A stretch of 64,000 nt of DNA from an uncultured Pelagimonas sp. (GTDB lineage Bacteria; Pseudomonadota; Alphaproteobacteria; Rhodobacterales; Rhodobacteraceae): assembly GCA_947497905.1 (NCBI GenBank), contig CANMIH010000002.1, forward strand, positions 186,001-250,000. The letters run 5' to 3'. This document shows positions 1-64,000 of the stretch, piece by piece. Every line of letters starts with the position of its first letter. Within the stretch, counting starts at the first letter, position 1. The position numbers were made by a program, and so were the translations under genes. The notes beneath the pieces were generated by a model. The model worked only from the letters and a program-made list of their open reading frames with translations. It was not told the DNA's origin and made no database searches.

Positions 1-185
1 GCTTCGACAACCTTCCGGTGATGGGGGATGGACCGGACTTCAGCGGAATGGGAATGGCCGACTTCGACTCACCAGCTGATGATGATCCGGTCGATCGCCT
101 ACGTAACCTGATCCAGGAGCGCAAAACCGAAACCGTCGAGATTTTGCGCAGCTGGATGGATGATGAGAAGGAGAAGGCAGGTTGA
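1..185 (+). CDS. fliF: Flagellar M-ring protein FliF, C-terminal end (partial)
   Basis: Only the last 60 codons are in the window; the gene begins to the left. The readable tail (codons from base 3, stop TGA 183-185) contains DRLRNLIQERKTETVEILRS, followed by an acidic end. This is the FliG-binding C-terminal helix typical of FliF, the inner-membrane ring protein on which the flagellar basal body and export apparatus assemble. The next gene starts inside the stop codon (TTGA overlap) and is followed by fliN and fliP, so the flagellar context supports the call. The seen motif plus the neighbours make this fairly secure despite the truncation. Confidence 0.88.
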   Translation, partial: FDNLPVMGDGPDFSGMGMADFDSPADDDPVDRLRNLIQERKTETVEILRSWMDDEKEKAG

Positions 186-796
186 TTGCTCTGCATGACT
201 TCCTCGAAGACTTCGGTTCGGCCGTAAGCGCAGCAGCGCTGGCCGAACCAGCAGGCCCCGTCGTAGACGAAGCCGAAGTTGAGGGAATGAAACTCGAATC
301 CTTTGAAAATGGCTATCGGGCCGGGTGGGACGACGCGGTTAAAGCGCAATCCGATGACAAAACCCGCATTTCGAGCGCCTTTGGTCAGCATCTTCAGGAT
401 CTGTCGTTCACCTATCACGAGGCCTCGCGCCAGGTGATGAATTCGATGACCCCACTGCTGCATGAAATTGTGGCTTCGCTCCTGCCCGAAGTGGCGCGGG
501 CATCGCTGGGGCAACACATCGTGGAACAACTTCAGAACATGGCCGAAGAGCTGGGTGAGCTGGAAGTCGTCGTGGCGGTCTCGCCGAATAATGTTGAGGC
601 GGTTCAACCGCTTCTACAGGGCGATTTCGGGTTCCCGGTTGAGCTGACTGCGGATGATACATTGCTAGAAGAACAGGCCGACATTCGCCTGGGCGATACG
701 GAAAAACAAATTGATCTTGGGGATTTGGTCGCTTCGGTGTCCGAGGCCATTCAGGGCTTTACCCACGATAACCGGAGAAAAGTAGAACATGGATAA
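182..796 (+). CDS. fliH: FliH-like flagellar export stator protein
   Basis: A 204-aa acidic soluble protein without membrane segments. It sits between fliF and fliN, where FliH-family proteins (regulators of the FliI export ATPase that link it to the C-ring) are often encoded. Residues 40-130 are helical and rich in Ala, Glu and Gln, and the C-terminal half resembles the FliH/YscL globular domain. The start is TTG at 182, overlapping the fliF stop by 3 nt in TTGA, which implies coupled translation. Its 3' end overlaps fliN by 8 nt. No catalytic motif is expected in this family. FliH sequences diverge strongly, so identity rests largely on position and general character; it should not be read as an ABC ATPase because no Walker motif is present. 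Confidence 0.7.
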   Translation: MIALHDFLEDFGSAVSAAALAEPAGPVVDEAEVEGMKLESFENGYRAGWDDAVKAQSDDKTRISSAFGQHLQDLSFTYHEASRQVMNSMTPLLHEIVASLLPEVARASLGQHIVEQLQNMAEELGELEVVVAVSPNNVEAVQPLLQGDFGFPVELTADDTLLEEQADIRLGDTEKQIDLGDLVASVSEAIQGFTHDNRRKVEHG

Positions 797-1073
797 TGCA
801 CAGGCCGCCCGCAGCGATGCTGCCACCCCGTTCACCTCGGTGCCGATTGAGATCACCGTTTCGGTGGGTCGCGCCCGTCCTCTGGTACGCGAGCTTTTGC
901 AACTGGCAGAGGGCTCGGTTCTGACGCTGGACAAACAACTTGATGACCCGGTCGAGCTTTATGTCGGTGAAAAAATGATCGGCATTGGTGTTCTCGAAGT
1001 GATCGAAGGCGACGGTCAGGGCCAATTGGCGGTCCGTTTGACCGAGGTTTCGGACCTGAACGGTCCGACCTGA
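789..1073 (+). CDS. fliN: Flagellar motor switch protein FliN
   Basis: A 94-aa protein consisting almost only of a SpoA/surface-presentation domain (about residues 17-90), with VPIEITVSVGRARPLVRELL followed by the glycine-containing EGSVLTLDK and VELYVGEKMIG strands. FliN forms the bottom of the cytoplasmic C-ring and works with FliG and FliM in rotation switching and with FliH in export. Its length is short but normal for alphaproteobacteria. The ATG lies 8 nt before the end of the fliH-like gene and is preceded by GGAGA. Stop and fliP start are 5 nt apart, so these are one operon. Confidence 0.93.
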   Translation: MDNAQAARSDAATPFTSVPIEITVSVGRARPLVRELLQLAEGSVLTLDKQLDDPVELYVGEKMIGIGVLEVIEGDGQGQLAVRLTEVSDLNGPT

Positions 1074-1078
1074 TCACG

Positions 1079-1813
1079 ATGCGGGGGTTTTTGACATTTA
1101 TCTTGCTGTTGGTGGCAGCAGGAACATTCGCCGGACGCGCCGAGGCCCAGTCGATTGCTGTCGAACTGGGCGAAGGCGGGTCTATCTCTGCAACAAGCCT
1201 ACAACTTCTGGCCATGATCACGCTGCTCAGCCTCGCGCCGGGCATTGCCATCATGGTCACCTGTTTCCCATTTATGGTTACTGTTTTGTCAATTCTCCGT
1301 CAGGCGGTGGGATTGCAGCAGTCTCCTCCCAATATGCTGATTGTCAGCCTTGCGCTTTTCCTGACCTATTTTGTCATGGAACCGGTGTTCATGGAGGCCT
1401 ATGAAACCGGCATTGAACCTCTGATGAACGAGCAGATGGAGATGCAAGACGCGGCTGTGGAAGCCATGAAACCGTTTCGGGTCTTTATGGCCGGGCGCGC
1501 TGATCCTGACACCTATCGCGCGATGGCAGATCTGCGGCCTGATGCAGCACAAACCGTTTTGGCACCAGAGGCCCCCTTATCGGTGCTCATCCCAACCTTC
1601 ATGTTGTCGGAAGTCGCGCGGGCGTTTCAGGTCGGATTCCTGATCTTCCTACCGTTTCTGATCATTGATCTGGTTGTGGCTGCAGTTCTGATGTCCATGG
1701 GTATGATGATGGTTCCGCCGGCAATCGTGTCCTTGCCCTTCAAACTGGCGTTCTTTGTGATCGCAGATGGATGGGCGCTATTGGCGGGAAGCCTGGTGCG
1801 CGGCTACTTCTAG
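1079..1813 (+). CDS. fliP: Flagellar type III export gate protein FliP
   Basis: A 244-aa inner-membrane protein of the flagellar export gate (FliP/Q/R). It begins with a cleavable-looking signal peptide ending near AEA at residues 21-23, as known for FliP. Four hydrophobic segments lie near residues 42-75, 85-100, 180-205 and 210-235. FliP signatures are visible: VLSILRQAVG near residue 70 with SPPN just after, and VSLPFKLAFFVIADGW near the C-terminus. The Arg often seen in the first signature (TSF.R) is Phe here (TCFPF). It is the last flagellar gene in the window; galM lies tail-to-tail 12 bp away with no obvious terminator between. Confidence 0.95.
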   Translation: MRGFLTFILLLVAAGTFAGRAEAQSIAVELGEGGSISATSLQLLAMITLLSLAPGIAIMVTCFPFMVTVLSILRQAVGLQQSPPNMLIVSLALFLTYFVMEPVFMEAYETGIEPLMNEQMEMQDAAVEAMKPFRVFMAGRADPDTYRAMADLRPDAAQTVLAPEAPLSVLIPTFMLSEVARAFQVGFLIFLPFLIIDLVVAAVLMSMGMMMVPPAIVSLPFKLAFFVIADGWALLAGSLVRGYF

Positions 1814-1825
1814 CCGCCCCAAGAT

Positions 1826-2776
1826 TTAGGTTTGTCTGATGTCGATTGTGGTGCGCTGATGATACGGCGCATCCGGTCGACAGAGGATACTTCCGAAACT
1901 GGGCTGATGCAGGGCATCGGGGAAATCCTGCGCTTCGAGGCACAGCCCGGCAAAGGGCGTATGGGCCACGCCAGATGACGGTGCCTGCGCCGAGAGACCC
2001 GCTCCGCTGTAAAACTGGAGCCCCGGCCGATTGGTCCACAGACGCAGTTCTTTGCCATTGGGTGCGCTGAGCACCACGTTTGGCCCACTTGTCTTGTCGA
2101 GCGCAAAGTTAAGATCATAACCCGCCCGATCCGGATCAATCTCAGACAGCATCTGAGGTTTGCGGAAGTCATACCGCGTGCCGTCGACGGGACTGATGTC
2201 ACCGGTGGGGATCAGATCAGCTCCGGTAGGCGTGATGTATTGTGCCGAAATCTGAAGGCTGTGGTCACGGATATCAGCATCACCTGTCAGGTTGAAATAA
2301 AGATGCTGGGCGAGGTTGATTGGCGTGATCTGATCGACCTCAACATGCATATCCCATGTCAAAGCACCCTCTTTGAGGGTCATTCGCACCTCTATTCTGG
2401 CCTCGCCCGGGTAGCCCTGATCAAGATGGGGCGACGTATGGCGCAGGATCACTTCCCGGTCACTGACGGCATCAAGATCCCAGTTAATTTGGCTTAGGCC
2501 ACCGGGACCCCCGTGGAGATGGTGGGGGCCGTCATTCGGGACCAAAGGCCAGCTCGTGCCATCCAAGTCAAATGTGGACTGCGCAGTGCGGTTGGCAACA
2601 CGCCCGACAACTGCGCCAAGAAAATGGGCGTTGTGGCGGTAGCTTTCAGGATCTGCAAAGCCCAGCACGCAGTTCTGACCGTCAACACGCCACTCTTTCA
2701 CAGCCGCGCCCATAGACAGGACCGTGATCTCGGTGTCTGCGTCTTTCAGTACATGGTGTTTGATAAGATCAGACAT
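1826..2776 (-). CDS. galM: Aldose 1-epimerase (mutarotase)
   Basis: A 316-aa cytosolic enzyme that interconverts alpha and beta anomers of hexoses. It has the galactose-mutarotase signatures: GRVANRTA near residue 58, HHLHGG near 83, the catalytic His in LAQHLYFNLTG near 157, and the C-terminal catalytic Glu in FAGLCLEAQDFPDA followed by the usual histidine-containing tail. Length is normal for bacterial GalM. A purine-rich ribosome-binding site precedes the ATG. It is a single gene, convergent with fliP and upstream of trhO in the same orientation (127-bp gap); the neighbours give no pathway hint, so the physiological sugar is unknown. Confidence 0.93.
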   Translation of the reverse strand: MSDLIKHHVLKDADTEITVLSMGAAVKEWRVDGQNCVLGFADPESYRHNAHFLGAVVGRVANRTAQSTFDLDGTSWPLVPNDGPHHLHGGPGGLSQINWDLDAVSDREVILRHTSPHLDQGYPGEARIEVRMTLKEGALTWDMHVEVDQITPINLAQHLYFNLTGDADIRDHSLQISAQYITPTGADLIPTGDISPVDGTRYDFRKPQMLSEIDPDRAGYDLNFALDKTSGPNVVLSAPNGKELRLWTNRPGLQFYSGAGLSAQAPSSGVAHTPFAGLCLEAQDFPDALHQPSFGSILCRPDAPYHQRTTIDIRQT

Positions 2777-2903
2777 GCGGGCCCCACCTCAGAATTGCTC
2801 TGCAGGCGTGATAGCGCAAACGGGCGCGGAGCGGGACAGTTTTAAGTCTGATTTTGACCAGAAGTTCTACGAAAATGGGAGGCGCATAGCCCCCCAGATT
2901 TAC

Positions 2904-3821
2904 TTAGTCGTCGATGACGTCGGCGTGCAGGTGACGTTCGCCACGTGCTTTGGACAGGGCAATCTGCTTTTGCCGCTCGCGGAACCGGGTTTTGTCCTCT
3001 TCCGAGGTTTCTTCGATGCAGAGATGGCAGGATACGCCGTGCTCATAGGTGTCGCGGTCGCGATCTTCGGGAAGGATCGGACGGCGGCAGGCGTGGCACA
3101 TCACATGCGGTCCTTCGACCAAACCGTGGCCAACCGAGACACGCCCATCAAAGACAAAGCACTCGCCGTTCCAGGTGCTGTTGTCCTGAGGTACTTCTTC
3201 CAGGTACTTCAGAATGCCGCCCTGGAGGTGGTACACATCTTCAACACCCTGCCCCAGCAGATAGTTGGTGGATTTCTCGCAGCGGATGCCACCGGTGCAG
3301 AACATGGCGACACGCTTGTTGTGAAAGCGGTCTTTGTTCTTTTCCCACCAAGCCGGGAATTCACGGAACGTTGCGGTTTCCGGATCAATCGCCCCTTCGA
3401 AGGTACCAATCGCAACTTCGTAGTCATTGCGCGTATCAATCACCACAACATCGGGTGACTGGATCAGCTCGTTCCAGTCTTTGGGTTCAACATAGTGACC
3501 CACCTTGGCCAAGGGATCGACATCCGGTTGCCCCATGGTCACGATCTCTTTTTTCAACCGCACTTTCATCCGGGCAAAGGGCCGCTCTTGTGCGGTCGAC
3601 AGTTTCCAGACGAAATCCTCACAGCCTGGAAGGGACTTGATATGAGCGATCAGCGTGTCGATCCCAGCCTTGGGGCCGGCCACGGTGCCATTGATGCCTT
3701 CCTTCGCCAAAAGCAGTGTGCCCGTGATCTGTTGATCCCGGCACAGGTCGTGCAAAGGTTGACGCAGGGCTTCGTGATTGTCGAAGCGGGTGAAGTGATA
3801 GAGAGCGCAGACGGTAAACAT
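2904..3821 (-). CDS. trhO: tRNA uridine(34) hydroxylase TrhO (rhodanese-family)
   Basis: A 305-aa protein of the YceA/TrhO family, which uses molecular oxygen to make 5-hydroxyuridine at the tRNA wobble position. An N-terminal ferredoxin-like domain (about 1-95) contains LLLAKEGINGTVAG. The rhodanese domain (about 115-215) carries VVVIDTRNDYEV and the active-site loop CTGGIRCEKS with Cys175. A C-terminal cysteine-rich stretch (CHACRRP, then CHLC) is typical of the family. The start MFTVCALYHF fits homologues. It is transcribed toward galM, and 77 bp separate it from the Hsp70-like gene upstream on the same strand. Confidence 0.93.
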   Translation of the reverse strand: MFTVCALYHFTRFDNHEALRQPLHDLCRDQQITGTLLLAKEGINGTVAGPKAGIDTLIAHIKSLPGCEDFVWKLSTAQERPFARMKVRLKKEIVTMGQPDVDPLAKVGHYVEPKDWNELIQSPDVVVIDTRNDYEVAIGTFEGAIDPETATFREFPAWWEKNKDRFHNKRVAMFCTGGIRCEKSTNYLLGQGVEDVYHLQGGILKYLEEVPQDNSTWNGECFVFDGRVSVGHGLVEGPHVMCHACRRPILPEDRDRDTYEHGVSCHLCIEETSEEDKTRFRERQKQIALSKARGERHLHADVIDD

Positions 3822-3898
3822 GCTTCGGCATTACGCCTCTGAAAATTGGATTTCAAGACTTGAGTTGCAGCAGAAATGATGTGCCGGATATGCTTATT

Positions 3899-5122
3899 TT
3901 ATTGGGCTTCCGAGGCAATGGCGAGCCCATGGACCACTGCGGTAAAGACCTCAGCGGTTTCCTGTCGCGCATCGGGAAGCGCCTGCGTGAGCGCATCTTT
4001 GATGACCCCCATCAGGCTGGATCCACCGACAAACACCACCATATCAACGCTGTCGTTGCTGCAGTTCGCATCAGCGAGCGTCTGCAATGCGCAGGCGCCA
4101 ATTTCATCTGCGTAGCCCTGCAAGGCCGTCTGCATCACCGTGTTTTGGATCTCGGCCGTCAGACCGCGTTCGATGACCGACAGATCAACCTGTCCCATAT
4201 CCGCACCATTGGCCGTGATTTTCCCGGCCTCGATGGCATAGGCAATATCATGGCCAAGATGGGCTTCTAGCACTTCGGCCAATCGTTCAAACAGAACAGG
4301 ATCTTGGGCCAGACGCTCCCATCGGCGCACTTCGCGCAGCAGGGCAGGGTCATACACAAAGGCGATTTTCTCCCAGCTGGCCAGGTCGTGGAACATCGCG
4401 CGCGGGGCGGCATGGGTGTTTGACCCAAATTCCGCCCCGATCTGCGCGCCATACCCGAGCAGAGGCATGGCGTGGTTCAAATTCAGTACGCGGTCAAAGT
4501 CGGTGCCGCCGATTCTCAGGCCGCGACTTGCCAGCACCTGAGTTTTGCCATCTTTCCGATCACAGAGAGTAAAGTCCGAGGTGCCGCCGCCGATATCGAC
4601 GATCAGCATCCGCCCATTCCCCTCCACGGCCTGCGCCGCGGCTTCAGGTTCGGGGAGAAACGCGACATCTTTGAAGCCAGCAAGATGATAGGCGTCGCGC
4701 AAATCGATTTCCGCCTGTGCGTCCCGTTCAGGCGAGGCTGAGTGGAAATGCACCGGTCGCCCTGAGAGCGCGCTGTCGATGGTGAGCCCGGTGAACTTTT
4801 CCGAGCGCTGACGAATTTCCGCAAGAAACCGTGAAATGATTTCGATCAGCGTGAGACGCTCGTTCAGAAACGCGCGGCTTTCGCGGGCAAGGGGTGTTCC
4901 TAAGATGCTTTTGAGCGCGCGCAGGAAGCGACCTTCCTGACCATCCATCATGGCGCGTGCTGCGGCGGTTCCATAGATGTATTCGCGCTCGGCAAAATCG
5001 ATGAACACAGCGGTGGGAAGCGTCTGCGCTTCGGGTTCAAGCGGGATCACAAAGGGACGGCCCGCAGCCATCAGACCCGCAGCGGTATTTGAGGTTCCAA
5101 AGTCCAATCCCAAGCGTGCCAT
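3899..5122 (-). CDS. Hsp70-family protein, YegD-like
   Basis: A 407-aa protein built on the actin-like ATPase fold of Hsp70. The phosphate-1 motif is at the very N-terminus (LGLDFGTSNTA), phosphate-2 is LIVDIGGGTSDFTL near residue 190, and an adenosine-like motif VVFVGGSSLMG lies near residue 375. There is no room for a normal DnaK substrate-binding domain, matching YegD-type proteins (E. coli YegD about 450 aa), whose role is poorly known. An upstream in-frame ATG at 5179 exists, but MARLGLDFGTSN at 5122 places the phosphate loop where homologues have it. It is divergent from pncA with 127 bp between. Confidence 0.88.
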   Translation of the reverse strand: MARLGLDFGTSNTAAGLMAAGRPFVIPLEPEAQTLPTAVFIDFAEREYIYGTAAARAMMDGQEGRFLRALKSILGTPLARESRAFLNERLTLIEIISRFLAEIRQRSEKFTGLTIDSALSGRPVHFHSASPERDAQAEIDLRDAYHLAGFKDVAFLPEPEAAAQAVEGNGRMLIVDIGGGTSDFTLCDRKDGKTQVLASRGLRIGGTDFDRVLNLNHAMPLLGYGAQIGAEFGSNTHAAPRAMFHDLASWEKIAFVYDPALLREVRRWERLAQDPVLFERLAEVLEAHLGHDIAYAIEAGKITANGADMGQVDLSVIERGLTAEIQNTVMQTALQGYADEIGACALQTLADANCSNDSVDMVVFVGGSSLMGVIKDALTQALPDARQETAEVFTAVVHGLAIASEAQ

Positions 5123-5249
5123 GCCAAATCCCTGTGTCGCGAAAGCGGGCGAAATACCGGTTTGATATGAGTCGCGCAACGGATTTCTGCTGCGGGTTTT
5201 CCTTTTGTGGTGTGCAGGCTAGGTTCGCGACATCAACTAGGAGAGCGCT

Positions 5250-5843
5250 ATGCATGCTTTGATCGTGATTGATGTTCAGAATGATTTTTGTCCCGGAGGC
5301 GCTCTGGCCGTTTCCGGCGGGGATGAGATCGTCGCGCCCATCAATGAATTGATGGGAGAGTTCGATGCGGTGGTGCTGACGCAGGATTGGCACCCGTCGG
5401 GGCATTCGTCTTTTGCAAGCAGCCACACTGGTAAAGCACCGCTTGAGATGATCGACATGCCCTATGGTCCACAGGTTCTGTGGCCTGACCACTGTGTGCA
5501 AGGCAGCAAAGGGGCGGAGTTCCATGCAGGCCTGCAGGTGAACCGCGCTGATCTGATCATTCGGAAAGGGTTTCGCCCCGAGATCGACAGCTATTCGGCC
5601 TTCTTCGAAAACGATCAGACCACGCCAACAGGTCTTGAGGGATATCTGCGCAGCAGGGGCATCACCGACTTGACCATGGTTGGGCTGGCGACAGATTTCT
5701 GTGTGAATTTCTCTGCGGTGGATGCGGCGCAGCTCGGGTTCGACGTGACCGTGCGCGAGGACCTGTGCCGAGCGATTGATATCGACGGGTCTTTGGCGGC
5801 CGCACGTGACGGGATGATCAAGGCGGGAGCCAAAATCCTGTGA
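5250..5843 (+). CDS. pncA: Nicotinamidase
   Basis: A 197-aa isochorismatase-fold enzyme that hydrolyses nicotinamide to nicotinate in NAD salvage. The catalytic triad of the family is visible: Asp8 in VIDVQNDF, Lys106 in LIIRKG and the nucleophile Cys151 in ATDFCVNFSA. Metal ligands are Asp46, His48 and His52 in TQDWHPSGHSS and His81 in PDHCVQGS. Ribosome-binding site AGGAGAG precedes the ATG. The product nicotinate is the substrate of the enzyme encoded by pncB 600 bp downstream on the same strand, so this is an NAD-salvage locus. One small reverse-strand gene intervenes, so the two are not a simple operon. Confidence 0.95.
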   Translation: MHALIVIDVQNDFCPGGALAVSGGDEIVAPINELMGEFDAVVLTQDWHPSGHSSFASSHTGKAPLEMIDMPYGPQVLWPDHCVQGSKGAEFHAGLQVNRADLIIRKGFRPEIDSYSAFFENDQTTPTGLEGYLRSRGITDLTMVGLATDFCVNFSAVDAAQLGFDVTVREDLCRAIDIDGSLAAARDGMIKAGAKIL

Positions 5844-5853
5844 TCCTGGTGGG

Positions 5854-6279
5854 CTAGTGGTGTGTCCCGGATCGGGTTGCACCCAGCAGATCATGCACTG
5901 GGGTTCTGTTGAACTGGGCACTTAGGAAGGACCCAAGATCAAACCCGTTCCAGTTCAACACGCTTGTGTCAAATTCGGCCAGCCGGTTCTGTAGATCGAT
6001 GAGAATTTCGGTGATCTTGTCCTGATCCTGAAGGCGGACATGTCCCGGAGGAAGATCAACAGAAGACACGGCCCAAGAGAAGCCGCAGTCCTCGAACGCT
6101 TCGCGGATTGTCGAGGCCGCACCATTGAGGGCGTCGATCACCGATTTGTCACGGAACTTGGCCTGGAAACCGGCAGTTTGCGTGTCATCAACACCCATCT
6201 CTTCGAGCAAGGCCATCATCTTGGGATCTGCGCTCTTGCGAGGGCTCAGGATGGGTTCAACATCAAAATCATACTGCAT
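5854..6279 (-). CDS. Hypothetical protein, 141 aa
   Basis: A soluble acidic protein I do not recognise. It starts MQYDFDVEPILSPRKSADP at 6279; upstream in-frame ATGs (to 6402) would add an unlike, Arg-rich tail reaching into the promoter region of pncB and are less likely. The body looks helical (EILIDLQNRLAEFD), with a GFDLGSFLSAQFN segment and a short HDLLGATRSGTHH end. No signal peptide, membrane helix or known motif is visible. It lies between pncA (convergent, 10-bp gap) and pncB (divergent), so a link with NAD salvage is possible but unproven. Confidence 0.6.
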   Translation of the reverse strand: MQYDFDVEPILSPRKSADPKMMALLEEMGVDDTQTAGFQAKFRDKSVIDALNGAASTIREAFEDCGFSWAVSSVDLPPGHVRLQDQDKITEILIDLQNRLAEFDTSVLNWNGFDLGSFLSAQFNRTPVHDLLGATRSGTHH

Positions 6280-6452
6280 ACAAACACCCCGGATCGCTTG
6301 GGTTAGCGTGCTGTATCTCAGAAATTTACGGCGCAATTGTGCAGAAAGCGGGTAGTTCTGAGGGCGAATGCAACCTTGGGGGAGTACCCCGCACCTATAC
6401 ACAGCTTGTCAGACGTGGTTAAACATCGCGACGACAAGTACGGACAATACAC

Positions 6453-7745
6453 ATGGTCGATATCGCCACCCGCGTCTGGAACCACAAATGGAAGATCGAT
6501 CCGATCGTCCGGTCCCTGATTGATACCGATTTCTACAAGCTGCTGATGTGTCAGTCGGTGTATCGCAACAAACGCGATACACAGGTGACGTTCAGTCTGA
6601 TCAATCGGTCGTCTCAGGTTCCTTTGGCCAAGTTAATCGATGAAGGCGAATTGCGCGAGCATCTTGACCACATTCGGTCGCTTTCCTTGTCGCGTGGCGA
6701 AAGCACATGGCTGCGCGGCAACACCTTTTACGGCAAACGTCAGATGTTCCGCCCGGATTTCATGGAGTGGTTCGAGAACCTGCGCCTGCCGGATTACCAT
6801 CTGGAGCGGATTGGCGATCAGTATGAGCTGACATTTGAAGGGGCCTGGCCCGAGGTCATGTTGTGGGAAATCCCGGCGCTTTCCGTTCTGATGGAGTTGC
6901 GGGGCCGTGCGGTTCTCAACGACATGAAGAAGTTTGAGCTTCAGGTGCTTTATGCCCGCGCGATGACCAAACTTTGGGAAAAGATCGAGAAACTGCAACA
7001 GGTTGAAGATCTGCGTATCGCTGATTTTGGCACACGGCGCCGGCATTCCTTCCTCTGGCAGGACTGGTGTGTCCAGGCCATGGTCGAAGGATTGGGGGAT
7101 CGTTTCATTGGCACGTCCAATTGTTTGATTGCGAAAAACCGAGACCTTGAAGCCATTGGCACCAATGCGCATGAGCTGCCGATGGTTTATGCGGCTCTTG
7201 CCGAAGGAGATACCGCACTGGCACAGGCGCCCTATGAGGTACTTGAGGACTGGCAAGATGAGCACGACGGCAACCTGCGTATTATCTTGCCTGACACCTA
7301 TGGCACCGAAGGGTTTTTGCGACGGGCGCCTGACTGGCTTGCGGGTTGGACCGGTATTCGGATCGATTCCGGTGACCCTGCAACGGGCGCTGAGGTGGCG
7401 ATTAAGTGGTGGCAAGATCGAGGCGAAGATCCCCGCCAAAAGCTTGTCATCTTTTCTGATGGTTTGGATGAAACCAAAATTTCAGAGCTGTACCAACAGT
7501 TTCAGGGCCGCGTGCGCGTGTCCTTTGGCTGGGGCACCTTGCTGACCAATGATTTCCGTGGACTGGCCCCGAATGACGGGCTGGCGCCCTTCTCGCTTGT
7601 CTGCAAAGCGGTTGAGGCAAATGGCAAAGCTACGGTCAAATTGTCGGACAACCCGAAGAAGGCCATGGGACCGCAAGAGCAGATCGACCGCTATAAGCGG
7701 GTGTTCGGAGTGGGAGATCAGGCCGAGATTGACGTGATGGTCTGA
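6453..7745 (+). CDS. pncB: Nicotinate phosphoribosyltransferase
   Basis: A 430-aa enzyme converting nicotinate and PRPP to nicotinate mononucleotide with ATP hydrolysis, the step after PncA. Family landmarks: LIDTDFYKLLM at the N-terminus, DFGTRRRHSF near residue 191, GTSN near 220, IRIDSGDP in the phosphoribosyl-binding half, FSDGLDE, and the closing GWGTLLTND and VCKAVEANG. Length agrees with alphaproteobacterial PncB. The ribosome-binding site is weak. A strong intrinsic terminator follows 12 bp after the stop. Together with pncA this completes a two-step nicotinamide salvage route. Confidence 0.96.
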   Translation: MVDIATRVWNHKWKIDPIVRSLIDTDFYKLLMCQSVYRNKRDTQVTFSLINRSSQVPLAKLIDEGELREHLDHIRSLSLSRGESTWLRGNTFYGKRQMFRPDFMEWFENLRLPDYHLERIGDQYELTFEGAWPEVMLWEIPALSVLMELRGRAVLNDMKKFELQVLYARAMTKLWEKIEKLQQVEDLRIADFGTRRRHSFLWQDWCVQAMVEGLGDRFIGTSNCLIAKNRDLEAIGTNAHELPMVYAALAEGDTALAQAPYEVLEDWQDEHDGNLRIILPDTYGTEGFLRRAPDWLAGWTGIRIDSGDPATGAEVAIKWWQDRGEDPRQKLVIFSDGLDETKISELYQQFQGRVRVSFGWGTLLTNDFRGLAPNDGLAPFSLVCKAVEANGKATVKLSDNPKKAMGPQEQIDRYKRVFGVGDQAEIDVMV

Positions 7746-7757
7746 CCAACTGACGAA

Positions 7758-7791
7758 AACAGCCCCCTGCATTTGGGGGCTGTTGATTTTT
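7758..7791. terminator. Intrinsic terminator between pncB and the DUF4345 gene
   Basis: Inverted repeat aacagccccc / gggggctgtt (10-bp stem, 7-nt loop) followed on the + strand by GATTTTTG. It ends pncB transcription. The stem has AA before it on the reverse side, so it may weakly serve the convergent gene ending at 7807 as well. Confidence 0.9.
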
Positions 7792-7806
7792 GACTGTCCT
7801 AAATCT

Positions 7807-8190
7807 TTAAGCCATTGCCAGATTTGAGTGTGCGCTCATCAAAACGGCGATGATCACAATTTCTACGATCAGCGGCGGCACAACTTCTTTCTGCAGGCCA
7901 TCGGCGATGATGCTGACAACGCGGCCAACGGCAACTGCGCCCAGGATCAATGAAACCACCACAAAGCCCATGGTTTCCCCGGTGATCAGTTCATGCGCCA
8001 GGATCACCACGCAAGAGAGAAACAATCCGCCAATCACCGATCGGATGGTGCTCAGACCGGGCACGCCAATGGGTTCGATTGCAAAGTTGCCGATCATTTT
8101 ACGAGGGGCAAACATCGACATGACGCCGAGGCCGGTCAGCATGAGGGTGGCGGCGCCAACGAGTAGTTTGAGAATAAGGTCGAGTTCCAT
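7807..8190 (-). CDS. DUF4345-type four-helix membrane protein
   Basis: A 127-aa, strongly hydrophobic protein with about four membrane segments (near 7-27, 46-66, 73-95 and 105-122). The pattern GLGVMSMFAPRKMI, then PIGVPGLSTIRSVIGGLFL, matches the DUF4345 family of unknown function. Start ATG 8190 is preceded by AAAGGAAC; longer in-frame starts up to 8355 overlap the SDR gene and are rejected. It lies 28 bp behind the SDR gene, so the two are probably co-transcribed and controlled by the divergent LysR regulator. Confidence 0.8.
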   Translation of the reverse strand: MELDLILKLLVGAATLMLTGLGVMSMFAPRKMIGNFAIEPIGVPGLSTIRSVIGGLFLSCVVILAHELITGETMGFVVVSLILGAVAVGRVVSIIADGLQKEVVPPLIVEIVIIAVLMSAHSNLAMA

Positions 8191-8218
8191 AGTAATGTTC
8201 CTTTCGAGGGGGGGTCGT

Positions 8219-9142
8219 TTAGGCGAAAGCTGCGATGGCACGGAGTGCGCTGTCTTGAAGAGCGGGCTCTCCCAGGCGGGCATCAACGGTGGTTTGGTCA
8301 ACGATTGTGCCGGTGGGTGATCCCGCGCGGCTGGCGTAGAAATGACCGCTTTCATATTTTGGGTTCAAAAGACCATCGACATAGCGTTTGGCCCCGGTTT
8401 CCAGACCGTGCATCATGCCGAACAGGGGCATCAGCACACCGCCGATGTGTTTGAAGAACAGACGTTTGACGAATGACAGATCGTCAAATCCATTGGTGCC
8501 GGTGGTGCCGCCCGGGCTCATGGTGACGAAACGAACATGCGGATGCTGACGGGCCATTGCGCTCATCCACAGGGCCGCCGTCAGCTTGATGTTGGCATAA
8601 ACAACCAGCGGATCTCCTTCGGGACCAAATTTGCTGCCATCGGCGATGGAGGTGAATTCTTTTGGTTCTTCTGATGCAAGTTCGGGACGGGGGATGCCCA
8701 TCTTTGGAATGCCCCGTGCGGCCTCGGAGCCGGCATAAAGCACGGATGAGGTGATCAGTTGCCGCTCAAGCATTTCATTGACCAAAACGACATGTCCCAG
8801 AACGTTAGTGGCGAAGACATGGGTCACGCCATCCTCTGTCAGCGCATAGGGGGTCCGCCCTCCGGTTCCACCTGCATTCAGGATTACGGCGTCAACCGGA
8901 GTTGTCATTTCCGAGACCGCGTTGCGGATGGTGGCTGGGTTCATCATGTCGATCAAAACGATGTCGAAAATCTTGCGCCCTGTTTCAGCTTCCAGCGCCG
9001 ATTTGGCGGCCTGGGCTTTGTCGGCGCTGCGGCAGGCAAGAATGATCTTCTCGATGCCTTTTTGCTGGGCCAGTTGGCGGGCAGCTTCGCGCCCTAGACC
9101 TGCATTTGCGCCAGTGATCAGTACGGATTGAATTGGTGTCAT
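8219..9142 (-). CDS. Short-chain dehydrogenase/reductase
   Basis: A 307-aa NAD(P)-dependent oxidoreductase. The Rossmann start is ITGANAGLGREAA (TGxxxGxG). Further SDR marks are DAVILNAGG (NAG motif), a Ser/Tyr region ending in YANIK (YxxxK) and MSPGGTTGTNG after it, where most SDRs have PG. It resembles the retinol-dehydrogenase/WW-oxidoreductase-like branch that acts on long or lipophilic alcohols, but the substrate cannot be told. It is divergent from a LysR gene with about 120 bp between, and precedes the DUF4345 gene. This three-gene layout is typical of a regulator controlling its neighbour. Confidence 0.88.
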   Translation of the reverse strand: MTPIQSVLITGANAGLGREAARQLAQQKGIEKIILACRSADKAQAAKSALEAETGRKIFDIVLIDMMNPATIRNAVSEMTTPVDAVILNAGGTGGRTPYALTEDGVTHVFATNVLGHVVLVNEMLERQLITSSVLYAGSEAARGIPKMGIPRPELASEEPKEFTSIADGSKFGPEGDPLVVYANIKLTAALWMSAMARQHPHVRFVTMSPGGTTGTNGFDDLSFVKRLFFKHIGGVLMPLFGMMHGLETGAKRYVDGLLNPKYESGHFYASRAGSPTGTIVDQTTVDARLGEPALQDSALRAIAAFA

Positions 9143-9261
9143 TGTGTTGGGTCCGGTGTGGTGTGTTGCGATGTCTCCAAACTAAGGTGGTTGAGAAATG
9201 CTGTGTATCCGGGCAAAGCTGAACATGATGGTTCAAAAATGGAACACGCGAGGATCCGGTG

Positions 9262-10188
9262 ATGACACAGGACGGGCAAGAGTTTGATTGGGATGATCTC
9301 AAGGTGTTTCTGGCGGTTGCGCGCGCGGGGACCCTCCGTGGGGCTGCGGAAGCCAGCGGGGCCAATCACACGACGCTGACCCGCAGGCTTTCGATTTTGG
9401 AAGATCGCATCGGTAGCCGATTGTTTGACCGGTCAAAGGCCGGGTTGGTTCTTACACAGCTAGGTGAAGACCTGTTGCCCTATGCTCAGCGCGTTGAAGA
9501 TGAGATGGTTTCGGCCGCGCGGGTGATTGTAGGGCGGGATGCCCAGCCTGCCGGGACGGTTTACTTGACCCTACCCCATGGTCTGGCGATGACATCCTTG
9601 ATGGACGATCTTTCGCGTTTTGCCGATCTCTATCCTGACATTCATCTGAATATGACATTCAGCAACGACGTCGCCGATTTGACGCGGCGCGAAGCAGATG
9701 TGTCGCTGCGCGTGGCCCATGAGGTGACGGATGATGTGGTGGGGCGTAAATTGGTGCAGATGTCCCAGGCGGCCTATTGCACTCGCGAGTATGCCAAACG
9801 GGTGCGTGACAACGAAGGCGAGGGCCTCACGCTTATTGGGTGGCATGAACCTGAGGATCAGGTCACGGCGAAATGGGTGCAGGACAGCTATTACCCAAAG
9901 GCTCAGCTGAAACACCGCGTGTCCGAATTGGTACCGCTGATCACGCTGGCCGCGTCGGGATTGGGCATGGCCTATCTAGCCTGCAATCTTGGGGATCGGC
10001 ACCCGGATTTGATCCGTGCCCCGTTTCAGAAACCCCTGCCATATCGCAGTCTTTGGCTCTTGCTGCACCGCGATCTGCGCAACACCGCCCGGGTGCGCCT
10101 GTTTGTCGACTATCTGGCGGGTCAGGTGAAAGCGCGCCGCAATGAGTTCTGGGTGGCGGGAACCGTTCCCTTTGTCGGGGCGGAATAG
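9262..10188 (+). CDS. LysR-family transcriptional regulator
   Basis: A 308-aa DNA-binding regulator. The winged helix-turn-helix occupies residues 8-67 (DLKVFLAVARAGTLRGAAEA, then TTLTRRLSILEDRIGSRLFD). The remainder is the periplasmic-binding-protein-like effector domain typical of the family. ATG 9262, seven nt after AGGA, is a better start than the GTG three bases upstream. It is transcribed away from the SDR/DUF4345 pair, its likely target as well as itself. The effector is unknown. The 3' end lies 3 bp from the convergent binding-protein gene. Confidence 0.92.
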   Translation: MTQDGQEFDWDDLKVFLAVARAGTLRGAAEASGANHTTLTRRLSILEDRIGSRLFDRSKAGLVLTQLGEDLLPYAQRVEDEMVSAARVIVGRDAQPAGTVYLTLPHGLAMTSLMDDLSRFADLYPDIHLNMTFSNDVADLTRREADVSLRVAHEVTDDVVGRKLVQMSQAAYCTREYAKRVRDNEGEGLTLIGWHEPEDQVTAKWVQDSYYPKAQLKHRVSELVPLITLAASGLGMAYLACNLGDRHPDLIRAPFQKPLPYRSLWLLLHRDLRNTARVRLFVDYLAGQVKARRNEFWVAGTVPFVGAE

Positions 10189-10191
10189 GGA

Positions 10192-11277
10192 TTACTGTAC
10201 CAATTCGATAATCCGGGTCATGACTTTTGCCGAAGGCATAGGCACCACCAGTGCAACGGTCTCGGGAAGGGTGGCGACTTTGATCGCAGCAGGATCGTTT
10301 TCGACGCCAATCAAACCAGTGCGAAAGCCGTGCTGCGCCCAGGCGATGCTCTGAATCTCAGGATCGGCCAGAGCCTCCTGCAACCGGTCACAGGTGTCAT
10401 TGAGCGCGATCAGCGGGTGCGAGGCAAAGATCGTGGGTTCGGGATAAATCACGCGGATTTTTTCGCGGATGAGATCCGCATATTGCGTGTTCTCAGAAAG
10501 AAACTCGACCAGCTGGTTTTCATAGCCAACAATGATAGGGCGTGCGCCCATACCCTGTTTCAGGAAGTTCTCAAAGATATCGCCCGAGCTGGATTCCATA
10601 TGGCCCATCGCGTCGAAGTAGCCCGTCACGCGCGGCAGCAATGTGGACAGGTTGTCTTCTGTTGGTGGGGTCCCGTTGTTGAACGAGGTGGCCAAAAGCC
10701 CGGACCAGATGTTGCCAGAGTTGGATTTCGCGGGGTGGGTCGAGAAGATTTTGAATGGGCCGTAGATGTTCAGACCCAAATCCTCCTGCCAGCGGGCACC
10801 GTCTGCGATCATCTCTCCGAGTACATCAACATCCGCCAGAAGTGTTTCACCGTCACGTCGCACGGCCCCTTTGTTTTCAAGCGCATCGGCAACTTGATCC
10901 CAGGCATAAAACACGATGGGCGAATTAAAGATCGTCTCGTCGCCTTTCACAGGTTTTCCCGAATTCCGGGCCAGTTCCACCGCCACCATATTGGAGGGCC
11001 AAAGACAGTCTTTGCCGGTGCTGGCGAGATTGGTCACCATCTCAATTGACCCGGCTTTGGTGGCGTCCAGCGTGATTTTATAGCGGTCGTTGATGATGCG
11101 CGAGACCTCCGGATTGGCCAAAAGCGATGACTTTTCGCCACCGTAATAGATCGACACCTCGACACGCTCGCGTGGGGTGACGTTCCGGGTCAGGCTCGAC
11201 AGGTCGACAAGAGAGGCGCCGACGGCAACGGCAGCGACACCGCCCAAGATAAGCAGGCCCATCAGGGAACGTTTCAT
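10192..11277 (-). CDS. Extracytoplasmic solute-binding-like protein, third gene of a VWA/XpaC operon
   Basis: A 361-aa protein with an N-terminal signal anchor or signal peptide (SLMGLLILGGVAAVAVGASL), followed by a type-2 periplasmic-binding-protein-like body: VSIYYGGEKSSLL, CLWPSNMVAVELARNSG, SPIVFYAWDQVAD and KIFSTHPAKSNSGN. The same order of elements recurs in the binding domain of the VWA protein two genes upstream (VWPAHSLWIEMG, SPVVLGLR, TSATQSNSG), suggesting duplication. Its ATG overlaps the XpaC-like stop (ATGA). No ABC permease or ATPase is near, so it is probably not a transporter component. The role is unknown; the operon context suggests a membrane-associated sensing or stress function. 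Confidence 0.72.
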   Translation of the reverse strand: MKRSLMGLLILGGVAAVAVGASLVDLSSLTRNVTPRERVEVSIYYGGEKSSLLANPEVSRIINDRYKITLDATKAGSIEMVTNLASTGKDCLWPSNMVAVELARNSGKPVKGDETIFNSPIVFYAWDQVADALENKGAVRRDGETLLADVDVLGEMIADGARWQEDLGLNIYGPFKIFSTHPAKSNSGNIWSGLLATSFNNGTPPTEDNLSTLLPRVTGYFDAMGHMESSSGDIFENFLKQGMGARPIIVGYENQLVEFLSENTQYADLIREKIRVIYPEPTIFASHPLIALNDTCDRLQEALADPEIQSIAWAQHGFRTGLIGVENDPAAIKVATLPETVALVVPMPSAKVMTRIIELVQ

Positions 11278-11876
11278 GTCATTCTCCGGCTGAGTTGTGT
11301 GCCCAGCGCATCGACTTCGGATTCGAGAGCGGCAAGGTCATTTTCGATACAGGCGCGATCAATCTGATCCACGACCGGTGCAAAGGCGCGGATCTGCGCT
11401 CCGAGTGCATCTAAGCGGTCGGACTGAGCGCCTTTGGTACGGCCGGTCAGACCCGCATAGGTTTCAACGGTCTGCACCATGTTTGGCAGATAGGTGGTGA
11501 TAAACCGGCGCGTCAGGCGATAGTCCTCAGGATCTCTGAGAATGTTCTCACGGATAGAGAGAATACGCTGGGCCATCTCTTCCACGGCCGTTGCATCCGC
11601 CTTTGGAAGCTTGGTGATTGTGTCGGTCAAACGTTTGGCGCTGTCAGACAAAGCCTCGCCTGCGGATTGCAGATCCGCTTTGCTGGTTTTTGCGGTCAGG
11701 ATGATCTCGTCAGCGCGGCGCCGGTGAGGGATGACCAACAAAAGCGCGCCATACCCAACGGCCGCCAACACCAGCGCCAGCCACCAGACCAGATTGAGAC
11801 CAAAGAACAGGCCTAGAAAGAGGATCGCCGCAAGTATCCCCGCCGTGATCTGGCGAGGGCCGTCGTAAAGTGCCAT
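11274..11876 (-). CDS. XpaC-like membrane protein (5-bromo-4-chloroindolyl phosphate hydrolysis family)
   Basis: A 200-aa protein with two adjacent membrane helices (about 10-28 and 31-49), then a long helical cytoplasmic part containing NILRDPEDYRLTRRFITTYL and NMVQTVETYAGL. That RRFITTYLP...ETY pattern is characteristic of XpaC-type proteins, which often sit beside TelA (tellurite/toxic-anion resistance). The family name comes from an old hydrolysis phenotype; an enzymatic activity is not established by sequence. Here no telA gene is adjacent. The start overlaps the stop of the VWA gene (TGATG) and its stop overlaps the next start (ATGA), so all three are translationally coupled. Confidence 0.75.
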   Translation of the reverse strand: MALYDGPRQITAGILAAILFLGLFFGLNLVWWLALVLAAVGYGALLLVIPHRRRADEIILTAKTSKADLQSAGEALSDSAKRLTDTITKLPKADATAVEEMAQRILSIRENILRDPEDYRLTRRFITTYLPNMVQTVETYAGLTGRTKGAQSDRLDALGAQIRAFAPVVDQIDRACIENDLAALESEVDALGTQLSRRMT

Positions 11877-13482
11877 CAGTTGTATCCTTTGGCTTTGCGC
11901 AGCGCCGATGCGAGGTCATCACCAGCATGGAACAGGCGACCAATGGAAATCTGCGAAAGCTCGTTGAGTTGCTCTTCATCGGCTTGGCCAAAGGCGATGG
12001 CATGGATTGGAATATCTTGCGCAAACGCCGACCGCTTCATGTACCCCAAAAGGCCTTCACGATTGTCGATGCTAGAGGCACCGTCAGTCATGGCGACAAT
12101 GGCGGGCAAATAGTCGAAAAGTGCGCCGGTGTCATGCCAGTCGCTCATGGCCTCGAAAGCCTCGTAAATCGCATAATAGATATCGGTGCCCCCATCCGCC
12201 TGTAGGCCTTGAACCGCGCGCAGCGCTTTGGTGAGTTCCGCCTTTTCCGATCCTTCGATGGTGGTTGGGGGAAGGATCTTGTGGTTGAACGGTAGGACGA
12301 TCGTGACATCACGAGATGAGGGCTGCAGCAGATTGACCGAGGCCGCCTGTGGATCGAGTAAAAGCGTCATGGCCTGTTTCAGCTCGCTCAGCGGTTCACC
12401 CTCCATCGAGCCAGAGACATCAAGCACCCAGATCGTGAGAGAGGGTTTGCGCAGCTCGGTCTGATACAGGCGCAGCGCCTCACCAATCACCTCAGCGCCG
12501 GGTGTGGGAATGGGGGCAATGGTGCGGTTCAGATCAACGCCCCACTCGGGGTTCCAGATTGTGGGGTCCGCGCTGGCCGAGCTGAGCCCCAAAAGGCCAG
12601 CGCGCCGTCCTAACCCCGTCAGAAGCTCGGTCGCCTCTTTGGTCTGAAGGAAGCTTTGCAGCTGAAGGAACACCTCTTCTTTGGCAGCATCCCCCTTGCT
12701 GATATACCCCAGTGGACTGTCCGCAACGGCCAGACCATTGGCGGGATAAATCACGTAGAGCGGGTCCTGACCGACGCGCGTAAGGGTCTGATTTGCTTCG
12801 ATGACCAATGCCTCATAGTTGAACATGGCGTCGAACGTATCTGGATTGGTGACCAGCGCATCCTTGAGCCAGCCTGAGGAGCCTGAAGATCGGTCCACCT
12901 GCGCCAGAAGCGCACGCACACCGTCAAGCGTTTGGGTGTCTTGCAGATCGCTGAGGGTGAGCACATCGGGATTGCCGGCAAGCGCATAGAAAAACCCGAA
13001 ATAGGCAGAGGCCCCAGAATTGGATTGCGTGGCTGACGTCATCGACAGGCGAAACTTCCCATCTTGCGCGGCCTGTTGGATGTCTTGGATTGTGATATCT
13101 GACCGGCCAATCCAGCCGAGATCTTCCGCAATCGATTTACGAAGCCCCAGAACGACCGGCGAACGCAACACAGAGGTGTCGTGTTTCACAACTTTATGGG
13201 TGTCGCCCATTTCAATCCAAAGGGAATGTGCGGGCCAGACCGCATCAAATTGGCTGTCTGTGCCCTTGTTCAATTCGCGGGCGATGTCGATGGATCCGAG
13301 ATAGCTCACCTCAAGATCGACGCGATTGTCGCTGGCCCAATTCCGGATCAGCGGTTCAAGCGCTTTGTTCTCAGACCCGGAAACGATGTGAAGCGATGTG
13401 CGCGACAGGTCGGAGCCATAAAAAGCGCTGCGGCAGCGAGGCAGAGCGCGATAAGGGAAAAAACTAGAATACGAGGCTTCAT
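11876..13482 (-). CDS. Binding-protein/VWA-domain fusion with an apparent frameshift in the signal peptide
   Basis: The body is a periplasmic-binding-like domain (about residues 25-325) followed by a von Willebrand factor A domain. The MIDAS metal site is intact: DVSGSM near residue 355, DGGTDIYYA near 435 and AMTDGASS near 465. ATG at 13482 opens a good signal peptide (MKPRILVFSLIALCLAAAAL), but it is in a different frame from the body. One extra base in the A5 run at 13420-13424 would fuse them into a 535-aa exported protein. Without it, the body frame has only an ATG at 13498 giving a non-signal Arg/Tyr-rich start. Exported VWA domains usually bind protein partners. First gene of the three-gene operon. 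Confidence 0.72.
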
Positions 13483-13728
13483 GATACCAACTCTGCAACA
13501 GAAACTGTCGGGAGTGTTACCAATTTTGAGGCCTGCGCCTAGCGAACATAAGTGTTTGAGCGCCCTTTTTCATAAAAGTGTCATACGGGCGAGTGTCAGA
13601 TAACTCAGGCCTGTGTGTTCAAAATGTTCCGCCTTTGCCCCAAGGCGCGGCACAGCGCAGCCCCGGTGGGTTTCCCGCTTTTCTTGACTGCGCAGCTTGG
13701 GTAAGCACAGAGCGTCAAGGAGGACGCC

Positions 13729-14814
13729 ATGACCAAGATCGTACCGCAGCCCGGTATCATGGATATTGACCTTTACGTTGGCGGGAAAGCCCACGTCGAA
13801 GGTGTGTCGAATGTGATCAAGTTGAGCTCAAACGAAAATCCGTTTGGGCCAAGCGATGCCGCTCAGGAGGCGGTCAAGCGTGTGCTTCATGACATGCATC
13901 GCTACCCATCGACAGATCATGCTGAGCTGCGCAGCGCGATTGCAGAGATCCACGGCCTAGAGAGCGACCGGATCATTTGTGGCGCTGGAAGCGATGAGAT
14001 CATCGCCTTTCTGTGTCAGGCCTATGCTGGCGTTGGGGACGAGGTGCTGTTCACCGAACATGGATTTTCCATGTACCGCATCAGCGCCCTTGCGGCAGGC
14101 GCTACACCTGTCGAGGTGAAAGAGCGGGAACGCGTCACCGATGTTGATGCTCTATTGGCGGGATGTACCGAGCGCACGAAGCTTGTGTTTATCGCCAACC
14201 CAAATAATCCGACCAGCACGATGATCGGTTTGGCCGAATTGGAACGTCTCGCGGAAGGTCTGCCTGAGCAGGCGCTTTTGGTGCTGGACGGCGCCTATGC
14301 GGAATATGTTGAAGGCTATGATGGCGGTGCCAAGCTTGTTGAAGCGCGCGACAACGTCTTTATGACCCGCACATTCTCCAAGCTCTATGGCCTGGGTGCG
14401 ATGCGTGTCGGCTGGGGCTATGGGCCACGCGAAATTGTTGATGTGCTGAACCGGGTGCGGGGACCGTTCAATCTGTCTTCGGCGGCCCTTGCTGCGGCTG
14501 AGGCCGCTGTGCGCGATGTGGCTTATGTTGAGAAATGCCGCTCCGAGAACGCGCGGCTGCGTGCGTGGTTGAGCGAAGCGCTGGGCGAACATGGTGTGTC
14601 CTGCGACACCTCCATGGCGAACTTTGTCCTGGCGCGGTTCCGCAATCAGGCCGAAGCCGAGGCCTGCGACACCTACCTGCAAAAACAGGGTCTGATTGTG
14701 CGCCGCGTTGGCGGGTATAACCTTCCCAATTGCCTGCGGATCACCGTTGGGGATGAGCCTGCCTGTCGTCAGGTTGCCCATGCTGTTGGCCAATTCAAAG
14801 CTGGTGCAACATGA
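13729..14814 (+). CDS. hisC: Histidinol-phosphate aminotransferase
   Basis: A 361-aa PLP enzyme of fold type I that makes L-histidinol phosphate; relatives in this position may also transaminate aromatic keto acids. Motifs: [12 protein letters not shown] near the N-terminus, [26 protein letters not shown], and the Schiff-base lysine Lys218 in [18 protein letters not shown]. Strong ribosome-binding site AAGGAGG lies 6 nt before the ATG. The prephenate dehydrogenase gene overlaps its end by 4 nt (ATGA), so tyrosine biosynthesis is a likely joint role. The 246-bp gap to the divergent VWA operon should hold both promoters. Confidence 0.94.
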
Positions 14815-15731
14815 GTGTGATCTACAACCGCGTTGCACTGATTGGGCTGGGGTTGATTGCCTCGTCGATGTACTGGGCTATGAAACGCGACGGCGTAGCT
14901 GGTCACGTGACGGGCTATGCGCGATCTGATGACACTCGCGAAACGGCCCGGCGGATTGGCCTATGCGATACTGTCTGTGATAGCGCCGAAGAGGCGGTCA
15001 TAGACGCGGATCTGATTGTGCTGGCTGTGCCGGTGGGGGCGATGGGCGCTGTGACACGCCAGATCGCAGACCACCTGAAACCCGGGGCCACCGTGATTGA
15101 TGTTGGATCGGTCAAGCGCACGGTCATCGATGAAGTTGCGCCACATCTTCCGGAAGGCGTACATTTTGTGCCGACACACCCCATGGCGGGTACCGAGCAC
15201 TCGGGACCGGAATCCGGTTTTGCCACGCTGTTCGACAATCGGCGCAGCCTGATTGTTCCGGTTGAGAATTGCCCTGAAGAGGCCGTGACCCGGGTCGAGA
15301 CCTATTGGCAGGCTTTGGGCGCGATGACCGACCGTATGGACCCAGAGCACCATGATCTGGTCTGCGCAGTTGTGAGCCACATTCCTCACCTGATTGCCTA
15401 TACGATGGTGGGCGTGGCAGACGATCTGCGCCGGGTGACAGATCAGGAAGTGATCAAATATTCGGCTGCGGGCTTTCGCGATTTTACCCGCATCGCGGCC
15501 TCGGATCCGACCATGTGGCGCGACGTGTTTTTGACCAACAAAGACGCCACAATCGAAATGTTGGGCCGTTTTACCGAAGAGCTGTTTGCGCTGCAGCGGG
15601 CCATCCGAACCGGGGATGGTGAGCAGCTTCATGCCTATTTCACTCACACCCGTGCCATTCGTCGTGGCATTCTTGAGGCCGGACAGGATACGGATAAACC
15701 TGATTTTGGTCGAGTGAAGGTGGAACGGTGA
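14811..15731 (+). CDS. Prephenate/arogenate dehydrogenase
   Basis: A 306-aa NAD(P)-dependent dehydrogenase of the TyrA type, giving 4-hydroxyphenylpyruvate or tyrosine. The N-terminal Rossmann motif is [12 protein letters not shown] (GLGLI, with ASS instead of the usual GGS). Further marks are [31 protein letters not shown] (substrate and catalytic region) and [15 protein letters not shown]. There is no fused chorismate mutase or ACT domain. It overlaps hisC by 4 nt and the extensin gene by 4 nt (GTGA), so three proteins are translated from one message. Whether prephenate or arogenate is preferred cannot be read from the sequence. Confidence 0.93.
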
Positions 15732-16390
15732 AACGCATTTTTCTGGGGCTGTGTTTGGCATTGGCGGCTTGCGGTGGTCGGGACGAAACACCAGCGCGCG
15801 AAACAAACTCGCTGGATGGGATCCGCAACTATCTTGAACGGGCATTTGCCGACAATGACAGTGCCATAGGTGGTATTTGCGGTGACAGCTCACTGCAAGG
15901 GGAGGTGGTCGGAGATGTGCCGGGGCGGATTTCCGGCTGTGGCATTCCCAATGCGGTGCGTTTGACATCGGTTGATGGTGTGGCACTTAGCCAGCCGTCC
16001 TTGATGAATTGCGCAACGGCGTCAGCGCTGAAAACCTGGATCAATGATGGTGCGCGTCCAGCGGTGAAACGTCAGGGCGGCGGGATTTCTGGCTTGCGGG
16101 TTGCGGCCCATTACTCCTGTCGCACGCGCAACAATCAACCAGGCGCCAAGATTTCCGAGCATGGTCGCGGCAAAGCGATTGATATCTCGGCCATCCTTCT
16201 GGCGGATGGATCAGAAATGTCGGTTCTGCGTGACTGGGGATCGGGTAAAAAAGGCCGTGCTTTGCGTCAGATGCATGGGGCGGCCTGTGGTCCCTTTGGT
16301 ACGGTGCTTGGCCCGGAATCGGATAGATTTCACCGTGACCATTTCCATTTTGATACCGCGAAACACGGCAACGGATCTTATTGCAGATAA
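15728..16390 (+). CDS. Extensin-family lipoprotein
   Basis: A 220-aa protein with a lipoprotein signal ([18 protein letters not shown], lipobox LAAC, Cys15), so it should be membrane-anchored in the periplasm. The rest is the extensin-like C-terminal domain of bacteria: CSLQG-like and GCGIPNAVRLT early on, paired cysteines, SYSC-like HYSCRTRNN, the HGRGKAIDIS box and the closing HRDHFHFD. Those His/Asp residues resemble the zinc site of LAS/DD-carboxypeptidase-type enzymes, so peptidoglycan hydrolysis is a reasonable guess (inference). GTG start overlaps the dehydrogenase stop. A strong hairpin follows the stop. Confidence 0.85.
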   Translation: MKRIFLGLCLALAACGGRDETPARETNSLDGIRNYLERAFADNDSAIGGICGDSSLQGEVVGDVPGRISGCGIPNAVRLTSVDGVALSQPSLMNCATASALKTWINDGARPAVKRQGGGISGLRVAAHYSCRTRNNQPGAKISEHGRGKAIDISAILLADGSEMSVLRDWGSGKKGRALRQMHGAACGPFGTVLGPESDRFHRDHFHFDTAKHGNGSYCR

Positions 16391-16396
16391 GCAAGA

Positions 16397-16425
16397 GGGC
16401 GGGGAAATCCCCGCCCTATCTCTTT
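16397..16425. terminator. Intrinsic terminator between the extensin and flotillin genes
   Basis: A 9-bp GC-rich perfect stem (gggcgggga / tccccgccc) with a 2-nt spacer, followed on the + strand by TATCTCTTTT. The AAGA run on the other side is weak, so it chiefly ends the hisC operon, though it lies just after the flotillin stop too. Confidence 0.8.
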
Positions 16426-16437
16426 TCGCGACTTTGA

Positions 16438-18138
16438 TCAGGCCTGCGCGTTGTCGGTGTCCTCGTCGGCATCAGCGCCGTTGGCCTCATCTGATGCAGG
16501 GCCTTCATCCTCACCCATCAATCCCGAAACGGTGCCGTCCATCGACATGCCAAGGTCGTCACCCAGTTTCTTCAAGGCAGGCAGCTGAACGGCCATACCC
16601 ATGATGGAATCGAGGGCCTGGTTGATTGGGGCTTTGCCACCGTTTTCCCCGTTGCCGCCCGCTGTGCCGTTCTGCAGGCCCCCAACCTGATGAATGCGGA
16701 TCGAGTCGATCTTCTCGGCAGGTTTGACAGCCTCGGCCAGTACCTTCGGCATCGCCTCGAGGCGCGCGAGATCGACCTTCATCGCGATCAGTTCAGCAGA
16801 CAGCGCGTTTTCAGCATCGGTGATGGCGCGTTTGCCTTCCGCTTCGGCCAGCATGTCCTTTTTCTTGGCTTCGGCACGGATGGTCAGAGCGTCGGCCTCG
16901 GCCTGCGCCTCTTCGCGACGCGCTTCGGCACGGTCAGATGCGGCTTCTTTTTCAGCCTGCGCCGCAAGACGGATCTTGGTGGCTTCCCGTTCCGCCTCGC
17001 GAGAGGCTTCAATGAGGGCGATCTGCTTCAGACGCTCTGCTTCGGCCACGTCTTTGGCGGTGGTTACAGCCTCCAGGGCTTTGGTGGCTTCAGCGCGGGC
17101 CAGATCGGCAGAAGCGCGCGCGCGGCTTTCCTCTTCTGACTTCTGAGCGATGATGATCTGGCGTTCCTGATTGGCGACCTCAAGCTCACGTTCTTTGTTG
17201 ATCTCGGCCTCTTGAACCGCACGCTCTTTGGCGATCTCCGCATCACGAATTTTGCGTTCACGCTCAATTTCTGCGGCACGAATGGCCTCTTCACGTGCAA
17301 TCCGGGAACGCTCTGTCTCACGAACCGAATCTTCTGTGCGCGCAGCAATCTCGGCCTCTTGAGCAACCTTCATGGTCTCGATCTGCTGAATCTGCGCAAT
17401 CTTGGCCTCTTCCTCATCCCGTTGAATGATCAGCTTTTGCTTTTCAGCCTCCATTGCAGCGCGACGCACGGACACATCGGCATCTGCATCAATCTGGGCG
17501 CGTTCCTTTTTCGAAGTGGCAATCACCTCGGCCAGTTTGCGCATCCCGACCGCGTTAAAGGCGTTGTTTTCGTCCAGAGCTTCAAAGGGGGTCTGGTCGA
17601 GGGCCGTGAGTGAGACGGATTCAAGGGACAGACCGTTTTTCAGAAGATCCTCGGACACTGTGTTTTGCACTTCCTGTACAAAGTCCGCGCGGTTCTCGTG
17701 CAGTTGGTCCATCGACATCTGGGCCGCAACGGCGCGCAGACTGTCAATCAGTTTGCCTTCAATCATCTCACGCAACTGTTCGATGTCAAAGGTACGATCC
17801 CCAAGCGTCTGCGCGGCACGGGCCACACCTTCATCTGTGGGTTGAACTGAGACATAAAATTCGACGCCGACATCAACGCGCATCCGGTCTTTGGTGATCA
17901 AGGCACCGTCACCGTCGCGTTTCACCTCGAGGCGTAGGGTCTTCATGTTGACGGGGCTGACCTCGTGCAACAGAGGCACCACAATCACGCCCCCATCCAT
18001 GATGACCTTTTTGCCGCCAGCCCCGGTTTTCACAAGACTGATTTCGCGAGTGGCACGGCGATACAGGCGACCCAACACCAGACCAACAAACAACAGCAAT
18101 GCAAGGCCGACAACGACCCAAATGAGTAGAAGTTCCAT
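16438..18138 (-). CDS. yqiK: Flotillin-like SPFH protein (YqiK type)
   Basis: A 566-aa membrane scaffold protein. One N-terminal membrane helix (about 3-25) is followed by an SPFH/band-7 domain (about 30-215, with KVIMDGGVIVVPLLHEV and VDVGVEFYVSV). A very long Ala/Glu/Arg-rich coiled coil (about 225-470) contains repeated EAERE/KERE patterns typical of flotillins. The end (about 500-566) is Gly/Asn-rich, then acidic. Flotillins assemble into ordered membrane microdomains and affect signalling and envelope stress. The partner YqiJ-like gene lies 26 bp upstream on the same strand, the conserved yqiJ-yqiK pairing. Its coiled-coil coding bias produces long false reading frames on the opposite strand. 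Confidence 0.92.
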   Translation of the reverse strand: MELLLIWVVVGLALLLFVGLVLGRLYRRATREISLVKTGAGGKKVIMDGGVIVVPLLHEVSPVNMKTLRLEVKRDGDGALITKDRMRVDVGVEFYVSVQPTDEGVARAAQTLGDRTFDIEQLREMIEGKLIDSLRAVAAQMSMDQLHENRADFVQEVQNTVSEDLLKNGLSLESVSLTALDQTPFEALDENNAFNAVGMRKLAEVIATSKKERAQIDADADVSVRRAAMEAEKQKLIIQRDEEEAKIAQIQQIETMKVAQEAEIAARTEDSVRETERSRIAREEAIRAAEIERERKIRDAEIAKERAVQEAEINKERELEVANQERQIIIAQKSEEESRARASADLARAEATKALEAVTTAKDVAEAERLKQIALIEASREAEREATKIRLAAQAEKEAASDRAEARREEAQAEADALTIRAEAKKKDMLAEAEGKRAITDAENALSAELIAMKVDLARLEAMPKVLAEAVKPAEKIDSIRIHQVGGLQNGTAGGNGENGGKAPINQALDSIMGMAVQLPALKKLGDDLGMSMDGTVSGLMGEDEGPASDEANGADADEDTDNAQA

Positions 18139-18164
18139 GAAACTCTCCCTGAAAAAATATGTAG

Positions 18165-18887
18165 TTAGATGTCGCCTAGCGCGACAATGCGATACCCTTC
18201 GTCATAGCGCTGTCGCAGGACGATCACCTCGGTGCCTTGAGCAATCGAGACGTTGTCGCGCAGAGTTTCAGCGCGCAGATAATGGGTGTTGCCAAAGCGA
18301 TCGCTGACGCGGACTTCGGCGGGGCGGCCGCGGGCGGCTGTGCCCTGGCTGACGACCCCTTTGCGACGGCCCAGATGGCGTTCAGACACCGACTGGGTTT
18401 CGTCTTTGGGCAGAAGCCGGGCAAATACCGCCCCGAAACGGCCTGCAAACCAAAGCGATCCGATTGCGGCGGGAAGGGCCGCCAACCAAGCGGGCAGTGC
18501 AGTTGTGAAGACAGCTGCCATCACCTGCTGGAGCGTGATCCCGGCCAGTCCAAACCCGGCCAAGACGGTTCCCAACCAGATCAACGCGGGCATGCGGCCA
18601 AAACCAAGCCAGGCGGATAGGCCCGTGTCGGTCACGGTTGGAGCGTCGATTTCCTCAAAACTGGCAAGTTCAAGGCTATCGATATCCACATCCCCCAGAT
18701 CCAGATCCAAGTCCCCCAATTCAGGGGGGTCGAGATCCGGCCCGTCGAGGTCAATGTTATCTCCGCCGAGCCCCAAGAGCGTGCCGCCCAGAAGGGCGAA
18801 AATCAGTTCTAGGATCAAAAGACCCAGAAAAAGGCCAAGCGAAATGGAAAACGGAAAATAGGCTTCCGTCAGAAGTTGGGTAAACAT
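18165..18887 (-). CDS. yqiJ: YqiJ-like membrane protein with C-terminal OB/NfeD-type domain
   Basis: A 240-aa protein with an N-terminal membrane helix (about 14-38), an acidic Asp-rich linker (about 43-75, repeated DLDxxD), two further membrane stretches (near 95-115 and 120-150), and a C-terminal beta-rich domain with HLGRRKGVVSQGTAARGRPA and EVIVLRQRYDEGYRIV. This is the architecture of NfeD/YqiJ proteins, which work with the flotillin encoded next (26-bp gap). NfeD-class proteins are thought to bind their partner flotillin through the OB fold. Upstream 150 bp contain a palindrome that could control the pair. Confidence 0.85.
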   Translation of the reverse strand: MFTQLLTEAYFPFSISLGLFLGLLILELIFALLGGTLLGLGGDNIDLDGPDLDPPELGDLDLDLGDVDIDSLELASFEEIDAPTVTDTGLSAWLGFGRMPALIWLGTVLAGFGLAGITLQQVMAAVFTTALPAWLAALPAAIGSLWFAGRFGAVFARLLPKDETQSVSERHLGRRKGVVSQGTAARGRPAEVRVSDRFGNTHYLRAETLRDNVSIAQGTEVIVLRQRYDEGYRIVALGDI

Positions 18888-18960
18888 CGGCCACCCTTAT
18901 TAGTTGAGTATGCTTTGGTATACAATTGATATGGGGTCCTCACGGACCTGTTACAAGGTT

Positions 18961-18983
18961 TAGATGCGAATAATTTGCATCTA
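18961..18983. promoter_or_regulatory. Palindrome upstream of yqiJ-yqiK, possible operator
   Basis: TAGATGC and GCATCTA form perfect 7-bp arms around GAATAATTT, whose AA/TT edges extend the symmetry. It lies 75 bp upstream of the YqiJ start, in the AT-rich gap before the fatty-acid hydroxylase gene. It could be a regulator site or a weak hairpin; nothing identifies the binding protein. Confidence 0.35.
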
Positions 18984-19037
18984 CATATTACCTATCGTTG
19001 ATAGCCCTAGACCAACTTCTCTAGCAAGAACCCAAAA

Positions 19038-19970
19038 TTAGGAGAGGTGTTCGAACCCCGGGGTGCCTTGGTCTTCCGGGTGCCGCTTAAGATGTTTTGC
19101 TTTGATCCCATCAGCCATGTCGCGGCTGTTGTCATGGCTCCAACCAGGGGGCGCTACGCAATACATCAGGCGGTCTTTCAAGGTGAGACCCGGTTTTGAC
19201 GCATCCCGCCAAATACCGACCCATTCATGAAAGGCCACCCGCAGCGGATTGAAGGTACCGATGTTATGCACAAGGCCGTAGTCGGGTTTGTCGTGATCCT
19301 GTTCGGGAACAAAGCTGCCAAACATCTTGTCCCAAATGATCAAGACACCCGCATAGTTACAATCCAGATAACGAGGGTTGCGCCCATGATGGGCGCGGTG
19401 GTGACTTGGGGTGTTCATCACTGCTTCGAACCAGCGGGGGAGTTTGTTGATCGCTTCGGTGTGGATCCAGAACTGATAGATCAGGTTCAGCCCGCCGCAG
19501 AACAACACCATAGCCGGATGGAACCCCATCAGGATCAACGGCGCGCGCACCACCATCATGAAGGTGAAGGTATAGGTCCAGGTTTGCCGCAGCGCGGTTG
19601 TCAGGTTGTAGTGCTGGCTGGAGTGGTGGTTCACATGGCTAGCCCAGACCCAACGCACCTTGTGGCCAAACCGGTGGACCCAATAATAACGCAGGTCGTC
19701 TAGCACAAAACACAGGGCAATGATCCACCAGCTGTGCCCAAGGTCAAAGGGTGTGATATCCCAGAGGACCATGAAAAAGCCCCAGGCAATAAACCCCAGC
19801 ACGATGCCCGACGCCACGTTGCCAGCGCCCATAACCAATGAGGTCACCGCATCACGTGTTTCATAGCGCCCGCCACGTTTGGTGATGGTGATCCATGCCA
19901 GCTCGATCAGAATCAGGGCGATAAAGAATGGCACGGCAAGGCTGACGACATCAGGATATGAGATGGTCAT
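19038..19970 (-). CDS. Sterol desaturase/fatty-acid hydroxylase family membrane protein
   Basis: A 310-aa integral membrane di-iron oxygenase. The histidine clusters are all present: HRFGH (His99, His103), HVNHH (112, 115, 116), His170, and HHRAHH (190-195). Hydrophobic segments lie near 8-28, 50-72, 80-92, 132-165. Bacterial members hydroxylate or desaturate lipids such as ornithine lipids, carotenoids or fatty acids; which substrate is not decidable here. Its ATG overlaps the stop of the small protein gene upstream (ATGA), so they are coupled. No sterol pathway genes are nearby. Confidence 0.9.
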   Translation of the reverse strand: MTISYPDVVSLAVPFFIALILIELAWITITKRGGRYETRDAVTSLVMGAGNVASGIVLGFIAWGFFMVLWDITPFDLGHSWWIIALCFVLDDLRYYWVHRFGHKVRWVWASHVNHHSSQHYNLTTALRQTWTYTFTFMMVVRAPLILMGFHPAMVLFCGGLNLIYQFWIHTEAINKLPRWFEAVMNTPSHHRAHHGRNPRYLDCNYAGVLIIWDKMFGSFVPEQDHDKPDYGLVHNIGTFNPLRVAFHEWVGIWRDASKPGLTLKDRLMYCVAPPGWSHDNSRDMADGIKAKHLKRHPEDQGTPGFEHLS

Positions 19971-20359
19971 GACTGTCCCTCAAGTTTAGCGGCCCAAAGG
20001 GCAGTTTCTTCTGTCGAAAGCTCAAGCTTGATCACGGGGGCCGCGTAATCGGCCAACCGCAACCGCAACCCGGTTTTCACGCGTGCTATCTTGGGGCTCC
20101 GCAGAATGCGTGCGCAGGTGTCATCCCCCATTGTCCAGACCACACCAATTGAACGACGTGTTTGAATAAGCGCGGCATACCCCGACTGGCTTAGAATGAC
20201 ATCGGTCACACTGCTCGACGGGTATTCGCGCTGCCATGCCGCTTGGGCGTCATCTGCACTTTGAAAGGCGCGACGTTTGGACAGCCCCAGACTGTGGGAC
20301 AATATCGCGATGCCTGTGATCCCTCCGACCACCAGCACCAATAGTATTTCTAACGGCAT
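19967..20359 (-). CDS. Hypothetical small membrane-anchored protein, 130 aa
   Basis: Starts MPLEILLVLVVGGITGIAIL, a single N-terminal membrane helix, followed by a soluble domain of about 105 residues (AWQREYPSSSVTDVILSQSG, then RSIGVVWTMGD, then LRLRLADYAAP). The ATG at 20359 is preceded by the strong ribosome-binding site AGGAGG; longer in-frame starts to 20494 are less likely. It overlaps the hydroxylase gene by 4 nt. The family is not recognised. Coupled translation suggests a role in the same membrane process as the hydroxylase. Confidence 0.72.
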   Translation of the reverse strand: MPLEILLVLVVGGITGIAILSHSLGLSKRRAFQSADDAQAAWQREYPSSSVTDVILSQSGYAALIQTRRSIGVVWTMGDDTCARILRSPKIARVKTGLRLRLADYAAPVIKLELSTEETALWAAKLEGQS

Positions 20360-20610
20360 GGCTCCTCCTGACGTGACTTTTGCCTGCGTCAGGTGATCTG
20401 TCAAAAACGATTCGTGTTTCCGTGGCGGCAGTTGGGGCGGAATTAAGGCGGGGTTGGTTACGTATTGGGCGACAATTTCAGGTGTGATTGGCAAATTGTG
20501 CCGCAGGTGAGGGGTAATTGGTGGAATGTGGCGGAAAACCGTTGCCTTGCGCCCAGATTTCGCCCAATTCTGTGTCTTGTAGGTGGGGGCCTACAACCCG
20601 GAGTTATCCG

Positions 20611-21147
20611 ATGCGTTCAGTACTGATTGCTTTTGCCCTGTCTCTTTCAGCAACCGCTGGAGTGGCCGATATTTCGTGGCATGCAGATCAGATGGGTGTT
20701 GGATCGGTGATGGTCATGAAAGATCCAACCGGGGTTGTTACTCATATCAAACGAGATGCACGCGCCGGGGAACATGCCTTTGACATGTTTCGTGGTGAAG
20801 GTCGCGATGCCGCGTTTCTTGGCAGCTACACCACCAATGCCCGTGGTGAGGTGACCCGAACCGTAGCTTCAGATGGTGCGGTAACCCTCTACTCCCCACA
20901 TCGCTGTACCCGCACACTTGGAGAGTGTTCATTCCAGGTGACCCATGCGGATGGATTTGTTGAACCACGTACCCGTGTGACACGCGCTGTGCGCAATGGA
21001 TTGCAGTATCAGGAGTTTGGTCTGAACGGATTGGTGGCCGAAGGTGGGCTCAAACTGGATCAGATCGGTGCCGCCTCCGAGGCCTGGCACCAGGACGCGG
21101 GCCGCAAAAAGCGCCGCACAAAACGGGTCTTGTTTGCTTTGAAGTAA
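20611..21147 (+). CDS. Hypothetical exported protein, 178 aa
   Basis: Begins with a clear Sec signal peptide ([20 protein letters not shown], cleavage near residue 19). The mature part is beta-rich, with repeated short strands ([20 protein letters not shown], then [19 protein letters not shown]) and two cysteines (CTRTLGEC) that could form a disulfide. It ends in a basic stretch KKRRTKR. No family is recognised. It is divergent from the hydroxylase operon (251-bp gap) and is followed directly by the (TC)39 tract and a terminator, which would lie in its 3' untranslated region. Confidence 0.72.
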
Positions 21148-21156
21148 GCTGATCCG

Positions 21157-21239
<83 letters not shown>

Positions 21240-21254
21240 AGAAACCAAAACACG

Positions 21255-21286
21255 AAAAAGGGCGGCCACCGGGCCGCCCTTTTTGT
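21255..21286 (+). terminator. Intrinsic terminator after the (TC)n tract
   Basis: Stem aaaaagggcggcc / ggccgcccttttt around a 4-nt loop with a T-run; nearly symmetric, so it can act for the exported-protein gene (+) and the tlpA-like gene (-) ending at 21305. Confidence 0.92.
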
Positions 21287-21304
21287 CATTGCCTGTGGCA
21301 AAAT

Positions 21305-21868
21305 TTAGCTGCCAGACGGGCGCATCAGTGTATCCAGAAACTTGTAGGCGTGCAGCGACGACCAGTCGGCGTCCCCGGTCAAACGACCCACTTCCTCACC
21401 TTCTGGATTGAGAATCACCGTCACAGGCAGCCCCAGAACCCCCATCTCACGCGACAGTTTGCTTTTGGGGTCGCGGTGCAGTGGCAGGTTTTCAACGCCA
21501 ATTTCTTCGAAAAAGGCTTTCATCGCGGGGGGCGGATTGCGCGAGGTGGCGATGGTCAGAACCTCAAAGGTGTCGCCGCCAAGTTCGGTCTGCAACTCGG
21601 ACAGCATGGGCATTTCTTTGCGACATGGCGCGCACCAGGTGGCCCAGAAGTTCAAAAGAACCCATTTTCCCTGCCATTGCGACAGGTTAAGCGGTTCTCC
21701 TTCAAAGGTCATAAAATCGACGGTGCCCGCCGGTTTGGGTGCCTCATGCAGTACCATTTTGCGCATATCACCCTGTCGGGCGTGCTTGGCCTCTTCGACA
21801 TCAGCAAGCGCGGGATTTGCAAGGGCAAGCGCAGCAGTATACAGCAGCACAAAGCCAGAGAATTTCAT
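21305..21868 (-). CDS. TlpA-family periplasmic thiol-disulfide protein
   Basis: A 187-aa thioredoxin-fold protein exported by a Sec signal ([20 protein letters not shown], cut near ALA-D). The redox motif is [14 protein letters not shown] with Cys79 and Cys82; the cis-proline loop is [12 protein letters not shown]. TlpA/ResA-type proteins reduce apocytochrome c or copper-centre cysteines in the periplasm. The ATG at 21868 has GGAGGAAAC upstream; a longer in-frame start would run through argH. Only 21 bp separate this start from the argH start on the opposite strand, so each promoter must overlap the other gene. Confidence 0.92.
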
Positions 21869-21889
21869 GTTTCCTCCGAAGGACCTCAA

Positions 21890-23281
21890 ATGACGGACAC
21901 TTCCTCGAACCAGATGTGGGGCGGCCGCTTTGCCGCTGGACCGGACGCGATTATGGAGGCGATCAATGCCTCGATCGGGTACGACAAACGGATGGCGGCG
22001 CAGGATATCGCCGGATCGAGGGCCCATGCCGCCATGTTGGCCGCACAGGGCATCATCGAACATAAGGATGCCGAAGCCATTCGGGAAGGGCTTCTCACGG
22101 TGTTGTCAGAGATTGACGCAGGTGAGTTTAAGTTTTCCACCGCGCTGGAAGATATTCACATGAATGTCGAAGCGCGCCTGAAAGAAATCATCGGCGAGCC
22201 GGCCGGTCGTTTGCACACAGGCCGGTCGCGCAACGATCAGGTTGCGACTGATTTCCGCCTCTGGGTGCGGGATCAGCTGGATGCGGCTGAGAAAGGCTTG
22301 ATTGCCCTGATGACCGCACTTTTGGGTCAAGCCGAGGCAGGTGCCGATTGGGTCATGCCGGGGTTCACCCACCTGCAGACCGCGCAGCCGGTGACCTGGG
22401 GCCACCACATGATGGCCTATGTTGAAATGTTTGGTCGCGATCTGAGCCGGGTGCGCGATGCACGCGCCCGGATGAATGAATCGCCGCTTGGCGCTGCCGC
22501 GCTTGCGGGCACAGGGTTCCCGATCGACCGTCATGCGACAGCTGAGGCGCTGGGCTTTGACCGCCCGATGGCCAACAGCCTTGATGCGGTCTCGGCGCGC
22601 GATTTTGCCATCGAGTTTCTGAGCGTGGCCAGCATCTGCGCCATGCACCTGAGCCGATTTGCCGAAGAGCTGGTGATCTGGTCCTCAGCTCAGTTCCGCT
22701 TTGTGACCCTGTCAGACCGGTTCTCAACCGGCTCGTCGATCATGCCACAGAAGAAAAACCCGGATGCGGCTGAATTGATCCGGGCCAAGATCGGCCGGAT
22801 CTTTGGCGCGAATGTTGCTCTGATGATGGTGATGAAGGGCCTGCCGCTGGCCTATTCAAAAGACATGCAGGAAGACAAAGAGCAGGTCTTTGATGCCGCG
22901 GATAACTGGATGCTGGCGCTGGCTGCGATGGAAGGCATGGTCAAAGACATGAGCGCCAATGTCGCCGATCTTGAGGCTGCGGCCTCCAGCGGGTTCTCAA
23001 CGGCAACCGATTTGGCTGACTGGCTGGTGCGTGAGACCAACCTGCCATTCCGCGATGCGCACCATGTGACCGGTGCCTTGGTGGCCTTGGCTGAAAAGAA
23101 AGGCTGTGACCTGCCGGATCTGAGCCTAGAAGAAATGCAGGCCGAGAACGACAAGATTACGGCCGGTATCTTTGATGTGCTGGGTGTACATAACTCCGTC
23201 AAATCGCGCACCAGCTATGGTGGCACAGCCCCGGATCAGGTTCGGGCTCAGGTCGCACGTTGGACAGAGGTTTTGGCATGA
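21890..23281 (+). CDS. argH: Argininosuccinate lyase
   Basis: A 463-aa enzyme of the fumarase/aspartase superfamily that releases arginine and fumarate from argininosuccinate. Family signature [14 protein letters not shown] lies near residue 285, preceded by FSTG; other marks are MWGGRF at the N-terminus, HTGRSRNDQ near 107 and [10 protein letters not shown] near 165. Start ATG 21890 follows GAAGGA; the frame is open far upstream, but that part would overlap tlpA and is discarded. The 3' end overlaps the small lipoprotein gene by 4 nt (ATGA). Confidence 0.97.
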
Positions 23282-23376
23282 GAGTTTTGTTGGTCACCGC
23301 AGCTTTGATCCTGCCTTTGGCAAGCTGTGGCGCGGACGGAGATCCGGTGCGACCGGGGGTGTCGGTCAACCAGTAG
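23278..23376 (+). CDS. Tiny LptM/YifL-like lipoprotein, 32 aa
   Basis: A 32-residue peptide starting [20 protein letters not shown]: a complete lipoprotein signal with lipobox LASC and Cys17, then a 15-residue Gly/Pro-containing tail ending VSVNQ. Its ATG overlaps the argH stop (ATGA). In many proteobacteria a tiny lipoprotein of the YifL/LptM type lies just upstream of lysA or dapF; LptM is known in enterobacteria to help assemble the LPS translocon LptD. Position (before lysA) and architecture agree, but the tail lacks the usual GQKGPLYxP motif, so the homology is tentative. Too short for standard gene callers. Confidence 0.7.
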
Positions 23377-23392
23377 TCCGCGCGCAGGCCTC

Positions 23393-23490
23393 GATTTTTC
23401 AAGAAAAATCTGCGTCCGACGGCGGGGAAGGTGGGGCCATCGCGTTTGGAAGGGGGCTTTGCCCCCTGACCCCCAGAGTATTTGAGAAAA
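23393..23490. repeat. Rhodobacterales-type intergenic repeat with two palindromes
   Basis: Two parts. First, GATTTTTC-AA-GAAAAATC, a perfect 8-bp palindrome followed by TGCGTCCGACGGCGGGG. Second, GGGGGCTTTGCCCCC followed by TGACCCCCAGAGTATTTGAG. The latter wording is familiar from GC-rich extragenic repeats scattered through Rhodobacterales genomes (recollection, not a search). It fills the argH-lysA gap; no gene is seen in it. Confidence 0.55.
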
Positions 23491-23494
23491 GAAG

Positions 23495-23530
23495 AAACCC
23501 TTGGCACCAATGTGTGTGGAGGGTTTTTTT
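23495..23530 (+). terminator. Probable intrinsic terminator before lysA
   Basis: AAACCCT pairs with AGGGTTT across an 18-nt partly self-pairing loop, and seven T residues follow (23524-23530). It would end the argH-lipoprotein transcript 50 bp ahead of lysA. Confidence 0.65.
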
Positions 23531-23579
23531 GTGTTTCGGAACGCGCTATTGCGGTTCGAATCTTACTTTGGAGGCCGCG

Positions 23580-24845
23580 TTGGACCATTTCATCTATCGT
23601 GACGGAGCGCTTTGGGCAGAAGATGTTCCTGTAGCAGAAATTGCAGCGCAGGTTGGTACACCCTTTTATCTTTACTCCACCGCGACTCTCACTCGGCACT
23701 TCAAATTGTTTGATGAGGCGTTGGATTGGGGCCCGCATTTGGTCTGCTATGCCATGAAAGCGGCCAGCAATCAGGCGATCCTGCGCACTCTGGCCGCGGA
23801 AGGGGCTGGCATGGATGTGGTCTCGGGGGGGGAATATGCCCGTGCCAAGGCCGCCGGTGTGCCCGGAGATCGGATTGTGTTTTCCGGGGTTGGGAAAACC
23901 CGGGATGAAATCCGCGCGGCGTTAGAGGGTGGCATTCGTCAGTTTAACGTCGAAAGTGAGCCCGAGATGCAGGTGATCTCTGAGATCGCTTCGTCCATGG
24001 GTACTCAGGCCCCCATTGCCATTCGGGTGAACCCGGATGTGGATGCAAAGACCCATGCCAAAATCGCCACCGGAAAGAGTGAAAACAAATTTGGCATTCC
24101 CATCGCGCGTGCGCGTGAAGTCTATGCCATGGCAGCTAAATTGCCGGGGCTGAAGGTGGTGGGGATTGACGTGCATATCGGCAGCCAGCTGACCGATCTG
24201 GAGCCGTTTGAGCTTGCCTATACCAAGGTGGCGGAACTGACCGAGGCGTTGCGTGCGGATGGGCACGAGATTTCGCGCCTCGATCTTGGCGGTGGGCTTG
24301 GGATTCCCTATGCGCGCTCGAACGAAGCCCCTCCACTGCCGACGGATTATGGCAAGCTGATCCAGAAAACCGTGGGTCATCTGGGATGTGAAATTGAGAT
24401 CGAACCGGGCCGGTTGATTGCGGGCAATGCGGGTATTCTGGTCAGCAAGGTGATTTATCTGAAACACGGAGAGGGCCGTGATTTTCTGATCCTTGATGGG
24501 GCGATGAACGATCTGATCCGTCCGGCGATGTACGAGGCGCATCACGACATTGTCCCCGTTGTCGAACCCGAAGTTGGTATCGAACCCAAGCCCTATGACA
24601 TTGTGGGCCCGGTCTGTGAAACCGGCGATACCTTTGCCAAGGAACGTCTGATGCCGCCTTTGACCGCAGGGGATCTTGTCGCGTTCCGCAGTGCGGGGGC
24701 CTATGGTGCGGTGATGGCGAGCGAGTACAACACACGGCCGCTCATCCCCGAGGTTCTGGTGCACGGCGATCAATTTGCAGTCATCCGTGAACGGCCAAGC
24801 TTTGCCGATATGATAAATCGCGATAGCATTCCTGCATGGCTGTAG
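23580..24845 (+). CDS. lysA: Diaminopimelate decarboxylase
   Basis: A 421-aa PLP enzyme (alanine-racemase fold) making lysine from meso-diaminopimelate. The Schiff-base lysine is Lys60 in VCYAMKAASN. Other marks: GMDVVSGGEY, HIGSQ with DLGGGLGIPY, EPGRLIAGNAG, and the C-terminal GPVCETGDTFAKE that supplies the active-site cysteine from the partner subunit. The start is TTG at 23580, chosen because GGAGG lies 6 nt upstream and homologues begin with a DHF-like sequence; the open frame continues upstream but is non-homologous. The TIGR02302 gene follows after 38 bp. Confidence 0.95.
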   Translation: MDHFIYRDGALWAEDVPVAEIAAQVGTPFYLYSTATLTRHFKLFDEALDWGPHLVCYAMKAASNQAILRTLAAEGAGMDVVSGGEYARAKAAGVPGDRIVFSGVGKTRDEIRAALEGGIRQFNVESEPEMQVISEIASSMGTQAPIAIRVNPDVDAKTHAKIATGKSENKFGIPIARAREVYAMAAKLPGLKVVGIDVHIGSQLTDLEPFELAYTKVAELTEALRADGHEISRLDLGGGLGIPYARSNEAPPLPTDYGKLIQKTVGHLGCEIEIEPGRLIAGNAGILVSKVIYLKHGEGRDFLILDGAMNDLIRPAMYEAHHDIVPVVEPEVGIEPKPYDIVGPVCETGDTFAKERLMPPLTAGDLVAFRSAGAYGAVMASEYNTRPLIPEVLVHGDQFAVIRERPSFADMINRDSIPAWL

Positions 24846-24883
24846 GGCATTGTTCTCGCAGCGCTTGAGTTGCGAGGACCACC

Positions 24884-27454
24884 ATGCCCCGTAAAGGCAT
24901 CCAAAACGACGACATGACCCCTTTGATCCGCTGGCCGCTTTGGGCGACCTATGTGGGGCTTTGGGCCGAACGTGTGGTGCGGGCCTTCTGGCCCCTGTGG
25001 TCGATTGTTTTTGTGACGCTGGCGGCCTTGATGCTTGGGCTGCAGGATGAAGTTCCCACCGAGTGGGTCTGGGGCGCGGGTGGTGTGCTTGGGGCTGGTG
25101 GTCTTTGGGCCATTGTCCGAGCGGCTAGGATGTTTCGACGCCCATCCCGGCAAGAGGCGCTTTGGCGTCTGGATGCCACGCTCAAGGGCAATCCCATTCA
25201 AGCCCTACGAGACAGCCAAGCGATTGGTGCCAATGATCCGGCGTCTTCTGCGATTTGGGCAGCACATCAGACACGCATGCGCAGCCGTCTCGCCGAGGCC
25301 AAACCCGTCCAGCCCGATCTGCGGATGTCCCATGCCGACCCGTTTGCGTTGCGCTATGTTGCGCTCCTTGCGCTGAGTGTTGCGCTCTTTTTTGGGTCAA
25401 TCGTTCGGGTGCAATCGGTCACAACGCTGGGGACCGGTGGGGCTGAGTTGGCGCAGGGGCCGGCCTGGGAGGGCTGGATGTCGCCGCCACGGTACACCGG
25501 GCTTCCAACGGTTTATCTCAATGATATCACCTCGGCCTCTTTGACGGCGCCTGAAGGCGCGAGTTTTGCGCTTCGAATGTATGGCGAAGTTGGCGCGCTG
25601 CAAATTGAAGAAGATATCTCGGGTCTGAGCAAAGACGATGCCGCACGCAGTGCGACCATTCAGGATTTCGAGATTGTTCAGGGAGGGCGCCTTGCGATTT
25701 CCGGTCCGGGCGGGCGGGCCTGGCAGGTTGCTATGGTGCCGGATCAAGCACCGAAAGTAAGCCATGATGGCGAGATTGAGACCAGCTATGATGGTGTCAC
25801 CCAAATCGGATTTGCCGCACAGGATGATCATGGTGTGGTCGCTGGTGTTGGCCGGTTCAGTCTGGCGATGGATGAGGTGGATCGTCGATACGGGCGGGCC
25901 ATCGATCCTGAACCGCGCCAGGCGCTTGAGCTCCAGCTGCCGATGCCTCTTTCCGGCGACCGCACGGCCTTTACTGATGTCCTTGGGGGAAACTTCTCTC
26001 AGCACCCTTGGGCAAACCTGCCCGTGCGATTTGAGTTGAGTGTAGAAGATGCGCGAGGCCAGATTGGGCGTTCAGAACCGCAAGTGATCACATTGCCGGG
26101 GCGGCGGTTTTTTGATCCGATGGCTGCAGCCTTGATTGAACAACGTCAGTCGTTGCTCTGGAACCGGGCCAATGCGGTGATGATGTCCCAAACATTGCGC
26201 GCGATATCTAACCATCCTGAAGATGTGTTTCGCAAAGAGGTCAATCACCTGCGCCTGCGTCGTGTCTTGGCCAAGCTTGAACTGGCAACCACCTATGGCA
26301 TCACGGACAGCCAGCAAAGTGCCCTGGCCCAGAGCCTTTGGGATCTCGCGCTTGCCTTGGAAGAGGGTGATCTGGACGATGCGCGCGAAAGATTGCGCCG
26401 GGCCCGTGAGCGGCTGGAAGAGGCGATGAAAAACGGGGCCTCGGATCAGGAAATTGCAGAATTGATGCAAGAGCTACGCGAGGCGACGCAGGACTATCTG
26501 CGCCAGTTGGGGCGTGAACAGGCCCAGCAGCAAGATCCAAGCGAACAGCAAGGTGATCCTCAGGAGACCATGGAGCTGTCGCAGGACGATATCCAACGCA
26601 TGATGGACCGTATTCAGGAGCTGATGGAAGAAGGCCGCATGGATGAAGCCATGGAGGCCATGCGGCAGCTGCAAGAGATGCTCGACAATATGCAGGTCAC
26701 AGAAGGACAGGGGGGACAGTCGCCCGGTGAGCAGGCCATGGAAGGTCTGTCCGATACCCTGCGCGATCAGCAGGATTTGTCTGACGAGGCCTTCCGGGAT
26801 CTGCAAGAACAGTTCAACCCGGGACAAGGCCAGCGCCAGCAAGGTCAACGCCAGCCGGGACAGCAGCAGGGACAAAACCAGCAAGGGCAAGGGCCGTCAG
26901 AGGGCCGTAACCCGGGACAGGGGCAAGGTGACGAACGTGGTGATGGCAGCGAAGGTATCGAACGTTCGTTGGCAGACCGCCAAAATGCGCTTCGGCAAGA
27001 GCTCGAGCGTCAACGCGGACAGTTGCCGGGTCAGGGCACCGAGGCTGGAGAGCGCGCCTTGCAGAACCTGAGGGATGCCGATCGCGCTATGGAAGGGGCC
27101 GAAGAGGCGCTGCGTGATGGGGATCTTGCTGAGGCCATTGACCGTCAATCCGAAGCCATGGAAGCCCTGCGAGATGGGCTGCGTAGTCTGGGCGAAGCCT
27201 TGGCAGAGCAACGTCAGCAGCAAAGCGGCCAACAGGGGCTTGCCGATGGTGCTGTGGGCGGCGAACAGCGTGATCCTTTGGGACGCAACCCGGGACAAAG
27301 CGGACGCAGCACAACCGATGAAGGATTGTTGCAGGGCGAAGATACCTATCGCCGGGCAGAAGAGCTTTTGGGCGAAATCCGCCGCCGCTCGGGTGAAAAC
27401 GACCGGCCTGAAGAGGAACGCAACTATCTCGAGCGTCTACTGGACCGCTTCTAG
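24884..27454 (+). CDS. TIGR02302 (DUF4175) large membrane protein
   Basis: An 856-aa protein of the alphaproteobacterial TIGR02302 family, function unknown. Hydrophobic segments near residues 30-52, 58-76 and 160-178 anchor it; a beta-rich region (about 190-400) should be periplasmic. The second half is helical and strongly charged (DLDDARERLRRARERLEEAM, then MMDRIQELMEEGRMDEAMEA), with a Gln/Gly-rich low-complexity stretch around 645-690. It ends in EEERNYLERLLDRF, the family's typical C-terminus. It lies 38 bp behind lysA, the usual neighbour in this group. Its stop overlaps that of arfB by 4 nt. Confidence 0.88.
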   Translation: MPRKGIQNDDMTPLIRWPLWATYVGLWAERVVRAFWPLWSIVFVTLAALMLGLQDEVPTEWVWGAGGVLGAGGLWAIVRAARMFRRPSRQEALWRLDATLKGNPIQALRDSQAIGANDPASSAIWAAHQTRMRSRLAEAKPVQPDLRMSHADPFALRYVALLALSVALFFGSIVRVQSVTTLGTGGAELAQGPAWEGWMSPPRYTGLPTVYLNDITSASLTAPEGASFALRMYGEVGALQIEEDISGLSKDDAARSATIQDFEIVQGGRLAISGPGGRAWQVAMVPDQAPKVSHDGEIETSYDGVTQIGFAAQDDHGVVAGVGRFSLAMDEVDRRYGRAIDPEPRQALELQLPMPLSGDRTAFTDVLGGNFSQHPWANLPVRFELSVEDARGQIGRSEPQVITLPGRRFFDPMAAALIEQRQSLLWNRANAVMMSQTLRAISNHPEDVFRKEVNHLRLRRVLAKLELATTYGITDSQQSALAQSLWDLALALEEGDLDDARERLRRARERLEEAMKNGASDQEIAELMQELREATQDYLRQLGREQAQQQDPSEQQGDPQETMELSQDDIQRMMDRIQELMEEGRMDEAMEAMRQLQEMLDNMQVTEGQGGQSPGEQAMEGLSDTLRDQQDLSDEAFRDLQEQFNPGQGQRQQGQRQPGQQQGQNQQGQGPSEGRNPGQGQGDERGDGSEGIERSLADRQNALRQELERQRGQLPGQGTEAGERALQNLRDADRAMEGAEEALRDGDLAEAIDRQSEAMEALRDGLRSLGEALAEQRQQQSGQQGLADGAVGGEQRDPLGRNPGQSGRSTTDEGLLQGEDTYRRAEELLGEIRRRSGENDRPEEERNYLERLLDRF

Positions 27455-27873
27455 GCGTCTGGATCCACTTTTCCGCGCAGGGATTTTATGGTGCCGCGGG
27501 CTTTTTTGCCCTCAAGGCGACGGCGCTTTGACCCCAATGTTGGGCGGGTTGGTATCCGCCGTTTGGGTTTCACCAGCGCTTTTTGAATAAGCTCGATCAG
27601 GCGCTGACGCGCGATTTCGCGGTTGCGGGCCTGAGAGCGGGTTTCATCCACTTGAAGAATCAACGCGCCTTCATTGGTCCATCGCCGACCGGCCAGCTTG
27701 CGCAGGCGCGTTTTAACTGGGGCAGGCAGATTAGGTGACCGTTCGGCTTCAAAGCGCAGCTCGACCGCAGTCGACACCTTGTTGACGTTTTGCCCACCGG
27801 GTCCTGAGGCGCGAATAAACTGCTCGGTCAGTTCCCAGTCTTCAATGCGGATCTGTTCGTTGATTTCGAGCAT
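27451..27873 (-). CDS. arfB: Alternative ribosome-rescue factor / peptidyl-tRNA hydrolase ArfB
   Basis: A 140-aa release-factor-like protein that frees ribosomes stalled on mRNAs lacking a stop codon. The catalytic GGQ motif is at residues 26-28 (RASGPGGQNVNKV). The basic C-terminal tail (KPKRRIPTRPTLGSKRRRLE, then GKKARGTIKSLRGK) is the part that enters the empty mRNA channel. Length equals E. coli ArfB. The ATG at 27873 is chosen over in-frame codons to 27996, which would add a non-family extension through a hairpin. It shares a 4-nt stop overlap (CTAG) with the upstream TIGR02302 gene. Confidence 0.95.
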   Translation of the reverse strand: MLEINEQIRIEDWELTEQFIRASGPGGQNVNKVSTAVELRFEAERSPNLPAPVKTRLRKLAGRRWTNEGALILQVDETRSQARNREIARQRLIELIQKALVKPKRRIPTRPTLGSKRRRLEGKKARGTIKSLRGKVDPDA

Positions 27874-27923
27874 CGCTTTCCCCTTGCTTGGGGGGGGTAT
27901 GACAGGGAATGGGGGAAAACGGA

Positions 27924-27955
27924 AAGGGTCGCCAAAAGACGACCCTTCGAGAATC
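27924..27955 (-). terminator. Hairpin between the mini-ORF and arfB (terminator or attenuator)
   Basis: AAGGGTCG / CGACCCTT (8 bp, 8-nt loop), followed on the reverse strand by TCCGTTTTCCC. The T-tract is weak. It lies 51 bp upstream of the arfB start and downstream of the 18-codon mini-ORF on the same strand. Confidence 0.5.
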
Positions 27956-28011
27956 CGGAGGCGGGTGCCGGTTAGGCGCGCCAACTCAAAAATCAACGTA
28001 CTGGGTTTCCC

Positions 28012-28068
28012 CTAGCAGGTCTCCTTTCGAACTGTTCCGACACCTCTCTCCAATGCTTCTCTTGACAC
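28012..28068 (-). CDS. 18-aa mini-ORF with an extreme ribosome-binding site
   Basis: GTG at 28068 opens an 18-residue peptide, MSREALERGVGTVRKETC, ending TAG at 28012. Seven nt upstream of the start lies an exceptional Shine-Dalgarno sequence (28070-28084). It sits between the YhhQ gene and arfB, all on the reverse strand. An in-frame TTG farther upstream would give 29 residues. It could be a translated leader peptide, a small protein, or part of a regulatory RNA. The peptide has no signal sequence and no recognised family. Only the ribosome-binding site and an open frame support it. Confidence 0.45.
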   Translation of the reverse strand: MSREALERGVGTVRKETC

Positions 28069-28069
28069 T

Positions 28070-28084
28070 GGATCACCTCCTTTC
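28070..28084 (-). promoter_or_regulatory. 15-nt Shine-Dalgarno, full complement of the 16S rRNA tail
   Basis: On the reverse strand this reads GAAAGGAGGTGATCC, the exact complement of the bacterial 16S rRNA 3' end (GGATCACCTCCTTTC on the + strand). Typical sites pair with 4-6 nt. Spacing to the GTG of the mini-ORF (GGAGG, 7 nt, GTG) is ideal. Confidence 0.7.
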
Positions 28085-28238
28085 AGCTGTGTAACACGCA
28101 AATGGTGCTGTCCGCCTAGGGCCTTTGCGCCCGTAGGTTCGCACGCAAGATGATGGTGCCACACCTTCGGTGATCCACAAAGTCTTTTCTTCGTGAGGAG
28201 GGAAACTTGAAAATTCCCCTCCCTGTGAGTGGTGGTGA
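28085..28238. other. Untranslated stretch between YhhQ and the mini-ORF
   Basis: With the mini-ORF and hairpin this makes a 365-bp gap between the YhhQ and arfB genes. It contains GC-rich inverted segments (GGGCGCAAAGGCCC on the reverse strand) and GGGAGGGGAA / TTTCCCTCC just after the YhhQ stop. It could be a structured leader RNA of the mini-ORF. I recognise no riboswitch class in it. Confidence 0.4.
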
Positions 28239-28889
28239 TCAGGCCGCTGACCGGGTGGCGAGGACGCGCGCCACGATCAAGCGGAACGGAACCAGCGCGA
28301 TCAGGGCGAGAGACAATTTGACGCCCCAGTCCGCCACAGCCAGGGACACCCAAAGCGGGGCTTCTGGACCAACAGTCAGGAAGGGTGCAGCACCCCAGGC
28401 CCAGTTGATCTCGGCATCTGCGGCAGGACCAAAGAAGGTCAGGCTTGCGGAGAAGGCAATGGTGAAGAACAGCGCGGTGTCCAGGGTCGCGCCGACCAGC
28501 GTGCTTGCCAGAGGTGCGCGCCACCAAGCGCCATCGCGCAGGCGATCGAAGATCAGCACGTCGGTCATTTGAGCGCAGAGGAAGCCGATACCGGAGGCAA
28601 AGGCCACGCGCAGGGCAACCGCCGCATAGGTGAAGCCATCACCCTGCAACATGATCTGGCTGCCAATCAGTGAGCAGAGAACCCCGGTGACAAAGCCCAC
28701 CAGAACCACACGACGCGCGGCGTCTGCGCCGTACACGCGGTTCATCACATCGGTGACGAGGAAGGCGAAGGGATAGGTGAAGGCGCCCCAAGTCAGCAGA
28801 CCGTCAAGCAGCAGGAATTGAACAAGGATGTTCGAGACCACTACGATGGTGGCCATGGCAAGAATGCCGGGAATGTGGATGCGTGTCAT
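28239..28889 (-). CDS. YhhQ-type queuosine precursor transporter
   Basis: A 216-aa membrane protein with about six helices, of the YhhQ/vitamin-precursor ECF-like family that imports preQ0/preQ1 for tRNA queuosine synthesis. Family-like features: FAFLVTDVMNRVYGADAARR (the VTDxxNxxYG motif) near residue 40, and acidic-plus-Asp helix ends such as ADAEINWAWGA. Start MTRIHIPGIL at 28889 is preferred; the frame is open 30 codons further upstream without a good ribosome-binding site. No queuosine synthesis gene lies nearby in the window. trhO also modifies tRNA position 34 but is 25 kb away. Confidence 0.87.
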   Translation of the reverse strand: MTRIHIPGILAMATIVVVSNILVQFLLLDGLLTWGAFTYPFAFLVTDVMNRVYGADAARRVVLVGFVTGVLCSLIGSQIMLQGDGFTYAAVALRVAFASGIGFLCAQMTDVLIFDRLRDGAWWRAPLASTLVGATLDTALFFTIAFSASLTFFGPAADAEINWAWGAAPFLTVGPEAPLWVSLAVADWGVKLSLALIALVPFRLIVARVLATRSAA

Positions 28890-28992
28890 GATATGACCCG
28901 TTTTAGCAAGGTTGCGGGAAGAACTTGGCCCGACATGGTCGGACAGGCCGCGTTTAAGAGCGTTATCCGCCCCGCGCAAGTGTTTTGAGGCC

Positions 28993-29892
28993 TTAGCGTC
29001 GGGTCACCCGGTACTCAACAAACTCAGTTCGTTGAAAATCATTGAAATTATCATCCGAGATCATCGTCAGCCGAATGTCTCCTTCGGCGTCTTTCCAGAC
29101 AGACAGGCCCTCAAGGTTATCATGCTGGAGAATCGCTGTTTCAAGCAAGGTTTCTTCGGCCGTGATGGCATCATCATTGAGAAAGAACCGCCGCACGCGG
29201 GATTTGAAGCCAAATCCGGTAAAGGCACGTTCCAGCAGATACAGATTGCCCTCGGCGTCAAAATCAGCACCGACAGGTAAAAACCCTCCCTCACGGCGAA
29301 GCGCGAAGGGTTGGGTCCATTTTCCTTTGGCATAGCGCCACACTGGAAAGGGACGGGTGAGCTTGCCTGATCGTTCTGGGATCGCATACAGCCGGTCTTT
29401 GGGGTCAACGGCGAGCGCTTCCAGCCCGGAGTTGGGTTGAAGGGCTTTGAATTGTTTCGGGCGTGGCAGCCAGGCGGCGGCTTTGAGTGTCAGATAGGCC
29501 CAAACGCGGTGCTGATGTTCGAAGGAAACAAAAATGCGCCCGTCGCTGCGCACCGCAAGCCCCTCGGCATCACTGTATTTTCCCCTAAGCTTGCGCCCAC
29601 GCTCATCACGTAGGTGGCCCTTCTGCTCGGTGACCACATCAGAGATACGCCCGTTGTCCCGGTGCAGCGTACCTGAGACAATGCCCGCCTGATCACTGAT
29701 GGCGGTAAAGCTCTTTCCGTCGGATGACAGTTCGATCCCTGAAAACCCGCCGAGCTTATGGTCGGCGCGCTTCCATTTGTATGATCCCACAAACTGCGCC
29801 TTCTCAGGCGCGGCCGCAGGCAACCCAAGCACGGATGCTGTGACAAAAGCCAGCGCAAACGCAGAGGCTTTACGGAGAGATTTCAGGATCAT
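28993..29892 (-). CDS. Exported phytase-like esterase (esterase-like activity of phytase family)
   Basis: A 299-aa beta-propeller-like secreted protein. The signal peptide is MILKSLRKASAFALAFVTAS with cleavage near PAAA. Features of the phytase-like esterase domain: LGGFSGIELSSDGKSFTAIS, YSDAEGLAVRSDGRIFVSFE, GLEALAVDP, FDAEGNLYLLER and the closing LTMISDDNFNDFQRTEFVEY. The name derives from homology to a domain with reported esterase activity; the real substrate is unknown. Start 29892 chosen for the signal peptide. The gene is 7 bp behind mepA on the same strand and may share its message. Confidence 0.85.
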   Translation of the reverse strand: MILKSLRKASAFALAFVTASVLGLPAAAPEKAQFVGSYKWKRADHKLGGFSGIELSSDGKSFTAISDQAGIVSGTLHRDNGRISDVVTEQKGHLRDERGRKLRGKYSDAEGLAVRSDGRIFVSFEHQHRVWAYLTLKAAAWLPRPKQFKALQPNSGLEALAVDPKDRLYAIPERSGKLTRPFPVWRYAKGKWTQPFALRREGGFLPVGADFDAEGNLYLLERAFTGFGFKSRVRRFFLNDDAITAEETLLETAILQHDNLEGLSVWKDAEGDIRLTMISDDNFNDFQRTEFVEYRVTRR

Positions 29893-29899
29893 GAAGGGG

Positions 29900-30814
29900 T
29901 TACTTTGACGCCAGAACACCGGCGCATTGCCCGGGCAGATCACCCATGGTCAATTCGCGGCGCGGTTTGGGCTTGGGCGCATTTGGGTTTGGCGGCGGCG
30001 GGTTCAGAATACGGTCGACCCAACCTTCCGCTTCCGCACAGCCGTCACCGGCTGGGATGGCCGCCTGATCGACGCAACCGTTCGCGCTGTCAGGACAGCT
30101 CAGCCGCACATGGAAGTGATAGTGATGACCCCACCATGGGCGAATTTTGCGCAGCCAGGATCGATCGCCTTTGGCGTCCTTACACATCTGTACCTTGGCG
30201 CCAGGGAAGATGAAAATCCGGGCAACACGTGGGTCACTCGCGGCAGCCTTGAGAATGTTGTGATGCGCGCGGGTCCAATTGTTGTTGGTATAGGCCCCGG
30301 AAGACCGGCGCATCGAAATGGATGAGATGTTTTCGCGTTGCTTTTCCGTCAGGTTCAAATCATCCGCCGGGCGCAGCCAGATATCCGCATCAAGACCGAT
30401 CTGGTGGCTGCGGTGTCCGGTCAGCATAGGTCCACCGCGTGGTTGGCTCAGGTCACCGACATAGAGGCCATCCCAACCCGGTTGGCGGGCGGCCTTGCGT
30501 GACAGGTTCTGAACGTAATCAATGAGTTCAGGGTGCCCCCAGTTGCGGTTGCGTGACAGGCGCATGGCCTGCCAGGTTTCCCCGGTTTCAGGCAATTGCA
30601 CTGCGCCGGCCAGACAGCCTTTGGCATATCCACCATAGGGTGAGGGGGATTGGCCGGATGCGCTGGGTTTGGCACCAAATAGGGCCTTTGCCTCTTTGGT
30701 GGCCAACACGGGGTCAATGCGCACATTTGGTGTTGTCGGCGTATGCGCGCGTTTCGCGCTACATGCGGTCAATGCCAGACATAGGCCAAAAACAACAAGA
30801 TTACGGATCATCAT
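29900..30814 (-). CDS. mepA: Penicillin-insensitive murein endopeptidase
   Basis: A 304-aa LAS-family zinc peptidase that cleaves D-alanyl-meso-DAP cross-links in peptidoglycan. The N-terminus carries a lipoprotein signal (MMIRNLVVFGLCLALTACSA, lipobox LTAC), unlike the soluble E. coli enzyme. Zinc-site motifs: GHRSHQIGLDADIW near residue 130 and HHYHFHVRLSCP near 240, plus paired cysteines. It starts by ATGA overlap with the end of the MFS gene, with GGGAGA upstream. The tail is Pro-rich (NPPPPNPNAPKPKPRR). Confidence 0.93.
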   Translation of the reverse strand: MMIRNLVVFGLCLALTACSAKRAHTPTTPNVRIDPVLATKEAKALFGAKPSASGQSPSPYGGYAKGCLAGAVQLPETGETWQAMRLSRNRNWGHPELIDYVQNLSRKAARQPGWDGLYVGDLSQPRGGPMLTGHRSHQIGLDADIWLRPADDLNLTEKQRENISSISMRRSSGAYTNNNWTRAHHNILKAAASDPRVARIFIFPGAKVQMCKDAKGDRSWLRKIRPWWGHHYHFHVRLSCPDSANGCVDQAAIPAGDGCAEAEGWVDRILNPPPPNPNAPKPKPRRELTMGDLPGQCAGVLASK

Positions 30815-32178
30815 ACCTGCTCTCCCAAAGGATTGACCCATCGTAGCAGAATAAGGCCAATAATGAAGAGACCGATCACTGGCAAAAAGGCCAGTTGGTT
30901 GCTTTGGGTGAGGTAGGTGAAGAGCGCAATCAACGCGGGCGCGAGCCAGGCCGTGGCGCGACCAGCCAGTGCAAATAGGCCAAAGGCTTCGCCGCTACGG
31001 GCTGGATCTGCGTGTCGTACCATGAGTGATCGGGATGCCGAATAAAGCGCGCCTCCCATGCCACCGATCACCGCACCACAGATAAAGAAGATCACATCCG
31101 GCAAGGTGGATCCTTCGCTGAGGGGGATACCAAACAGGCTCTCGCGCGACATGCCTACGATAAAACTGCAAACGATAATGAGCAGGACAATCGCACCGAT
31201 GATCACGGGTTTGGGGCCCAAACGCTGATCCGCAATACCTCCGGCCCAGGTCAGCAGCGCGGCAGCAATGGCTGCGATGATTCCAAAAACACCAATTTGG
31301 ATGATGCTCCAGCCCAGAACCAATGTCGCATAGACACCGCCATAGGCATAAAGGGCGCTCAGGGCGTCGCGATAAAACAGAGAGGCGAGCAGGAAATTGC
31401 GGGTTGAGCGTTGTTGCCCAACTGTGCGGATATTGGCGCGCAGGTCGGCTACCACTCGGCCAAAGGTGACTTTTGATGCGCTGGTATCGGGTTTGTCGAC
31501 CGTCCACTTGAAGAACGGAATGAGAAAGATAGCGAACCAGATGGCGATAAAGGGGCCGACAAAGCGCGTGCCTTCCCGTGCTTCGGGATCAAGTCCAAAG
31601 GCTGGGGACAAGCCGATCAGAGTTTTCCCGGTGTCATTTTCCGCAAAAAACAACAGCATGATAAAGAGCGAGAGCACGCCGCCCCAATAGCCAAAGGCCG
31701 CAGCATTGCCGCTGATCCGACCGACATCTTCAGTGTCCCCCAGATCGGGCAGAATGGCGTTGTTGAGATTAAAGGCGCTTTCAGAGGCAACAAAGCCGAT
31801 CCAAAAGGCGGCTAGGGCAAATATCAATCCGGTGCCATCCGGTTGCAGCCCCCACAGGGAGGCAGCGCAGACAACCGCAATAGTTGCGAGCGCCCAAAAC
31901 CAAGGCCGCTTGCGCCCGGTCATGTCTGCGAAGGCGCCAAGGAACGGGGCTGTGAAGGCGATGAAAAGGCCAGCAAAAGTTTGAGCCGTAGACCATAGGC
32001 CCTGAGCCTCGACTTTAGCGCTGGCGGCATCCGCGCCAAGCGACATGAAGTACTGGGTCGCAACGGCAGCGAAATAGGGGCTGAAAATAAAGGTCAGGCC
32101 TAAGGTTGCATAGGGCTGTTGCGCCCAATCAAAAAAAGCCCAGCCCCAAACGCGCTGTTTCAAAGTTGGTTCTGCCAT
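30811..32178 (-). CDS. UMF1-type major facilitator transporter
   Basis: A 455-aa membrane protein with about 12 helices. The opening WGWAFFDWAQQPYATLGLTF is characteristic of the UMF1/Atg22-like MFS branch; other helices hold FADMTGRKRPW and GGIADQRLGPKP (the loop 2-3 and 8-9 MFS motifs), and SRSLMVRHADPARSGEAFGL late. Bacterial substrates are unknown; Atg22 relatives in fungi export vacuolar amino acids. Start MAEPTLKQ at 32178 is preferred over an ATG 15 codons upstream. It overlaps mepA by 4 nt. Confidence 0.88.
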   Translation of the reverse strand: MAEPTLKQRVWGWAFFDWAQQPYATLGLTFIFSPYFAAVATQYFMSLGADAASAKVEAQGLWSTAQTFAGLFIAFTAPFLGAFADMTGRKRPWFWALATIAVVCAASLWGLQPDGTGLIFALAAFWIGFVASESAFNLNNAILPDLGDTEDVGRISGNAAAFGYWGGVLSLFIMLLFFAENDTGKTLIGLSPAFGLDPEAREGTRFVGPFIAIWFAIFLIPFFKWTVDKPDTSASKVTFGRVVADLRANIRTVGQQRSTRNFLLASLFYRDALSALYAYGGVYATLVLGWSIIQIGVFGIIAAIAAALLTWAGGIADQRLGPKPVIIGAIVLLIIVCSFIVGMSRESLFGIPLSEGSTLPDVIFFICGAVIGGMGGALYSASRSLMVRHADPARSGEAFGLFALAGRATAWLAPALIALFTYLTQSNQLAFLPVIGLFIIGLILLRWVNPLGEQV

Positions 32179-32241
32179 ACCCGTCCCCCAATACTGGGGC
32201 AGTTGTCCCCTGAGGGGGGACAAGTGGCAAGAGGTTTCACT

Positions 32242-32796
32242 CTAGATCTTTGGGATCTCGGGCTGTTTCTCTGGGGGCCAGGGGCGCTGAGCTTCGGCGT
32301 CGAGCCAGGCAAGCACCCATTCCGGCAGATCCGGGCGCGGCGTGTCCATACCCATAGCCTGCATCACGCGATCCGGTGAGACGATACCGTTTTTGTCAGT
32401 CACAGCAGTGCGGTACAGCCCGTGGCTCGTACAATCTCCACGGCTATTCCACATGCTTTGCTCAAGATACACAAAGCGCTCATCCCATCCAATCATGCGT
32501 GAATACATGGTGAGCCTGTCAAACATCCGTACCCGCTTGCGGTAGCGCAGGGCGGATCCCGCAACAGTCAGCCCCCAGCGTTCCCGCTTGAGAGTGTCTA
32601 CGACGCCGGTGCGTTCTGCCAAGGGGATACGCCCGAGATCAAAGATCGTCAGCGTGCGACCGTTGTTCAATTCCATCCACATATCCAGATCCCACGGCCA
32701 GCAGATGTGATGCGACACATGGGTGCCCAGTGGCTCCAGCTTGGGCTGGCGCCGGGCGAGGATCATTTCTTTGGCCATACGGATAAAGGGATACAT
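32242..32796 (-). CDS. Acyl-CoA thioesterase-like protein (hotdog fold)
   Basis: A 184-aa protein of the THEM6-like/4HBT type. The hotdog signature is WMELNNGRTLTIFDLGR near residue 40 (the D/N-x-N-G pattern with the following helix), then a beta-strand block RYRKRVRMFDRLTMYSRMIG and FVYLEQSMW. Likely hydrolyses medium or long acyl-CoA esters (family inference). Upstream of the MFS gene on the same strand (63-bp gap), so probably in its operon. Divergent from the YggT gene, with 131 bp for promoters. Confidence 0.82.
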   Translation of the reverse strand: MYPFIRMAKEMILARRQPKLEPLGTHVSHHICWPWDLDMWMELNNGRTLTIFDLGRIPLAERTGVVDTLKRERWGLTVAGSALRYRKRVRMFDRLTMYSRMIGWDERFVYLEQSMWNSRGDCTSHGLYRTAVTDKNGIVSPDRVMQAMGMDTPRPDLPEWVLAWLDAEAQRPWPPEKQPEIPKI

Positions 32797-32927
32797 AAGC
32801 AGGGCTCCTTTCGCAGCTCACCTGCGCTCCGTTAACCCTGACGTCAACCACGACCTCGCGGCATACTTGCCCTTTACCCTTTACATGCTTAGGTGTGAGG
32901 CGCTGACACCGTAACACGAGGCCCCGG

Positions 32928-33215
32928 ATGTATTCGCTTTTCCAGATCCTGATGCTGATCCTGAACATTGTCTGGTTCTTCATCATTGCCCATGTGATCA
33001 TGAGCTGGTTGATCAATTTCCAGGTGCTGAACGTGCGTCAGCAGCTTGTTGGCCAGATCTGGTATGGTCTGAACCGCATGCTTGAGCCAATGTATGCCAA
33101 GATCCGTTCAATCCTGCCGCCGATGGGCGGACTTGATCTTGCGCCGCTGATTGCGCTTGTGGGTGTCTATGCGCTGCAGATTATTTTGGCCAATAACATC
33201 GGCTACTTCCTCTGA
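32928..33215 (+). CDS. YggT-family membrane protein
   Basis: A 95-aa protein with two hydrophobic segments (about 5-28 and 70-92) separated by an amphipathic loop containing RMLEPMYAKIRSILPPMGG, the YggT family signature. The family function is unsettled (linked to osmotic shock, cell division and membrane-protein insertion in different bacteria). Single gene with a downstream hairpin; recQ follows on the same strand after 111 bp. Confidence 0.92.
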   Translation: MYSLFQILMLILNIVWFFIIAHVIMSWLINFQVLNVRQQLVGQIWYGLNRMLEPMYAKIRSILPPMGGLDLAPLIALVGVYALQIILANNIGYFL

Positions 33216-33228
33216 ACTTGTCCAAATC

Positions 33229-33256
33229 CCCCTGAATGATTTGTCGTTCAGGGGTT
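33229..33256 (+). terminator. Hairpin after the YggT gene
   Basis: CCCCTGAA / TTCAGGGG, an 8-bp perfect stem with a 10-nt loop, followed by TTGATT. The T-run is short, so it may be a weak terminator or an mRNA-stabilising hairpin. Confidence 0.55.
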
Positions 33257-33326
33257 GATTCACCGATTCTTGGTATGAGATTGTCGGGATCAGAGCAGAT
33301 CTAGTAGACAATCGGCAGGTTCCCCT

Positions 33327-35387
33327 ATGCCCCGTGACACCGCGCCCGGAGAGGCGCTGTTGAAGGATATCTTCGGCTTTGATGCCTTTCGCCCCGGTCA
33401 GGGGGAAATTGTCGACGCCGTTGCACGCGGTGAAAACGTTCTTGCCATCATGCCCACCGGTGGCGGTAAGTCCCTGTGTTTCCAGCTGCCTGCGCTGATG
33501 CGTCAGGGGATTACCGTTGTAATTTCCCCTTTGATTGCCCTGATGCGCGATCAGGTGCGCGGGCTACGCGAAGCGGGCGTGGCGGCGGGGGCGCTGACTT
33601 CAGGAAATTCTCAGGAGGAAACCGACGCCGTCTGGGATATGCTTCACGATGGGTCGCTGAAACTTCTCTACCTGGCACCAGAACGACTGGCGAGCAGCAA
33701 CACGCAACATATGCTGTCACAGGCGGGTGTGTCGCTGATTGCCGTTGATGAAGCGCATTGTGTGAGCCAATGGGGACATGACTTCCGCCCCGACTATCTG
33801 CGCATCGGCGCGCTTAGGCAGGCACTTGATGTGCCGTTGGCAGCGTTCACCGCAACCGCAGATCAGGAAACGCAGGGCGAGATTGTAAATCGCCTGTTTG
33901 GAGGTGAACTTCCGCAAACCTTCCTACGTGGGTTTGACCGCCCAAATATTCACCTGGCGTTTCAACCCAAAGACAGTCCTCGCAAACAGATCCTGAATTT
34001 TGCAGAGGCCCGTCGTGGTCGGTCGGGCATTGTCTATTGCGGCACGCGGGCACGGACCGAAAGCCTTGCCAAGGCCCTTGGGGACGAGGGGCACAACGCC
34101 TGTTTCTATCACGGCGGCATGGAGGCTGAGAGCCGCCGCCGCGTTGAAGAACGCTTTGCTACCGAAGATGGGTTGATTGTGGTGGCGACGGTTGCCTTTG
34201 GAATGGGGGTCGATAAACCGGACATCCGTTGGGTCGCCCATGCCGACCTGCCCAAAAGCATCGAGGCCTATTATCAGGAAATCGGCCGCGCTGGTCGAGA
34301 TGGCGCGCCTGCGGAAACACTTACGCTGTATGGCCCGGACGACATTCGGTTGCGGCGGTCGCAGATTGACGAAGGCTTGGCCCCGGCGGATCGCCGCGAC
34401 GCGGATCACGGTCGGTTGAATGCACTTCTAGGTCTTGCTGAGGCGCAGGGGTGCCGTCGTCAGGTGCTGCTTGGCTATTTTGGTGAGGCCTCGGAAGGTT
34501 GCGGTAATTGCGACCTCTGTGACACGCCACCGGAGTTGTTCGACGGCACCGAAGCCGTGCGCAAAGCGCTCTCAGCGGCACTGCGCACTGACGAAAGCTA
34601 TGGCGCGGGGCACCTGATTGATATCTTGCTGGGCAATGAGACCGACAAGGTGCGCGCGCGCGGTCATGAAAATCTACCGACTTTTGCCGTCGGGAAAGAT
34701 CTGACCAAAGGGCAATGGCAGGCAGTGTTTCGACAGATGATGGGGCATGATCTAATGCGTCCGGATGCCGAGCGGCATGGGGCTTTGGTGATGACCGATC
34801 GTGCTTTGCCAATTTTGAAAGGCGAAGAGCAGATCAATCTGCGCCGGGATGTTGTGCGCAAAGCGGCAGAGCGTCGGCCAGCGGTGAAAATGCTGGTCAA
34901 TGAAGAAGACATGCCGATGATGTCTGCGCTCAAAGCCAAACGCCGGGCTTTGGCCGAAGCGGCCCGCGCGCCGGCCTATGTCATTTTCCCAGACCGCACC
35001 TTGATCGAAATGGCAGAAAAACGTCCCGAGACCCTGGATGAGATGGCCCGGATCAGTGGGGTGGGTGCCAAGAAACTTGAACGTTACGGCGCAGCGTTTT
35101 TGGAAGTGATCACCGGCGCCCGAGAAGAGCTCCACCCGATGCGGCGCAAACTGGCGGGGAGCGAGTCCGGGCAATTATATGACGCGCTGATGGAAGCACA
35201 GGTGCGTCTGGCGCGGGGTGAAGACGGAACGGGGAAATATCTCAGCTGTACCAATGCGACCTTGGCCAAAATCGCCAAGCATCGTCCCAACTCTCTATCC
35301 TCGCTTGAAAACGTCAGCGGCATGGATTCTCAAAAAGCCGAGAGATTTGGACAGGCCTTTCTGGACGTGCTGCATGAGGCCCCCTAA
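33327..35387 (+). CDS. recQ: ATP-dependent DNA helicase RecQ with tandem HRDC domains
   Basis: A 686-aa 3'-5' superfamily-2 helicase of recombination repair. Walker A is MPTGGGKSLCFQLP, Walker B is VDEAHCVSQWGHDFRPDY, and motif VI is YQEIGRAGRDG. The RecQ-C zinc cluster is formed by C(RRQVLLGYFGE)...CGNCDLC. The C-terminus holds two HRDC-like modules: LIEMAEKRPETLDEMARISG (about 555-595) and LAKIAKHRPNSLSSLENVSG (about 640-680). E. coli RecQ (about 610 aa) has one, which explains the greater length. yaaA follows 30 bp downstream. Confidence 0.96.
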   Translation: MPRDTAPGEALLKDIFGFDAFRPGQGEIVDAVARGENVLAIMPTGGGKSLCFQLPALMRQGITVVISPLIALMRDQVRGLREAGVAAGALTSGNSQEETDAVWDMLHDGSLKLLYLAPERLASSNTQHMLSQAGVSLIAVDEAHCVSQWGHDFRPDYLRIGALRQALDVPLAAFTATADQETQGEIVNRLFGGELPQTFLRGFDRPNIHLAFQPKDSPRKQILNFAEARRGRSGIVYCGTRARTESLAKALGDEGHNACFYHGGMEAESRRRVEERFATEDGLIVVATVAFGMGVDKPDIRWVAHADLPKSIEAYYQEIGRAGRDGAPAETLTLYGPDDIRLRRSQIDEGLAPADRRDADHGRLNALLGLAEAQGCRRQVLLGYFGEASEGCGNCDLCDTPPELFDGTEAVRKALSAALRTDESYGAGHLIDILLGNETDKVRARGHENLPTFAVGKDLTKGQWQAVFRQMMGHDLMRPDAERHGALVMTDRALPILKGEEQINLRRDVVRKAAERRPAVKMLVNEEDMPMMSALKAKRRALAEAARAPAYVIFPDRTLIEMAEKRPETLDEMARISGVGAKKLERYGAAFLEVITGAREELHPMRRKLAGSESGQLYDALMEAQVRLARGEDGTGKYLSCTNATLAKIAKHRPNSLSSLENVSGMDSQKAERFGQAFLDVLHEAP

Positions 35388-35417
35388 ATCTAGCAGACAA
35401 GACAAAAAGGAATTGCC

Positions 35418-36203
35418 ATGTTGGTTGTAATCTCACCGGCGAAAAAGCTGGATTGGAGCGAACGCGCGGTCGAGATGACCACCCCGGATTTTCTGAACGA
35501 TGCCAGTGTTCTTGCAGAGACAGCCCGCGGGCTCTCAGTCGCTGAACTGAAAAAGCTGATGCACCTGTCTGATGATCTGGCCAAGCTGAATTACGATCGG
35601 TTTCGCGATTACGCGGAAAACCCAACGCCCGCGCAGGTGCGCCCTGCGGCGCTATGTTTCGCAGGGGATACCTATCAGGGATTGGAGGCCGCGTCGCTTG
35701 ATGACGAGGAAATGCGCTGGGCTCAGGATCATCTGCGCATTTTATCCGGTCTTTACGGCGTGTTGCGCCCTTTGGATGCGATGCAGGCCTATCGTCTGGA
35801 AATGGGCTCGCGGCTTAAGAACGTGCGCGGCAAAAACCTTTATGAGTTCTGGACAACTCAGATTTCAGAAGCCCTGAACCGTCAGGCAGAGGCGAGCGGA
35901 GCGAAAGTTTTGGTCAACTGTGCCAGCCAAGAGTATTTTGGCGCGGTGCCGGTTGAGGCGCTGACCCTACCTGTGGTGACGCCACAGTTTATGGAAGACA
36001 AAAACGGCACACCGAAAATCGTGAGCTTCTACGCTAAGAAAGCGCGGGGCGCGATGGCGCGTTATATCATTCAGCACCGTCTGACCGAGCCTGATGCTCT
36101 GCTGGAATTTGATGCAGGCGGGTATGGGTATCGCGAGGATCTGTCGACACTGGGCAAACCTGTGTTTGTCCGCGATGCCGTCGCCGCACAGAAGGCGGCC
36201 TAA
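35418..36203 (+). CDS. yaaA: Peroxide-stress protein YaaA (DUF328)
   Basis: A 261-aa DNA-binding, iron-lowering protein of the YaaA family, known in E. coli as part of the OxyR response to hydrogen peroxide. Signatures: VVISPAKKLDW at the N-terminus, RPAALCFAGDTYQGL, LYGVLRPLDAMQAYRLEMG, NCASQEYFGAV and KKARGAMARYII. Length is typical. Ribosome-binding site AAGGA precedes the ATG. Placed 30 bp after recQ, so likely co-transcribed. Its TAA overlaps the stop of the convergent kinase gene by 4 nt. Confidence 0.94.
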   Translation: MLVVISPAKKLDWSERAVEMTTPDFLNDASVLAETARGLSVAELKKLMHLSDDLAKLNYDRFRDYAENPTPAQVRPAALCFAGDTYQGLEAASLDDEEMRWAQDHLRILSGLYGVLRPLDAMQAYRLEMGSRLKNVRGKNLYEFWTTQISEALNRQAEASGAKVLVNCASQEYFGAVPVEALTLPVVTPQFMEDKNGTPKIVSFYAKKARGAMARYIIQHRLTEPDALLEFDAGGYGYREDLSTLGKPVFVRDAVAAQKAA

Positions 36204-38764
36204 GAGGCTTTTTCTTGCAGCAATAGGGCAGTGTAATGGTCGATTTTTTCGCCCAGCTGCGCTTTGCGAAGGGGTTTGGTGAGATAATCATCCAAGCCCG
36301 CCTCTAGAATGGCTTCTTTGTCACCGGCCATGGCGTGAGCTGTCACCGCGATAATGGGAACATGATCGCGGTCCCCCTCAAGTTTTCGGATTTCGCGGGT
36401 GGCCTCTTTGCCATCCATCTCTGGCATCGAAATATCCATAAAGATCAAATCGGGGCGGCGCTTCTGGTATTCGGCCACGGCCTCAAGGCCGTTGTTGGCA
36501 AACCGAAGGTCAACGTCAAAAGAGCTGGCCATTTTTCTGAATACCAGTTGGTTGGTTTTGTTGTCTTCCGCCACCAGAACATCGAGCTTGCTTGGGCTAT
36601 GCTCGGCTTCTTCTGTGATCTCGTCAGAAGAAGGTGGGGGCATATGCGGCGCTGGCTCCGGCTGCGCATCTATGATCAGATTGCTAGGCTCTTCCGGTGG
36701 CTCTATGTTTTCCAGTGCAGTGAAAAGCGCGCGGCGTGGCACGGGTTTCTGCAAAACTGCCTGAACCTCGGCACCTGCTACAGGTCGAATTTGAGCTGGC
36801 GTGTCTGACTGTAAGATCACAGGAGTGTTCAAACCCTTGCCGCGAAGTTGCGCAACAAGTTCTTGCCCGGTCATATCGGGCAGATCCTGCTCAATGATCA
36901 AGAGGTCTGGCACCGTCTGTAAACTGGTGAGCGCATCAAGGCCCGAAGTGCAGAAATCAGTTTTAAGCCCCAAGATCTCAAGCTGTTTGGACAAGATAGA
37001 TCTGTTTGCACCATGGTCATCGACCACCAGAACACGTTGGATATGGGCAGGGACATTTGCAGATTCATAGGTGATGGGTTCGATGGTTGGCAGGACAAGG
37101 CGCAGCCCGAAACACGACCCGACGCCTAGCTCGGATTCAACCCAGACCTCGCCCCCCATAAGCTCAACAAGTCGGCGGCTGATGGCAAGGCCAAGCCCCG
37201 TTCCTTCAAACTTGCGGTTTCGGTCATCCTCGACCTGATTGAATTCGCCAAAGACGTGATCAATCTTGTCCTCGGGAATCCCAATGCCTGTGTCTTCAAC
37301 GGTGATATGAACCGAGGTCTGGCCCTGTTCATCACAAAATCCGACGATCCGGATAAGCACATGACCTTCGACGGTGAACTTAACCGCATTGCCAAGCAGG
37401 TTGGTCAAAATCTGACGCACACGTCCCGGATCGGCCAGATAACGCGTGGGCAGGAACATGTCATAGTCAACCAGAAGCGCGATGTTCTTGTCGCGCGCCG
37501 TGGGTTGCAGGAGCATGACCACTTCGTGGATCGCGCGTTCCAGATCGATGTCTTCCGGGTGAAGCTGAAGCTTGTCGGCTTCGATTTTCGAATAGTCGAG
37601 GATATCGTTGATGATCACCAGAAGCGCTTCGCCTGAGCTACGGATCGTATCGACATAGAGGCGTTGTTCTTCCGCGAGATCGGTTTCCATCATCAGATCA
37701 GCCATGCCCACAACACCATTCATGGGGGTGCGGATTTCGTGGCTCATGTTTGCAAGGAAGGCCGATTTGGCGCGGTTGGCGGCTTCGGCTCGGTCCGAGG
37801 CCTCTTTCAGGCGCTGTTGGTCCTTTTTCATCTGGGTGATGTCAATGCGCAGACCAACCCGTCCGCCATCACTCGTCTGGCGTTCGTAGATCCTGATCCA
37901 CCGACCATCATCCAATTGTTGTTCAAGCTCGGCTTCCGGACCTCGCCGCTGGGCGAGGCGCTCTTCCAGCCATTCTTCTTCGCGCCCGAGCGCTTCGATA
38001 TACTGGCCCCGCGCAAGGCCATACCGCAGAATTTCTTCGTACGCAGTGCCCGGTACCATGGCTTCTGCACTTGTCGAGTAGATTTCGCGATAAGGATCGT
38101 TGCACATCAGCAGACGATCTTCGGCGTCATAAATCACAAAGCCATCAGGCAGCTCTTCAACTGCCGACCACATGCGCATGAGGCCGGTGATATCGACGCA
38201 GAGGCTGACAACCCCACCATCCGGTAGTTTTCTATCCTGCATTTTAAGAAAACGACCATTCCACAGGCGCACGGTATGCGGGCGAATCGGCTGCTCATCC
38301 CAACGTGACAGCATTCTGGCCTGCCAAGCGGAAGATGATTCCCCCTGAAGGTCGACAATGCCCTCATTGGCCATAAGCTCGATCACATGCTCATAAGAGG
38401 CACCCGGACCAACGCTTTCGATGCCATCAAAGACAGACAGGTACGAGGGATTGGCCAATTCGATCCGGCCGTCCGAATCGAATAGGGCAAACCCATCCTG
38501 CATGGTTTTAAGCGCTTTCCACAGTTGATCAGTCACCACTTCGATGCGCTGGGTGGCTTCACCCAGTTCGTGGACAACACGCTGATGTTCGTGGCGAACT
38601 TCGGCGACTTCAGTGCGTGTGTCTTTGACTTCCTGACTCAATTGCTGCGCATGCCGACCAAGTCGTCGGTTAGCCTCTGACAGCTCAGCTTGTTTTTGAG
38701 CAAGCAAGCGTTCAGCAGCCAGTCGTGCGCGCCTTTCTTCGGCCAGACGTGCGGCCAAGTCCAT
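36200..38764 (-). CDS. Hybrid sensor histidine kinase with two receivers, the first degenerate
   Basis: An 854-aa cytoplasmic kinase without membrane helices. Order: N-terminal coiled coil (1-80), PAS (about 82-195), PAS (about 200-312), HisKA with phospho-His342 in FLANMSHEIRTPMNG, HATPase_c (about 440-560, with DTGIGIPEDK and GTGLGLAISRR), receiver 1 (about 576-690) and receiver 2 (about 727-845). Receiver 2 has the acceptor Asp777 in FMDISMPEMDG. In receiver 1 the corresponding residue is Glu625 (LIIEQDLPDMTG), so it likely cannot be phosphorylated normally. No separate HPt domain or partner regulator is adjacent. Convergent with yaaA, divergent from the macroglobulin gene. Confidence 0.92.
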   Translation of the reverse strand: MDLAARLAEERRARLAAERLLAQKQAELSEANRRLGRHAQQLSQEVKDTRTEVAEVRHEHQRVVHELGEATQRIEVVTDQLWKALKTMQDGFALFDSDGRIELANPSYLSVFDGIESVGPGASYEHVIELMANEGIVDLQGESSSAWQARMLSRWDEQPIRPHTVRLWNGRFLKMQDRKLPDGGVVSLCVDITGLMRMWSAVEELPDGFVIYDAEDRLLMCNDPYREIYSTSAEAMVPGTAYEEILRYGLARGQYIEALGREEEWLEERLAQRRGPEAELEQQLDDGRWIRIYERQTSDGGRVGLRIDITQMKKDQQRLKEASDRAEAANRAKSAFLANMSHEIRTPMNGVVGMADLMMETDLAEEQRLYVDTIRSSGEALLVIINDILDYSKIEADKLQLHPEDIDLERAIHEVVMLLQPTARDKNIALLVDYDMFLPTRYLADPGRVRQILTNLLGNAVKFTVEGHVLIRIVGFCDEQGQTSVHITVEDTGIGIPEDKIDHVFGEFNQVEDDRNRKFEGTGLGLAISRRLVELMGGEVWVESELGVGSCFGLRLVLPTIEPITYESANVPAHIQRVLVVDDHGANRSILSKQLEILGLKTDFCTSGLDALTSLQTVPDLLIIEQDLPDMTGQELVAQLRGKGLNTPVILQSDTPAQIRPVAGAEVQAVLQKPVPRRALFTALENIEPPEEPSNLIIDAQPEPAPHMPPPSSDEITEEAEHSPSKLDVLVAEDNKTNQLVFRKMASSFDVDLRFANNGLEAVAEYQKRRPDLIFMDISMPEMDGKEATREIRKLEGDRDHVPIIAVTAHAMAGDKEAILEAGLDDYLTKPLRKAQLGEKIDHYTALLLQEKAS

Positions 38765-38884
38765 TCGTTGCCCTCCAAGTGATGTGGCACTTTTGACCGG
38801 CTATCGTGAAATTAGACTTAAGGCTAAAATCCTACACAACTGGCAGAGGTCTAGTGCTGGAACATTTTCCGGAGGGTATTGACG

Positions 38885-41800
38885 ATGCGACGTTTTCTTT
38901 TGGCTTTGGGTTTGGTTCTAACGGCGGGAGGGCCGGTCGTTGCGGACACGGCTATCCCGGAACGTCGGCTGGTGATCACGCGGGATGTCGATTATTACGG
39001 AGCCGATCTTCAGGCGGTTTTTGATACCACCATCGATGCGTGCCAAAAGATCTGTCTCGACAATGCTGAGTGTCAGGCCTTTACCTTCAATGCCCGCTCC
39101 AACGCCTGTTTTCCGAAATCCGAAGTGACCGATCGCCAGCCCTATGAAGATGCGGTATCTGGCCGGGTCGTAGAGGTAGGGGAGACGCTGCTGCGGCAAG
39201 CCAATGATCGTGCTCTGGATCTTGTCTTTGCTGGTCAGGGTGATCTGAACAAAGCTTACAAAGAGGCGGCGTTTCTGGCGCGGCGCCACGGTGGCGGACA
39301 ATGGACCCCACAGGCTTTGCTTGATGCGGCGGACAAAGCTTATGATGCAGGGAATTTCCGCGATGCGATCCATTGGGTCGGGTCGGCCCTTGCGCAGTCA
39401 GATGAACCGCCGTTGTGGCTGCGATATGGCCAGTGGTCGTCAGAATATGCCGAAGCCGTCGAAGGGGCAGATCAACGCAAGTATCGCCAGCGCGCTTATC
39501 TAGCCTCAATCAATGCCTATCTTCGTGCAAGTGAGCCCGACCACCTGATGGAAGCGCTGCGCGATATGGCGGTGTCGCTGGAGAAAGACGGGCGCGGACG
39601 CGACATGATCCCAGCGCTACGTCTGGCTGAGTTCTATGGCGAACGGGCGGATGTGACCGAGCTTCTGGACAAAGCGATTGGCAAATACGGTTTTCGAATC
39701 CGGGAACATACGGTGGAAGCGGACAGTGCAGACCCGCGGATCTGTGTTTCGTTTACCGAAAACCTGATCAGAGCGGGGCAGGACTACGCGCCCTTTGTAC
39801 GGCTACCTGACCCGCGGATGGCTGTGACCGCTGATGATCAACAGATCTGTGTGACAGGCGTTGAACATGGTGGGCGGTATACGCTGACATTCCGCTCAGG
39901 TCTGCCTGCGGACAATGGAGAACGTCTGGTTAGGAACGTCGACATCACCGCCTATGTGCGGGACAGATCTCCTAAAATTGGGTTCCCCGGCCGGGCTTAT
40001 GTATTGCCGCGTTCGGCGGATGCAGGACTGCCGATTGAGACGGTGAACCTTGATACGGTCGATCTGGTTCTGCGGCGTGTGTCAGACCGGAACCTGCTCC
40101 GCGCTATGCAGGAAAGCTATTTCGGAAATCCCCTGTCACGCTACGAAGAGCAATATGTGGCTGAGGATATCGCAGAAGAGATTTGGCGCGGGACTGGGGA
40201 GGTTGAGAACACGCTGAACACAGACATGCTGACACGTCTTCCGATGGGGGATGTGGTCGGGGATCTTCCCGCCGGAATTTACGCTCTGACAGCAGGTATC
40301 CCGGGCCGAGACGAATACGATGAAAACCGGACCACCCAATGGTTTGTCCTGTCCGACATCGGGTTGACCAGTTTGCAGGGCAATGATGGCCTGACCGTTT
40401 TTGCACGTGGGTTGGGCAATGCCGCGCCCCTGTCCGGGCTTGAGGTTACGTTGGTGTCCAGCGCCAACCGGGTATTGCAGACGGTGACAAGCGATGCCGC
40501 AGGTGTCGCACGGTTTGATCCAGGTCTGTTGCGCGGGGCAGGAAGTTCGCGTGCGGCATTGGTTGTCGCAAAGCAGGGTGAAGACGATATTGCGTTTCTA
40601 TCGCTTACCGATCCGGGGTTTGATCTTTCAGATCGGGGTGTGGCGGGCCGCGAGCCGGCCGGGCCGATTGATACTTTCCTGACCACGGATCGCGGCGCAT
40701 ATCGCGTTGGCGAGGTGATCCATGCCACGGCCCTGTTGCGCGATGCCAAAGTTGCTGCTGTGCCGGATCTGGCGCTGACCGCAGTGCTCAATCGCCCGGA
40801 TGGCGTGGAATATGCGCGCTATGTTTCGGATGGCGGCCTGGACGGTGGGCATGTGTTTACCATGCCACTGGCCCCAACATCGCCTCGCGGCACCTGGCGG
40901 CTTGAGATTTATTCTGATCCCAACGGTGAGCCGTTGGCCTCAAATACGGTTCTGGTCGAAGATTTTGTACCCGAGCGGATTGATTTTGATCTAACCTTGC
41001 CCGAAGGCGCGCTTAACCCGCTGGATGCTCCGGATTTAGGGGTTGAGGCACGGTATCTCTTTGGTGCGGTGGGTGCGGATCTTCCGATTGAAGGCGAACT
41101 GATTGTGACGAGCCAGACCCGTCTGGAGGCCTTCCCGAAGTATCGTTTTGGGAGGTATGACGAGGAAAGCTTTTATCGCACCAACAGTTTTGCCGCCGAT
41201 TTGAAAACCGGGGCGGATGGCACGGTTGATCTGGCGCTGCCCTTTCCAGACCTCTCGTCGTCCAACCAACCCATGCAGGCCCGGGCGGTGTTGCGCATGT
41301 CAGAGGGATCTGGGCGGCCAGTGGAACGCAGCATCACTCGGGCGGTGGCCCCCGCTGTGCCGATTATCGGGGTGCGTCCGTTGTTTGAGGATAGTCTGCC
41401 AGAAGGCGCCGAAGCGCGGTTTGATGTGATAGCCGTCGGGCCGGATCTGACACCCCAGACCATGGAGGTGAGCTGGCAGGTCAATCGCGTGCGCACCCGG
41501 TATCAATGGTACCAGCAATATGGTCGCTGGAATTGGGAACCCATTACCACACGCACCTCGGTTGCAAGAGGCGAAGGCCTGTTGGGGACCGAACCCCTGC
41601 GCGTTTCAGCGGATGTTGAATGGGGCGAATATGAGATTGTGGTGGAGCGCACAGATGGCACTTATCTTGCGTCCTCCATGCAGTTTGATGCGGGGTGGTA
41701 CGCTCCGGCAGACGCCGCTGAAACACCGGATATGCTTGAGCTTTCTTTGAACAAACCGAGCTATGGCCCGGGCGACACCGCCACGCTGCGCATGGTGCCC

Positions 41801-44311
41801 CGTTATGCGGGCAAGGCACTTGTGACTGTTCTGTCAGATCGCGTTGTGTCGATGCAGGCCATTGATGTTGTCGAAGGGGAAAACACGCTTGATCTCCCTG
41901 TGACCGAAGACTGGGGCGCCGGGGTTTATGTGACGGCACAGGTGGTCCGCCCCATGGATGTCACCGCTGGCCAAAACCCTGCGCGTGCGCTGGGTCTGGC
42001 CCATGCGTCTGTTGATCCCGGGGAGAGAAAACTGGATGTCTCGATAGATGTCTCGGATGAGGTTTCTCCACGTGGTCCCCTGAAAGCGGCGGTGCAGATC
42101 GAAGGTTTGGCTGGTCAGACGGCACATGTGACTGTCGCGGCGGTTGATCTTGGCATTTTGAACCTGACCGCGTTTCAAAGCCCCGATCCCGCAGGGCACT
42201 ACTTTGGTCAACGGCGCCTCGGGGTGGACATTCGCGATATCTATGGTCGCCTGATCGACGGGAGCAATGGGGCGATGGGTGCCATCCGTTCGGGCGGTGA
42301 CGCCGTAGCCGGTATGTCATTGCAAAGCCCGCCACCCACTGAAGATCTGGTCGCGTTTTTCTCGGGTCCGGTCACTCTGGATGAAACAGGTCGGGCCGAG
42401 GTCGAATTTCAATTGCCCGATTTCAATGGCACTGTGCGCCTGATGGCCGTGGCCTGGTCTCCGAAAGCTGTGGGGCAGGCCGAGGCGGATGTGGTTGTGC
42501 GTGATCCTGTTGTCCTCTCCGCATCACTGCCCCGGTTCCTGGCTCCCGGTGACACCTCTCGTCTGCTGTTGGAGCTGACCCATACCAAAGGTGAGGCCGG
42601 TGAGATGCCCCTCAACATCACGGCCAACGGAATAGACCTTGCGGGGCCTGCACCTGTGGCGGTGGTGCTGGATCAGGGCGCCAAGCGCACCATCGAGGTG
42701 CCGATTGCCGCTGATCAAGTTGGGGATCACACCATCCGTATCGCACTCACCACGCCGTCGGGACAGGTTTTGACCAAAGACCTGAAGCTGGGCGTGCGCG
42801 CCAATGATCCGGCTGTGGGCGCGACGCGGAGGCTGTCTCTGGCTTCAGGTGAGACCTTTACTCTGGATCGCAATATCTTTGCGGGTTTGCGACCGGCGGA
42901 AGCGTCGGCGCTTGTCTCTGCGGGGCCATTGGCACGCTTCGATGCGCCGGGATTGTTGGAGGCCTTGGATCGTTACCCCTATGGGTGCACGGAACAGGTC
43001 ACCTCACAGGCCATGCCGCTGCTCTATATGAGCGCCATTGCAGAGCCCTTGGGGCTTGGCAATAAAGGGAAAATCGACCTGCGGGTTCAGCAGTCCATCA
43101 CCAAGATCCTGACCCGTCAGGCCCCAAGTGGCGGGTTTGGGCTCTGGCGGGCCTATGCGGGAGATTTCTGGCTTGATGCCTATGTCACCGATTTCTTGGG
43201 ACGTGCGCGGGCGGCGGGGTATGAGGTTCCTGCTCTGGCATGGCGCAATGCACTGGATAACCTGCGCAATCGGATTGCCTATGCTCCGGACTTTGATCAG
43301 GGAGGCGAAGACATCGCCTACGCTCTGATGGTGCTTGCCCGTGAAGGTGAAGCCGCGATGGGGGATCTGCGCTATTACGCAGATGAACGCTCGGAGGCAT
43401 TTTCCACTACGCTAGCGCGGGCACAGCTTGGGGCGGCGCTGGCGTCTTACGGAGATCAACCGCGTGCGGATCGTATGTTTGCTTCGGCCCAATCGCATCT
43501 GCCGTCGAATATTTGGGAGGCCAAGCGGCAGTATCGCGTGGATTACGGCAGCTATATGCGGGACACGGCCGGGCTTTTGTCGCTTGCGGTTGAGGCTCGG
43601 AGCGATGCTGTGGATCGTGAGGCATTGACCCGCCATATCGGCGAGGCCAATCGCCCGCTGTCGACACAGGAACAGGCCTGGGCGCTATTGGCGGCACATG
43701 CCATGGTTCAGGATCCGACCGTGTCCGGGCTGGCGGTGAACGGTGCGGAACTGGCCGGGCCGTTTGTGCGCAAGTATCAGGCGCAGGGGCTCGACCCGGT
43801 CCAGATCACCAATACGGGCACCGCACCAACGGACATCACCCTGACAACCTTGGGCTTGCCTGAGGGAGAGGTCGAGGCCACGGGGTATGGGTACCAGATC
43901 AGCCGCGACTACTACCGTATGGATGGCACCACGCTTGAAGGAGACATCCGTGTGGGAGACCGAATGGTGGCGGTGCTCACGGTGCGACCAGGTGACAAAA
44001 CCCGTGCGCGCCTGATGGTCAACGATCCTCTTCCGGCAGGGTTTGAGATCGACAATCCCAATCTTCTGCGCTCGGGGGATCTGCGTGCACTGGATTGGCT
44101 AGATCCGAGCACAACCGAAAATGCCGAGTTTCGCAGTGATCGCTTTATGGCGGCGGTGAATCAATCGGGGGATCGTCGCATTCAGCTGGCCTATATTCTG
44201 CGGGCAGTGTCGCCGGGGGAATTCCACCACCCAGCGGCTTTGGTCGAAGACATGTATCGCCCGGACTACCGCGCCACGACCGCGTCTGGGCGGGTGACGA
44301 TCCTGCCGTGA
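38885..44311 (+). CDS. Alpha-2-macroglobulin-family protease inhibitor with N-terminal PAN domain
   Basis: An 1808-aa exported protein. Sec signal peptide MRRFLLALGLVLTAGGPVVA; no lipobox cysteine, unlike E. coli YfhM. Residues about 28-90 form a PAN/apple module with paired cysteines (DACQKICLDNAECQAF). Macroglobulin beta domains follow, then the thioester motif GCTEQ with Cys1368 in the helical thioester domain. Bacterial homologues trap invading proteases in the periplasm and guard the envelope; the thioester indicates covalent trapping. ATG 38885 is 8 nt after GGAGGG, better than the TTG two codons upstream. pbpC follows with start/stop overlap, the classical pairing. Confidence 0.95.
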   Translation: MRRFLLALGLVLTAGGPVVADTAIPERRLVITRDVDYYGADLQAVFDTTIDACQKICLDNAECQAFTFNARSNACFPKSEVTDRQPYEDAVSGRVVEVGETLLRQANDRALDLVFAGQGDLNKAYKEAAFLARRHGGGQWTPQALLDAADKAYDAGNFRDAIHWVGSALAQSDEPPLWLRYGQWSSEYAEAVEGADQRKYRQRAYLASINAYLRASEPDHLMEALRDMAVSLEKDGRGRDMIPALRLAEFYGERADVTELLDKAIGKYGFRIREHTVEADSADPRICVSFTENLIRAGQDYAPFVRLPDPRMAVTADDQQICVTGVEHGGRYTLTFRSGLPADNGERLVRNVDITAYVRDRSPKIGFPGRAYVLPRSADAGLPIETVNLDTVDLVLRRVSDRNLLRAMQESYFGNPLSRYEEQYVAEDIAEEIWRGTGEVENTLNTDMLTRLPMGDVVGDLPAGIYALTAGIPGRDEYDENRTTQWFVLSDIGLTSLQGNDGLTVFARGLGNAAPLSGLEVTLVSSANRVLQTVTSDAAGVARFDPGLLRGAGSSRAALVVAKQGEDDIAFLSLTDPGFDLSDRGVAGREPAGPIDTFLTTDRGAYRVGEVIHATALLRDAKVAAVPDLALTAVLNRPDGVEYARYVSDGGLDGGHVFTMPLAPTSPRGTWRLEIYSDPNGEPLASNTVLVEDFVPERIDFDLTLPEGALNPLDAPDLGVEARYLFGAVGADLPIEGELIVTSQTRLEAFPKYRFGRYDEESFYRTNSFAADLKTGADGTVDLALPFPDLSSSNQPMQARAVLRMSEGSGRPVERSITRAVAPAVPIIGVRPLFEDSLPEGAEARFDVIAVGPDLTPQTMEVSWQVNRVRTRYQWYQQYGRWNWEPITTRTSVARGEGLLGTEPLRVSADVEWGEYEIVVERTDGTYLASSMQFDAGWYAPADAAETPDMLELSLNKPSYGPGDTATLRMVPRYAGKALVTVLSDRVVSMQAIDVVEGENTLDLPVTEDWGAGVYVTAQVVRPMDVTAGQNPARALGLAHASVDPGERKLDVSIDVSDEVSPRGPLKAAVQIEGLAGQTAHVTVAAVDLGILNLTAFQSPDPAGHYFGQRRLGVDIRDIYGRLIDGSNGAMGAIRSGGDAVAGMSLQSPPPTEDLVAFFSGPVTLDETGRAEVEFQLPDFNGTVRLMAVAWSPKAVGQAEADVVVRDPVVLSASLPRFLAPGDTSRLLLELTHTKGEAGEMPLNITANGIDLAGPAPVAVVLDQGAKRTIEVPIAADQVGDHTIRIALTTPSGQVLTKDLKLGVRANDPAVGATRRLSLASGETFTLDRNIFAGLRPAEASALVSAGPLARFDAPGLLEALDRYPYGCTEQVTSQAMPLLYMSAIAEPLGLGNKGKIDLRVQQSITKILTRQAPSGGFGLWRAYAGDFWLDAYVTDFLGRARAAGYEVPALAWRNALDNLRNRIAYAPDFDQGGEDIAYALMVLAREGEAAMGDLRYYADERSEAFSTTLARAQLGAALASYGDQPRADRMFASAQSHLPSNIWEAKRQYRVDYGSYMRDTAGLLSLAVEARSDAVDREALTRHIGEANRPLSTQEQAWALLAAHAMVQDPTVSGLAVNGAELAGPFVRKYQAQGLDPVQITNTGTAPTDITLTTLGLPEGEVEATGYGYQISRDYYRMDGTTLEGDIRVGDRMVAVLTVRPGDKTRARLMVNDPLPAGFEIDNPNLLRSGDLRALDWLDPSTTENAEFRSDRFMAAVNQSGDRRIQLAYILRAVSPGEFHHPAALVEDMYRPDYRATTASGRVTILP

Positions 44312-46326
44312 GACGGCTGTTTGCCCTTGTCATGATCTTGTGGTCCTGCGCCTTTGCGCGGGACCAGTTTGATGCCTGGATCACCGCGACCGAAATCCCG
44401 GTGATGGTCCATGCCACCTCGTCCGAAGTGCGAGATCGCAACGGGGAGTTGTTACGGGCCTATACCATTGAGGATGGTCTCTGGCGCATGGAGGTCTCTG
44501 CGGATCAGGTCGATCCGCTGTTCTACGACATGTTGGTGGCCTATGAGGACAAACGGTTCTACGCCCATCCGGGGGTTGATCTTGTCGCCACGCTTCGCGC
44601 CGCCGGGCAGGCTTTGGCGCAGGGGAGAATTGTCTCAGGCGCGTCGACCTTGACGATGCAGGTGGCGCGCCTTTTGGAAGATGGCACGACAGGCCGCTGG
44701 GATGGCAAACTGCGCCAGATGCGCCTTGCGCTTGCTTTGGAACGGCGGTTGAGCAAGGCAGAGATCCTTGGACTTTATCTGCGTCTGGCGCCTTATGGAG
44801 GGAACGTCGAAGGGGTGCGCGCGGCCTCTTTGGTCTGGCTGGGCAAGGAACCCAAACGGCTGACGCCTGCCGAGGCTGCGCTTCTGGTGGCCTTGCCGCA
44901 GGCCCCCGAAAGCCGCCGCCCAGATCGCCACCCCGAAGCCGCGCGTATTGCCCGCGACCGGGTGTTGATGCGAATGGCGAAAGCGGGCGTTATCAGCAAA
45001 GAGGCGGCCTTGGCTGGGCACCGCGACCCTGCGCCGCTGGGGCGCAAACCCATGCCACAGGTTGCTCCGCATTTGTCTGATCGTGCTCTGGCTGAAGGCG
45101 CGGGGCGACATGACCTGACACTTGATGCAGGGTTGCAGCGCGGGTTGGAGGATCTTGTGCGTCGACATATGGCAGGGCGGGATGATCGTTTGTCGATGGC
45201 GGTGCTGGTGGCCGATTACGCAACCGGAGAGATAAAGGCCTCGGTCGGGTCACCGAATTACGCGGATACCGTGGGGCAGGGATTTGTCGACATGACACAG
45301 GCGCAGAGATCGCCGGGGTCGACGCTAAAACCCTTGGTGTATGGTCTGAGTTTTGATCGGGGGTTGGCCCATCCCGAGACCGTGATCATGGACACCCCCG
45401 TGCAATTTGGCCGGTATGCCCCACAAAACTTTGATGGTGTGTTTCGGGGTGAGGTGTCCGTGCGTCGGGCGCTTCAACTGTCGTTGAATATTCCGGTTGT
45501 CAGGCTGACCGAAGCTTTGGGACCGGCCCATGTGATGGCAGCCCTGAAATCTGCAGGGGTGCAGCCTGGCCTACAGGGGGGCGCGCCAGGACTGGCGCTA
45601 AGCCTTGGTGGCGTCGGAGTCACGCTACAAGAGCTTGTACAACTGTACGCCGGGATGGCGCGCGGAGGTGGTGCTGTGACGCTTCAATGGCGACAGGGCG
45701 CTTTGGACACTCCCGAAGAGCGCCGGTTTTTGTCTGCTGCGTCCAGTTGGCAGCTGGGGCATGTCCTCGCAGGTGTGACACCGCCGTCAACCGCAGGACC
45801 TTCGGGGCGCGTGGCCTATAAAACCGGGACATCTTATGGGCATCGGGATGCCTGGGCCCTAGGATGGGATGGCCAGCATGTGGCAGGCGTGTGGATCGGC
45901 AGACCTGATGGAACACCGGTACCCGGTGCCTTTGGTGGGGATCTTGCCGCGCCTCTCCTGTTCGAGATCTTGGGACGGGCGCGGGTTGGCGACGCGCCTC
46001 TGCCTGCGCCGCCACCTGATGTCCTCTTGGTTTCGCGTGCGCAGCTTCCAGCCCCATTGCAGCGATTTGGACGAGACGAAGATCGCAGGCCGCTGCAGGT
46101 TAGTTTTCCCCCAGACGGGGCACGTTTGTCGCTGTCAGAGGAGGGGGTGCCGGTCAAACTGCGGGGGGGCACGCCACCTTTTACCCTGCTTGCGGATGGG
46201 GCAGTGATTGCCCACGGGATGAACCGCAGCGAATTTACTGCGCCTGTGTCTGGGCTTGGGTTTACCACGCTGTCGGTGATCGATGCGCTGGGTCGCGCGG
46301 GCCGCGTGTCGATTGAATTGCGATAG
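44308..46326 (+). CDS. pbpC: Penicillin-binding protein 1C
   Basis: A 672-aa bifunctional peptidoglycan synthase. N-terminal membrane anchor; glycosyltransferase domain with catalytic Glu80 in VAYEDKRFYAHPGVD, and STLTMQVARLL. Transpeptidase Ser338 in RSPGSTLKPLVYG, later KTGTSYGHRDAW (KTG motif). The C-terminal region (about 580-672) is the PBP1C-specific BiPBP_C domain. GTG start inside the macroglobulin stop (GTGA) implies coupled synthesis; PBP1C and the macroglobulin are thought to cooperate in repairing and defending a breached cell wall. Confidence 0.95.
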   Translation: MRRLFALVMILWSCAFARDQFDAWITATEIPVMVHATSSEVRDRNGELLRAYTIEDGLWRMEVSADQVDPLFYDMLVAYEDKRFYAHPGVDLVATLRAAGQALAQGRIVSGASTLTMQVARLLEDGTTGRWDGKLRQMRLALALERRLSKAEILGLYLRLAPYGGNVEGVRAASLVWLGKEPKRLTPAEAALLVALPQAPESRRPDRHPEAARIARDRVLMRMAKAGVISKEAALAGHRDPAPLGRKPMPQVAPHLSDRALAEGAGRHDLTLDAGLQRGLEDLVRRHMAGRDDRLSMAVLVADYATGEIKASVGSPNYADTVGQGFVDMTQAQRSPGSTLKPLVYGLSFDRGLAHPETVIMDTPVQFGRYAPQNFDGVFRGEVSVRRALQLSLNIPVVRLTEALGPAHVMAALKSAGVQPGLQGGAPGLALSLGGVGVTLQELVQLYAGMARGGGAVTLQWRQGALDTPEERRFLSAASSWQLGHVLAGVTPPSTAGPSGRVAYKTGTSYGHRDAWALGWDGQHVAGVWIGRPDGTPVPGAFGGDLAAPLLFEILGRARVGDAPLPAPPPDVLLVSRAQLPAPLQRFGRDEDRRPLQVSFPPDGARLSLSEEGVPVKLRGGTPPFTLLADGAVIAHGMNRSEFTAPVSGLGFTTLSVIDALGRAGRVSIELR

Positions 46327-46476
46327 ATCGTCGTTTGTTGGAGAGCGACGAGGCCTCTGGCGAGAGACTTTGTAAAAAGGAAGACGCCGCGGATTGGGCG
46401 GTCACAAAGCGCAGGATCCGGGTCGAGGCACGCTAGGTGGTGCGGCAGATTGCGAAAAACAAAATGGAGTTTTTCG

Positions 46477-46944
46477 ATGATCACCTATACCGGACTGCCG
46501 ACTGAAGTGGCGCGTTCTTATCAGGCAGCCGGCACTGATGCCTACGGACACGTGCCTGAACAGAGTGTTTCAGATGGTGTGGGCAATCCTTGCCGTCATT
46601 GTTTGGGCCATGTGCCTGAGGGGCAGGGTATGTTGATACTGGCCCATCGTCCATTTGGCGCGCTTCAACCCTATGCAGAAACGGGGCCGATTTTTCTCTG
46701 CTCGGACATCTGTGAAAAACAGCATGATGCCGCGTTGCCAGAGGTGCTGAAAACGTCTCCGGACTATCTGATCAAAGGATATACCTCTGATGAGCGGATT
46801 TATTATGGCACGGGGGAGATTGTGCTGCAGGCCGATTTAGAGAAGGCCATCGCCACCCGGTTTGAAAATCCCCGGGTGGCGTTTGTTGATATCCGCTCGT
46901 CGCGCAATAATTGTTGGATAGCGCGGGCGACGCGCGCGGATTAG
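46477..46944 (+). CDS. DUF1203 protein
   Basis: A 155-aa soluble protein of the DUF1203 family, function unknown. Recognisable parts: GNPCRHCLGHVPEGQGMLIL with the CRHC pair, HRPFGALQPYAETGPIFLC with a further cysteine, then YGTGEIV and FVDIRSSRNNCWIARATR at the end. The conserved cysteines suggest metal or disulfide chemistry (inference). ATG 46477 preferred to a start nine codons upstream because GGAG lies 9 nt before it. Its TAG overlaps the convergent thiolase stop by 4 nt. Confidence 0.88.
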   Translation: MITYTGLPTEVARSYQAAGTDAYGHVPEQSVSDGVGNPCRHCLGHVPEGQGMLILAHRPFGALQPYAETGPIFLCSDICEKQHDAALPEVLKTSPDYLIKGYTSDERIYYGTGEIVLQADLEKAIATRFENPRVAFVDIRSSRNNCWIARATRAD

Positions 46945-48119
46945 ATCCGCTCGATGGCCAGTGCGATGCCCTGACCGCCCCCGATGCACATGGTGATCAG
47001 CGCTTTGGAGCCGCCGATGCGTTCAAGTTCATAGAGCGCTTTTACGGTGATGATCGATCCTGTGGCACCCACCGGATGGCCGAGAGCAATGGCCCCGCCA
47101 TTTGGGTTCACCTTGGCGGGGTCGAGGCCCAGTGTATTGGTCACAGCAAGGGCCTGCGAGGCGAAGGCCTCGTTGGATTCGATCACATCAAAATCTGCGG
47201 CGCTCAGGCCGGTGCGTTTGAGCAGCATTTCGACCGCTGGGATCGGGCCGATGCCCATGACTTCGGGGCGCACGCCAGAATGGGCGTAGCCCAGAATGCG
47301 GGCGCGTGGCGTCAGGCCGGATTTTTCCGCAGCTGACGCGCGGGCCAACACCAGAGCGGCCGCACCATCGTTGATGCCCGAGGCATTGCCCGCGGTCACA
47401 GTGCCGTCTTTTTGGAAGGCCGCACGCAGACCTGCAAGCGCGTCTGCTGTGGTGGCTTTGGGGTGTTCATCGGTTTCGAAGGCAACCATCTCGCGGCGCT
47501 TTTTCACCATCACAGGGGTGATCTGCTCGGCGAAATAGCCTGCTTCGATGGCTTTGGCGGCGCGATTCTGGCTTTCAAGCGCAAAGGCATCCTGCATGTC
47601 GCGTGTGATGGCGTTTTCGGCCGCAACATTTTCGGCGGTGACCCCCATGTGGCCAGACCCAAATGGGCAATTTAGCGTGCCGAGCAGCATGTCGAGGGTG
47701 CGCACATCCCCCATTTTGGACCCCCAACGCTGGTCGGGCACAATGTAAGGGCTGCGCGACATACTCTCAGCACCGCCCACCAATGCAAAATCGGCATCGC
47801 CCAGCATCAGGGATTGAGCGCCTGAGATGATGGACTGGACGCCTGAGCCACAGAGCCGGTTGACGTTCATTGCAGGTGTGCTGTCGGGCACTCCGGCGTT
47901 CATGGCCGCCACGCGTGACAGATACATGTCGCGGGGTTCGGTGTTGATAATATGGCCAAAGACCACGTGGCCGATCTGTTCCGGGTCGACGCCGGAGCGC
48001 TCAAGCGCCGCCTTTGAGGCCGTTGTGGCCAGATCAATTGGGGGTACGGCCGCCAGAGATCCGCCAAAGGTGCCAATTGCGGTGCGGGCGCCGCCCAGAA
48101 TTACGATATCGTCGCTCAT
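46941..48119 (-). CDS. Acetyl-CoA C-acyltransferase (thiolase)
   Basis: A 392-aa thiolase, joining or cleaving acyl-CoA (acetoacetyl-CoA formation for polyhydroxybutyrate or fatty-acid breakdown). Catalytic nucleophile Cys90 in NVNRLCGSGVQSI; the second-half motifs NEAFASQAL, GGAIALGHPVGATGS (base His) and CIGGGQG (second Cys) are intact. Closest in style to biosynthetic thiolases such as PhaA/BktB, but no phaB neighbour is in the window, so direction is not decided. Start MSDDIVILGG at 48119; a longer frame to 48164 lacks homology. Confidence 0.94.
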   Translation of the reverse strand: MSDDIVILGGARTAIGTFGGSLAAVPPIDLATTASKAALERSGVDPEQIGHVVFGHIINTEPRDMYLSRVAAMNAGVPDSTPAMNVNRLCGSGVQSIISGAQSLMLGDADFALVGGAESMSRSPYIVPDQRWGSKMGDVRTLDMLLGTLNCPFGSGHMGVTAENVAAENAITRDMQDAFALESQNRAAKAIEAGYFAEQITPVMVKKRREMVAFETDEHPKATTADALAGLRAAFQKDGTVTAGNASGINDGAAALVLARASAAEKSGLTPRARILGYAHSGVRPEVMGIGPIPAVEMLLKRTGLSAADFDVIESNEAFASQALAVTNTLGLDPAKVNPNGGAIALGHPVGATGSIITVKALYELERIGGSKALITMCIGGGQGIALAIERI

Positions 48120-48251
48120 GATGTCCTCCAAGTTGGAAAGACTATGCATGCTGCAATGCCGCATGTCAGCCGAGACGTCCCGTCAGAGATGGCTAGGCGA
48201 TTGGGATTGCGACCGGTAAGATGGTTGGAATTGCAACGAAAGGATCTGTTT

Positions 48252-48560
48252 ATGAGTGTGTCACTGCAGGTGATCTACCCGGTTGGTGCGGAAAGCACGT
48301 TCGACCATGAGTATTATGCCACCATCCATATGGCGCTGGTGCACGAGCATATGGGCCCGCATATCGCGCAGACTCTGGTGACCAAAGGCAAGGCGGGTGG
48401 GCCAAAGGTGCCTCCGGCGTTTCATGCCATTGCGACAATGGTGTTTGCGGATGCAGATGCGATGAAAGCCGCGATGGCTTTAGCTGGCCCGGTGATGGCG
48501 GATATTCCGAATTTCACCAATATTGAGCCGCAGATACTCATTGGGGATGTGGTGGCCTAA
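48252..48560 (+). CDS. EthD-family small protein
   Basis: A 102-aa ferredoxin-like alpha/beta protein. The EthD pattern is visible: LQVIYPVGAESTFDHEYYAT, then IHMALVHEHMGP and FHAIATMVFADADAMKAAMA, ending FTNIEPQILIG. EthD was named from an ether-degradation cluster but most members are small dimeric proteins of unknown role. The gene is divergent from the thiolase with about 130 bp between. Start ATG 48252 matches homologues; weak ribosome-binding site AAAGGA upstream. Confidence 0.85.
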   Translation: MSVSLQVIYPVGAESTFDHEYYATIHMALVHEHMGPHIAQTLVTKGKAGGPKVPPAFHAIATMVFADADAMKAAMALAGPVMADIPNFTNIEPQILIGDVVA

Positions 48561-48766
48561 CGCTCGCGCCCGACGTGAATGCGATAGCCAGAGGGGGGCG
48601 CGGACGGAGAAGACGGGGTTTGTAGCCCTCGCATGAAGCGCGCCACCCTCTGCCATAGAGAGAGACTGTTCGCATATGTCGGCCCACGCGCCGGTACATG
48701 TGGTCCCGTTGCCCCGGAGTAGGGCAGATGGGGTAACACAATAGGGTTTTGATCAGGCTTGGACAT
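48557..48766 (-). CDS. Possible small disordered protein, 69 aa
   Basis: Reads MSKPDQNPIVLPHLPYSG at the start, Pro/Ser-rich in the middle (PSSPSAPPSG), with one short amphipathic segment (LSLWQRVARFMRGL). Its stop overlaps the EthD stop by 4 nt, the same convergent arrangement seen at three certain gene pairs in this window, which mildly favours a real gene. The start lacks a properly spaced ribosome-binding site. No family is recognised; could be chance. Confidence 0.35.
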   Translation of the reverse strand: MSKPDQNPIVLPHLPYSGATGPHVPARGPTYANSLSLWQRVARFMRGLQTPSSPSAPPSGYRIHVGRER

Positions 48767-48801
48767 CCTCAGACAGTGTCATGGTGTCCCTTGCCAAAAT
48801 C

Positions 48802-48978
48802 TTAAAACTCGCCTTGCAGATTGCGGTTCTGTACGACGTGGTAAATGCTTGGGGTTGGGTCTTTATCATTCTGTAAGGTTTCAGACTGAACATCCGCTCC
48901 ACGGGCGTGAAGAACGGTTACTGTGACCAGCAGGACCGCGATTAGGCCAAGATTGACAAGGTTAAGATCACTGAACAT
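48802..48978 (-). CDS. Small single-pass membrane protein, 58 aa
   Basis: An unlisted short gene: MFSDLNLVNLGLIAVLLVTV begins with a hydrophobic helix (about 8-23), then a polar tail containing ARGADVQSETLQND and ending QNRNLQGEF. The composition (one membrane helix plus charged tail) is protein-like, but no strong ribosome-binding site is seen before the ATG. It fills much of the 600-bp gap between the EthD gene and the next certain gene. The rest of that gap (48979-49166) contains no visible gene and should carry promoters for both sides. Confidence 0.5.
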   Translation of the reverse strand: MFSDLNLVNLGLIAVLLVTVTVLHARGADVQSETLQNDKDPTPSIYHVVQNRNLQGEF

Positions 48979-49166
48979 GACACGCTACTAAGCTTGTTGT
49001 GGAAGAGAACGACACAAAAGCCTTTGCAGCACTGCTTTCAATGCGACAAAGCGACATGACCCTTTGTTCTGGGGGACTATCCCTTTGTGGTATGTTCGGG
49101 CCCCTATGATTGCAGGTATGCGCGGTGACGTAACGGTATCACCTCATCCTGCATCGAAGTTCGATT

Positions 49167-49640
49167 ATGACGGCTCCCTCTTCTCCTCTTGTGACGTATA
49201 TTTACCTTGAGACTGGCCTTCTGGCCCTGCGTGTGATCGGAGACTGGACCTCACAAACGGGGGGCAAAGAAATTGCAGCGATGGTTGCCTCTCTTGAGGG
49301 GAAATCGATCACCAAGGTTTTTGTGGACCTTTCAGGCCTGACAAGTTCAGACGCCAAAAGTGTGAATGTCACCCAAGATGCGATGGACCTTCAGCGCATT
49401 GTGGAACAAGGTGTGCAGTTCGCGTTTTATGCGCATGAAGGCAGTTTGGGCTTCGGCATGTCGAGGATTTTGGCGGCCTTCTCTGATCCGGAGAACAAAT
49501 CTCGCCTGCAGGTCTGGTCGGATGCGGATGGCGCGCTCGAGAGTTTGGGCGTTGCTCATAGCTACACATCATTGCTGAATGAGACGGATTGGTCCAATGC
49601 ACTGCGCGTTCGACCCTCCAAATTAGCAGGCATGCGATGA
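49167..49640 (+). CDS. Hypothetical soluble protein, possible STAS/SpoIIAA-like fold
   Basis: A 157-aa protein with alternating strands and helices: LVTYIYLETGLLALRVIGDW, KVFVDLSGLTSSDAKSV, VQFAFYAHEGSLGFGMSRI, RLQVWSDADGALESLG. The VDLSGL segment followed by a helix and the FAFY strand resemble SpoIIAA-like/STAS domains, but I do not see a diagnostic phosphoserine motif. Start ATG 49167 has a weak ribosome-binding site. No operon partner. Function unknown. Confidence 0.65.
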   Translation: MTAPSSPLVTYIYLETGLLALRVIGDWTSQTGGKEIAAMVASLEGKSITKVFVDLSGLTSSDAKSVNVTQDAMDLQRIVEQGVQFAFYAHEGSLGFGMSRILAAFSDPENKSRLQVWSDADGALESLGVAHSYTSLLNETDWSNALRVRPSKLAGMR

Positions 49641-49724
49641 GACCAAGGGGTCAACCCGGCTTTTAACGACGCAACTTGGCAGGCGACCCTTGCGAGACTC
49701 AGTCAAAGCGCGTATTTCGCCCCT

Positions 49725-49826
49725 ATGGCCAAGTTTCTCAATCTCGGCGACCGCGCCCGTCTGCGCGAACGCTTTTACGGTGTCGCCCGCACCGTTCTGG
49801 CACGGCTATACGCGGCCGGCGCCTGA
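49725..49826 (+). CDS. Possible 33-aa basic peptide upstream of leuC
   Basis: ATG 49725 to TGA 49824 encodes [20 protein letters not shown] plus a 13-residue hydrophobic-basic end. It is amphipathic and Arg-rich. It is not a leucine attenuator peptide: the leucines are dispersed, with no run of Leu codons. No ribosome-binding site of note. It lies 53 bp before the leuC start, so could be a small protein or chance. Confidence 0.3.
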
Positions 49827-49879
49827 GCGCTTTCTGTAAAGCCACCCCATTTAGCAAATCAGAAACGGGAGAGGACCGC

Positions 49880-51286
49880 ATGTCCCCCAAAACGCTTTAT
49901 GACAAAATCTGGGATGCCCACGTCGTTCAAGAGGACGAAGATGGCACCAGTCTGCTGTATATTGACCGCCACCTGGTTCACGAAGTGACCAGCGCGCAGG
50001 CTTTTGAAGGTCTGCGGATGAACGGACGCAAGGTGCGTGCACCTGAAAAGACCATCGCGGTTCCAGATCACAACGTGCCGACCACCGAAGGTCGTGAAGA
50101 TCCGGCGCAGATGACCGAAGAAAGCCGCATTCAGGTTGAGGCGCTTGACACCAACGCCAAGGAATTTGGCGTGCATTACTATCCGGTATCGGATGTGCGT
50201 CAGGGCATCGTGCACATCGTTGGCCCGGAAAACGGCTGGACCCTGCCAGGCATGACCGTTGTCTGTGGCGACAGCCACACCGCCACGCACGGGGCGTTTG
50301 GCTCACTTGCACATGGTATCGGCACCTCTGAGGTTGAGCACGTTCTGGCGACCCAGACCCTCATTCAGAAGAAATCGCTGAACATGAAGGTTGAAATCAC
50401 AGGCAAGCTCAAACCCGGTGTGACCGCAAAAGACATCACCCTGGCTGTGATCGGCGAAACCGGTACCGGTGGCGGCACAGGTTACGTGATCGAATACTGT
50501 GGCGAAGCCATCCGTGATCTGTCGATGGAAGGTCGTATGACCGTCTGTAACATGGCGATCGAAGGCGGTGCGCGTGCGGGTCTGATCGCACCGGACGAAA
50601 CCACCTTCAACTACGTCAAAGGCCGTGCTCATGCGCCCAAAGGTGCACAGTGGGAAGCCGCGCTGACGTGGTGGAAAACCCTCTACACCGATGAAGGTGC
50701 CCATTTCGACAAGGTTGTCACCCTGAAAGGCGAAGACATCCAGCCGGTTGTGACCTGGGGCACCTCGCCTGAGGACGTTCTGCCGATCACCGGCGTTGTC
50801 CCACACCCCGAAGAGTTCGAAGGTGGCAAAGTCGAAGCCGCCCGTCGTGCGATTGAATACATGGGTCTTGAAGCCGGTCAGAAACTGACGGACATCGAAA
50901 TCGACACCGTGTTCATCGGGTCTTGCACCAATGGTCGGATCGAAGATCTTCGTGCCGTGGCCGATGTGGTCAAAGGCAAAAAGATCAAAGACGGGATCCG
51001 CGCTATGGTCGTACCGGGCTCGGGTCTTGTGCGGGCACAGGCCGAAGAAGAAGGTCTGGCAGACATCTTTAAAGAGGCCGGTTTTGAATGGCGTCTGGCG
51101 GGATGTTCCATGTGTCTGGCGATGAACCCCGACCAGCTGTCCGAAGGCGAGCGCTGTGCCTCGACTTCGAACCGCAACTTTGAAGGACGTCAGGGCTATA
51201 AGGGCCGCACACACCTCGTGTCGCCTGCAATGGCCGCCGCTGCCGCATTGACCGGCAAACTGACCGACGTTCGCGAGCTGATGTAA
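49880..51286 (+). CDS. leuC: 3-isopropylmalate dehydratase, large subunit
   Basis: A 468-aa aconitase-family subunit that, with LeuD, isomerises 2- to 3-isopropylmalate in leucine synthesis. The [4Fe-4S] ligands are in [15 protein letters not shown] and [11 protein letters not shown]. Other marks: [40 protein letters not shown], and the C-terminal [12 protein letters not shown]. Start [12 protein letters not shown] at 49880, with GAGAGGA upstream; the frame is open to 49676 but without homology. leuD follows after 12 bp. Confidence 0.97.
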
Positions 51287-51298
51287 GGAGCCAGCGCT

Positions 51299-51904
51299 AT
51301 GGAAAAGTTCGAAAAACTGACCGGTATCGCCGCGCCTATGCCGCTGGTGAATATCGACACTGACATGATCATTCCCAAGGTGTTTCTGAAGTCGATCAAA
51401 CGCACCGGTTTTGGTGTGAACCTGTTTGACGAGATGCGCTATAACCGTGACGGCACCGAAATCGAAGATTTCGTGCTGAACAAGCCGCAGTATCGCAACA
51501 CCGAGATCCTGATCGCGGGCGACAACTTTGGCTGTGGTTCATCGCGTGAGCACGCGCCCTGGGCCATCAAAGACTTTGGAATCAAATGCGTGGTGTCCAC
51601 GTCGTTTGCCGACATCTTCTTCAACAACTGCTTCAAAAACGGCATTCTGCCGATTGTCCTGCCACAAGAGCAGATCGACCTGCTGATGGCAGATGCAGAG
51701 AAGGGCGAAAACGCCCGGATGACTGTTGATCTCGAAGCACAAGAGATCACCACGTCCGACGGCGAAGTTGTTAAGTTTGACGTCGACGCGTTCAAAAAGC
51801 ACTGCTTGCTGAACGGCCTGGATGACATCGGTCTGTCGCTCGAAAAAGTGGCTTCGATCGACTCGTTTGAAGAAAAAGCCGCTCAGGCCCGCCCTTGGGT
51901 CTAA
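51299..51904 (+). CDS. leuD: 3-isopropylmalate dehydratase, small subunit
   Basis: A 201-aa partner of LeuC. Family marks: [19 protein letters not shown] at the N-terminus, [44 protein letters not shown] of the leuC stop region serves as ribosome-binding site. An intrinsic terminator 23 bp after the stop ends the leuCD message. leuB is 4.1 kb downstream on the same strand. Confidence 0.97.
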
Positions 51905-51926
51905 GCTGAGACTTACGACGTAAAGA

Positions 51927-51958
51927 GGCGCTCCGAAGGATTTCGGGGCGCCTTTTTT
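51927..51958 (+). terminator. Intrinsic terminator of leuCD
   Basis: GGCGCTCCGAA pairs with TTCGGGGCGCC (one T-G wobble) around a 4-nt loop, followed by TTTTTTG. Confidence 0.93.
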
Positions 51959-52229
51959 GTTTCTCGCGCTCAACATTGCCATAATTCGAGCGGGTGGCTG
52001 AATAGTGGCACAAAATAGAGCTTCCGCTAAATATTGTGATTTCCCTCAATTTTCACAAAGATTTAAGGGGTTTTGTGATGCAATCGAGGAACAGATCTGC
52101 TGGGAAACCGTGGATTTGAGCAAGGCCTAGGTTGTCCCGACAGGCGAAAAGGGGCAAAACTAAGGCAAGAATGAGGCAACCCACCTAACATGGTGGCATC
52201 GGGATGGAACAAGGCCACGGCATCGTATC
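51959..52229. other. Gap between leuD and the membrane-protein gene
   Basis: With the terminator this is a 325-bp gene-free stretch. It has an AT-rich first half (gaatagtggcacaaaatag, then attgtgatttccctcaattt), suitable for a promoter of the next gene, and no convincing open frame. I see no repeat or tRNA in it. Confidence 0.4.
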
Positions 52230-53090
52230 GTGACCGTCCGGAACCAAAGGGCAGATGACTTGATACAACGCATGTTCGGTGCGGCCTTACGGGCTTTCCT
52301 TGTCGGGGTGGTGTTTTCCATCCCCGCGTTCCTGTTGCCTCAGGCGAGCCCTGATGCGGTACAGATGGCGGCGGTGTTCTCACTGATTGCAGCCGGTCTG
52401 ACCTTTGCGGAATACACATCGAACTATCCCAGCCTGATCGAGTTTCGCGAAGCCCCACCCTATAACCGCATGCGGTTTGTCGCCCTTTTTGTGACGGTGC
52501 TCATGCTGACGTTGATTGCGCGAGATGCCTCTTACCCCACTGCATTCAACGCCTTTTTGGCGGGACTTGGGCGGGTCGTAGGTGGCGCTATGGATTTTCC
52601 GTTTTCTCCCGTGCGTCTGATGGTTTTGCTTGTCCCGGAGGGCGCGGAGCAGGCGCAATTTGAGACCGTGCGTGTCTTCGCAGGTCTGGCTTATCTTGTG
52701 TCCTTGCTATCCTTGTTGGTGTTCACCGCCATTGTGCGTTTGCTGGACTGGCCAATCCGGCACGGGGCCTTCAATTTCTGGGTCAACCTGCCGCTGTTTG
52801 ATCCCACTGCGGGGGGCGATGTGCTGTATCGGCTAAAACGCGACAGTCATGTCAATGTTGCGCTTGGGTTCCTGCTTCCCTTTGCGATCCCTGCTATACT
52901 GCAGTTGGCGTCGTCACTGGCCGTTCCCCTGTCGATGAATGACCCGCAGAGTTTGATTTGGATGATGAGTGCATGGGCCTTTTTGCCGGCCAGTTTGATT
53001 ATGCGCGGCGTGGCATTGATGCGGATCGCCGACCTGATCGAAGAAAAACGTCGCCGCGCCTATGCGCAGGCAGAGTTGCAGGTCGCCTAA
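52230..53090 (+). CDS. Hypothetical multi-pass membrane protein
   Basis: Up to 286 aa with about six hydrophobic segments (near 17-35, 45-60, 82-98, 146-167, 210-232, 246-266). Not recognised as a family. The start is uncertain: GTG 52230 is the longest, but TTG 52260 lies nine nt after AAAGG and may be used, and ATG 52272 is a third choice. It ends IADLIEEKRRRAYAQAELQV, a charged cytoplasmic tail. Its 3' part overlaps the maximal frame of the next gene by 133 nt, a junction discussed in the findings. Confidence 0.65.
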   Translation: MTVRNQRADDLIQRMFGAALRAFLVGVVFSIPAFLLPQASPDAVQMAAVFSLIAAGLTFAEYTSNYPSLIEFREAPPYNRMRFVALFVTVLMLTLIARDASYPTAFNAFLAGLGRVVGGAMDFPFSPVRLMVLLVPEGAEQAQFETVRVFAGLAYLVSLLSLLVFTAIVRLLDWPIRHGAFNFWVNLPLFDPTAGGDVLYRLKRDSHVNVALGFLLPFAIPAILQLASSLAVPLSMNDPQSLIWMMSAWAFLPASLIMRGVALMRIADLIEEKRRRAYAQAELQVA

Positions 53091-54043
53091 GCTTTTTCCT
53101 TGTACTGATCTGTCTGGCCTGGCCCCTTTGGGCTGATCCTATTCGGGTGGCCACATGGCACGGTGATTTCAGTCGCAAAGGGCCGGGGCTGTTGCTGCGT
53201 GATCTGCGTAGGGGGGATGTTCCAGGGATTGAAGCCATCACCGCGGCAAAGGCGGATGTGATTCTTCTGACCAACTTTGACTACGATGCGGGTCATCTGG
53301 CTTTGCAGGCTTTGCGTGAAGTTTTAAGTGCCCAAGGCTTGCACTATCCGCATCTCTTTGCGGAGGCTCCAAACACAGGTGTTCCAACCGGATTGGATGC
53401 CGATGGGGATGGGCAGTTTGGTCGCCCCCGGGATGCGCAAGGGTTTGGATATTTTTCAGGACAGGGGGGGCAGGCAATTCTGTCTCGCTATCCTGTACGG
53501 CTGATCCAGGACTTCACACCGTTGCTATGGCGAGACGTGCCAGAAAGCCTGATGGGCGCGCTTCCCGGTCCCGAAACACAGCGCCTTTCCTCTTCTGCGC
53601 ATTGGCAGATTGAGGTCACCACACCAGATGGCGTGTTTTCCCTGTTGACGCTTGCCGCGACGCCACCGGTGTTTGACGGCCCCGAAGATCGCAACGGGCG
53701 GCGCAATTTCGATGAAGTGTCTCTATGGCGACATGTTTTGGAGGGACGGCTTGGACAGGCTGTGAGCCAACCTGTGGTGATTGGCAATCTCAACCTTGAC
53801 CCCAAGCGAGGTGATGGTCGCCGGGAGGCGGTGCAGGCGCTGTTGGATCATGCCCGGTTACAAGATCCGCTGCCGGGATGCGCAACAGTGTTTTGGCAGA
53901 AAACCGGCAAGATGCGGGTGAGCTACATCCTGCCGGGTGCTGAAATGGAGGTTCAGCGGGCGCAGGTCATGCGGTCTGTGCCGGGCGCGGGGCCGCACCG
54001 TTTGGTTTGGGTCGATCTGAATCTTGTTTCAGAACCGGACTGA
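52958..54043 (+). CDS. Exported endonuclease/exonuclease/phosphatase-family protein, start unresolved
   Basis: The body from about 53100 is an EEP-fold enzyme (DNase I-like): DPIRVATWHGDFSRKGPGLL, DVILLTNFDYDAG, QAILSRYPVRLIQDF, PVVIGNLNLDPKRGDGRREA and the final VSYILPGAEM with HRLVWVDLNL. A signal-peptide core (FFLVLICLAWPLWA) precedes it, but this frame has no ATG, GTG or TTG near; the nearest ATGs are 52958 and 52973, deep in the upstream gene. ATG 53062 in another frame would give a good signal peptide if the T5 run at 53093-53097 were one base shorter. Substrate unknown. Ends overlapping the convergent epimerase-like gene by 77 nt. Confidence 0.72.
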   Translation: MDDECMGLFAGQFDYARRGIDADRRPDRRKTSPRLCAGRVAGRLSFFLVLICLAWPLWADPIRVATWHGDFSRKGPGLLLRDLRRGDVPGIEAITAAKADVILLTNFDYDAGHLALQALREVLSAQGLHYPHLFAEAPNTGVPTGLDADGDGQFGRPRDAQGFGYFSGQGGQAILSRYPVRLIQDFTPLLWRDVPESLMGALPGPETQRLSSSAHWQIEVTTPDGVFSLLTLAATPPVFDGPEDRNGRRNFDEVSLWRHVLEGRLGQAVSQPVVIGNLNLDPKRGDGRREAVQALLDHARLQDPLPGCATVFWQKTGKMRVSYILPGAEMEVQRAQVMRSVPGAGPHRLVWVDLNLVSEPD

Positions 54044-54887
54044 TCGCCTGTGCAATCGCCTCAACGGGATCAGTGGCACGAAACTTGGGCAGCAGGGTAT
54101 CAAAACTCTCCGAGCTGAGGTGATGCGGTTTGTCCCAAAGATACCGCATCTCAAGCAGGTGTTTGGCCAATGGCCAAAAGGGCCGCGCGATTTGAATTGG
54201 AAGCCAATGCATCCGCCTTAGGCGCAGAGACTGGCCCATGGCTTGTTCGCACAGAGCCAATAGGTCGCGGGCCGTCAGGGTAAAGCCGGGGAACGTAACA
54301 TCTGTAAACTGCGGGAGCATCTCGCGCCGCTCGGCCAGTTCGACCAATGCGCGGCACATGTCGGGCAGATAGGCCCAGGCATGTTCTGCATCAAAAGCGC
54401 CGGGATAGGTCAGTCGCCCTTTGTTCAGGCTGGGGGCGATGATCTGATCAAACCAGTTGCCTGAGGCCTCGGTGTCGAGGAAATCCCCGGCCCGCAATAC
54501 GATCGTGGGAACACCTGAGTCCCGAAAGGCTTGCTCCATGTCACGCCGAATTTGTCCCAGAGGGTTCTGGGCGGTGTGTGGCAGATGTGGGCCAAAGTCA
54601 CCCGAGGCATCTGCGCCATAGACATAGACATTGCCCGGGATCATGACGGTTGCGCCTGAGCTGCGCGCCGCATCAATCACCTGTTGGGTCAGCTTTGGAA
54701 CATCCCGCGCCCAGTCGGTATAAACCGGGTTCCAGCCAAGCACGATGACATCCGCGCCCTGTGCCGCCATGCGGAGATCATCTTTTTTGCGGTCGAACAG
54801 GGTGACTTTCCAGCTCGCATTCCAGAAAGCTTCTGCTGCGTTTCGGCCAAACCGGCCGGTGCCGCCCAAGATCAAAACGGTGCCCAT
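53967..54887 (-). CDS. NAD-dependent epimerase/dehydratase-like protein
   Basis: A 306-aa extended-SDR Rossmann protein. The opening VLILGGTGRFGRNAAEAF has the TGxxGxxG nucleotide-binding motif; then GADVIVLGWNPVY, MIPGNVYVYG, VPTIVLRAGDFLD. It lacks an obvious YxxxK pair in the usual place, so it may be an atypical NmrA/epimerase-like or redox-sensing member. Divergent from a LysR regulator (93-bp gap), which probably controls it, mirroring the SDR/LysR pair at 8-10 kb. The C-terminal coding end overlaps the preceding EEP gene tail-to-tail. Confidence 0.82.
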   Translation of the reverse strand: MGTVLILGGTGRFGRNAAEAFWNASWKVTLFDRKKDDLRMAAQGADVIVLGWNPVYTDWARDVPKLTQQVIDAARSSGATVMIPGNVYVYGADASGDFGPHLPHTAQNPLGQIRRDMEQAFRDSGVPTIVLRAGDFLDTEASGNWFDQIIAPSLNKGRLTYPGAFDAEHAWAYLPDMCRALVELAERREMLPQFTDVTFPGFTLTARDLLALCEQAMGQSLRLRRMHWLPIQIARPFWPLAKHLLEMRYLWDKPHHLSSESFDTLLPKFRATDPVEAIAQAISPVLKQDSDRPKPNGAAPRPAQTA

Positions 54888-54980
54888 TGTGCGCTCCTAT
54901 GCATTGTCTTGCCCAGATCATGATCTATGCGCGGCATTCTGGGAATTGCCTGAATTTGCAGGGCATGTATTCATGCGTGA

Positions 54981-55880
54981 ATGGAAGCCTCTGTCTCAAA
55001 TCTTGATTGGTCCTTGGTCCAGGTGTTTCTGGCTGTGGCCGAAACTGGGTCGCTTTCGGAAGCCGCGCGCAAACTGGGGGTGTCTCAGCCCACCATGGGT
55101 CGGCAAATCCGCCAGGCCGAACGCGTTTTGGATGTCACGCTGTTTCACAGGCAGCCACGGGGGCTTGCTTTGTCGGAGACCGGACTTGCCCTATTGCCAC
55201 ATGCGCAGGTGATGCGGGACAGTCTACAGGCACTTAGCCTGACAGCTGCGGGCCGGTCTGAGCAGCTCACTGGACCAGTGCGGATCACCGCCAGTGTTTT
55301 TACGGCCCATCACCACCTGCCGCCTATTCTGGCGCAGTTGCGTGAGGAAGAACCAGAGATCAGCATTGACCTTGTGCCCTCGGATCGCACCGAAAATTTA
55401 TTGTACCGCGAGGCCGATATTGCTGTTCGGATGCATCGAAGCGAACAGCTGGATATTGTTACCCGCCATCTGGGTGAGCTTGAGTTGGGCCTGTATGCGG
55501 CGACAACCTACCTTGATCGCGTCGGCCGCCCACAGACCCTTGATGATTTCTTTGAGACTGATCTTGTTGGCTATGACCGCTCTGACATGATCTTGCGGGG
55601 GCTGCGTGAAAAGGGGATCGACGCGCAACGGGACTGGTTTGCAACCCGATGTGATCATCATGGGGTCTATTGGGAGTTGGTCCGTGCGGGGTGCGGGATC
55701 GGATTCGCTCAGACCTGTGTGGCTGATCTTGAGCCGGGCGTGGAGCGCGTTTTGCATGACATGCCCCTGCCTACTTTGCCCTTGTGGCTGGCGGCGCATG
55801 AGGCCGTTCGCGCCACCCCCAGGTTGCGCCGCGTGTGGGATGCGCTTGCAGATGGGCTGATGCCCTTCGTCAAAGCGTGA
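54981..55880 (+). CDS. LysR-family transcriptional regulator
   Basis: A 299-aa regulator. The N-terminal helix-turn-helix (residues 9-68) reads DWSLVQVFLAVAETGSLSEA, then GVSQPTMGRQIRQAERVLDV. The effector domain follows (VRITASVFTAHHHLPPIL and so on). It is transcribed away from the epimerase-like gene, its presumed target. The effector is unknown. leuB starts 125 bp downstream; in some bacteria a LysR protein controls leucine genes, but the divergent neighbour is the more likely target here. Confidence 0.92.
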   Translation: MEASVSNLDWSLVQVFLAVAETGSLSEAARKLGVSQPTMGRQIRQAERVLDVTLFHRQPRGLALSETGLALLPHAQVMRDSLQALSLTAAGRSEQLTGPVRITASVFTAHHHLPPILAQLREEEPEISIDLVPSDRTENLLYREADIAVRMHRSEQLDIVTRHLGELELGLYAATTYLDRVGRPQTLDDFFETDLVGYDRSDMILRGLREKGIDAQRDWFATRCDHHGVYWELVRAGCGIGFAQTCVADLEPGVERVLHDMPLPTLPLWLAAHEAVRATPRLRRVWDALADGLMPFVKA

Positions 55881-56005
55881 TTTCGCTCCATTTCGTTTGA
55901 TTTATGCGCCACGCAACCTTGTTTTCCTAGGCTGTGTCCCCGCGCAATATTGACCCTTTGGGCGCTGCGCGCTAGGCCCCTTGCGATACATATAGGAGAG
56001 CCCGC

Positions 56006-57112
56006 ATGACCACCCCTTCGCTTCTCATCCTGCCCGGCGACGGCATTGGCCCAGAAGTCATGACCGAAGTCCGCAAGATCATCGACTGGTTCGGCACCAA
56101 GCGTGATCTGGCCTTTGATGTCAGCGAAGATCTGGTGGGCGGTGCGGCCTATGACAAACATGGTGTGCCGCTTGCGGATGAAACCATGGCCAAAGCCCAG
56201 GAAGTTGACGCAGTTCTGCTCGGTGCCGTAGGTGGCCCGAAGTACGACAACCTCGATTTCTCGGTCAAACCGGAACGTGGCCTTCTGCGCCTGCGTAAGG
56301 AAATGGACCTGTATTCCAACCTGCGCCCGGCCCAGTGTTTTGATGCGCTGGCGGATTTCTCGTCGCTGAAAAAAGACATCGTGGCCGGTCTGGATATCGT
56401 GATCGTGCGCGAGCTGACCTCGGGTGTCTATTTCGGTGAGCCCCGCGGCATCATTGAAGAAGGCAATGAGCGCGTTGGCATCAACACCCAGCGTTACACC
56501 GAAAGCGAAATTGCCCGTGTGGCAAGATCTGCGTTCGAGCTGGCCCGTCGTCGCGGCAACAAAGTGTGTTCGATGGAAAAAGCCAACGTGATGGAATCGG
56601 GTATTCTGTGGCGTGACGTGGTCAACGAGATCCATCAGGCTGAGTACTCGGATGTTGAGCTGAGCCACATGTACGCAGATAACGGCGCGATGCAGTTGGT
56701 GCGGGCGCCAAAGCAGTTTGACGTTATCCTGACCGACAACCTGTTTGGCGATATCCTCTCGGATTGTGCCGCAATGCTAACCGGTTCGCTTGGCATGTTG
56801 CCGTCGGCCTCGCTTGGTGCTCCGATGGCGAATGGCCGCCCTAAAGCAATGTACGAACCGGTACATGGGTCGGCGCCGGATATCACGGGTCAGGGCAAAG
56901 CCAACCCAATCGCCTGTATCCTCAGCTTCGCCATGGCGCTGCGTTATTCCTTTGACCAAGGTGCCGAAGCGGACCGTCTTGAAGGCGCTGTTGAAAAAGT
57001 TCTGGCCGACGGTGTGCGCACTGCAGATCTGTTGGGAGAAGAAGGCGTTACGCCCGTATCCACCACAGAAATGGGTGATGCTATTCTGGCCGCCCTGGAC
57101 GCGTCCCTCTAA
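56006..57112 (+). CDS. leuB: 3-isopropylmalate dehydrogenase
   Basis: A 368-aa oxidative decarboxylase producing 2-oxoisocaproate, following LeuCD in leucine synthesis. Signatures: [28 protein letters not shown] near 110, [29 protein letters not shown], and the metal-site [25 protein letters not shown] lies before the ATG. The codon use here and in leuCD looks more optimised than in the intervening genes (impression, not measured). A GC-rich hairpin follows. Confidence 0.97.
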
Positions 57113-57121
57113 ACTTTTCAG

Positions 57122-57142
57122 ATCGTGGCGTTTGCGCGCCAC
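57122..57142 (+). terminator. Hairpin after leuB
   Basis: CGTGGCG / CGCCACG with a 5-7-nt loop lies 9 bp after the leuB stop, followed by GTCTTCCCCC. The T-tract is poor, so this is a possible terminator only. Confidence 0.5.
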
Positions 57143-57216
57143 GGTCTTCCCCCTTGTCAGGTGACCGGTTTAGGTTGTATCGCGGTAGCGTTAACACCCA
57201 AAATCATAGGTTGCCC

Positions 57217-58194
57217 ATGCCCGACACGTCTTCGGCTCCTCAATCCAATGTACAGGCTGCTTTGTATGCTTTGGCGGCGTTTGGCATTTTTTCCACACAT
57301 GACGTGTTCATCAAAATCCTAGGCGCGCAGTACTCGACGTTCCAGGTTTTGTTCTTTGGGGCGTTGTTCAGCTTTCCAATGATCACCATCATCCTGATGC
57401 GGGATGCGGAGCCGGGCACGTTGCGTCCCCGTAATCCGGGCTGGGTGGCGCTGCGTAGCATTTCAGGCGCCATGGCGGCATTGTGCGCCTTCTATGCCTT
57501 TTCCACGCTGCCGCTGGCACAGGTCTATGCCGCGATTTTTGCTATGCCATTGTTGATCACAGTGTTGGCCATTCCAGTGCTCGGCGAAACCGTTCGGCTG
57601 CGGCGCGGATTGGCAGTTCTGCTGGGGCTATGTGGCGTTATGGTTGTGCTGCGCCCAGGCGCCGCTGATTTTAGTCTTGGTCACGCGGCCGCGTTGGTCT
57701 GTGCCGTCGCCGGGGCGTTAAATTCCATCGTTGTGCGCAAGCTTGGAACGGACGAACGCCCCGTTGTCATGATCCTCTATCCGATGATGACGAACTTCAT
57801 AGTGGCGTCGATTTTTCTGCCGTTTTTCTACACGCCCATGCCCATTTTGCATCTGGGAATTTCGGCCATCGTTTCGGCCATGGCTCTGGTTGCGATGTTC
57901 TGTCTTATCCTTGCGTATCAACGAGGGCAGGCGGTGCTTGTCGCGCCGATGCAATACTCACAGATCCTTTGGGCGATCCTCTATGGGGCGTTGTTTTTCG
58001 GCGAATATCCCGACACGCTGACCTATGTCGGAACGGGCATTATCATCGCCAGCGGTTTGTACATTCTGCGCCGTGAATCCAACGAGACGGTTTCGTCTAA
58101 CCGCCCGGTTTTGCGGACAAGAACCCGCCTTGGACTACCTGTGAGCGTGCGGGTTGGGACCCTGATGAAAAGCGGAAAAGAAAGCCAAGAATAG
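57217..58194 (+). CDS. DMT-superfamily (EamA) transporter
   Basis: A 325-aa membrane protein with about ten helices in two EamA repeats (about 20-145 and 160-290). Typical pieces: ALAAFGIFSTHDVFIKILG, WVALRSISGAMAALCAFYA, FAMPLLITVLAIPVLGE (the repeat-1 signature LPLLTxLLAxLxLGE) and AILYGALFFGEYPD for repeat 2. The drug/metabolite family exports small metabolites; substrate unknown. Start MPDTSSAPQ at 57217 follows AGG; a frame open to 57154 is less likely. The C-terminus has a 45-residue hydrophilic extension. Confidence 0.88.
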   Translation: MPDTSSAPQSNVQAALYALAAFGIFSTHDVFIKILGAQYSTFQVLFFGALFSFPMITIILMRDAEPGTLRPRNPGWVALRSISGAMAALCAFYAFSTLPLAQVYAAIFAMPLLITVLAIPVLGETVRLRRGLAVLLGLCGVMVVLRPGAADFSLGHAAALVCAVAGALNSIVVRKLGTDERPVVMILYPMMTNFIVASIFLPFFYTPMPILHLGISAIVSAMALVAMFCLILAYQRGQAVLVAPMQYSQILWAILYGALFFGEYPDTLTYVGTGIIIASGLYILRRESNETVSSNRPVLRTRTRLGLPVSVRVGTLMKSGKESQE

Positions 58195-58237
58195 CCTTGC
58201 ATCCGGATATGATCGGGCGTATTCCGCCCGCTACGGT

Positions 58238-58314
58238 CGGAGCGTAGCTCAGCTTGGTAGAGCACTGTCTTCGGGAGGCAGGGGTCGGAGGTTCGAATCC
58301 TCTCGCTCCGACCA
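58238..58314 (+). tRNA. tRNA-Pro, anticodon CGG
   Basis: Seventy-seven bases fold into a standard cloverleaf: acceptor cggagcg / cgctccg, D-stem gctc / gagc, anticodon stem ctgtc / ggcag with loop TTCGGGA (anticodon CGG, codon CCG), variable loop ggtc region, T-stem ggagg / cctct around TTCGAAT, discriminator A and encoded CCA. Its 3' half is followed directly by an intrinsic terminator. tRNA genes are frequent integration targets, but no integrase is adjacent. Confidence 0.96.
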
Positions 58315-58321
58315 ATAAAAC

Positions 58322-58346
58322 AAGGCGCCTCAGGGCGCCTTTTTTG
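58322..58346 (+). terminator. Intrinsic terminator of tRNA-Pro
   Basis: AAGGCGCC / GGCGCCTT with a 4-nt loop followed by TTTTTTG, 8 bp after the tRNA CCA end. Confidence 0.93.
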
Positions 58347-58426
58347 TTGTCTATCTCGGGCAAAGTAGCGCCTCTAGGCCTGAACCGGGCACTCGAAACC
58401 AATCGGTGCCCAGCTCAATTCTTAGC

Positions 58427-59911
58427 TCATCCCATGGTGAGATTGAGCAGGAAGAAGATCGCAGCGGACAAGACGGCGGCAGCGGGAACGGTGATGATCC
58501 AGGCCGCGATAATTGTCATGAAATGAGACCGGCGAACCAGCTTTCTACGGCGGCGTTCTTCTGGGGCAAACTCGGCACGGTTGGGCATGGCAAGGCGCGC
58601 TTTTCGTACGCGGCGGGCGGCATCCCATTCGCGGAAAAAGCCCACACCAAACACGGCACCAACCGCGATATGAGTTGAGCTGACCGGTAGGCCAAGCCAG
58701 CTTGCCACGATCACGGTGATCGCCGCCGACAAGGCGACACAATAGGCGCGCATCGGGTTCAGTTTCGTGATCTGGCCACCAACCATGCGGATCAGTTTTG
58801 GCCCAAAGAGGAACAGACCAAACGAAATGCCAAAGGCCCCGATCACCATGACCCAATAGGGGATTGATACCGCATGTGTGAAGTCACCTGACAGCGAAGC
58901 CTGAACAATCGCCGCCAAGGGGCCAACTGCATTCGCCACATCATTTGCGCCATGAGCAAAGCTCAAAAGGGCTGCAGAGACCACAAGTGGAATGCCAAAC
59001 AGAACTTTGAGCGACTTGTTCCGGTTCTCCAGGCCTTCGGATTGTTTGCGGATCAGCGGGATCATAATGATCCAAACCAGCACACCAACGGCGGCACCAA
59101 TCATCAAGGACATGGGCAGATCGATCTTGATGATCTTCTTCAACCCTTTAAGGGCCAGATAAGATGCAAATGCGCCGGCCATGATGCCCACGAGGACAGG
59201 CACCCAGGTGCGGGCTGCTGCAATCTTGTCTTCGCGATAGATGATGCGTGACTTGATCAACGCGAGGAACAGCGCGGCGACAACACCGCCCAGAACGGGT
59301 GAGATGACCCAGCTGGCGGCGATTTTGCCCATGGTTGTCCAGTTCACGGCCGCAAACCCAGCCGCGGCAATGCCTGCTCCCATCACACCACCAACAACCG
59401 AGTGCGTGGTCGACACAGGGGCTCCGATCCAGGTGGCAAGATTGACCCAAAGCGCCGCAGATAGCAGCGCGGCCATCATGGCCCAGATAAACACCGAGGC
59501 CGTGCCCATGCTTTCGGGTGCGATAATGCCCTTGGCGATGGTTGAAACCACATCACCACCCGCGATCAGGGCGCCTGCGCTTTCGAAAATTACGGCAATG
59601 GCGATGGCCCCCCCCATCGAGAGCGCGTTTGCACCCACCGCAGGGCCCATATTGTTGGCTACGTCATTGGCGCCAATGTTCAACGCCATATATGCGCCAA
59701 GACAGGCGGCAAGAACCACAATTAGCGTGTTGTTGGTTTGACCAAAGAACAGCATGGCGGCGATGCCCGCGAGAACCACAAACACAAAGGACACGCTCAG
59801 GCCAACCATGGGGCGAGCGATCAAGGCTGTCGCGGTCTCTAGTTTGGAAAACCGGGCGAGATCTCGGTCAAGCGTCTCGAGGTGGCGTGGATCGCCTTGC
59901 TGTTCAGTCAT
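58427..59911 (-). CDS. PiT-family inorganic phosphate transporter
   Basis: A 494-aa membrane protein with about ten to eleven helices. Both inverted signatures of PiT/PHO-4 permeases are present: LNIGANDVANNMGPAVG in the N-half and SFAHGANDVANAVGPLAAI in the C-half, with PVSTTHSVVGGVMGAG and PVSSTHIAVGAVFGVG as the paired loops. It imports metal-phosphate or phosphate with H+ or Na+. The N-terminal 30 residues are hydrophilic (QQGDPRHLETLDRDLARF). Single gene; the 61-bp gap from the NUDIX gene leaves room for its own promoter. Confidence 0.95.
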   Translation of the reverse strand: MTEQQGDPRHLETLDRDLARFSKLETATALIARPMVGLSVSFVFVVLAGIAAMLFFGQTNNTLIVVLAACLGAYMALNIGANDVANNMGPAVGANALSMGGAIAIAVIFESAGALIAGGDVVSTIAKGIIAPESMGTASVFIWAMMAALLSAALWVNLATWIGAPVSTTHSVVGGVMGAGIAAAGFAAVNWTTMGKIAASWVISPVLGGVVAALFLALIKSRIIYREDKIAAARTWVPVLVGIMAGAFASYLALKGLKKIIKIDLPMSLMIGAAVGVLVWIIMIPLIRKQSEGLENRNKSLKVLFGIPLVVSAALLSFAHGANDVANAVGPLAAIVQASLSGDFTHAVSIPYWVMVIGAFGISFGLFLFGPKLIRMVGGQITKLNPMRAYCVALSAAITVIVASWLGLPVSSTHIAVGAVFGVGFFREWDAARRVRKARLAMPNRAEFAPEERRRRKLVRRSHFMTIIAAWIITVPAAAVLSAAIFFLLNLTMG

Positions 59912-59972
59912 CGGAATGTCCCCTGAATGTGGTGGGGTTCCTTACCGGGTCGACATGCAAGGACGCAACCGT

Positions 59973-60452
59973 TCAAATGTCGCGGCGATTGGCCTTCTCA
60001 GAATGAAAAATCGACTTCAAACCGGATTCATTGACCAATGAGGCCGCCTTTTCCGCGCTCACCCATTTGCGTTGACGCTCATGGGCTTCGGGAAATTCTT
60101 CCGCCAGATTGTTGACCGCAACCGAGTAGACCAGAGTTTTCACTGGAACTTCAAAGCCGTTGGCGCGTTTCTTGTTGTAGGAGTAACTGCCGATTGGTGC
60201 ATCGTCGACTTCACCATCTTTGACACCGGCTTCCTCCCAGGCTTCACGCATGGCGGTCTCACTCGAGTTCAATCCGCGAATGGGCCAGCCCTTTGGAATA
60301 ATCCAACGCCCGGTGTCCCGACTGGTCACCAAAAGATATTCTTTCTTTTTGCCTTCCCCACGATGGCACAGCGCGGCCATCTGCAACGCTTTGGGGCGTT
60401 GAAGCATAAGAGAAAGAAGATCCCGCCAAAGGGATTGGAGAAGGCTGTACAT
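59973..60452 (-). CDS. NUDIX hydrolase
   Basis: A 159-aa protein. The Nudix box is recognisable as GWPIRGLNSSETAMREAWEE followed by AGV: Gly, the RE and EE pairs are in place, but the first conserved Glu (five after Gly) is Leu. Preceded by GRWIIPKGWP. This resembles the diadenosine/diphosphoinositol-type subgroup common in rhodobacteria. Substrate unknown. It starts MYSLLQSLWRDLLSLM at 60452 on the reverse strand. 224 bp separate it from the cold-shock gene. Confidence 0.87.
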   Translation of the reverse strand: MYSLLQSLWRDLLSLMLQRPKALQMAALCHRGEGKKKEYLLVTSRDTGRWIIPKGWPIRGLNSSETAMREAWEEAGVKDGEVDDAPIGSYSYNKKRANGFEVPVKTLVYSVAVNNLAEEFPEAHERQRKWVSAEKAASLVNESGLKSIFHSEKANRRDI

Positions 60453-60605
60453 TCAGAAACTGCTCAGATTTTTTTGGTTGACGTTGTATATAGGGTGTTT
60501 GTTGAGAAAATTCAAATAACTGGCTGATTTGATGTCCGAGAGCCTGTTTGAACATTGGTCTCGCGCCTGTTTCGAACAGATCCGGGCGAGAGCAGGTCGA
60601 ATCAA

Positions 60606-60637
60606 AAACGGGTGCACCGCTTGCGATACACCCGTTT
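60606..60637 (-). terminator. Intrinsic terminator of the cold-shock gene
   Basis: On the reverse strand, AAACGGGTG / CACCCGTTT (9 bp, 14-nt loop) followed by TTTTTGAT, 39 bp after the csp stop. Confidence 0.88.
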
Positions 60638-60676
60638 GAATTCTTTAGGATTGCCCCGAAAGATTGGGGAAGAGCC

Positions 60677-60883
60677 TTACGCTAGAGCGATGTTGCTCGC
60701 GCTTTCGCGGCCATCACGGCCTGCTTCCACGTCAAAGGTAACTTTCTGGTTGTCTGCCAGACCGGTCAGGCCTGCGCGCTCAACTGCAGAAATGTGTACA
60801 AACACGTCTTTTCCGCCGCCTTCAGGGGCGATAAATCCGTAACCTTTGGTGGTGTTGAACCATTTTACGGTGCCATTGGCCAT
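60677..60883 (-). CDS. CspA-type cold-shock protein
   Basis: A 68-aa single-stranded nucleic-acid-binding protein with one cold-shock domain: ANGTVKWFNTTKGYGFIAPE (RNP1 is KGYGFIAP), DVFVHISAVERAG (RNP2 is VFVHI). Works as an RNA chaperone in cold and stationary phase. Two in-frame ATGs lie two codons apart; the second (60883), 8 nt after GGAGA, is preferred and matches the MANGTVKWFN start common in this group. A long non-coding leader upstream fits the thermosensitive 5' UTR known for csp genes. Confidence 0.95.
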   Translation of the reverse strand: MANGTVKWFNTTKGYGFIAPEGGGKDVFVHISAVERAGLTGLADNQKVTFDVEAGRDGRESASNIALA

Positions 60884-61412
60884 TGTCATTCTCCAAGTTA
60901 GATGCCCGCGAAATGCGGCATGTCGGCAAAGTCAGTGCTAGATCGAAAAGACTGAACTTAGAGGAGCAGTGTGGCCGATAGAGATAACGTCGCCCCATTC
61001 ATATGTCATCTTGCCTCCTGAAATACAAGATAGATAGGCGCCTCTGAGTTCTGTTAGCGCCATATACGTATGAAAATAATCGCTGTTGTTGCCGCGTAAT
61101 AAATTCGGCGAAGCGCTGATTGTTGAGGTGTCATTGCGCGATTATCAGGCGTAAATGTCCATGACATACCAACTGGGCAGAGCGCGGATCTCATTATCAG
61201 ATTGGCGCGACAATCGACATGCTGAACCAAAGGGATCTGCTGCCAGACCAAGTCATTGCATTGTCTGGAATGTCAGATGTGTGGCGGAGCGGAAGGAATT
61301 CCAACCAAGTTTGAGTGAGCATATTTGTCAAAATAAAACAACATGTTCCAAATGGTGAGGTTTGCTCGGTGTGGCAAAAAGTGTGGCAAAATGTGTGGCA
61401 AAAATGTGCACC
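60884..61412. other. 529-bp non-coding stretch upstream of the cold-shock gene
   Basis: No credible gene. It should hold the csp promoter and 5' untranslated leader (reverse strand, near 60884-61050). The remainder, up to the triple repeat at 61369, is AT-richer than the rest of the window and marks the transition from core chromosome to the phage-like end. Confidence 0.4.
61369..61405 (+). repeat. Three tandem copies of a 12-bp unit
   Basis: GTGTGGCAAAAA, GTGTGGCAAAAT, GTGTGGCAAAAAT in succession (61369-61380, 61381-61392, 61393-61405). In one frame it reads VWQ repeated. It ends 8 bp before the stop of the gene at 61413. It could be a protein-binding array, a remnant of coding repeats, or part of an integration boundary; nothing decides. 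Confidence 0.85.
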
Positions 61413-61727
61413 TCAATCTTGCTCGCCAGTGGGGATTTCGTAACTAACGGAACACTGGTTAAACAGATCCACGCGCCACAAATCCACTTTCTGACATCCC
61501 GCAAGCCGTGCGATGATTAGCCTAGCATCTGGCATGGGTGTTTCAGCGCCCACCAGCTCCACAAACCGGGCTTTTGAGTAGACACCTCGCCGGCCACATG
61601 GCTTACAAATCACCACGACGTGGGCATGGGGGTGGTCTTTTGCCTTGATGATTCCGCTCTGCATACCCTTTCGTAAAGGGTGGAACGTAGGGAGAACATC
61701 TGCAATCAGCGAAGTAGGCAAATTCAA
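61413..61727 (-). CDS. Hypothetical protein, possible zinc-binding, 104 aa
   Basis: Contains HPHAHVVVICKPCGRRGVYS: a CxxC pair in a CGRRG context, followed by ARLIIARLAGCQK and a later FNQC. The pattern (CxxCGRRG...RLAxGC) recalls small proteins often found in rhodobacterial prophages and islands, where a zinc ribbon is plausible. Start TTG 61727 gives the longest form; an ATG at 61664 (MQSGIIKAKDHPHAH) would shorten it to 83 aa. Probably cotranscribed with the 53-aa gene 20 bp upstream. Confidence 0.55.
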   Translation of the reverse strand: MNLPTSLIADVLPTFHPLRKGMQSGIIKAKDHPHAHVVVICKPCGRRGVYSKARFVELVGAETPMPDARLIIARLAGCQKVDLWRVDLFNQCSVSYEIPTGEQD

Positions 61728-61747
61728 CTATTGCAAAACCTTCAGCG

Positions 61748-61909
61748 CTACTGAACACCCTCCTGCTCCGCGAGCGCTGCCACCTGGCGCATTTCCACTT
61801 GTCTAGTCACTCGCGTCATTTGAGCGAGCCAACCCCAATCGCGTCTTTGTTTGGAGGCTAACTTACTCAAACTAAACCGTTTTCTAAGGTGCTTGGTCAG
61901 AAAATCCAC
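61748..61909 (-). CDS. Hypothetical basic protein, 53 aa
   Basis: GTG 61909 (just after an in-frame TGA) to TAG 61748 encodes a Lys/Arg/Gln-rich helical protein: VDFLTKHLRKRFSLSKLASK, later DWGWLAQMTRV and RQVAALAEQEGVQ. No family recognised. It stands 20 bp ahead of the gene ending at 61413 on the same strand, so they likely form a two-gene unit of the accessory region. Too short for many annotation cut-offs. Confidence 0.45.
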   Translation of the reverse strand: MDFLTKHLRKRFSLSKLASKQRRDWGWLAQMTRVTRQVEMRQVAALAEQEGVQ

Positions 61910-62208
61910 GCTTCAACTTAACCTTGTGGCGAGTATAGTGGATTGTCGAGATAAGTGTTGACACAAGAGGTTCGGCGAATCGCTTTGCGGCTTGAAGTTA
62001 ATATAAAAAGGACTTGACGCACAAGATGTTGATGGAGCGACCCCAAGAAACATACATGTAGCGATGGATCTGAGTTCATTTTTCGTGAATAACAGTACTA
62101 CCGAACACCACTTTAACCCTTCACGAACGAACTTGTGACAGGCTTGTTACTGGTTCGAGGGGAATGGGGTCTTATATTTGGACTCTACAGTTTAGGTAAG
62201 GAGCAAAC
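61910..62208. other. 299-bp gap between divergent accessory genes
   Basis: Lies between the 53-aa gene (-) and the antitoxin-like gene (+). AT-rich, no open frame of note; should carry both promoters. The right edge has a strong ribosome-binding site (TAAGGAG) for the gene at 62209. Confidence 0.5.
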
Positions 62209-62397
62209 ATGGCTGCATTGGCCAAGTGCGACGACAATATGCTGAACACACAACGGGCTTTTCCCGCAGAAGCATACGATTATAATGATGATGTTACCGT
62301 CGAGGGCGTGGCTTTTTTGCGCGCTAAGGCTAAAGCTGAAATTGAAAATGACGAATGGGAAGTAATTGATGGCATCGGGGACATTTCCGCATCCTAA
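62209..62397 (+). CDS. Small acidic protein, probable antitoxin partner, 62 aa
   Basis: A 62-aa acidic protein beginning MAALAKCDDNMLNTQRAFPA, with a helical middle (FLRAKAKAEIENDEWEVIDG). Strong ribosome-binding site TAAGGAG 6 nt before the ATG. It overlaps the start of the downstream MazF/PemK-like gene by 29 nt, the usual order and tight coupling of toxin-antitoxin pairs. Acidic size and position suggest the antitoxin, but it lacks a recognisable DNA-binding domain, so the role is inferred. Confidence 0.5.
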   Translation: MAALAKCDDNMLNTQRAFPAEAYDYNDDVTVEGVAFLRAKAKAEIENDEWEVIDGIGDISAS

Positions 62398-62803
62398 ATG
62401 GGTGCTTTCTCCTCCTTCGATGTATGACATTGTAGCTTGCTACTACCCGGAAACAAAGCCCAAGGCCGAGCTTAAGCTCCGGCCTTGCTTGGTTAGAACG
62501 GTCCTGCAAAGTAAGAGCAGTGGCTTGCACGCGGTTGAAGTCTACTTCGGAACAAAGAATTTAAAAACTCAGTCCCGTAAGGGCTCAGACCTAATTATTC
62601 AGAACACATCGGATCTCGATGAGATTGGGTTGGCAATGGCAACAAGATTTGATCTCGCCGACACTAGCTTCGCCCGTCTACCTTGGAACCCATCCTATTT
62701 TGGATGTTGGACAGGTTATGACACTCCAATTATCGGGTTTTTGCCGGAAAGCTATCAGAAAGAGTATGCATATTGCAGGATGAACCGTCTCGGACGTAAG
62801 TAG
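62369..62803 (+). CDS. PemK/MazF-like protein, probable toxin
   Basis: A 144-aa protein (ATG 62369; TTG one codon earlier also possible). The core MYDIVACYYPETKPKAELKL, with RPCLVRTVLQ, VEVYFGTKN, then MATRFDLADTSFARLPWNPS, follows the layout of PemK-like proteins: an opening strand with D, the RP.L(V) motif, a GT(S/K) strand, and a late TRFDL...LPW motif. Known MazF toxins cut RNA at short sites. The 20-residue N-terminal extension before MYDIV is unusual and may indicate translation from ATG 62420. The pairing with the small gene upstream supports a TA role, but catalytic residues cannot be assigned with certainty. Confidence 0.55.
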   Translation: MASGTFPHPKWVLSPPSMYDIVACYYPETKPKAELKLRPCLVRTVLQSKSSGLHAVEVYFGTKNLKTQSRKGSDLIIQNTSDLDEIGLAMATRFDLADTSFARLPWNPSYFGCWTGYDTPIIGFLPESYQKEYAYCRMNRLGRK

Positions 62804-62808
62804 TTTGG

Positions 62809-63081
62809 TTAGATATTTCGAGACAATAGCGTTTTGATGTCGTTGCGGATTTCTCCTAGCTGCTGATCGATGCTCGCCTCGACGCGCGACACCCGTTCGC
62901 GCGTTTCGGCGTTTTGGGCTTTTCGATCTTCCCGCTCACGATCGAGATCCTTTTCAAGGCCGCGGCTTTTCTGGCGGTTGAGCGCCTGGGCAACCTCGAG
63001 GCGCACGCTAACCCCCATAAGAACCACGCCGATCGGCCAGACCGTTTTGAGCCATTCGATAAAAGTCATTCGTTCGTGCAT
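62809..63081 (-). CDS. Small phage-type membrane/coiled-coil protein, 90 aa
   Basis: MTFIEWLKTVWPIGVVLMGV gives one N-terminal membrane helix, then a long charged coiled coil (DREREDRKAQNAETRERVSR, then SIDQQLGEIRNDIKTLL). This architecture is common in phage lysis modules and membrane-associated phage proteins. Start may be the first ATG (63081) or the ATG four codons later. It lies on the same strand as the gpD-like tail gene that enters from the right, fitting a late phage gene block, though it is 538 bp beyond it. Confidence 0.6.
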   Translation of the reverse strand: MHERMTFIEWLKTVWPIGVVLMGVSVRLEVAQALNRQKSRGLEKDLDREREDRKAQNAETRERVSRVEASIDQQLGEIRNDIKTLLSRNI

Positions 63082-63260
63082 CCCTCAGCGCCCGTTTCGT
63101 GCACTCTGCACCAAGAGCAAAGCTGATGCCTCTGGCGGGTTCCCCAAAAGTGGCCTGTAAAGTCCGAACGATTTACCTAAAATTAATGCGAATACCGCAT
63201 GATCTTCTTTAACAGAGGGTTTTATGCTCTTCTGTAGAACTTTCGGCGTTCAATCTCTAA

Positions 63261-63320
63261 TGGTTAGATCTTCTGGTCATAGGTCATGCTCTAGGCCTCC
63301 AGAAGATCTAGCCATTTTTT
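63261..63320 (+). terminator. Long stem-loop with T-run, possible small-RNA 3' end
   Basis: TGGTTAGATCTTCTGG pairs with CCAGAAGATCTAGCCA (16 bp, one T-G wobble) over a 22-nt loop, followed by TTTTTT at 63315-63320. Strand + by the T-run. No protein gene ends just upstream on that strand, so it may terminate a non-coding transcript. Confidence 0.6.
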
Positions 63321-63536
63321 ATTTTGGTCAGCTGTCTTCTCTCTTCCCAAGTTGCCTAAAGCTTTATTGGCCTTGTTTACCCCGTGTTAAGCGGGGCGGT
63401 TCAAACTAAAGTTGTAACGATTGAATCGTGTAACGAGTACGAAAAGTATCAGTGACCGAGTAACAAGTGGTTGGTTGTGAGTTCATGTGTAAAGAGTAGA
63501 TTTGTTTGTCTTTTCGTTTGCTCGTTTTGAAGCTCG

Positions 63537-63572
63537 ACGCCATCCCGATTTTTTCGGGGTGGCGTTATTCTT
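63537..63572. terminator. Hairpin near the gpD-like gene
   Basis: ACGCCATCCCGA / TCGGGGTGGCGT, a 12-bp stem with one T-G pair and a 5-T loop, then TATTCTTTT on the + strand. Positioned 54 bp after the reverse-strand gpD-like stop; reverse-strand sequence after it (GAGCTTCAAAAC) has no T-run, so it best suits + transcription, with possible stabilising effect on the other side. Confidence 0.55.
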
Positions 63573-63618
63573 TTAGGTGAACGCTGGGCTTGGTGAGGGG
63601 CGTCCTCATTCGCAATTT

Positions 63619-64000
63619 TCAAGCTTGAGGCGTGGCTCGAGCTGAGGTTTTGTAACCCGCGGATGAGATCTCATGCGTGACCGTATCCACAAGCCAAACC
63701 CCATCCGCCGCGGAGCTGCATCCGGTCAAGGCGAGTCGCCCCTCAGCGACTATCGAGGGGTTCCCAGGCATTTCTACCTCGAGGGCTTCTTTCGCGCGCC
63801 CAGCGCGGCGGGCTTCGGCATCTGCCACGGCGCGGGCCTCTTGCTCATCGCGGAACCTTTGGCGGAGCCGGCGCACGGGTTCTTTGTCGCCGATCTTAAC
63901 CTCGACATCCTCACCTTTTTCGAGATCTCGATAGGTGGCAATCACCGTGCCAGTGATCTCGCCCAGACTGCGCCGCATCGCCCAGCGCGAGAGATCGCTT
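63619..64000 (-). CDS. Phage late-control D (gpD)-like tail protein, C-terminal part (partial)
   Basis: The frame enters from the right end and stops at 63619, giving about 126 residues. It reads MRRSLGEITGTVIATYRDLE, then DEQEARAVADAEARRAGRAK, and closes with the pattern GVWLVDTVTHEISSAGYKTS. The DxWxVxxVTHxxxxxGYxT ending and the preceding EARAxAxAxxxR stretch match the C-terminus of phage P2/Mu-type gpD, the baseplate hub protein encoded at the end of the tail gene block. It indicates a prophage or tail-like element to the right of the window. An internal ATG at 63978 is not the true start because the frame remains open beyond the window. Confidence 0.75.
   Translation of the reverse strand, partial: SDLSRWAMRRSLGEITGTVIATYRDLEKGEDVEVKIGDKEPVRRLRQRFRDEQEARAVADAEARRAGRAKEALEVEMPGNPSIVAEGRLALTGCSSAADGVWLVDTVTHEISSAGYKTSARATPQA

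Follow-up and report, generated by a model that had tools for sequence, protein, structure and literature searches.

A three-gene operon in an uncultured Pelagimonas that joins a binding-domain/VWA fusion, an XpaC-family protein and a second binding protein, with a candidate role in envelope stress

Introduction

Periplasmic binding proteins, VWA domains and XpaC-family proteins can each be recognized from sequence, and the question here is what they might do together. In a 64,000-nucleotide stretch of DNA from an uncultured Pelagimonas sp. (Rhodobacteraceae; contig CANMIH010000002.1, positions 186,001 to 250,000), which we call the window, three adjacent reverse-strand genes encode a substrate-binding domain fused to a VWA domain, an XpaC-family protein and a second binding protein, SBP2. 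An earlier note, made from the sequence alone, singled out this trio as the window's best candidate for an undescribed system. The literature agrees as far as it was searched: no description of the trio as a module was found, the Ter-system analysis by Anantharaman and colleagues and Collins 2010 lying outside the search. Below we ask in turn whether the trio is a real unit, whether it is intact in this genome, what its parts resemble and which function they suggest.

Layout of the locus

All features of the trio lie on the minus strand. Gene 1 (11876..13498) is an open frame from TTG 13498 and encodes the fusion, with a type II substrate-binding domain (PF13531, SBP_bac_11, approximately 12614-13384, read from approximately 13402) followed by a VWA domain (PF00092, approximately 11930-12436). 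The DxSxS motif of the VWA metal site, or MIDAS, is encoded at 12407..12421 and contributes D360, S362 and S364 (ORF numbering); T438 and D472 follow downstream. Gene 2 (11274..11876) belongs to the XpaC family (PF10112) and encodes two hydrophobic segments and then a helical domain. Gene 3 (10192..11277) encodes SBP2, in which an N-terminal membrane helix precedes a type II substrate-binding fold. The overlaps between the genes are as the earlier note had described them: ORF coordinates and junction sequence give TGATG between genes 1 and 2 (1-nt overlap) and ATGA between genes 2 and 3 (4-nt overlap). Upstream, hisC is divergent, and downstream, only three bases away, a LysR gene is convergent; thus, the trio is a free-standing unit.

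A flotillin gene (PF15975) and a YqiJ-like/OB-fold gene form a pair near the trio (window 16438-18887). When window positions 6453-18887 are compared with the nearest relative, locus L007 (3519-13538), the block consisting of an extensin-like gene, prephenate dehydrogenase, hisC and the trio is turned around with respect to the nicotinate phosphoribosyltransferase and flotillin-YqiJ genes that flank it.

Conservation of the operon

To look for homologous operons, 84,980 species genomes were scanned with the SBP2 profile alone, so that loci were not chosen for carrying the fusion or XpaC genes. The scan returned 79 loci from at least ten phyla, with Alpha- and Gammaproteobacteria, Thermodesulfobacteriota, Bacillota, Spirochaetota, Nitrospirota, Planctomycetota, Cyanobacteriota/Melainabacteria, Acidobacteriota and Chloroflexota represented, and plasmid records extend the range to Betaproteobacteria and Actinomycetota. 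The order fusion, XpaC, SBP2 is kept in about 69 of the 81 loci examined, although the locus counts are not independent (about 17 are from Bradyrhizobium). By family profiles, 27 loci have the three genes alone, 25 have a TelA gene upstream and 12 have one downstream; a broader XpaC profile adds five more loci with this order. Three loci from Beta- and Actinobacteria have the order SBP2, TelA, fusion, XpaC, which is a cyclic permutation, and in the two betaproteobacterial ones the protein in the XpaC position has two membrane helices and no significant match to the XpaC profile. Every order that contains TelA is a cyclic permutation of one order. Exceptions are mostly cut contigs, apart from two loci without a recognizable XpaC (L027 and L036) and one without the fusion (L063). 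In addition, the pairwise distances of the four families are correlated (rho 0.61-0.86).

The retention of gene order across phyla rules out chance linkage, and by this measure the trio is a genuine, conserved operon unit, as the earlier note had supposed when it called the genes coupled. That note had also named what would count against its idea, namely homologues without conserved linkage or with each gene in an unrelated transport operon; both were examined, and the idea survived. Judged by the genomes scanned, the operon is nevertheless rare and patchy in its distribution. Clustering of the flanking ORFs revealed no recurrent neighbor other than TelA; the clusters are mostly antisense shadow frames, two-component regulators and scattered ABC ATPases.

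A frame break in the fusion gene

In this genome as assembled, the frame of the fusion gene is broken near its start. The earlier note began the protein at ATG 13482, which opens a good signal peptide, MKPRILVFSLIALCLAAAALFM... (13420..13482, minus strand), but this start is out of frame with the binding domain. One frame gives way to the other at a T5 run (13420-13424). In contrast to this break, all 69 fusion homologues scored have an in-frame hydrophobic or lipoprotein-type N-terminus (63 were scored by hydrophobicity, and the other six are lipoprotein-type or short, cut by the automatic choice of start). Rhodovulum adriaticum DSM 2781 and Actibacterium mucosum are examples of relatives with an intact operon.

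A break at a T run in a gene that is intact in every relative scored could mean that the fusion is dying here and that the trio has no present function in this organism. We find this improbable. Between the window and L007, the fusion gene has a pN/pS of 0.30, compared with 0.22 for hisC and 0.25 for SBP2 (synonymous sites are near saturation in this comparison). The value indicates purifying selection, though for the most part it records the period preceding any recent break. Moreover, the gene carries no second lesion and its MIDAS is intact. With selection of this kind acting on the fusion, the break should be recent, be bypassed or come from the assembly; the same pattern would be expected from a mutation of very recent date, from slippage, or from a draft assembly that is one base off in the homopolymer.

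The VWA domain and the XpaC protein

The VWA match of the fusion scores 35.1 bits, above the cut-off, and the five MIDAS residues do not vary across 56 homologues drawn from many phyla. The middle protein matches the XpaC profile (PF10112, Halogen_Hydrol) over residues 10-191 with 57.6 bits against a cut-off of 29.8, and its two hydrophobic segments lie at about residues 10-50. An intact MIDAS behind a binding domain and an XpaC-like protein with two membrane helices, both read from the sequence in the earlier note, are confirmed.

The binding domains

The binding domain of the fusion is recognized by Pfam (SBP_bac_11, 55.7 bits, cut-off 25), whereas a profile scan gave no Pfam match for SBP2, SBP_bac_11 included. 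When the family profiles are aligned with each other, however, the two domains match over 293 columns (hhalign probability 97.5, E 5e-12), and at the level of profiles they are homologous. AlphaFold2 models both with high scores (fusion, pLDDT 92.6 and pTM 0.90; SBP2, pLDDT 92.1 and pTM 0.84), and both models have the type II periplasmic-binding fold. The common motif order that had been noticed in the two proteins is therefore borne out by an alignment as well as by the same modeled fold. Sequence searches for solved relatives returned none for SBP2 and only VWA domains for the fusion. By structure, the nearest are sulphate-binding proteins: the fusion model aligns with 5um2 at Z 28.1 (rmsd 3.2, 286 aligned) and the SBP2 model at Z 23.5 (rmsd 3.4, 276 aligned). 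As modeled, SBP2 works like a type II binding protein even though it falls outside the Pfam SBP_bac_11 family. For both models the close runners-up are thiamine, ferric, hexose-phosphate and polyamine binders. The modeled fold, common also to binders of iron, polyamines, thiamine and sugar phosphates, would thus not fix the class of ligand.

The binding site can be compared with that of Escherichia coli Sbp, which was added to the family alignments with MAFFT. We take the sulphate site of Sbp to comprise D11, S45, S130-G131-G132, A173 and W192. In this low-identity alignment, the Sbp segment NPKSSGG falls on an invariant or near-invariant SNSG in both binding domains, S45 falls on an invariant Ser of the fusion (the equivalent GS motif is invariant in SBP2), and W192 has no conserved counterpart in either domain. 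A conserved Ser of each domain is S37 in the trimmed fusion and S77 in SBP2. A small, perhaps anionic, ligand is plausible on these models, as is a role in sensing or capturing it. The sulphate-binding proteins Sbp and SubI (PDB 5um2, 1sbp and 6ddn) have the closest solved folds, and the Ser and Ser-Gly elements align; the trio differs from them in having no permease or ATPase, in the fusion of one domain to VWA and in the unconserved Trp.

The likeness to sulphate binders, with its retained Ser and Ser-Gly elements, also suits a different explanation, in which the two binding proteins serve as orphan receptors for an ABC importer whose genes lie elsewhere, with VWA and XpaC anchoring or clustering them for the uptake of sulphate, molybdate or a similar oxyanion. 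Here the surroundings of the operon are informative. The earlier note had remarked on the absence of an ABC permease, and this holds both for the operon itself and more widely: about 60 loci show no recurrent ABC permease or ATPase next to the operon, and nine of them have scattered ABC ATPases at a distance of 2.6-7.6 kb, on one strand or the other. A VWA fusion and linkage with XpaC and TelA are not features of importers either, and we regard the orphan-receptor explanation as unlikely. Without a permease of its own, the module would sense or sequester a ligand rather than import it.

A membrane segment is present in 68 of 78 SBP2 proteins. Many alphaproteobacterial ones begin with an SRRxF/M-like sequence that resembles a twin-arginine signal (23 of the 78 by a simple pattern; examples are L009 and the Bradyrhizobium loci).

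TelA as a frequent partner

TelA is the sole recurrent extra gene. It lies in the operon in about 40 homologous loci, or about half: directly upstream in 25, downstream in 12-13 and inside in three. No TelA gene is present in the trio operon or the window described here. The genome does have one, on another contig, in an XpaC-TelA-DUF2927 cluster with a second XpaC. This cluster, in which the DUF2927 protein is lipoprotein-like, is at L001 457-3572, and a similar one occurs in genome G017 (L010). Likewise, 38 genomes lack TelA at the fetched locus; 25 of them, almost all of the Rhodobacterales among these, carry it elsewhere. About ten genomes of other phyla have the trio and no detectable TelA, most of them MAGs that are possibly incomplete. 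In a Thermoanaerobaculia MAG without TelA (L030 9133-11845), SBP2 is followed by a PspA/IM30-like coiled-coil gene, below the Pfam cut-off, and an AAA ATPase-like gene also lies downstream; the two are possible stand-ins for TelA.

Co-occurrence in the family of the window is not informative, because TelA has a base rate of 88% there (260 of 297 genomes); SBP2 is found in nine genomes, all nine with TelA. A class-wide draw found SBP2 in seven of 289 genomes, and the six besides the present one all have TelA, adjacent in five. Taken across these genomes, TelA is a frequent but not an obligatory partner of the trio. The earlier note was right that TelA is absent locally, but the conclusion that the trio is unrelated to TelA does not follow, given the operon linkage in about half of the homologous loci; nor does the local absence remove an explanation by way of TelA, as this genome, like others of the Rhodobacterales, encodes the protein elsewhere. 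Lacking TelA in the operon does not make this trio exceptional.

In the SBP2 tree, which is unrooted and leaves the deep forks open, the Rhodobacterales trios form one group (support 100/99). They fall inside a TelA-unlinked set with Thiothrix and Achromatium (100/100), next to Desulfobacterales, and the quartets of Rhizobiales and Caulobacter form a separate group (100/100). Grouping with Thiothrix and Desulfobacterota makes it probable that the Rhodobacterales operons were acquired horizontally. Origin by loss of TelA from an alphaproteobacterial quartet was also considered and is not supported by this tree. Among the Rhodobacterales loci, the operon adjoins hisC in only four.

Comparison with known systems

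XpaC-TelA (YaaN) operons are known from Bacillus subtilis, Listeria (lmo1966-lmo1967), Lactococcus and Enterococcus. They have the XpaC-family protein in common with the trio, and TelA stands beside XpaC in many of the homologous loci; the sources cited below speak of XpaC alone or together with TelA and make no reference to VWA or binding proteins, and the trio here is TelA-unlinked. Those sources place xpaC-telA in the sigma-W, LiaSR and CesSR envelope-stress regulons (PMC3498285, PMC10269926, PMC12791056, PMC3139573): the genes are in the core sigma-W regulon in B. subtilis, under LiaR in Listeria and Enterococcus, and under CesSR in Lactococcus. This membership is the best functional lead for the trio.

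In B. subtilis, yuaF-floT and the pspA operon belong to the sigma-W regulon together with xpaC-yaaN. The window, L007 and a Variovorax plasmid (L132) each have flotillin and YqiJ/OB-fold genes close to the trio; on the plasmid, a flotillin/YqiJ-like pair is about 2 kb upstream of the operon SBP2-TelA-fusion. This neighborhood is limited to two independent lineages among about 80 loci, and these neighbors, like the PspA-like one, are suggestive only.

Ter systems (TerB/C/D/F, TerY-P, TelA) also combine TelA with a VWA protein, and sub-membrane structures have been proposed for them (PMC7824862). The VWA domain of the trio differs in its fusion to a binding domain and its predicted secretion, and Ter profiles, including TerC and TerD, had no match in the operon or the nearby proteins scanned. 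An anti-phage system was also considered and rejected, as PADLOC gave no match beyond a marginal TerY (E 0.006).

With TelA physically linked in about half of the loci and binding elements of the oxyanion type, resistance to tellurite or another toxic oxyanion has to be weighed; the binding domains would sequester the anion in the periplasm and TelA would handle what enters. TelA, however, owes its name to plasmid phenotypes, and in the account cited the sensitivity of a Listeria telA mutant rises 4-fold for nisin and 2-fold for tellurite (PMC12791056, citing Collins 2010). KlaABC (kilA-telA-telB) of RK2-type plasmids has the TelA family and lacks the binding proteins, VWA and XpaC, and it is not the same system (KlaA and KlaB are of the TelA family, and KlaC is TrbC-like). 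On balance, resistance is a doubtful explanation.

Proposed function

We give about an even chance to the trio being the core of an envelope-stress module, a sensor or scaffold that works with TelA. Its starting points are the gene set, gene order, predicted folds, conserved sites and membrane anchors, as sequence and models show them. For the topology of the complex, the ligand, the transfer of a signal and the role of VWA, we infer the following. Both binding domains would face the periplasm and bind a small, probably oxyanion-like ligand that is released or accumulates under envelope stress. Binding would alter a MIDAS-dependent contact of the VWA domain with SBP2 or XpaC, and XpaC would relay the change across the inner membrane to the cytoplasmic partner TelA, encoded in the operon or, as here, elsewhere. 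TelA may then stabilize the membrane or build a sub-membrane scaffold.

More tentatively, and with somewhat less than even confidence, the trio could be a widespread, undescribed type of transmembrane envelope sensor in which XpaC couples a diverged pair of sulphate-type binding proteins, one carrying a MIDAS VWA domain, to TelA or to a scaffold that takes its place; no transporter or kinase would be involved. The Rhodobacterales operon would be a TelA-unlinked form, acquired from relatives of sulphur-cycle bacteria.

Many conjugative plasmids carry TelA, and XpaC and TelA belong to the main envelope-stress regulons of several Gram-positive bacteria. The operon joins them to two matched binding domains outside the cytoplasm and to a VWA domain with a metal site; it thereby supplies testable partners for both proteins and suggests looking for a small ligand outside the membrane. 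It also accounts for a common pair of annotations: ‘toxic anion resistance protein’ and ‘substrate-binding and VWA domain-containing protein’ name two components of a single module.
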